Of a stretch of 28,978 nt of DNA, positions 1 to 28,978 are shown in pieces; position 1 is the stretch's first letter; every line of letters begins with the position of its first letter. The stretch comes from Rhodospirillaceae bacterium (lineage in GTDB: Bacteria; Pseudomonadota; Alphaproteobacteria; UBA8366; GCA-2717185). Under the pieces are notes generated by a model, which had not been told where the DNA came from, searched no databases, and saw only the letters and a list, made by a program, of their open reading frames with translations. A program made the translations under genes and the position numbers. The DNA is taken from positions 1-28,978 of the forward strand of contig PBDC01000017.1 of assembly GCA_002717185.1 (NCBI GenBank). Direction: 5' to 3'.

Positions 1-168
1 TCGTAAGCATCTTCCAACGGCAGCGGTAAAAGAACCTTGACCCGTGGTTTCGGTGAGGATGATATCTTTGAAAAGATAGGTTGGCGCCGCGTCATTGGCG
101 CGAAGTCTATGGGAGTCGCGCCTCAGGCGCCATACTGAAGCTGTGCCAAGTGGGATCGGAGGTAATTC
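1..168. other. Upstream region of the housekeeping operon; no gene supported
   Basis: No reading frame here is long enough or recognisable. All forward frames meet an early stop, so at most a few C-terminal codons of an upstream gene could lie at the edge. In many alphaproteobacteria priA lies next to this operon, but the usual PriA C-terminal ending is not visible. Small inverted repeats occur at 64-77 (ATCTT/AAGAT) and 118-130 (GCGCC/GGCGC), neither followed by a T-run. A good ribosome binding site (GGAGGT) precedes the ATG at 169. Confidence 0.5.
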
Positions 169-825
169 ATGAAATTTTTTGTTGATACGGCTGACATCGG
201 CGAAATTCGGGAACTTGCCGACACAGGCTTACTTGACGGTGTCACTACGAACCCGTCGCTTATCGCCAAGGCCGGTCGTGATTTTTTCGAGGTAATTGGA
301 GAGATCTGTGAAGTCGTTGATGGCCCGGTAAGCGCCGAGGTGGCGGCTACTGATTACGACACCATGCTGGCGGAAGGCCAAAAACTGGCTAGTCTCGCGA
401 AAAATATTGCGGTCAAAGTGCCTCTTACGCCAGCCGGATTGAAGACTTGTCGGGTGCTTGCAAGTGGCGGCACGATGGTTAATGTCACGCTGTGTTTTTC
501 TGCTAATCAGGCAATCCTTGCCGCTAAGGCTGGGGCCAGCTTCATTTCTCCGTTTGTTGGACGGCTCGACGACATTGCAGCCGATGGCATGAATTTGATC
601 GCGGAAATTTGCGAGATTTACGCAAATTACTCGAGTTTTACGACGGAAGTTCTTGTTGCATCGGTGCGCTCGCCGATGCATATCGCTGAATCTGCGAAAA
701 TGGGTGCGCATGTGGCCACGGTACCGGCGGCCGTACTTTGGTCGCTATTCAATCATCCTTTAACTGATAAAGGCCTTGATGCGTTTCTGGCTGACTGGAA
801 GAAAACCGGGCAGTCGATACTATAA
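169..825 (+). CDS. tal: Transaldolase / fructose-6-phosphate aldolase (TalC/FSA family)
   Basis: A 218-residue cytosolic class I aldolase of the small TalC/FSA family, which acts on sugar phosphates in the non-oxidative pentose phosphate pathway. The start is fixed by GGAGGT just upstream and by the family's N-terminal [15 protein letters not shown] lies at residues 26-30, and the Schiff-base lysine is K83 in AVKVPLT, matching the family. Two residues separate true transaldolases from FSA: this protein has Glu57 (SAEV) and Phe129 (SPFVGR), where E. coli FSA has Gln and Tyr. Transaldolase is therefore the more likely activity (inference from family knowledge). It leads an operon with DUF484, xerC and DUF1491 on the same strand; DUF484 begins within about 20 bases. 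Confidence 0.93.
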
Positions 826-846
826 GGAAGTGGCGGGTAGGGCGTG

Positions 847-1554
847 ATGCAGGAATCAACTGATCGCAAAAACGACGAGCTGACAGATGAGCGCGTCGCG
901 GCCTATCTACGAGATAATCTGGACTTTCTTTCGCGCAATCCCGACGTATTCCGCATGATGGCGCCACCGGACCGCGAGTTTGGCGATGGCGTCAGTGATA
1001 TTCAAACGGCGATGATTGGTCAATTACGGACCGAGATTAGCCGGTTAAACGCGCGCCAGGATGAAATCATTCTTACCAGCCGGGCCAACCTGAATACGCA
1101 AAGTAGGGTCCATGAATGCGTTGTCGTAATGCTGGCTGCGAAATCTTTCGAGCAGGCGTTGCAGATAGTCACGACGGATTTTGCTGTAATTCTGGATTTA
1201 GACGTGGTGGCCTTGTGCATTGAGGTTGAGGAGGGATCGCCGGCCCCCTTGCGAATGTCTGGTTTACGCATGTTGGCGTCCGGTGGTGTTGACGCAACTA
1301 TGGGTGAGAACAAGCGGGTTCGTTTGCACAGCGACGCGCCGGCGGATCCGGAAATTTTTGGTGGTGCAGCAACGCTGGTTCGGTCAACGGCCTTCATCCG
1401 GCTGGACATTTCTGATTACACCCCTCCGGCATTGATCGCGTTCGGAGCGCGACGGCCAGGAAAATTCCACTCTGGTCAAGGGACAGAACTACTGAACTTT
1501 TTGGGACGGGTTGTCGAGCACAATATTCGGCTATGGCTGTCGCTCCCAGGGTAA
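847..1554 (+). CDS. DUF484 family protein (GAF-like)
   Basis: A protein of 235 residues from the ATG at 847 (a GTG at 844 is an equally placed alternative adding one residue). The N-terminal third carries the DUF484 signature: VAAYLRDNLDFLSRNPDVF around residues 17-35, then GDGVSDIQ and GQLRTEISRL, a helical/coiled-coil segment to about residue 80. The remainder resembles a GAF-type sensory fold. DUF484 genes lie directly before xerC in many proteobacteria; the molecular role is not established. Here the end overlaps the xerC start by 22 bases, so the two are probably translationally coupled. No metal or catalytic motif is visible. Confidence 0.88.
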   Translation: MQESTDRKNDELTDERVAAYLRDNLDFLSRNPDVFRMMAPPDREFGDGVSDIQTAMIGQLRTEISRLNARQDEIILTSRANLNTQSRVHECVVVMLAAKSFEQALQIVTTDFAVILDLDVVALCIEVEEGSPAPLRMSGLRMLASGGVDATMGENKRVRLHSDAPADPEIFGGAATLVRSTAFIRLDISDYTPPALIAFGARRPGKFHSGQGTELLNFLGRVVEHNIRLWLSLPG

Positions 1555-2489
1555 ATGACGCGGGCGCGCTCGGCGTCGCGAAAGATCTCGCCTCTCTGAT
1601 TGGCGATTGGCGGACCTCGATTGCGGGTGAGCGACGACTGTCGCCGAATACTGTCACTGCATACGAAACTGACCTTTTTCAATTTCTCCGGTTTTTGATC
1701 CAACATTTGGGCGAAGCACCGTCTGCGCACACTCTTGAAGCTTTACGTCCCGTGGTGTTTCGGTCCTGGCTTGCCAGCAGAGCGCAGGCTGGGATTAGCC
1801 GAAGTTCAACGGCTCGTGCTCTGTCGGTTATTCGGGGATTTTTTCTTTGGTGCGAGCGCAATGGCCACATCACCAACCAGGCAATTCATGCTGTGCGATC
1901 ACCGAAAGTACCGCATTTCGTGCCGAAGCCGCTCTCAACCGCAGACGCTGCCGCCGTTGTTGAGCAGGTCGGTGAATTGGCGCAGGAGCCTTGGGTTGGC
2001 CTACGCGATATCGCATTGTTTACGCTACTATATGGTTGCGGATTGCGTATCTCCGAAGCGCTCGGAATGACTCGCTCCGATGCGCCGGTAAGCGATGTAC
2101 TGACCGTGATTGGCAAGGGTGCGAAAGAACGCATGGTACCGGTCCTTCCCGCGGTACGCCAGGCGATAGATGCTTATATTGAGGTTTGTCCGCTGCAGTT
2201 AGGACCGGATGCGCCCCTGTTCCGTGGAGTTCGTGGTGGGTCTTTGAACCCTGCGGTGGCGCAGCGACAGATGCGGATCGTGCGCGGTTGGCTCGGTCTG
2301 TCTGAGAGCGCGACACCGCACGCTTTGCGGCATTCCTTTGCTACGCATCTGTTGGCAGGTGGCGGTGACCTTCGTTCGATTCAGGAATTGCTGGGACATG
2401 CGTCCCTATCGACGACGCAGCGCTATACCGAAGTAGAGGACGCTCATCTGCTGGCAGAATACCGCGCAGCGCATCCGAGGGCCCGTTGA
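1533..2489 (+). CDS. xerC: Site-specific tyrosine recombinase XerC
   Basis: A 318-residue tyrosine recombinase. With XerD it resolves chromosome dimers at dif. The N-terminal SAM-like DNA-binding domain spans about residues 20-115 (RRLSPNTVTAYETDL). The catalytic domain shows the complete active site: R172 (CGLRISEAL), K195 (GKGAKER), H263 and R266 (HALRHSFATHLL), H289 (LLGHASLSTTQ) and nucleophile Y298 (RYTEV). The position after DUF484 and the full length argue for housekeeping XerC rather than a phage or island integrase. The start overlaps the DUF484 end. ATG at 1533 is used because no better start lies nearer the conserved N-terminus. Confidence 0.95.
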   Translation: MAVAPRVNDAGALGVAKDLASLIGDWRTSIAGERRLSPNTVTAYETDLFQFLRFLIQHLGEAPSAHTLEALRPVVFRSWLASRAQAGISRSSTARALSVIRGFFLWCERNGHITNQAIHAVRSPKVPHFVPKPLSTADAAAVVEQVGELAQEPWVGLRDIALFTLLYGCGLRISEALGMTRSDAPVSDVLTVIGKGAKERMVPVLPAVRQAIDAYIEVCPLQLGPDAPLFRGVRGGSLNPAVAQRQMRIVRGWLGLSESATPHALRHSFATHLLAGGGDLRSIQELLGHASLSTTQRYTEVEDAHLLAEYRAAHPRAR

Positions 2490-2493
2490 CGGG

Positions 2494-2829
2494 ATGCCGG
2501 CCCGGATCAAGACCGAATATTGGGTGCAGGCACATCTGCGGCATTGTGCTTTAGCAACAATTCCGGCTTTTGTGGTGCGCCGTGGCGACCGGGAGCGTGG
2601 CATGGTGCTGGTCAAGATCAACACTTTGGACGAGGGCTGCAAGGTCCTCACCCAAGTGCGCGATCTCGATGGTAAACTAGGCTGGCTCTCCGCGCTTGAT
2701 GGGACATTGGCGCCGGAAGCGGAGGCCGACGCCTATATCGCGCGTCAGGTTGACCGCGATCCGGACCTGTGGGTTGTTGAGATCGAGGACCGAGAAGGCC
2801 GCAACTGGTTCGAGGGCGAAGAATTTTAA
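2494..2829 (+). CDS. DUF1491 family protein
   Basis: A 111-residue soluble protein that I recognise as DUF1491, a family largely confined to Alphaproteobacteria and without known function. Visible hallmarks are the N-terminal ARIKTEYWVQAHLR, the central GMVLVKINTL and the acidic C-terminus with DPDLWVVEIEDREGR. It follows xerC after 4 bases and is almost certainly co-transcribed with it. No signal peptide, membrane helix or enzymatic motif is apparent. The gene supports an alphaproteobacterial origin of the window. Confidence 0.85.
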   Translation: MPARIKTEYWVQAHLRHCALATIPAFVVRRGDRERGMVLVKINTLDEGCKVLTQVRDLDGKLGWLSALDGTLAPEAEADAYIARQVDRDPDLWVVEIEDREGRNWFEGEEF

Positions 2830-2927
2830 CCTGCCTTATTAGAGTCGCGGCCTGCTTGCAATATCTGGTATGGAACTGGCAGAAACTTGGGGGCACATTG
2901 CTTGCCCGCTGAATACGGAGACATGCT

Positions 2928-4241
2928 ATGCGTTACCCGACCAATGATTTGGAAAATTTCTGGCTACCGTTTACGGCGAACAAGGAATTCAAACGCGACC
3001 CGCGGCTCGTCGTCGAGGGCAAAGGACTTTACTACACGAGCCACGAAGGGCACGAGTTGATCGATGCCGTGTCTGGACTGTTCTGTTCGCCAGCCGGACA
3101 AAGTCGGCCGGAAATCGCCGAAGCGGTGCATGAGCAGATGCTTGAGCTGGCATATATCCCGTCTTTCAACCACGGTCACCCTGCGGCCTTTGAGCTTGCA
3201 CGACAGATTAGCCGGATTACACCGAGCGACTTGGACTATGTGTTCTTTACCAATTCCGGCTCCGAAGCTGTCGAAACCGCTCTCAAGATTGCGTTGCTGT
3301 ACCATCGCGCCCTAGGCGACGGGCAGCGCATGCGGTTGGTCGGGCGCGAGCGCGGCTATCACGGCGTTAACTTTGCTGGCTTCTCGGTTGGCGGCATGGT
3401 GCGGAACCGCGAGATGTATGGACTTGGTGTGCCGGGTGTCGTGCATTTGCGCCATACCTGGCTGGAGGAGAACCGGTTCAGTAAAGGGCAGCCGGAGAAC
3501 GGCGTTGAGTTGGCGGATGATCTGCAGCGTTTCTGCGACTTGCATGGCAGCGATACAATTGCGGCCTGCATCGTCGAGCCAGTGGCTGGGTCGATTGGCT
3601 GCTATGTGCCACCGAAAGGCTATCTGGAGCGTCTGCGCGAAATCTGCGACGCGAACGGTATCCTGCTAATCTTTGATGAGGTCATCACCGGTTTCGGCCG
3701 CATGGGCACCGCCTTCGCTAGCCAGCGTTTTGGTGTCGAGCCTGATATCATGACCATGGCGAAGGCTCTTACCAACGGCGCGATCCCAATGGGCGGGGTC
3801 GCAGTTAACGACAAGGTATACAAGACCATCACCGAGGCTGGGCCAGAGAAGGGTATCGAGTTCTATCATGGCTATACCTACACTGCGCATCCTGCGGCTT
3901 GTGCAGCTGGTATCGCTGCGCTGGGTATTTACGAGCGGGAAGGTCTGTTTGACAAGGCGGCGTCAATGGAGAAGTTTTTCCTCGATCAGGTATTCGCCCT
4001 ACAGGATGTCGGCGCAGTGACCGATATCCGCGGTATAGGTATGCTGGCTGCGATTGATCTGGCAGTTTTGGACGGCGTGCCGGGCGCGCGCGGCGCCGGA
4101 GCGGTCAAGGATCTTTACAACGCGGGCGTTTTCACCAAGGTGACAGGTGACTCAGTTCTGATCTCGCCGCCTTTCGTTTCGGAAGAGAAGGATATTGAGC
4201 GGATGATCGGAACCATCCGCAACGTTGTCAGCGCCTACTGA
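2928..4241 (+). CDS. Class III omega-amino acid:pyruvate aminotransferase (beta-alanine:pyruvate type)
   Basis: A 437-residue PLP-dependent fold type I aminotransferase. It most resembles beta-alanine:pyruvate / omega-amino acid:pyruvate transaminases: an N-terminal FWLPFTANKEFKRDPR block, the PLP phosphate-binding NSGSEA at 109-114, GYHGVNFAG at 143-151, the PLP-ring aspartate D250 in IFDEVITGFGR, and the Schiff-base lysine K279 in MAKALTNGAIPMGG. It would move the omega-amino group of beta-alanine or a similar amine to pyruvate, giving a semialdehyde. The MmsA-type dehydrogenase immediately downstream would consume malonate semialdehyde, which supports this reading. GGAG lies 9 bases before the start. 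Related omega-amines remain possible substrates. Confidence 0.85.
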   Translation: MRYPTNDLENFWLPFTANKEFKRDPRLVVEGKGLYYTSHEGHELIDAVSGLFCSPAGQSRPEIAEAVHEQMLELAYIPSFNHGHPAAFELARQISRITPSDLDYVFFTNSGSEAVETALKIALLYHRALGDGQRMRLVGRERGYHGVNFAGFSVGGMVRNREMYGLGVPGVVHLRHTWLEENRFSKGQPENGVELADDLQRFCDLHGSDTIAACIVEPVAGSIGCYVPPKGYLERLREICDANGILLIFDEVITGFGRMGTAFASQRFGVEPDIMTMAKALTNGAIPMGGVAVNDKVYKTITEAGPEKGIEFYHGYTYTAHPAACAAGIAALGIYEREGLFDKAASMEKFFLDQVFALQDVGAVTDIRGIGMLAAIDLAVLDGVPGARGAGAVKDLYNAGVFTKVTGDSVLISPPFVSEEKDIERMIGTIRNVVSAY

Positions 4242-4275
4242 ACGGACAGCTGACTTAATTCACAAGGAAAAAACG

Positions 4276-5775
4276 ATGGCGGAACAGCTTTATCACTTCA
4301 TCAACGGTGCACGTGTGGATGGCACAAGCGGCCGAAACGGCGATGTTTTCAACCCGGCTACGGGCGAAGTCGTATCGCTTTGCCCTTATGCCTCAGCCGA
4401 AGATGTCGACAGTGCGGTCCGGGCCGGTCTCGCAGCGCAACCGGAGTGGGACGCGACGGCGGCGCCACGCCGGGCTGCCGTGATCTTCAAGTTCCGAGAA
4501 CTGGTTATGCAGAATACGGACAAGCTGGCTGAGATCGTCGGTCTCGAACACGGCAAAACCATCGAGGATGCCAAGGGTTCGATCCAGCGCGGCCTCGACG
4601 TGACCGAATTTGCCTGCGGCATTCCGCACCTGTTGAAAGGCGAGCTGTCGACCAATGTTGGCGGCGGCATTGATACCTATTCGATGCGCGAGGCTGTCGG
4701 CGTTGTTGGCGGCATTACGCCGTTTAACTTCCCGGTCATGATCCCGTGTTGGATGGGCGTGATGGCGATCGCTTGTGGCAACGCCTTTATCAACAAGCCC
4801 TCCGAACGCGACCCCTCTGCACCATTATTCCTGGCAGAACTTTGGAAGGAAGCCGGCCTGCCGGATGGTATCTGGAATGTAGTGAATGGTGACAAGGAAG
4901 CCGTCGATGCGCTAATTGCGCATCCCGACGTGCCTGCGATCAGTTTTGTCGGCTCGACTTTGGTCGGCGAATACGTCTATCAGGCGGGCACCGCGCGAAA
5001 CAAGCGGGTGCAGTCCTTCTGCGGTGCGAAGAACCATCTGATTGTGATGCCCGATGCGGATATGGATCAGACGGTCGATGCGCTGATGGGCTCGGGCTAC
5101 GGTTCAGCTGGAGAGCGCTGTATGGCGGTTTCCGTCGCCGTCCCGGTTGGTCGGGATACGGCGGACGAACTAGTTAAGCGGCTTGAGCCGCGGGTCCGTA
5201 CCCTTAAGATTGGACCTTATAACGATCCGGCGGCTGATATGGGTCCGCTTGTGACCGCGCAGGCCAAGGCACGTGTTGAAAACTATATCGACCAGGGCGT
5301 CGAGGCCGGTGCCGATCTGGTCGTCGACGGCCGCGGCGCTACTCTTCAGGGTTACGAGAACGGTTTCTTCGTCGGTGGCACATTATTCGATAATGTCACG
5401 ACGGACATGTCGATCTACAAGGATGAGATCTTCGGTCCGGTCCTGTCCGTCGCGCGGGCCGATAGTTTCGACAATGCGGTCGAGATAGTGAACGGTCACG
5501 AATACGCTAACGGGGTGGCGATCTTTACCCGCGACGGTGATGCGGCGCGCGCCTTTAGCGACCAGGTTGATGTTGGTATGATCGGCATTAACGTGCCGAT
5601 CCCGGTGCCGATGGCCTTCCACCATTTCGGCGGCTCGAAGCGCTCCAAGTTCGGCGACACCCAGATGCATGGCCCGCAGTCGATCAACTTTTTCACCAAG
5701 ATGAAGACAATTTCCGCCCGGTGGCCTAGCGGCATCAAGGAGGGTGCGCAGTTTACTATGCCGACAAATAGGTAA
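4276..5775 (+). CDS. mmsA: CoA-acylating methylmalonate/malonate-semialdehyde dehydrogenase
   Basis: A 499-residue aldehyde dehydrogenase. I choose ATG 4276, preceded by AAGGAAAA, over an upstream TTG that would overlap the aminotransferase. Features of the MmsA subgroup are GGITPFNFPVMIP at about 145-157, the catalytic cysteine C282 in GERCMAVS, and CGAKNH at 249-254, where hydrolytic ALDHs carry a glutamate general base. Loss of that glutamate is characteristic of the CoA-dependent family, which makes acetyl-CoA or propionyl-CoA, CO2 and NADH from malonate or methylmalonate semialdehyde. With the preceding aminotransferase this forms a beta-alanine-type route. It should not be read as PhnY, although phosphonate genes lie nearby. 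Confidence 0.9.
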   Translation: MAEQLYHFINGARVDGTSGRNGDVFNPATGEVVSLCPYASAEDVDSAVRAGLAAQPEWDATAAPRRAAVIFKFRELVMQNTDKLAEIVGLEHGKTIEDAKGSIQRGLDVTEFACGIPHLLKGELSTNVGGGIDTYSMREAVGVVGGITPFNFPVMIPCWMGVMAIACGNAFINKPSERDPSAPLFLAELWKEAGLPDGIWNVVNGDKEAVDALIAHPDVPAISFVGSTLVGEYVYQAGTARNKRVQSFCGAKNHLIVMPDADMDQTVDALMGSGYGSAGERCMAVSVAVPVGRDTADELVKRLEPRVRTLKIGPYNDPAADMGPLVTAQAKARVENYIDQGVEAGADLVVDGRGATLQGYENGFFVGGTLFDNVTTDMSIYKDEIFGPVLSVARADSFDNAVEIVNGHEYANGVAIFTRDGDAARAFSDQVDVGMIGINVPIPVPMAFHHFGGSKRSKFGDTQMHGPQSINFFTKMKTISARWPSGIKEGAQFTMPTNR

Positions 5776-5805
5776 GAAATAAGCTGGTGCGGTGAGGGGG
5801 TAAAT

Positions 5806-8250
5806 TCACACTTTCACGCGCCCGCTGGTTGGGTCATAGAAGGGGCGGAGGCTGGCTTTCGCGGGGATACGTTGGCCAGCGATGTCGATCTCAAAGAAAC
5901 CGGATTCCAAATAATCTTTGCCGACGCCGCCCAAATATTCGACATAACCCATGCCGACCGATGCACCCAGCGTGTGACCGTAGGCGGCTGACGAAATAGC
6001 ACCGACTCGTTTGTCATCGCGGTAGATTGGCTCGTCGTGATACATCATAGGTTTCGCGTCGAGCAGCTTGAACAACACCATCCGCTTCTGCAGTGGCTTG
6101 CCGCGCTGCGCCTCCACAGCGGCGCGGCCGATGAAATCGATTTCTTTGTCCCAACTGACCGCGAAGCCGAGCCCGGCCTCGACCGGTGTGTCGATGCTGG
6201 TGATGTCGTGACCCCAGTGACGATATCCCTTCTCGCAGCGGAGCGAATCCATCGCATGGTACCCTGCCGGGCGCAGATTCAAGGGACGGCCTGCCTCGAC
6301 CAAAGTTTCGTATACATGAGCTGCGAATTCGGTCGGCATGTAGAGCTCCCAGCCTAACTCACCAACGTATGTGATGCGTTGCGCTCGGACACGTGCGTAG
6401 CCGATTTCTACCTCCTGGCTGGTAAGGAACGGAAATCCGTTATTAGAAAGATCGACTTTGCAGACCGTATTCAACAGGTCTCTCGACTTCGGTCCCATTA
6501 GGCCTAGCATGCAGACGCCTGAGGTCACGTCAGTAGCAATGGCGAAGCGGTCGCCAATATGGCGTTTGAGCCAGGCGAAGTCTCTAGTCGCGTTCGCGGC
6601 TCCGGTCACTACGATGTATTTGTCCTCGGCCAGGCGTGTAACAGTGAGATCGGCCTCGATACCGCCCCGCGGGTTTAACCATTGTGTGTAGACGGCACGA
6701 CCCAGCGGCACGTCGACGTCCCCAGCGCAGACTTCCTGCAGCACCGTCTCTGAAGCGGGCCCTTCCACAAGGAACTTGGCGAAGGAGGTCTGGTCGAAGA
6801 TTGCCACGTCTTCGCGTGCCGCCCGGTGTTCTTCAGCCGAGGGCTCGAACCAGTTCTGCCGACCCCAAGAATACTGATATTGCGGGGCCGGCTCGCCTGG
6901 CGAAAACCAATTTGGCCTTTCCCACCCGAACGCGGTGCCGAAGCATGCGCCGGACAGCACCAGATGCTCGTGGATCGCCGAACGGCGCGCACCACGCGCG
7001 GTTTCAGGTTGGCGAAACGGCCAGTGCATGGCGTACAGCAGGCCAACGGATTCCGTTGTGCGGTCGTGCAAGTAGTTGCCGTTGGTCTGATATGGGTGGA
7101 AGCGCCCTATATCAATATCGTTGAGATCGTAGTTCGGCGCTCCGTCGACGATCCATTCCGCGAGCGCCATACCGACCCCGCCAGCCGACTGGATACCGAT
7201 GGAATTAAAGCCTGCGGCTACGAAGAGCCGATCGACGGTCGGTGCTTCGCCTACGATATAGCGATTGTCCGGCGTGAAGCTTTCCGGTCCGACAAGTAGC
7301 TGCCGTACTTCAGCCGTCTCCAGGCTTGGCACACGCTGGATACCATTCTGCAGGAAGATATCGAATTGGTCCCAGTCCTCATCGAAAAGCGCAAACTCGA
7401 AACCCTCTGGGATGCCGTCGCCGCCCCAGGGTTTGGCATTCGGTTCGAAGCCACCAATCAGGAGGCCACCGACTTCCTCCTTGATGTAGATGTAGCCGTC
7501 CATGTCGCGGATCACTGGCTGGCCGCGGATCACGTCCTTTAAGGGGCGCGTCACCATGTACATGTGCTCTGCTGCGTGCAGTGGTACGGCGACACCGAGC
7601 GGGCCGGCCAGGTCGCGGGTCCACATGCCACCGCACAACACAACGTAGTCGGCGGTGATTTCGCCGTGGTCAGTGACGACGCCGCTCGCGGCGCCGTTTT
7701 TCGTAAGGACTTGGCGAACCTTTATGCCTTCCGCAATAGTTACACCATTCGCCCGTGCACCCTTGGCGAGCGACTGTGATGTATCGGTTGGGTTAGTTGT
7801 ACCGTCTCCCGGCATGAAATAGGCCGCGACCAGATCGTTGGTCCGCAGCATCGGCGCCTTTTCCGTTACCTCGTCCATTGAAATGCGATGAATTTCAACT
7901 CCGAAGGAGGTGGCCATGGCGGCCTGGCGTTTCAGCTCTTCCTCGCGGGCGGCCGTGCGAGCGAGGGAGATGCTGCCGGTCTGCCGGAACCCGGTTGCTT
8001 GGCCGGTTTCCGCCTCAAGGTCTCTATAAAGATCCAGGGTGTATTTCGCCAGATTGGTCTGGCTCTGCGTCGCGCGGAGCTGCGCCACCAAGCCAGCCGC
8101 GTGCCAGGTCGTGCCGCAAGATATCTGGCCCTGCTCAAGTAGCATCGTGTCGGACCAGCCGAGCTTGGCTAGGTGGTAGGCGATACTGCACCCGACGATG
8201 CCGCCTCCAACGATGACGGCGCGGGCGTGTTTTGGCAATGCTTTGGCCAT
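5806..8250 (-). CDS. Dimethylglycine/sarcosine dehydrogenase-like FAD oxidoreductase
   Basis: An 814-residue flavoprotein with the dimethylglycine/sarcosine dehydrogenase architecture. It has an N-terminal DAO domain (GGGIVG dinucleotide motif at 15-20), a central FAO_M linker near 370-425, then GCV_T and GCV_T C-terminal folate-binding domains to the end. CGTTWHAAGL places H50 where family members attach FAD covalently. Such enzymes oxidatively N-demethylate secondary or tertiary amines and pass the C1 unit to tetrahydrofolate; the exact substrate cannot be read here. The stop lies 30 bases from the mmsA stop (convergent), and the gene is divergent from phnW across about 100 bases. AGCAGGT precedes the start. 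Dimethylglycine, sarcosine or an N-methylated amine linked to phosphonate use are all possible. Confidence 0.85.
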   Translation of the reverse strand: MAKALPKHARAVIVGGGIVGCSIAYHLAKLGWSDTMLLEQGQISCGTTWHAAGLVAQLRATQSQTNLAKYTLDLYRDLEAETGQATGFRQTGSISLARTAAREEELKRQAAMATSFGVEIHRISMDEVTEKAPMLRTNDLVAAYFMPGDGTTNPTDTSQSLAKGARANGVTIAEGIKVRQVLTKNGAASGVVTDHGEITADYVVLCGGMWTRDLAGPLGVAVPLHAAEHMYMVTRPLKDVIRGQPVIRDMDGYIYIKEEVGGLLIGGFEPNAKPWGGDGIPEGFEFALFDEDWDQFDIFLQNGIQRVPSLETAEVRQLLVGPESFTPDNRYIVGEAPTVDRLFVAAGFNSIGIQSAGGVGMALAEWIVDGAPNYDLNDIDIGRFHPYQTNGNYLHDRTTESVGLLYAMHWPFRQPETARGARRSAIHEHLVLSGACFGTAFGWERPNWFSPGEPAPQYQYSWGRQNWFEPSAEEHRAAREDVAIFDQTSFAKFLVEGPASETVLQEVCAGDVDVPLGRAVYTQWLNPRGGIEADLTVTRLAEDKYIVVTGAANATRDFAWLKRHIGDRFAIATDVTSGVCMLGLMGPKSRDLLNTVCKVDLSNNGFPFLTSQEVEIGYARVRAQRITYVGELGWELYMPTEFAAHVYETLVEAGRPLNLRPAGYHAMDSLRCEKGYRHWGHDITSIDTPVEAGLGFAVSWDKEIDFIGRAAVEAQRGKPLQKRMVLFKLLDAKPMMYHDEPIYRDDKRVGAISSAAYGHTLGASVGMGYVEYLGGVGKDYLESGFFEIDIAGQRIPAKASLRPFYDPTSGRVKV

Positions 8251-8348
8251 GGAGACCTGCTATCGGTTCAGTCTTTTATCGAAACCGTTATAGCGGGTGT
8301 CTGTTCAGGCTGATATAGCGGTATCTACAAATTTTCGGTGTGTGGACG
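8251..8348. promoter_or_regulatory. Divergent promoter region with direct repeats
   Basis: A 98-base region shared by the dehydrogenase (minus) and phnW (plus). TATAGCGG occurs twice in the same orientation, at 8289-8296 and 8314-8321, 25 bases apart, and GTTCAG also occurs twice, near 8266 and 8303. This could be a regulator site; no regulator gene lies beside it. Exact promoter elements cannot be assigned. Confidence 0.35.
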
Positions 8349-9476
8349 ATGAGCAATCAGGAACCCTATTTGCTGACCCCTGGACCACTGACTACGTCGC
8401 AGGAAACTAAGGAAGCAATGCTGCGCGATTGGGGCTCGCGCGATATGGCTTTCATCGACATCAACCAGCAGGTCCGAGAACGGTTGGTCGTGATGGCGGG
8501 CGGTGACGACGCATTTACCTGTGTGCCATTGCAAGGCAGCGGGACGTTTGCAGTCGAGGCTATGCTGGCGACCTTTCTACCGCGCGACGGCAAGCTACTG
8601 ATCCTGATAAATGGTGCCTACGGTCACCGCATAGCGACGATCTGCGACTATCTTGGACGTCAATACGTGACCCATGAGACCTCGGAGGTCACTCCTCCCG
8701 ACGCGGCGGAGGTCGACACGCTGCTCAAGCAAGACGCGTCGATCACCCATGTTGCGATTATCCATTGCGAGACCACGTCCGGTATCCTCAATCCGTTGGG
8801 TGAAATCGCTGAGACGGTTGCAAAGCACAACCGGCGTTTGCTGGTCGATTCTATGAGTGCCTTTGGTGCGCTGGAGATCGATGTTGCGGCGCTACCGTGC
8901 GAGGCGATGGCCGCGTCCTCGAACAAATGCATAGAAGGCGCGCCGGGGATAGGCTTTGTCATCTGTCGCACCGATGCGTTGGGATTGGCGAAGGAAAACT
9001 CCCATTCGCTCAGCCTCGATTTGCACAATCAATGGGAGGTGATGGAGAGAAATGCGCAATGGCGGTTCACCCCGCCGACACACGTGATGGCAGCATTTCA
9101 TCAGGCTTTGATCGAGCATGCGGCAGAAGGCGGGGTGACAGGCCGTGGCGCCCGCTACAGGCGCAACTGCGATGTCCTGATTAAGGGGATGAGCGAATTG
9201 GGGTTTGTGCCGCTGCTGCCTGAAAGGTTGCGGGCGCCGATCATCATCACGTTTCATATGCCAGCCGATACGGCCTTTGTGTTTCAGGAATTTTACGACC
9301 GCCTGTCAAAAAAAGGGTACATTATCTATCCGGGCAAGCTAACCGTGGCGGAAAGCTTCCGTGTTGGCTGTATCGGCCGGATCGATGAGACGGTGATCCG
9401 TGGCGCGCTAGTGGCAATGGGCGAAACGCTGGACGAGATGGGTGTTAGGGATTGCGGCCTTGCTCAATTGGCGTAG
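8349..9476 (+). CDS. phnW: 2-aminoethylphosphonate:pyruvate aminotransferase
   Basis: A 375-residue class V PLP aminotransferase that converts 2-aminoethylphosphonate plus pyruvate to phosphonoacetaldehyde plus alanine. The family N-terminus LLTPGPLTTS follows ATG 8349; a GTG three codons upstream is possible. LRDWGSRD (25-32), LQGSGTFAVEA (61-71), D167 in LVDSMSAFG and the Schiff-base lysine K193 in SSNKCIEGAPG are all present. The C-terminal GYIIYPGKLT and FRVGCIGRI are characteristic of PhnW. The next gene, after 33 bases on the same strand, is phosphonoacetate hydrolase, so the downstream fate is oxidation to phosphonoacetate rather than PhnX cleavage. Confidence 0.95.
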   Translation: MSNQEPYLLTPGPLTTSQETKEAMLRDWGSRDMAFIDINQQVRERLVVMAGGDDAFTCVPLQGSGTFAVEAMLATFLPRDGKLLILINGAYGHRIATICDYLGRQYVTHETSEVTPPDAAEVDTLLKQDASITHVAIIHCETTSGILNPLGEIAETVAKHNRRLLVDSMSAFGALEIDVAALPCEAMAASSNKCIEGAPGIGFVICRTDALGLAKENSHSLSLDLHNQWEVMERNAQWRFTPPTHVMAAFHQALIEHAAEGGVTGRGARYRRNCDVLIKGMSELGFVPLLPERLRAPIIITFHMPADTAFVFQEFYDRLSKKGYIIYPGKLTVAESFRVGCIGRIDETVIRGALVAMGETLDEMGVRDCGLAQLA

Positions 9477-9509
9477 GCTGCCCTAAGCGCAATTGAAGGG
9501 AGTGCGGTC

Positions 9510-10769
9510 ATGGTTGGCAATCCGATTACCGTGAACGGTAAGGCCTACGCCTGGCCACAGGTACCGCTTGTCGTGGTTTGCATCGACGGGTCTGAACCGC
9601 ACTACATGGATGAAGCGATCGCCGCCGGCCGCATGCCCTGGTTGGCGCAAGTTCGAGATTCCGGTACCAACCGAATCGCTGACTGCGTCGTGCCCAGTTT
9701 CACCAATCCGAATAACATATCGATTGTGACCGGGATGCCGCCCTCCGTGCACGGGATTTCGGGAAATTTCTTCTACGACCGTGCGTCGGGCGAAGAAGTG
9801 ATGATGAACGACCCAAAATTAATGCGCTGCGATACCTTGCTTGCCAGATTTGCAGAGGCCGGCGCAAAGGTTGTGGTTGTGACCGCTAAGGAAAAGCTGC
9901 GGCGCCAACTTGGCAACAAGCTAGAGGGCATCTGCTTCTCCTCGGAACAGGCGGACAAAGCGACGCTCGAGGAAAATGGAATTGATGGTGTGGTTGAGAT
10001 GGTCGGCATGCCCGTACCGTCGGTTTACAGTGCTGAGTTGTCGGAGTTCATTTTCGCTGCTGGCGTAAAGATCATGGAGCGCGATCGTCCAGACATTATG
10101 TATCTGTCGACGACGGACTATATCCAACACAAACACGCGCCGGGCACTCCGGTCGCGAATGAATTCTACGCTATGATGGATGGTTACTGGGCGCAACTTG
10201 ACGGGTTGGGCTGCACGGTTGCGCTAACGGCCGACCATGGCATGAATGCCAAGCATGACCCGGATACCGGGAACGTCAATGTCGTCTATCTGCAGGACAT
10301 GATTGACCACTGGATTGGCGCTGGTAAGGCGCGAGTGATTCTGCCGATCACTGATCCTTACATTGTGCATCATGGCGCGCTGGGGTCCTACGCGACGATC
10401 TATCTGGACGATATTGTCGCAAAGGCGACGGTGACCGAAAAGTTGTCGGCGGTCGACGGTGTGCGCGAGGTGTTGAGCAATGCTGAAGCATGTACCCGCT
10501 TCGAATTGCCGCCAGAGCGGGTCGGCGACTTGGTCATCACGGGAGAACGACACATGACCTTGGGCAGTAGTGCCGACAAACATGATCTATCCGGCCTAAC
10601 GGAGCCGTTACGAAGCCATGGCGGCCCAACGGAGCAAAAAGTCCCGCTGATCGTGAACCGAGCGACGCCGGCGTTGCCTGCCTCCGCACCGCTGCGTAAT
10701 TTTAATGTCTTCGACGTGGCCTTGAACTATGTGGGTAAACCAGCGCAGACCGAGGGCGCAGCTAAGTAG
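9510..10769 (+). CDS. phnA: Phosphonoacetate hydrolase
   Basis: A 419-residue alkaline-phosphatase-superfamily enzyme that hydrolyses phosphonoacetate to acetate and phosphate. The two-zinc site is fully visible: D26 (CIDGSEP), nucleophile T65 (PSFTNPNN), D203 and H207 (TTDYIQHKH), D242 and H243 (TADHGM), and H370 (RSHGGPTE). Length and the TNPNN motif match PhnA of the PhnW-PhnY-PhnA pathway; this is not the unrelated E. coli protein of the same name. GGGAG precedes the start. It is probably co-transcribed with phnW. No phosphonoacetaldehyde dehydrogenase (PhnY) is encoded between or beside the two genes. Confidence 0.94.
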   Translation: MVGNPITVNGKAYAWPQVPLVVVCIDGSEPHYMDEAIAAGRMPWLAQVRDSGTNRIADCVVPSFTNPNNISIVTGMPPSVHGISGNFFYDRASGEEVMMNDPKLMRCDTLLARFAEAGAKVVVVTAKEKLRRQLGNKLEGICFSSEQADKATLEENGIDGVVEMVGMPVPSVYSAELSEFIFAAGVKIMERDRPDIMYLSTTDYIQHKHAPGTPVANEFYAMMDGYWAQLDGLGCTVALTADHGMNAKHDPDTGNVNVVYLQDMIDHWIGAGKARVILPITDPYIVHHGALGSYATIYLDDIVAKATVTEKLSAVDGVREVLSNAEACTRFELPPERVGDLVITGERHMTLGSSADKHDLSGLTEPLRSHGGPTEQKVPLIVNRATPALPASAPLRNFNVFDVALNYVGKPAQTEGAAK

Positions 10770-11093
10770 AATGCGATAGTGCGACTCGCCTCTGTTCGTG
10801 CGGACGCGTCCTGCAGAAATTGCGTGGATATTCGGCGCACCCTGCGTTTGCAGTAAAAATAGAAGGTGCTAGCCTCGCCGACTATGTCGCCATCGGCCAT
10901 ATGCGGCCGGTTTGGTCGTACCAGCTCGCCAGTCCGTGAGTGACTCGATCGGAATTTTGTTCATCTGTAGTAACTTTGCGCCGCATAGACTGAGATCGTG
11001 AGGCGGTCTCCCATAGTTAGCGATCGTAGAGAAGTGAACGCCGTAGATCTATCAGATGCCCTACAAGGGAGCAAAGTGCTTGCAAGGTGGCGG
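10770..11093. other. Convergent intergenic region, no gene seen
   Basis: 324 bases between the ends of phnA (plus) and the phosphodiesterase (minus). Frames are short and frequently stopped. I see no RNA gene, no repeat, and no hairpin followed by a T-run that would make a convincing terminator. Confidence 0.5.
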
Positions 11094-11813
11094 TCACAGA
11101 AGCCGGTCGGGGTAGTCGCTGATCAATGTTCCGGCGCCCCAAGTAAACAGACGGTCGCCCAAACTGCGATCGTTCACCGTAAAAACATTCAGTTGGTAAC
11201 CGGCACGGCGGACCTGCTCCACGTCGGATGCACTTAGCCGTCGGTGGGCGCAATGCAGTGCAGTGCAACCAAAATCGCGCATCTGTTGTCCCCAAGCTCG
11301 GGTTAGTTTGTGCACGAGAAGCGCCCTGTCAAACTGGGGTGCAACGTCGCGGGCTGCCGCCAAGGCCTCGGTTTTGAAGCTGGATAAAATCGGTGGTGGG
11401 AGCGTTGACGGCCATTGCTCGCGTAGCAGGCGGGCGACCACTGAACCGGTTTCTAATTCATGGCCTGGCGAAGGTTTAATCTCAACGTTGGCGCCGAGCC
11501 CTAGCGACGCGAGCAGTTGAATAGCTTGTTCCAAAGTCGGCACGGGTTCGTCAAAAAAACTATCGGAAAACCAGCTACCAGCATCGAGAGTGACAAGCCT
11601 GTCAGCGGTTTGGGCGTCGACCGCACCCTCGCCATCGGTTGTGCGGTCAAGCGTATCGTCATGTATTAGAATAGGGGTTCGGTCGGCTGACAGATGCACG
11701 TCGAACTCAACCCACCGGACACCCAACTGTGCTGCCATCCTCAATGCCGCGAGGGTGTTCTCTGGCGCATGACCGGCGGCACCCCGATGGCCCATGATCC
11801 GAGGTAGGTTCAC
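11094..11813 (-). CDS. Glycerophosphodiester phosphodiesterase
   Basis: A 239-residue GDPD-family TIM-barrel enzyme, cytosolic because no signal peptide is present (UgpQ-like). It hydrolyses glycerophosphodiesters to glycerol-3-phosphate and an alcohol. Catalytic and metal residues are in place: H9-R10 (GHRG), E18-N19 (APENT), E36 and D38 (VEFDVH), H51 (IHDDTLDRTTDG), and a later VEIKP. The C-terminus NVFTVND...ISDYPDRLL is typical. The start is a GTG at 11813 with GGAG upstream in the transcript; the internal ATG at 11795 would remove six residues and lacks a ribosome binding site. It stands alone, convergent to phnA. A link to phosphorus scavenging with the phn genes is possible but unproven. 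Confidence 0.9.
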   Translation of the reverse strand: MNLPRIMGHRGAAGHAPENTLAALRMAAQLGVRWVEFDVHLSADRTPILIHDDTLDRTTDGEGAVDAQTADRLVTLDAGSWFSDSFFDEPVPTLEQAIQLLASLGLGANVEIKPSPGHELETGSVVARLLREQWPSTLPPPILSSFKTEALAAARDVAPQFDRALLVHKLTRAWGQQMRDFGCTALHCAHRRLSASDVEQVRRAGYQLNVFTVNDRSLGDRLFTWGAGTLISDYPDRLL

Positions 11814-12501
11814 GTTTTACGGCTCCGGAACTTCAATAGTTCAGGGGATTTTGGCCGGCTGCGCAGGTGCGATTTTTTCTCCTACCGCCCCCTTGACGAA
11901 TCCCTATGACCTTGGAGGTGGCGCCCGCTGCAACCGGCCAAATTATTTGGACAATCCGCTGGATTTGGAGCGTCCTTCATTCACGTTACTATTTCTGAAT
12001 AGCATTAAGGAGGGCTATAGCAAAGGCCGAATCTTGAGTCTTTGCAGCAGGTTAGAGTCAGTTTGTCAGGGTGCTGATAAATGTAAGCGCAGTAGGGCAA
12101 CAATATCGCCCCTTTGGCCAGCGGAACGGGCTATTGGGTAGCAATGGGGTAACATCGCAGCATACGCCGCACGGGTTGCAGGCTAGCACCGGATAACCGT
12201 GCCTGTGCTCATGATGAGCAAGTTATTGGCGATATTGTTGTTGATGCCATTGCCGACATCGAGGTCCGCGGTGCGCGATAATTCGGCCTGAACCGAGACC
12301 GAAGGTTTTGTCGCTGAGGCTCCGAACCTTGTAATGTTCATCCCTTTTTCTCACAAAGTCGCTTGGGCGCCGCTATGGCTGAACCTTGCATCGCTTGCCG
12401 CCAATTTGAGGGCGTGTATTTGGGAAGCTGGTCTTCTTGGGCGTTATCGGCACTCTATGCACCTTCGGTCGTGGGTTGCGATCAATGACAGAACGTTAGT
12501 G
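11814..12501. other. Long intergenic region with no confident gene
   Basis: 688 bases between the phosphodiesterase start and the end of the membrane-motor operon. Long forward frames overlapping both neighbours have no recognisable protein character. On the minus strand 12341-12183 encodes a possible 52-residue protein ending in a V/I/N-rich stretch (DLDVGNGINNN); it has only a poor ribosome binding site and an in-frame stop just upstream. An imperfect inverted repeat (GCACGG(G)TT / AACCGTGC) lies at 12169-12202. No tRNA or rRNA was recognised. Confidence 0.45.
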
Positions 12502-13029
12502 CTATATACGTTGTTTTCTCGGGTCCGGCACTTCAGGTGCCTGCTCTTCGAACGGCGGCACCTTGGTTGGAGGCACGGGAGGAGGGATGATCTCGATATT
12601 CAGATTGCCCAGCTCCTCCAGTGATTTCGGCGAGAAAGGTGTCGCAATGGTCACTGTTGATCCGCGCGAGGTCGCGTCGTCGACCGCCTGCTCCAATCGT
12701 TCGGCTAGCTCCTGACGCCAGGGTAGAGTGTAATAGCGTGGTTTCGTAGAGTTTTCGAGCTGCAACCATAGATAAATGGCTTCGCCTTCTTCGAAGCTGG
12801 CGCCGAGCACGACCGCGCTCAATGCCTCGCGTTCGAACCATTCGAAATCGATCGGTTTTGGCCGGCTCAACAGCTCCGTTAGTTGAACGTAGCCCAGCGG
12901 CATCAGCAAAGCGGAGGCGATCAGGGCAACGACTCGGATCGCTGTGCGACGTGGCGACCAGATAGCGATTGCGGCGAGTAAAGCGAACAAAGCGACCGTA
13001 CTGGCGAAGAAATAGATGAGGAACTCCAT
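12502..13029 (-). CDS. Membrane protein of unknown function, third gene of ExbB/ExbD-like operon
   Basis: A 175-residue protein I do not recognise. Two hydrophobic helices are visible, about residues 4-24 and 33-52. They are followed by a soluble domain with LSAVVLGASFEEGEAIYLWLQL (70-91), a helical LAERLEQAVDDA segment, and STVTIATPFSPK. The C-terminal tail is rich in proline (IIPPPVPPTKVPP, then acidic residues), a composition seen in proteins that span or contact the periplasm, such as TonB. Its ATG overlaps the stop of the ExbD-like gene (TAATG), so it is translationally coupled and probably part of the same complex. A role as the effector or linker of the motor is inference only. Confidence 0.75.
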   Translation of the reverse strand: MEFLIYFFASTVALFALLAAIAIWSPRRTAIRVVALIASALLMPLGYVQLTELLSRPKPIDFEWFEREALSAVVLGASFEEGEAIYLWLQLENSTKPRYYTLPWRQELAERLEQAVDDATSRGSTVTIATPFSPKSLEELGNLNIEIIPPPVPPTKVPPFEEQAPEVPDPRKQRI

Positions 13030-13628
13030 TACATGGGCTCCGTGATTAGACGTCGGCGGAGCGTTGTAACACTATCTTTGACCAACTCGCCCTTGTTGGT
13101 GAGGCGGAAGCGGAAAGCGGTCTCTTCTTGGTGGCGGTGCTTGAGCTTGACCTGGGTTTTCAAAATTTGTTTGGTCTGTTCCAGCTCTTTACGCACGCTG
13201 ACGACGACCGTAGCAGGGACAGTCATGCCAGGTGGAACCGGTCCGTACATGTGGACATTGACGATATATTCACCCGAAGGGATGCCTCGGCTGTAGGCAA
13301 CCTCGTAATTCTTTTCCGTCGCGTCACCCTCGGTGCCTAGATCGTCGCGCAGCAGGTTGAAGACCCGGTTACCGAGGTTCCAGAATCCGACTGGTGTAGA
13401 GTCGGGTCCCATGACCCACAAATCCACATCGACGGCCTGGTTGGTTGGCCAATGAAGCTCGACGATGACGTTGCCGGGCGCCTTGTGGTCCTCAGCTTCG
13501 ACCTCGGACTTCCGTAGATGTGGCAGCAGCATGACGACCATCGCCACAAAGCCGATCAGGGCGAGTAAAATTACATCGCGGAAGACGGTCCCAGTGGAGT
13601 CTTCTTCGAAGTCTTCAAGCTCTTTCAC
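13029..13628 (-). CDS. ExbD-like inner-membrane protein with YfaP/DUF2135-like periplasmic domain
   Basis: A 199-residue protein with a short cytoplasmic N-terminus (acidic, residues 1-16) and one membrane helix at about 17-36. D18 sits at the helix start (FRDVILLALIGF), the position of the proton-carrying aspartate in ExbD/TolR/MotB. After the helix the usual ExbD periplasmic fold is absent. Residues 53-145 instead look like a beta-sandwich of YfaP/DUF2135 type: VIVELHWPTNQAVDVDLWVMGP, then IPSGEYIVNVHMYGP. The C-terminal part is basic and helical. The GTG start at 13628 is supported by AGGAG six bases before it and by a 14-base overlap with the ExbB-like gene. Domain assignment of the periplasmic part rests on pattern resemblance. 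Confidence 0.75.
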   Translation of the reverse strand: MKELEDFEEDSTGTVFRDVILLALIGFVAMVVMLLPHLRKSEVEAEDHKAPGNVIVELHWPTNQAVDVDLWVMGPDSTPVGFWNLGNRVFNLLRDDLGTEGDATEKNYEVAYSRGIPSGEYIVNVHMYGPVPPGMTVPATVVVSVRKELEQTKQILKTQVKLKHRHQEETAFRFRLTNKGELVKDSVTTLRRRLITEPM

Positions 13629-14256
13629 GCGCTTCTCCTAGCTCGATGATCGCGCCGATTAGGCTGACCACACCGCTTGTCAGAAGTCGGTGGTTGATAA
13701 TCAGCCAGACGTAGAGGACGGCGCCGACCAGGGTCGTATAAAGCGCGACCGACATGCCGTTGATCAGCGTCGCCACCATCTCGGCAACGCTGTCGATTTC
13801 CGTCGCCGAATCCGGATCGACACCGGACAACGCGATGATGAAACCAATGACGGTGCCAATCAGGCCCAGGAAAACCAGCCCATTGGCAAGGTGGCGGATC
13901 ACCGCAACGTTTGTTCCCATCTTTAATTGTAAGGCCGAGGCGCCGAGTGCTTTGCTGTCCGCCCCGCCACCATAGATTGTTGCGAGATATTTCGCGGCGC
14001 GCGATCCCTCCTTCGGGTCGCCGCTGCGGATGTCATTTAACTCGATGCTCGTCTGCCAAATCCGCTTGCCGCAAGTGAAAAGGCTGAACAGAAACACGAT
14101 GAAAATGCCAAGCGATAGCTCCATTGTGACTGGCACAAAAATACCGTCTAGCCAGCCCTGCAGCCACGCGGCCAGCAATAGAGCCAGCGCTACGATATTG
14201 GCCAGCAAGAACCGCAAGAACAGCAGGTATCGGTGTGGTTTTGAAATCAGCTCCAT
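13615..14256 (-). CDS. MotA/TolQ/ExbB-family proton channel protein
   Basis: A 213-residue inner-membrane protein with four hydrophobic segments near residues 11-32, 42-62, 123-144 and 166-189. The third and fourth carry the family signature: LVFLGLIGTVIGFIIALSG, then NGMSVALYTTLVGAV, containing the conserved TVxG and ALxTTxxG patterns of ExbB/TolQ/MotA. It would form the stator pore with the ExbD-like subunit encoded next. AGGAG lies upstream of ATG 14256. Length and topology fit ExbB/TolQ rather than MotA or ZorA. No TonB, TolA or Pal gene lies nearby, so its energised partner is unknown. Confidence 0.85.
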   Translation of the reverse strand: MELISKPHRYLLFLRFLLANIVALALLLAAWLQGWLDGIFVPVTMELSLGIFIVFLFSLFTCGKRIWQTSIELNDIRSGDPKEGSRAAKYLATIYGGGADSKALGASALQLKMGTNVAVIRHLANGLVFLGLIGTVIGFIIALSGVDPDSATEIDSVAEMVATLINGMSVALYTTLVGAVLYVWLIINHRLLTSGVVSLIGAIIELGEARERA

Positions 14257-14470
14257 TTTCGTTTTGACTCCTGATCTATCGCGCTACGCATAAAAGTGCA
14301 CGGCGCGTACCATAGCGACCGCCAAAAACATATGTAGTATGGATTAAGTTTTCAGAAGTCGGCATGAAATATGACGAAGTCGTTATCTGGGCTAGCATCG
14401 TCGTCTGTATGGTTGATGTTGGGTTCAATTTGGGAAATCGTCAGTTCAACGAGAACAGGGGGGACGAATT
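14257..14470. promoter_or_regulatory. Divergent region between motor operon and cupin gene
   Basis: 214 bases that must hold the promoters of the minus-strand motor operon and the plus-strand cupin gene. AGGAG for the operon and AGGGGGGA (near 14456-14463) for the cupin are visible. No clear sigma70 boxes or palindromic operator could be assigned. Confidence 0.35.
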
Positions 14471-14848
14471 ATGCAAGTGGTGACTTTGGACGACATTCCA
14501 CATGAGGATTTAGGCGAGGCAACGCCGATTGCTGGCTGGTGCGGTGGATCGGTGACCCGGTCGCGGCAGACGATTATCCCGGCTGGCGAGTCTGGCAACT
14601 ACAACTGCAGCGTAGTCAATTTTACCAATGGTTCGACCACGGGCTGGCACGTCCATGATTGCGACCAGATCTTGGTGGTTACGTCAGGAGCTGGAATCGT
14701 GGCGACCGAGGAAGAGGAAATCGAGATTACCGTCGGCGACGTGGTCCACATCAAGGCCGGGGAGAAGCACTGGCACGGCGCTAAGGCGGACACGACATTG
14801 GGTCATATCACGGTGACGGCCGTCGGTTCGAAGGCGATGTTCTTATAG
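14471..14848 (+). CDS. Small cupin-domain protein
   Basis: A 125-residue single-domain cupin. Motif 1 is GWHVHDCDQILVVTSGAG, giving H60 and H62 with Gln66 at the third ligand position, where glutamate is commoner. Motif 2 is GDVVHIKAGEKHWHGA, with H100 as the last likely ligand. Metal binding is likely, but the reaction is unknown; small cupins of this sort include decarboxylases, isomerases and dioxygenases. AGGGGGGA precedes the start. It lies upstream of a second, different cupin and a GST/CoA-transferase pair on the same strand. A perfect 14-base palindrome covers the stop codon. Confidence 0.82.
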   Translation: MQVVTLDDIPHEDLGEATPIAGWCGGSVTRSRQTIIPAGESGNYNCSVVNFTNGSTTGWHVHDCDQILVVTSGAGIVATEEEEIEITVGDVVHIKAGEKHWHGAKADTTLGHITVTAVGSKAMFL

Positions 14849-14857
14849 AATTCTATA
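14844..14857. repeat. Perfect 14-base palindrome overlapping the cupin stop codon
   Basis: TATAGAATTCTATA is a perfect palindrome that includes the TAG stop of the first cupin gene. It has no GC stem and no loop, so it is unlikely to be a terminator. A protein binding site for the downstream unit or chance are the alternatives. Confidence 0.4.
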
Positions 14858-15155
14858 CCCTTCATCGGAAATGAGCGCGATGCAGCAATTTAGAAACAGG
14901 CATTTAATAGCGGCGACCGCTTTCTGATGGCTTGGGCTCTATATTGAAAAATTCATTAGAGTAATCGTTGCACTTCTGATCTCGAGGATATGGAGAATGA
15001 CGAAGCCAAGCGCACAAGGCGGTGGCGCGACACCTTGCTTTATGTCATTTGAATTGGCTTGATTTACGGAGGTGCAGCGCAGGTCCGCGACGACGTCTAA
15101 CACGATGCCACCAGTTGTGGTGGTTCGTTCTCGATTTACAGCGAAGGATACAGCG
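14858..15155. other. Intergenic region between the two cupin genes
   Basis: About 300 bases without a supported gene. Frames running into the second cupin from 15072 have unlike composition and no ribosome binding site, so they were not used. A GAAGGA sequence at 15143-15148 sets the start of the next gene. Confidence 0.45.
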
Positions 15156-15506
15156 ATGGAAGCTATCCCTTACAATGCAGCGAAAATCCGAAACCGAGAA
15201 ACTTTGATGGAAGGTGCGGACATGCGCGTTCGAGTGCTCACACTTGACGCGGGCCAGTGCATACCCTGGCATTATCACAGTGAGATCACGGATTCTTTCG
15301 TCTGCCTGGAAGGTCCGATGGTGGTTGAGACGCGTGCGCCGCGTGCCGAGTACGTGCTGGGCGCGGGTAAACGCTGCGAGGTGCCGCCGAAGGTGGCGCA
15401 CTATGTCCATGGTCTGGATGAGGGCCCGTTCAAGTTCCTGATAGTCCAAGGGGTCGGCGTCTACGACAACATCGCGGTCGGCGTCGGGCGCAAGGGCCGG
15501 GGCTGA
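15156..15506 (+). CDS. Second small cupin-domain protein
   Basis: A 116-residue cupin starting at ATG 15156, chosen because GAAGGA lies 7 bases upstream and the fold begins here. Motif 1 is IPWHYHSEITDSFVCLEG (H39, H41, with E43 or D46 as acidic ligand). Motif 2 is CEVPPKVAHYVHG (H82). The pattern is of the general cupin_2 type. It is not a duplicate of the first cupin: apart from metal ligands the sequences differ. Function unknown. Two hairpins follow it before the GST gene. Confidence 0.8.
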   Translation: MEAIPYNAAKIRNRETLMEGADMRVRVLTLDAGQCIPWHYHSEITDSFVCLEGPMVVETRAPRAEYVLGAGKRCEVPPKVAHYVHGLDEGPFKFLIVQGVGVYDNIAVGVGRKGRG

Positions 15507-15558
15507 GACTGAAGCCCCCTTCCTACTGCCGCAAGGTTGCCCGCTTGCCAAGCGGGCA
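15499..15558 (+). terminator. Two stem-loops after the second cupin, possible terminator
   Basis: GGGGCT (15499-15504) pairs with AGCCCC (15513-15518) around the stop codon. Further on, TGCCCGCTT (15538-15546) pairs perfectly with AAGCGGGCA (15550-15558) across a 3-base loop. The second is a strong 9-bp stem but lacks a following T-run, so Rho-independent termination is uncertain. Confidence 0.4.
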
Positions 15559-15631
15559 TTGCAATCGCCATAGTTTCGGCGGCGCCAAGACGCTTTCACG
15601 AAATGTCCGCCCCTATATGGAGCCATCGGTG

Positions 15632-16264
15632 ATGACAAAACGAATCCTCTGGGGCGTCGGTTCCAGCCGCGCGCTCCGCGCCCACTGGGCACTAGTTTTT
15701 CTCGGTCTAGACTACGAAATACGGCCGATCCTGACGCGCACGCCGGCGATGGCGACGCCAGAATATCGCGCTGTTAATCCACGCGGTAAGATCCCGACAC
15801 TGGTCGATGGCGACCTTACGGTGACCGAAAGCCCGGCCATCGTGAACTATCTGGCGGAACGCTACAGCACACGGGAACGGCGGCTGATTCCCGAAGCGAT
15901 CGAACAACGCGCTTTATATTTCGAATGGATGTCCTTTATCTCCATGGAATTGGATGCGACCTCTCTCTATGTGTTGCGGCGACATGAGGGATTGCCAGAG
16001 ATCTATAGTCCGGCCCCGGAGGCGTGTTTAGCGGCCCGCGCCTATTTCGAGCGCATGATAAATGCGGCGGCAGTGCGTCTAGAGGACGGAAGGCGTTACC
16101 TGCTCGGCGAGGAATTTTTCGGCGTCGATATCCTGATGACGACCTGTTTGGACTGGGCGGTGAATTACGGGTTAGGTCTGCCTGAAGCCTTTGTGAACTA
16201 CCGAGAGCGCATTGATGACGAAGCATCGACCGCGCTCGCCCATCTTGCTAACGCGCCGACATGA
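15632..16264 (+). CDS. Glutathione S-transferase family protein
   Basis: A 210-residue cytosolic GST. ATG 15632 is chosen because the thioredoxin-like fold begins with TKRILWGVGSSRALRAH and GGAG lies about 9 bases before it; longer frames add unlikely residues. The glutathione-binding region is visible as GKIPTLVDGDLTVTES (residues 52-67, cis-Pro at 55, Glu66-Ser67). Ser11 and Ser12 are candidates for the activating residue. The all-helical C-terminal domain follows from about residue 88. The stop overlaps the CaiB start (ATGA), so the two are coupled; glutathione conjugation or isomerisation of a substrate that is also CoA-activated is a reasonable inference. Confidence 0.85.
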   Translation: MTKRILWGVGSSRALRAHWALVFLGLDYEIRPILTRTPAMATPEYRAVNPRGKIPTLVDGDLTVTESPAIVNYLAERYSTRERRLIPEAIEQRALYFEWMSFISMELDATSLYVLRRHEGLPEIYSPAPEACLAARAYFERMINAAAVRLEDGRRYLLGEEFFGVDILMTTCLDWAVNYGLGLPEAFVNYRERIDDEASTALAHLANAPT

Positions 16265-17448
16265 CTGGAGCCCTAGAAGGCATAAAGGTCGTCGATCTGT
16301 GCAGCGTTGTGTCTGGTCCAGCGGCGATGGCGACGTTGGCTGACCAGGGTGCCGACGTCGTCAAGGTGGAAGGCCTTTCGGGCGATATCACGCGCGGAGG
16401 GCGCCCTCAGTCACCGGGTTTCGCGCCGGGTTTTGTGGCCTGCAACCGCGGTAAACGTTCAATTGCACTTGACCTTAAGCATGCCGACGGGCGAGCAATC
16501 CTGTGGCGGCTTTTGGAGCGGGCGGACGTCGTTGCTCAGAACTACAGGCCCGGCGTTATGGAACGTTTGGGTTTCGGCTACACAGCGGTTGCAGCACGCA
16601 ATCCCGGGGTTGTGTTTCTCTCGATCAGCGGGGTTGGCCCTAAGGGCCCATATGCCAAGAAACGCGTCTACGATCCGACGATCCAGGCACTGACTGGTTT
16701 TACCGACATCCAAGCCGATCCGATCACGCGGCGACCGAAAATGGTGCGCACCTTGGTCGCTGACAAGACGACGGCAATATACGCGGCTCAGGCGGTGACG
16801 GCGGCGCTGTTGGCCCGGACCCGCACGGGTAAGGGTCAGTATCTGGAAGTATCTATGCTGGATGTAATGATGTCGTTCCTTTGGCCAGAGGGTATGGCGC
16901 CCTTTGCTGTCGTCACGGAGGATCGGCGGGAAGCAGTCGCCACGCCACATGACATGATCTTCGAGACGTCCGACGGCTACGTGACTTTTGGTACGGTATC
17001 GGACAAGGAGTGGGCCGGGCTCTGCAGGGCGCTGGAGCGTCCGGATCTTGTCGCCGACGAGCGATTTGCCACTGGCGCGCAGCGATCTGCCAACCGGCAG
17101 TTGCGTATGGAGACAGTGGAGGCCGCAATTGCCGGATTTTCAAGTGACAACATCATCGCGCGGCTGGAGGCGAATGACGTGCCCTGCATGAAAGTGAAGA
17201 CCCGGCGCGAAGCGCTGGATGATCCGCAGGTTATCGCCAATAACATCGTCGTTGAAATCGATCAGCCGGGCTTGGGCCGTACGCGTCAGGCGCGGCCAGC
17301 GGCACGGTTCGGTGATACACCGTCCCACAGCCCACGCCCGGCCCCAGCGCTTGGCCAGCATTCACGGGAAATCCTGATAGAGGTTGGCTTCGGCGACGCT
17401 CAGATTGCAGCTTTTATCGATGAGGGGATCGTCGGTGCCGTCTCCTAG
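16261..17448 (+). CDS. CaiB/BaiF family (class III) CoA-transferase
   Basis: A 395-residue family III CoA-transferase, which moves CoA between carboxylic acids without a ping-pong intermediate of the class I type. The N-terminal LEGIKVVDLCSVVSGPAA and DQGADVVKVE are family hallmarks. The catalytic aspartate is D168 in TLVADKTTAIYAAQA. QYLEVSMLDVMM and GFGDAQIAAF further support the family. Its start overlaps the GST stop by 4 bases. Donor and acceptor cannot be deduced. It shares only the family signature with the second CaiB protein at the right of the window, which is of a different subtype. Confidence 0.9.
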   Translation: MTGALEGIKVVDLCSVVSGPAAMATLADQGADVVKVEGLSGDITRGGRPQSPGFAPGFVACNRGKRSIALDLKHADGRAILWRLLERADVVAQNYRPGVMERLGFGYTAVAARNPGVVFLSISGVGPKGPYAKKRVYDPTIQALTGFTDIQADPITRRPKMVRTLVADKTTAIYAAQAVTAALLARTRTGKGQYLEVSMLDVMMSFLWPEGMAPFAVVTEDRREAVATPHDMIFETSDGYVTFGTVSDKEWAGLCRALERPDLVADERFATGAQRSANRQLRMETVEAAIAGFSSDNIIARLEANDVPCMKVKTRREALDDPQVIANNIVVEIDQPGLGRTRQARPAARFGDTPSHSPRPAPALGQHSREILIEVGFGDAQIAAFIDEGIVGAVS

Positions 17449-17481
17449 AACGGCCCCGCCTGTTGTCGGTAAGCTCTTATT

Positions 17482-17496
17482 ATAGCCGTCGGCTAT
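17482..17496. repeat. Short inverted repeat after CaiB gene
   Basis: ATAGCC and GGCTAT flank a 3-base loop, about 35 bases after the CaiB stop. It could be a weak terminator or an operator for the dioxygenase gene; no T-run follows. Confidence 0.3.
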
Positions 17497-17628
17497 GTTC
17501 GGTTTGATCTTGTGGACGCCGGTAGGGACGGGTTTATCAGGGATTGCTTTCGTCTCGGGTTAATCCTGGCGCAGTATTGGCCCTGTTACATGGTATTTAG
17601 GTACAGCGATATTAGGAAGTAACGGAAC

Positions 17629-18558
17629 ATGGCGTTAAAAACGCGACAGCTTCAAACTAATTTTGGCACCGAGATTCTCGATGTTGACCTGGCATCACTG
17701 GACGATGCTTGTTTCGATGCCGTTCGAGAGGCGTGGCAACTTGATCCAGTGGTGCTGTTCCGGCGGCAAAGCCTGACGGAAGCGGAACTGATCGCCTTCA
17801 GCCGCCGTTTTGGGGCGCTCGACCTGGAAGTGATACGCGACGTCAGCTCTAGCGAGGAAGTGCTCGATGACCGGGTGCCAGAGCTGTTCTTTGTTTCCAA
17901 TTTACATTTTGCCGATGGCCGCAAGGTTGGCGGGCTGAGCAATGACGAGATTGTCTGGCACACTGACCAAATTTTTCGAAAGCGTCCCGCCAGCGGGTCT
18001 ATCTTCTACGGCATTGAGATGCCGAGCGAGACGGGCAAGACGTCCTTCTGCAACATGGCGCGCGCATACGATACCCTGCCCAACGATCTGCGCCGCCGGG
18101 TCAAGGGTAGGAGGTCGGTCTGCAAATACGGCACGGAGCGCCCGCTGTCTGGTTTTATGCGGGCCAATGTCGATAAGAATTTTCGCCGTGAAGCGACCTC
18201 TGCAGCCGAAATTGAAGAGATCGAACGCCGCACGCCCGAAGCGACGCATGAGATGATTTTAGAAAACCAGGCTACCGGCCAGCGCTCGCTATACCTGTCG
18301 CCGAACCATACCGCTGCTATCGAAGGGCTTCCTGAGGACGAAGGCACGGCTCTTTTCGACGCGCTGTTCGATCACGCGGTGCAGCCTGCGAACATCTACA
18401 CCCATAGTTGGCGTAATGGCGACGTGCTGATGTGGGACAACGCTCGCCTGCTGCATCGGCGCGAAGCCTTCGACCAAAGCATCCCGCGCCTCGCCAAGCG
18501 CACGACGGTCTATATGGATCCTACCTATTTTGCCGTGCCGCGCGCGGTTTCTTGCTGA
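17629..18558 (+). CDS. TauD/TfdA-family Fe(II)/2-oxoglutarate dioxygenase
   Basis: A 309-residue non-heme iron dioxygenase. The facial triad is H111 and D113 (VWHTDQIF) and H276 (RLLHRREAFD). R291 (AKRTTVYM), or R287, would bind the 2-oxoglutarate carboxylate. DPVVLFRRQSLTEAELIAFSRRFG (39-62) and GDVLMWDNARLLHRR are typical of TauD/TfdA. The family hydroxylates sulfonates, phenoxyacetates, betaines and similar acids; the substrate is not evident. AGGAAG lies 9 bases before ATG. It follows the GST-CaiB pair on the same strand after about 180 bases, so it may have its own promoter. It ends 12 bases from the convergent luciferase-like gene. Confidence 0.9.
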   Translation: MALKTRQLQTNFGTEILDVDLASLDDACFDAVREAWQLDPVVLFRRQSLTEAELIAFSRRFGALDLEVIRDVSSSEEVLDDRVPELFFVSNLHFADGRKVGGLSNDEIVWHTDQIFRKRPASGSIFYGIEMPSETGKTSFCNMARAYDTLPNDLRRRVKGRRSVCKYGTERPLSGFMRANVDKNFRREATSAAEIEEIERRTPEATHEMILENQATGQRSLYLSPNHTAAIEGLPEDEGTALFDALFDHAVQPANIYTHSWRNGDVLMWDNARLLHRREAFDQSIPRLAKRTTVYMDPTYFAVPRAVSC

Positions 18559-18570
18559 GTAGCTGGCCGG

Positions 18571-19512
18571 TTATCCTTTGCCAAGTAACGGCCGTACTTC
18601 TTTGGCAAACCATTCGAGCTGTTCGTCACGTTCCTCCGGTGGGCCAAGGAAATCGAGGTTGATGTGGCGTACGCCGGCCTCGTGGAACTTGGCGATTGAT
18701 TCGGCCACATCTTCCGGGCGCCCGAGTGCGGCGTATTTCTTTGCGGGAGCGCTGAAGTCCATCGCGTAGCGAACACTCAGCAGTTCGACGGCGCGCTTAT
18801 AGGCCGCTTCGTAGCTGTTGTTGATTTGTGCGAATAACAGATGGCCTGTACCGAAGGTAGAAAGGTCACGGTTAGCCGTCTCAAAGGCGCGCGCGATTTT
18901 TTCGAGGCCGGCCTTGTACATGTCTGGCGTTACTACGTAGGAGATCCAGCCGTCGCCGATCCGCCCGATCCGATCCAGCGCTCTGTCGGAACGGCCACCG
19001 AACCAGATCGGCGGGCCCTTTGACGTAAGGGTGCCCGGCTGCATGTGGGTTTCTGGAAATGAAAAGAAGCGACCCTCGTGGGTAACCGGCTCGCCGCGCC
19101 ATAGCTTGCGGACTACGTCGACGCCTTCCTCCAACCGGGCGCCGCGTTCGTTGTGCGGGATGCCGCAGGCCTCGAACTCGCGCTTGAACTCACCGCCGAC
19201 GCCAACGCCGAAGATAAAGCGACCGTCGGTTAGATGGTCCATGCTAGCTGTCTGTTTTGCTACCGGTGTTGGGTGGCGCAGCGGCAGCAGATAAACTCCG
19301 GTGCCGACGGTCAGTCTGTCGCTGCAGGCAGCAATCTGCGCCAATTGCAGGAAGGGGTCGAGGATCGGCGTGGTGAAGGCGATATGGTCGCCGACCCAGA
19401 CTGTATCGAACTCGAATTCGTCGAGCTTTGCCGTGATCGCCCGTGTCGCCGCCAAATTAGGGAACCGCGTCATCAGACCGTAATGGTAGGTCTTGCCCAG
19501 GGGCAGGCTCAT
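18571..19512 (-). CDS. Luciferase-like monooxygenase (LLM) class oxidoreductase
   Basis: A 313-residue TIM-barrel flavin- or F420-dependent oxidoreductase of the bacterial luciferase superfamily. Recognisable family elements are FDTVWVGDHIAF (35-46), LTVGTGVYLLPLRHP (67-81), SMDHLTDGRFIFGVGVGGE (90-108) and PPIWFGGRSDRALDRIGRIGDGW (167-189). The form TDGRFIFGVGVG and the overall length fit the F420-type TIGR03619-like branch as well as FMN enzymes; the cofactor cannot be settled here. GGAG lies upstream of the start at 19512. It is convergent with the TauD-type gene. The upstream DNA contains palindromes that may be an operator. Confidence 0.87.
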   Translation of the reverse strand: MSLPLGKTYHYGLMTRFPNLAATRAITAKLDEFEFDTVWVGDHIAFTTPILDPFLQLAQIAACSDRLTVGTGVYLLPLRHPTPVAKQTASMDHLTDGRFIFGVGVGGEFKREFEACGIPHNERGARLEEGVDVVRKLWRGEPVTHEGRFFSFPETHMQPGTLTSKGPPIWFGGRSDRALDRIGRIGDGWISYVVTPDMYKAGLEKIARAFETANRDLSTFGTGHLLFAQINNSYEAAYKRAVELLSVRYAMDFSAPAKKYAALGRPEDVAESIAKFHEAGVRHINLDFLGPPEERDEQLEWFAKEVRPLLGKG

Positions 19513-19613
19513 ATTAGAAGCTCCGTAGTGATTTCAATAGCTGGCACCTTCGCGCGCCACACCGGTCTCAGCAAATAGAAATATGCCCGTGTTTCGCAAT
19601 TACTCTTTTACAG

Positions 19614-19667
19614 CCAAATTTGTTCAACCAAATTTGGTTTTAATTTCGCCTGTAAATTTTGGTGAAC
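19614..19667. promoter_or_regulatory. AT-rich palindromic operator-like region
   Basis: AACCAAATTTGGTT (19626-19639) is a perfect 14-base palindrome. A partial copy CCAAATTTG lies at 19614-19622. GTTCAACCAAATTT (19622-19635) is also inverted, with small differences, as AAATTTTGGTGAAC (19654-19667). Several related half-sites in one intergenic region, about 100-150 bases upstream of the luciferase-like gene, suggest a repressor or activator binding site. No regulator gene is adjacent. Confidence 0.5.
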
Positions 19668-19846
19668 ATGGCAATCGATGCGCGGTTTTGCCATAGATCC
19701 TCGAGAATAACGAAAAGGGTGGCCATGGAAACGCGTATTTATCTTGGCCTTATGTTAGTGGGAAGGTGCCTAAACGCTTCAATTCTGGCCAATTTTGTGT
19801 CAAAATGCGCGTCCATAGCGGCTTGTCGCCTCTGACGAGAAGTAAG

Positions 19847-20188
19847 ATGATGAGTAACAGTGCTGTGGCCATTGCCGAAGCCAGCATCTGGATCGTGATT
19901 GTGGTTTTCGCCCTGATCATGCAAGTCATGCCACTACTGCTAATCCTGACCCTGTTCAATATTGCGGTTGGCATTTCTTCGACGGCTATGTTGGTCATAA
20001 TTCCGACCGCTTTGTTCGGTATGATTTTTCTCGCCTGCTCCATTGCTGAGAAACGCCGCAAGGATAAGCTTCCAGCGCCGCTCCCGATGAATTACGTGCG
20101 ACAATTACAATCGAAAAACGCGCTGCGGCACAGTGCCGCCTGTATGCTGCCCTATCTGCGTCGTAATCGTTTTAACAGACATTTTTAG
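19847..20188 (+). CDS. Small membrane protein of unknown function
   Basis: A possible 113-residue protein from ATG 19847 (an ATG also follows at 19850; the frame is open further upstream to 19766 but without a better start). Two hydrophobic helices are clear: IWIVIVVFALIMQVMPLLLI and, after a short hydrophobic connection, TAMLVIIPTALFGMIFLAC. A basic C-terminal tail follows (EKRRKD, YLRRNRFNRH). The sequence before the start (GAGAAGTAAG) is a moderate ribosome binding site. No homologue comes to mind. The gene lies alone beyond the operator-like region. It may be genuine or a chance frame. Confidence 0.45.
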   Translation: MMSNSAVAIAEASIWIVIVVFALIMQVMPLLLILTLFNIAVGISSTAMLVIIPTALFGMIFLACSIAEKRRKDKLPAPLPMNYVRQLQSKNALRHSAACMLPYLRRNRFNRHF

Positions 20189-20983
20189 CGTCCAGCCAGG
20201 CGTTAGCACCTCTCGGAAACGCTGAACGCGTGTTAGGTCATCGCGACGCCTACATTGCCATATGTGACACTGGCCCAACCTTCGTGGAAGCTGGTTTGGT
20301 CGCCCACTACTCCTGGGCGTCGTCGATGAAAATCAACATCTACCCACTTTCGATCGCATCCATTTGATCGTGTGGTCGGCGTTATCGAATTGAGTCGCAG
20401 TCCCTGCAGCCAGGAAGAGTTTGCCGCAAGCACCGCGCCGTTGCAGCTTTGGGCCAGCGATGGGATTGGGACTCAGAAAATAGACGACGGCACTCCGATC
20501 AGTCGACGTGCGGATTCCAGTGGCCATGGCCTAGCAACTGGTGCGCTATATCCTAGCCCTGAAATTTTTGTTTGAGTTCTGGTTGGCACACGGGGGTAGC
20601 TGTGGAGCGACGATCTCGCTGCCCAATCCAGCCGGCCAATCTAGTAGGATAGGTCGAAGGCCATAATCCAGTTAGGACTAGCGGGGTATTAGCGGCAGTC
20701 AAAGTCCTTTTGCGTCAGAGAGGCTGACCTAGGGTTTCCGTATGTGTCCAACAAGGCGTAAGGATTCGCGATTCGGTGGCGCGAGCTTGGAACGCTTGGT
20801 CGACTAGAGGTCGAAACTCCTCGGCATTATTGGTCTGCACCTAATATTTTCCCAGTGGCCGAGTACAGGAAAGGAGTATGCCTAAGTCCTTGGCAGTAAA
20901 GTGGAGTGATGCCAGACACATGGTGATACCCTTCACCCGACAGAATAGTTGTATGTGATGCTGATTTGAACGTTAGCGTGAGT
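20189..20983. other. Intergenic region with no convincing gene, possibly decayed
   Basis: About 0.8 kb without a supported gene. Partly protein-like stretches occur on both strands: on plus at 20372-20575 (VVGVIELSRSP...), and on minus over 20433-20233, where WASVTYGNVGVAMT ends at a stop. Neighbouring frames look like broken continuations. This may be a degenerate gene or chance. A 26-codon frame at 20878-20958 follows a purine-rich sequence but has no other support. No RNA gene was recognised. Confidence 0.35.
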
Positions 20984-21012
20984 TTGACAGACGCCCGGTG
21001 CCCCGGTTCAAT
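20984..21012 (+). promoter_or_regulatory. Candidate sigma70-type promoter of the TPR gene
   Basis: A perfect -35 box TTGACA (20984-20989), a 17-base spacer, and TTCAAT (21007-21012, four of six matches to TATAAT). Transcription would start near 21019, leaving a very short leader with AGGGG just before the ATG at 21037. Spacing and position fit well, but it rests on sequence alone. Confidence 0.45.
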
Positions 21013-21036
21013 CGATCAGCAACTTAGGGGATGTAA

Positions 21037-22416
21037 ATGGCGCTGGACGGACGCGGCTTGGAACTTACGACCGAAAATGCGGCGGCGGCCGCCTTTGAGA
21101 TGACGGTACAGCGCTCTTTGGAATATAGAGCGGACACGGCGGATCACATGCAGCAGGTGCTGGACGCTGATCCCGGTTTCGCAATGGGACACTGCCTGAA
21201 AGGATTGTTGCTCACCGGTTTTCAGTCGACTCGGATGCGCGGTGCGGTCAGCGAGTGCGTTGTTGCGGCCGAAGCTGCCGCAGCGAATGCGACCTGGCGC
21301 GAGAAAGCCAATATCGCGGCCTTAAAGGCCATTTCCGAAGGCCGTCGTCGCAAGGCCTGTGATATCTGGGAGGAAATCCTGGTCAAGCACCCCACCGATT
21401 TGCTGGCACTGCGACACCTGACCCATGCGCTTTTCTGGAGCGGTCGCAGTTTCGAGATGCGAGACGGGGTTGCCCGAGTGGTCCGCGACTGGGACGAGTC
21501 ATTGCCCGGCTATGGATTCATGCTAGGCATGTATTCCTTCGGTCTGGAAGAGTCCGGCGAATACGGCCGGGCGGAAGAACTGGGTAAGCGCGCAGTCGAG
21601 CTGAACCGGAACGATCTTTGGGCGGTCCATTCGGTCGCCCATGTGCTGGAGATGCAGGGGCGGCTGCAGGATGGTATCGACTGGCTAACCGAGTCTGGGT
21701 CGGACTGGGCTGACCGCAACCCGTTTAAGAGTCATCTATGGTGGCATCTGGCGCTTTACCATATTGAGCGGGGGGAGTTCGCGCGTGTTTTCAAGCTATA
21801 CGATCTCGCAGTTCGCACAGAGGGATCGGACTTCTATATAGAGATCCAAAATGCTTCAGCACTGCTCTGGCGGCTGGATTTTCTCGGGGTTGATGTTGGA
21901 GATCGCTGGGAGAAGCTGGCCGCAACCTGCGAAACACGGATTGGTGATATGGGACTCGGTTTTACCACGACGCACGACATGATGGCGCTGGCTATGGCTG
22001 GCCGTGATCAGGCGGCATTGACCCTCCTGGCAGCATTGCGCGATCATGCCGCCATCCACGACGATTATACGGCGGAGAATCTTGAAGCCGTCACTATTCC
22101 GGTGTGCGAGGCAATCCTCGCATACGCCCGTAAGGATTACGGCTCGGCGCGGCGTATCCTATCAGACTGTCGCGACGAATTCATTCGCGATGGTGCTAGC
22201 CACGCGCAGCGCGACGTCTATGTCCAAGCAATGATTGAGTCGGCCCTACGTGGTGGTGAGATGGAACTGGCCCGGGCACTGCTAGCGGCGCGCGTCGAAT
22301 TGAGACCGTACGGCTTCGGTAGCTGGCAGAAATATGCTGAGGCACTTGATGCGACCGGCAACTCGGAAGCCGCCACCGCGGCACGTGCGAAAGCGAATAA
22401 ATACAGTGTTCATTAG
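21037..22416 (+). CDS. Tetratricopeptide repeat protein, TTC38-like
   Basis: A 459-residue, predominantly helical protein without signal peptide. It resembles the TTC38 (TPR domain 38) family found in bacteria and animals. Helical repeats run through most of the length, with diagnostic segments NDLWAVHSVAHVLEMQGR (about 190-207) and SHLWWHLALYHIERGEF (about 234-250), plus DPGFAMGHCLKGLLL near residue 45 and FTTTHDMMALAMAGR near 310. The conserved His/Trp residues within repeats are unusual for simple scaffolding TPRs, but no reaction is known. It is followed after 12 bases by an alpha/beta hydrolase, so the two are probably one operon. AGGGG precedes the start. Confidence 0.83.
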   Translation: MALDGRGLELTTENAAAAAFEMTVQRSLEYRADTADHMQQVLDADPGFAMGHCLKGLLLTGFQSTRMRGAVSECVVAAEAAAANATWREKANIAALKAISEGRRRKACDIWEEILVKHPTDLLALRHLTHALFWSGRSFEMRDGVARVVRDWDESLPGYGFMLGMYSFGLEESGEYGRAEELGKRAVELNRNDLWAVHSVAHVLEMQGRLQDGIDWLTESGSDWADRNPFKSHLWWHLALYHIERGEFARVFKLYDLAVRTEGSDFYIEIQNASALLWRLDFLGVDVGDRWEKLAATCETRIGDMGLGFTTTHDMMALAMAGRDQAALTLLAALRDHAAIHDDYTAENLEAVTIPVCEAILAYARKDYGSARRILSDCRDEFIRDGASHAQRDVYVQAMIESALRGGEMELARALLAARVELRPYGFGSWQKYAEALDATGNSEAATAARAKANKYSVH

Positions 22417-22428
22417 GGAGGTCGGACT

Positions 22429-23178
22429 ATGCCGATATACGAGAACGGATCCGTCAAGATCCATTACGAGGAGTCAGGTGCCGGTTTCCCGCTGCTTGTC
22501 ATCCCCGGCGGCGGTCTGAACGCGACCATCGCTGGTCTCGCCAACCACGCCTTCAACCCATTGGAGGCGTTCAGCGATAGCTATCGCGTCATTGCGCTGG
22601 ATCTGCGTAACGCCAATGGGGGCGAGGGTGAGGGCCCACTGGAGATAGAACGAACCTGGGATGGTTTCACAGACGACCAACTCGACTTGATGGACCATCT
22701 GGGTATCGATCGGTTCATGGTGATGGGGTTCTGTATCGGTGGCCCCATGATCTGGAACCTGTTGAAGCGTGCAGGCGACCGGGTCGTGGCGGCTACCTTA
22801 GTCCATCCCAGCGGCTATATTTCCAGCCACCCGGACATTTTCTTCCAGAATAACATAACTGGCTGGGCACCCGACTTCGTCAAGAGACGCCCGGAATACA
22901 CGATGGAAATGATTTCCGAGTTCCTGAACAACATGTACACAAAACGGGCGGACTTCGTGTTCACCGTTGACCGCGATTTCGTTCGTAACTGCCAGACACC
23001 GGTTCTGGTGCTGCCGGACGACATTCCCGCGCACCCTTACTTGACGGCGATGGAAACCGCTTTGCTGGCGCCGAATTCGCAGGTCAGTCTCTACCCCTGG
23101 AAGGAGAACGATCGCAAAATTGAACTGGCGGTGCGCCACATTCGTGGTTTTTTGGCGGACAATACGCCGGCGGAATAG
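22429..23178 (+). CDS. Alpha/beta hydrolase with Cys nucleophile
   Basis: A 249-residue alpha/beta hydrolase. GGGLNATI (27-34) forms the oxyanion loop, VIALDLRNANGG lies at 54-65, and the nucleophile elbow is GFCIGG with Cys102 instead of Ser, as in dienelactone hydrolases. The acid would be D197 or D198 (LPDDIPAHP). The usual GH-type histidine near the C-terminus is not obvious: the equivalent stretch is PWKENDRKIELAVRHIRGF, leaving H202 or H237 as the only candidates. A strong GGGAGGT precedes ATG. It follows the TTC38-like gene by 12 bases. It ends 3 bases from the convergent dioxygenase gene. Substrate unknown. Confidence 0.82.
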   Translation: MPIYENGSVKIHYEESGAGFPLLVIPGGGLNATIAGLANHAFNPLEAFSDSYRVIALDLRNANGGEGEGPLEIERTWDGFTDDQLDLMDHLGIDRFMVMGFCIGGPMIWNLLKRAGDRVVAATLVHPSGYISSHPDIFFQNNITGWAPDFVKRRPEYTMEMISEFLNNMYTKRADFVFTVDRDFVRNCQTPVLVLPDDIPAHPYLTAMETALLAPNSQVSLYPWKENDRKIELAVRHIRGFLADNTPAE

Positions 23179-23181
23179 CCG

Positions 23182-24336
23182 TTAAATCGCCAGATCCTTG
23201 AGGTAGTAGTCCTTTAGAAAACGTTTAATCGTGTCGCTGTTGATGCGAAAGTCGTCCTCTAAACCGTCGAATGGCGCGTAGGCAAAGCGCGGGGAGTTGG
23301 GCCAGTGCTTATGACGCGCGTCAATCGCGAGTTGGATGACGGCCGACCGGTCGAATATACGCTGGGCGTTACATAGCTGTCCTGGCCGCTTTTGTGAAAG
23401 GCCGCTGGCCATTTTGACCCCAAGCACCGAGGAGCGGCGGTGGAAACCGAAGGTCAGAGAGATGCGCCGGTCCGGCGAGGTGTTGGCAAAGGAGCCGTGC
23501 AGGATCTGTCGGTTGATAATCAGCACGTCGCCTGTATCGCATTCCAGTGGCACAGCACCCGAGAGTTGCTCGCTGCCCCCGTTCTGGTGCAGCAGCGTCT
23601 TGATGTCGACCTTGCCTACCTTGTGTGAACCTGGCAGGACCCACAGGCAGTTTCCTAGGGTTGCGTCGTAAAGCTGCGCCTGAAAATTAAAACCGTGGAT
23701 TTCTGGGTCCCAGTTGGGCGAATCCCAATGGGTGACGCCGTCCTGGTGCCAGGCTACAGCGCCGCCGAGGCCCGGCTCTTTGACGAAGATCGAATCGTTG
23801 AAAGGTACAAAATCTTCGCCATTAATGGAGGCCGCTACGGCCAGAAGGTCTGGGTGGCCGTACAGCCGCAGACCGGCGGGTAAAGCTTGGCACATCGCGA
23901 TCATTGTGAAGATGATCTCGTCCGGCGCGTCCGCGTCCGCGATGGGCTGTTCCATTTGCACTTGATGTCGACCGCCAAAGATCTCCGTCCCTCCCCAGGG
24001 GTCTGATAAGGGTTTCGCGAAGATGTAAGGGGAACGGGCATAGTTTATGCCGAGTGCGGGCCGACCCAGAGCGTCGGTCTCGCTACCTTCGCGGACGGGC
24101 GCACGGGCGAGCATCTCCGCAACGTCATCCCGCAGTTCTGTGATTTCCTGATCGCCCAGCAGGTTAGAAAAAATGTAATAACCGTGCTTTCGGTAGGTAG
24201 CGAGAATATCCGGATGTAGCCGGCCCGCGTCGGTAAGGCGCAAAGGCCCACTATTGCCTATTTCTGCCGCCCTATGTCGGCCCACGTCGCGATAGGCTGC
24301 CAGCCCTTCGGCGTGCGTCTCCGGCGAAAGGCCCAT
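23182..24336 (-). CDS. Phytanoyl-CoA dioxygenase (PhyH) family protein
   Basis: A 384-residue Fe(II)/2-oxoglutarate oxygenase of the PhyH family. I start at ATG 24336, four bases after the upstream gene ends; the open frame extends further upstream but only within that gene. Iron ligands are H197 and D199 (VAWHQDGVTHWD) and H280 (RQILHGSFANTS); R290 or R291 (PDRRISLTFGFH) would bind 2-oxoglutarate. GNCLWVLPGSHKVGKVD and GDVLIINRQ are further family marks. PhyH enzymes hydroxylate acyl-CoAs but also many small molecules, so the name gives no substrate. The gene is surely co-transcribed with the amidohydrolase. It converges on the alpha/beta hydrolase. Confidence 0.87.
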   Translation of the reverse strand: MGLSPETHAEGLAAYRDVGRHRAAEIGNSGPLRLTDAGRLHPDILATYRKHGYYIFSNLLGDQEITELRDDVAEMLARAPVREGSETDALGRPALGINYARSPYIFAKPLSDPWGGTEIFGGRHQVQMEQPIADADAPDEIIFTMIAMCQALPAGLRLYGHPDLLAVAASINGEDFVPFNDSIFVKEPGLGGAVAWHQDGVTHWDSPNWDPEIHGFNFQAQLYDATLGNCLWVLPGSHKVGKVDIKTLLHQNGGSEQLSGAVPLECDTGDVLIINRQILHGSFANTSPDRRISLTFGFHRRSSVLGVKMASGLSQKRPGQLCNAQRIFDRSAVIQLAIDARHKHWPNSPRFAYAPFDGLEDDFRINSDTIKRFLKDYYLKDLAI

Positions 24337-24340
24337 TGTG

Positions 24341-26059
24341 CTACTCAGCGGCGGCGGCTTCACTTTGATCCATACCCAGCCGCGGTAGGCCGGAGGCGAA
24401 CTCGGTAAGTACGTGGCCCGGAGCTGCCACTGATAGGTAGTCGTGCCCGTCGAAAACTTGCACACCATTGACCCAGGTGCCTAGCAAGCCAGGAGCACGG
24501 CGCAGCAGCCGCTCACCGTTGCCGGGGAGGTCGAAATGGCTTTCCATATTGGTAATCGAGATCGTGTCCGGATCGAACATAATCATGTCTGCCCAGGCGC
24601 CTTCCGTCAGCCGACCGCGATCGATGATGCCATAAGCGTCGGCCGGGTCGCTGGTGAGCTTGCGGATTGCAGTAGGCAGATCGAATAGGCCGCGCTCGCG
24701 TACCCAGTGGCCGAGGAAATACATCGCGTAACCGGCATCGCACAGCAATGCATTGTGAGCCCCAGCATCGGACAAGCTGACTAGGGTGCCATCATTGACT
24801 AGCAACTCGGCGACGCCGTCTTCCTCCATGTTGAGGATGAAGAAGGTGAATTTGGTACGGAGACCCTCTTCGAGGCTGATATCCAGGAATACATCGAACG
24901 GGTCGGCGCTTTGTTCGGCCGCGATGTCGGCGATGGTTCGACCTTCCAGGTCCCGGTTCTTAGTCAGACCCGCGACGGTGACTGAGACCCAATCCCAGCG
25001 TCCCTTGAAGATGTGCTGGCTATCCGGCGTCTTCAATGTCTCTCGAAAGGCGTCGCGGAAGGCCGGGTCTTTGAAGATGCGGTAAAGCTCGGCATGCTCC
25101 TCCGTTGAGGGCCAGGGCTCCATTGCTTTCAGGATGTAGGCCTTGTCAAGGGTGAAGGCGAGGCTCAGTGGCTGACAAGAGCCCTGGGCGTAGATCGGTA
25201 CACCGCGCGCGCGGGCGTTCGCCGCCGCCGTCACAATGCCCGTGCCCCGCTCCGGTTGGTGGGAGTAATAGAATAGCGGTGCGTAAAAGCTGGGCCGCTC
25301 ACTGATGCGGCTCATTTCTTCCATGAAGGGGATGCCGTGATGTTCGCCGCAGGTTGCCATGAAGACACCGTGGTCGAATTCGCGCATCACCGCAGCCAGC
25401 GCGTGAAACTCTTCGTCGTTAGCAAGCCGCGAGGCAATCGGGATACCGCCGGCGCCGCGATGATTTTCGTTTGAAGAGGAGGCTAGTCCTACAGCCCCAG
25501 CTTGCATCGCCTCGCGGAACAGATCGATCATCTGCGCTAGCTCTTCGTCAGTTGAGGGCCGCTTGGAGCCCTCCGCCCCCATGACCGCGGTACGCATGAC
25601 CGTGTGCGAGGCAAGGACGGCGACGTTCGGATAGACGCCCTTGGTCTTCAGCAGGTCGAGATATTCGCTGAAACTCTCGAAACCCCAATCTACTCCTGCC
25701 TCCAGCGACGCTAGGGCCATGCCCTCCACCTCGGCCAGGTTGGCCAAGATCATTTTGCGCTTGTCAGCTGGCGCTGGCGCGATGCCGAAACCGCAATTAC
25801 CGAGTACTACGGTCGTTACTCCCAACGCGCCGGCGGGCGACGCAGTCGCGTCCCAGGTGAGCTGCGCGTCGTAATGGGTGTGTAGATCGATGACCCCGGG
25901 TGCCAACACTGCCCCTGCCGCGTCCAGCGTTTCCACAGCGTCTTCGGAGATAGTTCCGACTTGTGCGACGCGGCCGTCCTTGACCCCTAGGTCGCCGTCT
26001 ATCAGCGGGTCGCCGAGACCGTTTGCGATGCGTGCATTGCGGATGACAAAGTCGTGCAT
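24341..26059 (-). CDS. Amidohydrolase, N-acyl-D-amino-acid deacylase-like
   Basis: A 572-residue amidohydrolase-superfamily protein with the layout of D-aminoacylases: N-terminal beta-sandwich (FVIRNARIANG), HxH metal site H60 and H62 (GVIDLHTHYDAQ), C89 (GNCGFG), D431 (SLSDAGAHN), and a C-terminal beta-sandwich with GAWADMIMFDPDTI. D-aminoacylases normally carry a histidine in a YVTHxR-like strand near residue 220-240; here that strand reads GVFMATCGEHHG, with C237, H240 and H241. The substrate may therefore differ from N-acyl-D-amino acids. It is the first gene of a minus-strand pair with the PhyH-type oxygenase. The C-terminus is alanine-rich. Confidence 0.82.
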   Translation of the reverse strand: MHDFVIRNARIANGLGDPLIDGDLGVKDGRVAQVGTISEDAVETLDAAGAVLAPGVIDLHTHYDAQLTWDATASPAGALGVTTVVLGNCGFGIAPAPADKRKMILANLAEVEGMALASLEAGVDWGFESFSEYLDLLKTKGVYPNVAVLASHTVMRTAVMGAEGSKRPSTDEELAQMIDLFREAMQAGAVGLASSSNENHRGAGGIPIASRLANDEEFHALAAVMREFDHGVFMATCGEHHGIPFMEEMSRISERPSFYAPLFYYSHQPERGTGIVTAAANARARGVPIYAQGSCQPLSLAFTLDKAYILKAMEPWPSTEEHAELYRIFKDPAFRDAFRETLKTPDSQHIFKGRWDWVSVTVAGLTKNRDLEGRTIADIAAEQSADPFDVFLDISLEEGLRTKFTFFILNMEEDGVAELLVNDGTLVSLSDAGAHNALLCDAGYAMYFLGHWVRERGLFDLPTAIRKLTSDPADAYGIIDRGRLTEGAWADMIMFDPDTISITNMESHFDLPGNGERLLRRAPGLLGTWVNGVQVFDGHDYLSVAAPGHVLTEFASGLPRLGMDQSEAAAAE

Positions 26060-26194
26060 GGAAGCACCCTTTCAGTAGCCAGTTTATAGAAACTATAGCA
26101 AGCGGTGTCGTGATTTTGATAGCAGTTGGCGTCGGAGGGCCGTCTGTGTCACTCTTGGAGTAGCCCGATACGATTAGTTTGAGGAGACGTACAT
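26060..26194. promoter_or_regulatory. Divergent promoter region of amidohydrolase and CaiB genes
   Basis: 135 bases shared by two divergent genes. AGTTTATAGAAACT (26081-26094) is an inverted repeat (AGTTT/AAACT with a 4-base centre) close to the amidohydrolase start and may be an operator. GAGGAG precedes the CaiB start by 8 bases. Confidence 0.35.
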
Positions 26195-27451
26195 ATGTCC
26201 GCGAACATTGCCGACTTCGGATTTTTGAAAGGCATCAAAGTCGTCGACTTCACGCAGTTCGAAGCTGGTCCCACTTGCACTGAGGCACTCGCCTGGCTTG
26301 GCGCTGAGGTGGTGAAGATCGAAAATCCGAACCGAGGCGACCCCGGGCGCAGGCTTCGCCCGGGTCAGCCGGATAATGATCCGTATTACTTCCATATCCT
26401 CAATGCTAACAAGAAGTCAGCGGCTGTTAATCTGAAGTCGGAGAAGGGGCTTGACCTGGTCAAGGACCTAATCCGCGAAGCCGACGTCATGATCGAGAAT
26501 TTCGCGCCGGGCGCGATCGAACGCCTTGGCCTTGGTTACGACGAGATGAAGAAGATTAACCCGGGCATCATCTATGCCCAGGTCAAGGGCTTCGGCGAAG
26601 GTAGCCCGTTTGAGAAGAACCTATCCTTCGACATGATCGCGCAGGCCTGCGGCGGCACATTCAGTGTCACAGGCGATGCAGACGGCCCGCCGACCCGACC
26701 AGGAATTTCCATCGGTGACACTGGTACTGGCATGGTCATGGCGATTACCGTCTTGGGTGCGCTGTTCAAGCGTCGTGAGACCGGTGAGGGTCACCGGCTG
26801 CAAGTCGCCATGCAGGATGCGATCATGCATTACATGCGTATTCCATTCTCAACGCAGGGCTTGACCGGCAAAGCGGCGGAGCGCGGCGGCAGCAAGATAC
26901 CCGGCGTCGTTAATGCTCCCATGGGGCTCTATCCCTGCGCGCCCGGAGGGCAGAATGACTACGTTTATATCATGACGAGTCGTGCCAACCCTGACCATTG
27001 GGATCGATTGCTGAAACTAGTTGGGCGGGAGGATTTGATTGGTGACGATCGTTACGGAACGCCGAACGACCGCGTCGCGCACGAGGCTGAGGTGGACGAG
27101 ATCATTGCCACCTGGACGCGCTCCCAGACCAAGCTCGACGCCATGCGTCTGGTAGGCGAGGCGGGGATCCCTGCTGGCGCAGTAATGGACACGATGGAAC
27201 TGCAGAACGACGAGACCTTCGAGCATCGCGGTGTCATGCAGACCATGACCCATCCGGTGCACCGCGATTTCAAAATGCCGACCTGGCCGGTGCGTGTCGA
27301 CGGAGCGGCAGCGCGTCTTGAATCGTCACCGATGCTGGGCCAGCATACTGAAGAGGTGGTGAGCGAGTGGCTCGGCCTCAACGACGCGGCGGTGGCGGAA
27401 CTGAAGTCGGAAGGTGTCTTCGGCGAACCGGCGGCAGCAGCGGCGGAATAG
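26195..27451 (+). CDS. CaiB/BaiF family CoA-transferase (formyl-CoA transferase-like)
   Basis: A 418-residue family III CoA-transferase. N-terminal LKGIKVVDFTQFEAGPTCTE and WLGAEVVKIENPNRGDPGR place it near formyl-CoA:oxalate CoA-transferases. The catalytic aspartate is D175 (SIGDTGTGM). VKGFGEGSPFEKNLSFDMIAQACGG matches the Frc-type central region and LGQHTEEVVSEWLG is the usual C-terminal signature, followed by an alanine-rich tail. Oxalate/formate exchange is only one possibility: no oxalyl-CoA decarboxylase lies in the window. GAGGAG provides a good ribosome binding site. It is divergent from the amidohydrolase gene. Confidence 0.9.
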   Translation: MSANIADFGFLKGIKVVDFTQFEAGPTCTEALAWLGAEVVKIENPNRGDPGRRLRPGQPDNDPYYFHILNANKKSAAVNLKSEKGLDLVKDLIREADVMIENFAPGAIERLGLGYDEMKKINPGIIYAQVKGFGEGSPFEKNLSFDMIAQACGGTFSVTGDADGPPTRPGISIGDTGTGMVMAITVLGALFKRRETGEGHRLQVAMQDAIMHYMRIPFSTQGLTGKAAERGGSKIPGVVNAPMGLYPCAPGGQNDYVYIMTSRANPDHWDRLLKLVGREDLIGDDRYGTPNDRVAHEAEVDEIIATWTRSQTKLDAMRLVGEAGIPAGAVMDTMELQNDETFEHRGVMQTMTHPVHRDFKMPTWPVRVDGAAARLESSPMLGQHTEEVVSEWLGLNDAAVAELKSEGVFGEPAAAAAE

Positions 27452-27775
27452 GACAGCGTTCGCTCCAGGCGTTGGTTGTCGGCGTCCGGGCATCGGCTTA
27501 CCGTTGGTCGCGGGAACGGCGGGGAAAGTTGTTGAGGTCTGGTGCGTTTCCAGCGTGGATGCCTTGGATTAATCCAGAAAGGGCATTAAAATATTCATGA
27601 TATATGGAGTTTCGTTGCTAGGTTATGCGCCATCGGAAATGGCGACCAGCGTTAGGCTCCTTGCAAGTAGTTTGTAATCGGATTTCACGATTAGATCGCT
27701 ATCGGAGACCGTGCCCGTTTGTCTGAATTTTAAAGCGTTGTTCAGGCACGCTCACCGATTGGTGGCAACTGGGAA
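27452..27775. other. Convergent intergenic region, no gene seen
   Basis: 324 bases between the ends of the CaiB and ThuA genes. One 6-bp hairpin (CGCCAT/ATGGCG, 27628-27644) is present without a T-run. Frames are short. The middle is relatively AT-rich. No RNA gene recognised. Confidence 0.45.
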
Positions 27776-28600
27776 TTAAGCGCGACCGATACCCCACGCG
27801 ATCCCGTTTTCTAGCAATCGATTGAATGCGTCTGAGTGCCAAACGCTGTGAAATTCAGCCGGCATCTTGCCGTTCGGGTCGATGGTAGTGTCGACTGGTG
27901 ACAAGCTACCGTCACGGCCAATATGACAGTGGCCAAGGCCGACATAGACGACCTCGCCTTTGCCGACTGTCCGAGTGTAGCCAAGCACGCGTGTTTCGCC
28001 GTCATCTAGCAGTGAGGTATCTTTGTCATAGACGAAGCCGAACCCAAGTGGTGAGGGGTCCTTTTCCAGCTTGGTGGTGAACAAGGGTGTCGTTTCATCG
28101 GGGTCCTGCAGTTCGATCATATAAAGCTCGTCCTGAACCGTGAAGCTATCTGGCAAACCTCTCGTCACCGGGTGTACGTCCTTGACGGCGACCTGAAACT
28201 GTGAGATTGGCGGATGATTGAGGAAGAAGCAGCCGAGCGTGTCGTGATGGTCCATCTTGACCATTTGCTTTACGGCAACCTCGTCTCGCGTGGCCTTGAT
28301 TGCCTTTCCGCCGGAGGTGCCATGCAAGGCGAACCACTTACCCCCGTCCGACAGCCAATTCTGTAGCGCTTTGTTTCCATCGCCGCTTGGGAACGGTCCG
28401 GCGACATAGGTGATCAGAAAGTCAGTCTTTGGCAGCCATCGTTCGACATCCTGAAAATCGTTAGCGACGGTGATCTCATGGCCATTCTCGCTACCGAGTT
28501 TCTCGAGTAGTCGCAATCGGGCGAAGTTCATGTCGTGCCCTGCCGGGGAACCGGACGGGAAACCGCCCGTGATGAGATGGGTGCGACGGGCTTGAGTCAT
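27776..28600 (-). CDS. ThuA-domain protein (trehalose utilisation-like fold)
   Basis: A 274-residue ThuA-family protein with a glutamine-amidotransferase-like fold. ATG 28600 is chosen because GGAGGAAA precedes it directly; a frame six codons longer would place that site inside the coding region. Visible family features are the N-terminal LITGGFPSG, VERWLPKTDFLITYVAG (52-68), WFALHGTSGGKA (89-100) with the ALHG elbow, and the hallmark HPVTRGLPDSFTVQDELYMIE (143-163). The C-terminal part contains VLGYTRTVGKGEVVYVGLGH. The role of ThuA is poorly defined: in rhizobia it acts in disaccharide catabolism, but homologues are widespread. The gene is isolated, convergent to CaiB. No signal peptide is seen. 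Confidence 0.88.
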   Translation of the reverse strand: MTQARRTHLITGGFPSGSPAGHDMNFARLRLLEKLGSENGHEITVANDFQDVERWLPKTDFLITYVAGPFPSGDGNKALQNWLSDGGKWFALHGTSGGKAIKATRDEVAVKQMVKMDHHDTLGCFFLNHPPISQFQVAVKDVHPVTRGLPDSFTVQDELYMIELQDPDETTPLFTTKLEKDPSPLGFGFVYDKDTSLLDDGETRVLGYTRTVGKGEVVYVGLGHCHIGRDGSLSPVDTTIDPNGKMPAEFHSVWHSDAFNRLLENGIAWGIGRA

Positions 28601-28978
28601 GACGTTTCCTCCGTTCAACGGGATATACGAATTCAGTCCATAAGAGTACCCATTTGACCGGTAAGTGCCAGAGCGGTGCCATGGATGGAGAGCTATACCC
28701 TGTTCGTGGCGGGGTTCTTAGTCGGAGCCTTGCTACTTGCGTTGGTTTAGGCAAGTGGCGTCTTCGCGGATAGGATTTACAACCTCCTTCAAAAAGGACG
28801 CTAATATTTCCTTATGGTAGTCGGGTATTCTCCGCCGTAGTAGTAACATCAATAGAAACTAGTGAAGCGTGCCAGAACGGGTTTCCTAATGGTTCATGGT
28901 CGGCGCGGATGCCCGGACCAATCAGCGTAGGAGAGCTAAAGCGAATTTTTCGCCGTAAATCGGCGGTGGCTGAGCCGC
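28601..28978. other. Terminal intergenic region
   Basis: About 380 bases upstream of the ThuA gene. A 21-residue hydrophobic mini-frame occurs on plus at 28685-28750 (MESYTLFVAGF...) without a clear ribosome binding site. The last 40 bases hold overlapping short hairpins (GCGAA/TTCGC at 28941-28953, CGCCG/CGGCG at 28951-28965). No conventional gene is supported. Confidence 0.4.

Follow-up and report, generated by a model that had tools for sequence, protein, structure and literature searches.

A linked three-gene membrane module with an ExbB/TolQ-type channel and a DUF2135-like partner subunit in bacteria and rhizobial phages: a putative ion-driven stator

Three overlapping genes on the minus strand of the window analyzed here (a whole stretch of 28,978 nucleotides from a Rhodospirillaceae bacterium) encode the membrane proteins A, B, and C. 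They form a unit and, with a probability that we place at about 60%, work together as one inner-membrane ion-driven stator of the ExbBD/MotAB/ZorAB kind, which would act in the inner periplasm and be used by both bacteria and phages. Gene A (13615-14256, ATG start, 213 aa) encodes the putative ring or channel subunit, a member of the MotA/TolQ/ExbB family, gene B (13029-13628, GTG start, 199 aa) the putative axle subunit, composed of one helix and a predicted periplasmic sandwich, and gene C (12502-13029, ATG start, 175 aa) a third membrane subunit. The overlaps comprise 14 bases between A and B and one base between B and C (TAATG), which bears out the three-gene layout described in an earlier, sequence-only reading of this DNA. 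What that reading had observed of the trio was confirmed, and its interpretation was partly supported.

The 10 neighbors of the trio that were scanned in the window are ordinary metabolic genes. The Pfam scan of these 10 proteins revealed an aminotransferase, a phosphodiesterase, GDPD, two cupins, GST, CoA-transferase, TauD, a luciferase-like protein, and an FAD oxidoreductase/GCV_T protein; TonB, TolA, Pal, or a receptor was not found among these 10 proteins, as the earlier reading had also noted for this neighborhood. At window positions 8340-10769, a class-V aminotransferase gene precedes one for a type I phosphodiesterase (both assigned by Pfam), a pairing that we take to be possibly involved in phosphonate breakdown.

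To count linkage, a genome collection was scanned with an alignment of B, and 253 loci were confirmed. The best 80 of these, chosen by B alone, were combined with the window (81 loci in total). The complete trio is found in 79 of the 81 loci, and both exceptions lie at contig ends (L029 ends 9 bases past the B match, and L046 begins 218 bases ahead of it). A directly precedes B in 79 loci. In 87 pairs of group I, the set to which the window belongs, the stop codon of A lies 583-637 bases ahead of that of B, i.e., approximately at the start of B. Besides the trio, no neighbor family is widely common to these loci: the largest other cluster covers 31 loci with scattered offsets, and a few small ones (6 and 4 loci) hold one fixed offset. 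A tonB or tolA gene constantly linked to the trio, which the sequence-only reading had named as evidence against its proposal, was not observed, and neither a nuclease or other effector nor an outer-membrane partner is constantly linked to the trio in the 81 loci.

According to record titles, the trio loci belong to Alphaproteobacteria, Gammaproteobacteria, unplaced Proteobacteria, and one member of Burkholderiales (one Nitrospira MAG also appeared among the titles and was not counted), including the cultured Thalassobaculum litoreum and an Azospirillum. B was also detected in 7 of 72,556 plasmid records, all from Azospirillum and each with two copies of B. The earlier reading had looked to the Alphaproteobacteria for conservation of the trio; the linkage is indeed kept, but the range is wider and extends to other bacteria and to phages. 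In all 12 trio genomes tested, ordinary ExbD-family genes are also present, as are MotA/ExbB-family matches stronger than the A protein of the trio (12/12).

Divergent trios are present in both proteobacterial classes sampled. The group I profile matched 59 of 385 genomes in the class of Thalassobaculum and 31 of 274 in the other class, counts that include some distant or partial matches. A second, divergent trio was found in one trio genome (the Granulosicoccaceae MAG of L080), and its B has relatives in 31 of the 274 genomes sampled from that class. Twenty regions from these genomes, together with L088, constitute group II, in which A, B, and C are present in 21/21 cases. Linkage is looser in group III, a distant alphaproteobacterial set, where 27 of 32 B genes are accompanied by A and 25 by C. 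One group II clade (L112-L117, L119-L121, and L127) contains, judged by eye, a same-strand YkuD-like L,D-transpeptidase (8/21 loci), a small lipoprotein (6/21), and a VWA/FHA-like protein (8/21), a neighborhood that possibly indicates a link to peptidoglycan. Other group II trios (L088, L118, L122, and L131) lie, again by eye, near alcohol-dehydrogenase/SoxYZ-like clusters. In addition, the alphaproteobacterial genome G649 encodes a tandem of B-like proteins (L183 9018-9674 and 9718-10254) and a third one (L185 9444-10049); neither A nor C was found near them, and one of them does not have the Asp-bearing helix.

A passes the Pfam cut-off for MotA_ExbB (PF01618; 30.9 bits against 22.9), and a simple hydropathy scan gives four segments (11-29, 39-57, 119-137, and 163-181) with a weaker fifth one (186-204), in agreement with the four-helix ExbB/TolQ-type channel recognized earlier. 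ExbB has three helices in all, and A differs from it by a second N-terminal helix. As expected for this channel family, the final channel helix of A carries a hydroxyl residue: the codons of Thr174-Thr175 occupy 13732-13737 (minus strand), and among 191 aligned A proteins from bacteria and phages, 190 have Thr or Ser at position 175. Position 174 varies in phage A (Thr in 29 and Ser in 19 of 57). The loop between helices 2 and 3 has a median length of 17 residues in phages versus 58, 87, and 79 in groups I, II, and III, respectively; phage A has kept the four helices and lost the cytoplasmic domain. Four of five phage A proteins scanned still pass the PF01618 cut-off, the exception being that of phage 16-3 (12.4 bits).

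B shows one hydropathy segment (19-37). Its AlphaFold2 model, built with 25 aligned relatives, contains a single helix at residues 9-47, and the remainder is an eight-stranded all-beta sandwich (mean pLDDT 81.3; weakest at about 41-50 and 91-110). The codon of Asp18 in this helix lies at 13575-13577 and the sandwich (residues 52-176) at 13101-13475, both on the minus strand. With B as the query, 3629 of 3780 candidate proteins matched at E<=1e-3. The single helix with Asp18 described by the sequence-only reading holds well: Asp is found at this column in 87/87 group I, 18/21 group II, 28/32 group III, and 61/63 viral B proteins, i.e., in 194 of 203. The nine others comprise five with Asp four residues earlier (L119, L121, L127, L202, and L204), one with Glu nearby, two with no residue at this column, and one apparently misaligned; judging from the alignment, the shifted Asp is possibly a variant ion site. 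D67 and D69 of the periplasmic part are invariant across all 203 proteins.

The periplasmic part of B is not ExbD-like, as had been claimed. The predicted structure is an all-beta sandwich; the standard ExbD/TolR periplasmic fold, which the sequence-only reading had named as a finding that would refute its proposal, was not predicted. A profile built from the full B set matches ExbD periplasmic parts at a probability of 1% (19 of 20 control sequences used). The match of this profile to ExbD as a whole covers 19 columns only at 14% probability, placing Asp18 on the helix Asp of ExbD. The window B matches nothing in Pfam up to E 10, and so neither PF02472 (ExbD/TolR) nor a vWA domain, the latter in accordance with the sandwich model; sequence searches against the PDB (up to E 10), NCBIfam, and PADLOC were likewise negative. 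As for the YfaP/DUF2135 identity suggested earlier, the sandwich fold and a profile match obtained with all B proteins together stand in its favor, and the window protein itself gives no Pfam match. The all-B-domain profile matches the DUF2135 protein L290, which was fetched by Pfam alone, at a probability of 77% (E 2e-5), compared with 0.7% for TerD, a family of calcium-binding proteins that resembles B by fold only. When the profile is restricted to group I, the DUF2135 match drops to 2%, and hence the kinship depends on the breadth of the B set. Pfam DUF2135 (PF09906) matches 9 of 22 aligned group I relatives weakly (best E 0.0027), one group II B exceeds the cut-off (22.3 vs. 22 bits), and none of six phage-isolate B proteins scanned passes it; therefore, we use the wording "DUF2135-like". 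Sequence comparison thus points to DUF2135/YfaP rather than ExbD as the relative of the B domain, with weak evidence for the family of the window itself. At L089 5254-6228, in a genome with two trios, the B profile also picked out (E 5.9e-6) a lipoprotein-like protein whose C-terminal domain is DUF2135-like.

C was earlier described as a protein of two helices and a proline-rich tail, and this description agrees both with its hydropathy segments (3-21 and 30-48) and with a structure model containing helices at 2-24 and 29-55, a small five-stranded domain with weak OB-type matches only, and a low-confidence proline-rich tail. Its search returned 137 relatives. Matches in Pfam, NCBIfam, and PADLOC are at chance level, and no TonB or TolA Pfam domain was found. 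TolA and TonB have a single helix, unlike the two predicted in C. Group I C proteins contain on average 2.49 Lys/Arg residues per sequence between the helices and 0.26 before the first one, and so both ends of C likely face outside; as another 2.25 follow the second helix, this topology is not certain.

The trio is also carried by tailed phages. The entry point was Rhizobium phage RHph_X2_25, in which C gave a weak tblastn match (E 4e-4) that is adjoined by A and B. B is present in 27 of 50,697 phage records, all from Rhizobium or Sinorhizobium phages and corresponding to 19 phages by our own count. All 14 isolates inspected among these 19 carry A, B, and C; eight of the 14 also served as model seeds and the other six did not. 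These 14 isolates are 16-3 (p038, p040, and p042), AP-16-3, NV1.1.1, TM3_3_14B, X2_25, N3_13, N3_19, and I1_18, as well as the Pootjesviridae N34, Y68, P10VF, RL2RES, RL38J1, and AF3. In X2_25 and TM3_3_14B, the trio is split by homing endonuclease genes. A scan of IMG/VR gave 67 loci, of which 54 have both A and C beside B; the others comprise five with C but not A, four with A but not C, two with A that end before C, and two with neither, each of which has one side at a contig end. Once eight isolate loci were added and the set was merged at 95% identity, complete trios made up 52 of 60 viral loci. Since some IMG/VR contigs are perhaps mis-sorted host DNA, the claim of phage carriage is based on the isolates. 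When viral origin is mapped on a quick tree containing 145 B proteins, eight changes are needed, at least three of which are forced by well-supported branches; the viral rows show long branches. A search with p040 returned 612 relatives, including proteins from Rhizobium, Sinorhizobium, and Ensifer genomes, which are perhaps prophages.

A trypsin-like protease gene lies upstream of the trio, within 3.5 kb and on the same strand, in 18 of 60 viral loci, compared with one of 141 bacterial B loci (0/88, 0/21, and 1/32 in groups I, II, and III); four 16-3-like phages supplied the sequences for the protease model, and these counts hence favor that group and miss others, such as the annotated protease of N3_13. 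The protease corresponds to PF13365 in X2_25 and is annotated as typically periplasmic in 16-3. This neighbor offers a hint regarding function.

In our preferred reading of the trio as a stator, five copies of A would form an ion-conducting ring, with the 5:2 stoichiometry taken from the family, and two B chains would run through its center as the axle. Asp18, the putative ion-carrying residue, would face the Thr pair of A, and inward flow of ions, presumably protons, would rotate B and, with it, the DUF2135-like sandwiches close above the membrane. The role proposed for C is to pass this movement on to a target in the inner periplasm. The head of B would reach only a few nanometers, and so the load probably lies near the inner membrane. 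In phages, the helices, the Asp, the head, and in most cases C are retained and the cytoplasmic domain is missing; this pattern suggests a machine that works on the periplasmic side. Our guess is that bacteria use the trio for envelope upkeep, and that phages use a stripped version to alter the envelope during infection, most likely in order to shut out competing phages (superinfection exclusion), with the trypsin-like protease as an addition in one phage group. We see about an even chance that unrelated tailed-phage lineages encode a complete minimal rotary motor that is run in the inner membrane of the host during infection, the chromosomal trio being the same machine, kept or domesticated.

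Other explanations deserve consideration. A and B may constitute a Zorya-type anti-phage defense, in which they would detect the disturbed envelope upon injection and set off a response, with phages defending their host from rivals; unlike the steady motor of the preferred reading, this would be a sensor that acts on a trigger. ZorA models are the nearest to A in PADLOC (best E 8.1e-7), and carriage by phages fits such a role. However, the ZorA match is limited to the common channel helices, A does not have the long cytoplasmic tail, the OmpA-like, peptidoglycan-binding domain is absent from B both by Pfam and in the model, no effector is constantly linked, and some carriers are T4-like phages, which have no need of host defense. 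We therefore regard this explanation as unlikely.

An even smaller likelihood is assigned to two further readings. Phage A, cut down to about four helices, could be a pinholin-like lysis or depolarizing channel regulated by B and C, and a lysozyme gene does lie about 3 kb upstream in RHph_X2_25. Such a channel would hardly explain why the periplasmic domain of B, and mostly C, are also retained, why chromosomal copies are widespread, or why, in N34, P10VF, RL2RES, and RL38J1, the trio has gyrase/topoisomerase genes on one side and late sigma factor genes on the other. Alternatively, the trio could be a conventional Ton/Tol-like transducer, C taking the place of TolA/TonB and pulling an outer-membrane partner encoded elsewhere. 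The gene order resembles tolQ-tolR-tolA and C has a proline-rich tail, but this tail is short, the two predicted helices and the small OB-like domain (weak matches only) do not suit such a role, and no outer-membrane partner is constantly linked.

Compared with known systems, A is a putative channel subunit of a known kind, sharing its Pfam family with ExbB and TolQ, and the helix Asp of B aligns, weakly, with that of ExbD; B without the ExbD/TolR fold and C without a Ton/Tol counterpart set the trio apart. The closest published idea found is the TPH-vWA axle proposal, which describes an Asp helix inside a TolQ-like ring, a different periplasmic domain, namely vWA, and tight gene linkage, mostly as gene pairs (PMC12204202, section 8). 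The trio differs from this proposal in the DUF2135-like sandwich of B, the third subunit, and phage carriage. In the literature searched, which leaves most subscription journals and preprints outside, we found no description of an axle with a DUF2135-like domain accompanied by a third subunit, or of phages carrying such a set. The trio would enlarge the small group of ion-driven stators by another kind of axle, joined by a third protein that is almost as constant as the other two, and would place such a motor in phages, where the literature search showed none. Phage A also hints that four helices with no cytoplasmic domain are perhaps enough for the ring. As 16-3 and its lysogens have long been studied, the use of a membrane motor by a phage is directly testable; the portions seen of three sources (PMC12505986, PMC11890865, and PMC10460002) do not mention p036 or p040 of 16-3.

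Several minor features of the viral records were also noted. In the viral contigs L223 and L229, a C-like gene stands ahead of the protease and A, giving the order C-protease-A-B. The annotated starts of B in AP-16-3 (L336 2438-2929) and of A in RHph_N3_19 (L335 1044-1385) seem too far downstream, and the frame of the latter is open upstream of its annotated start.
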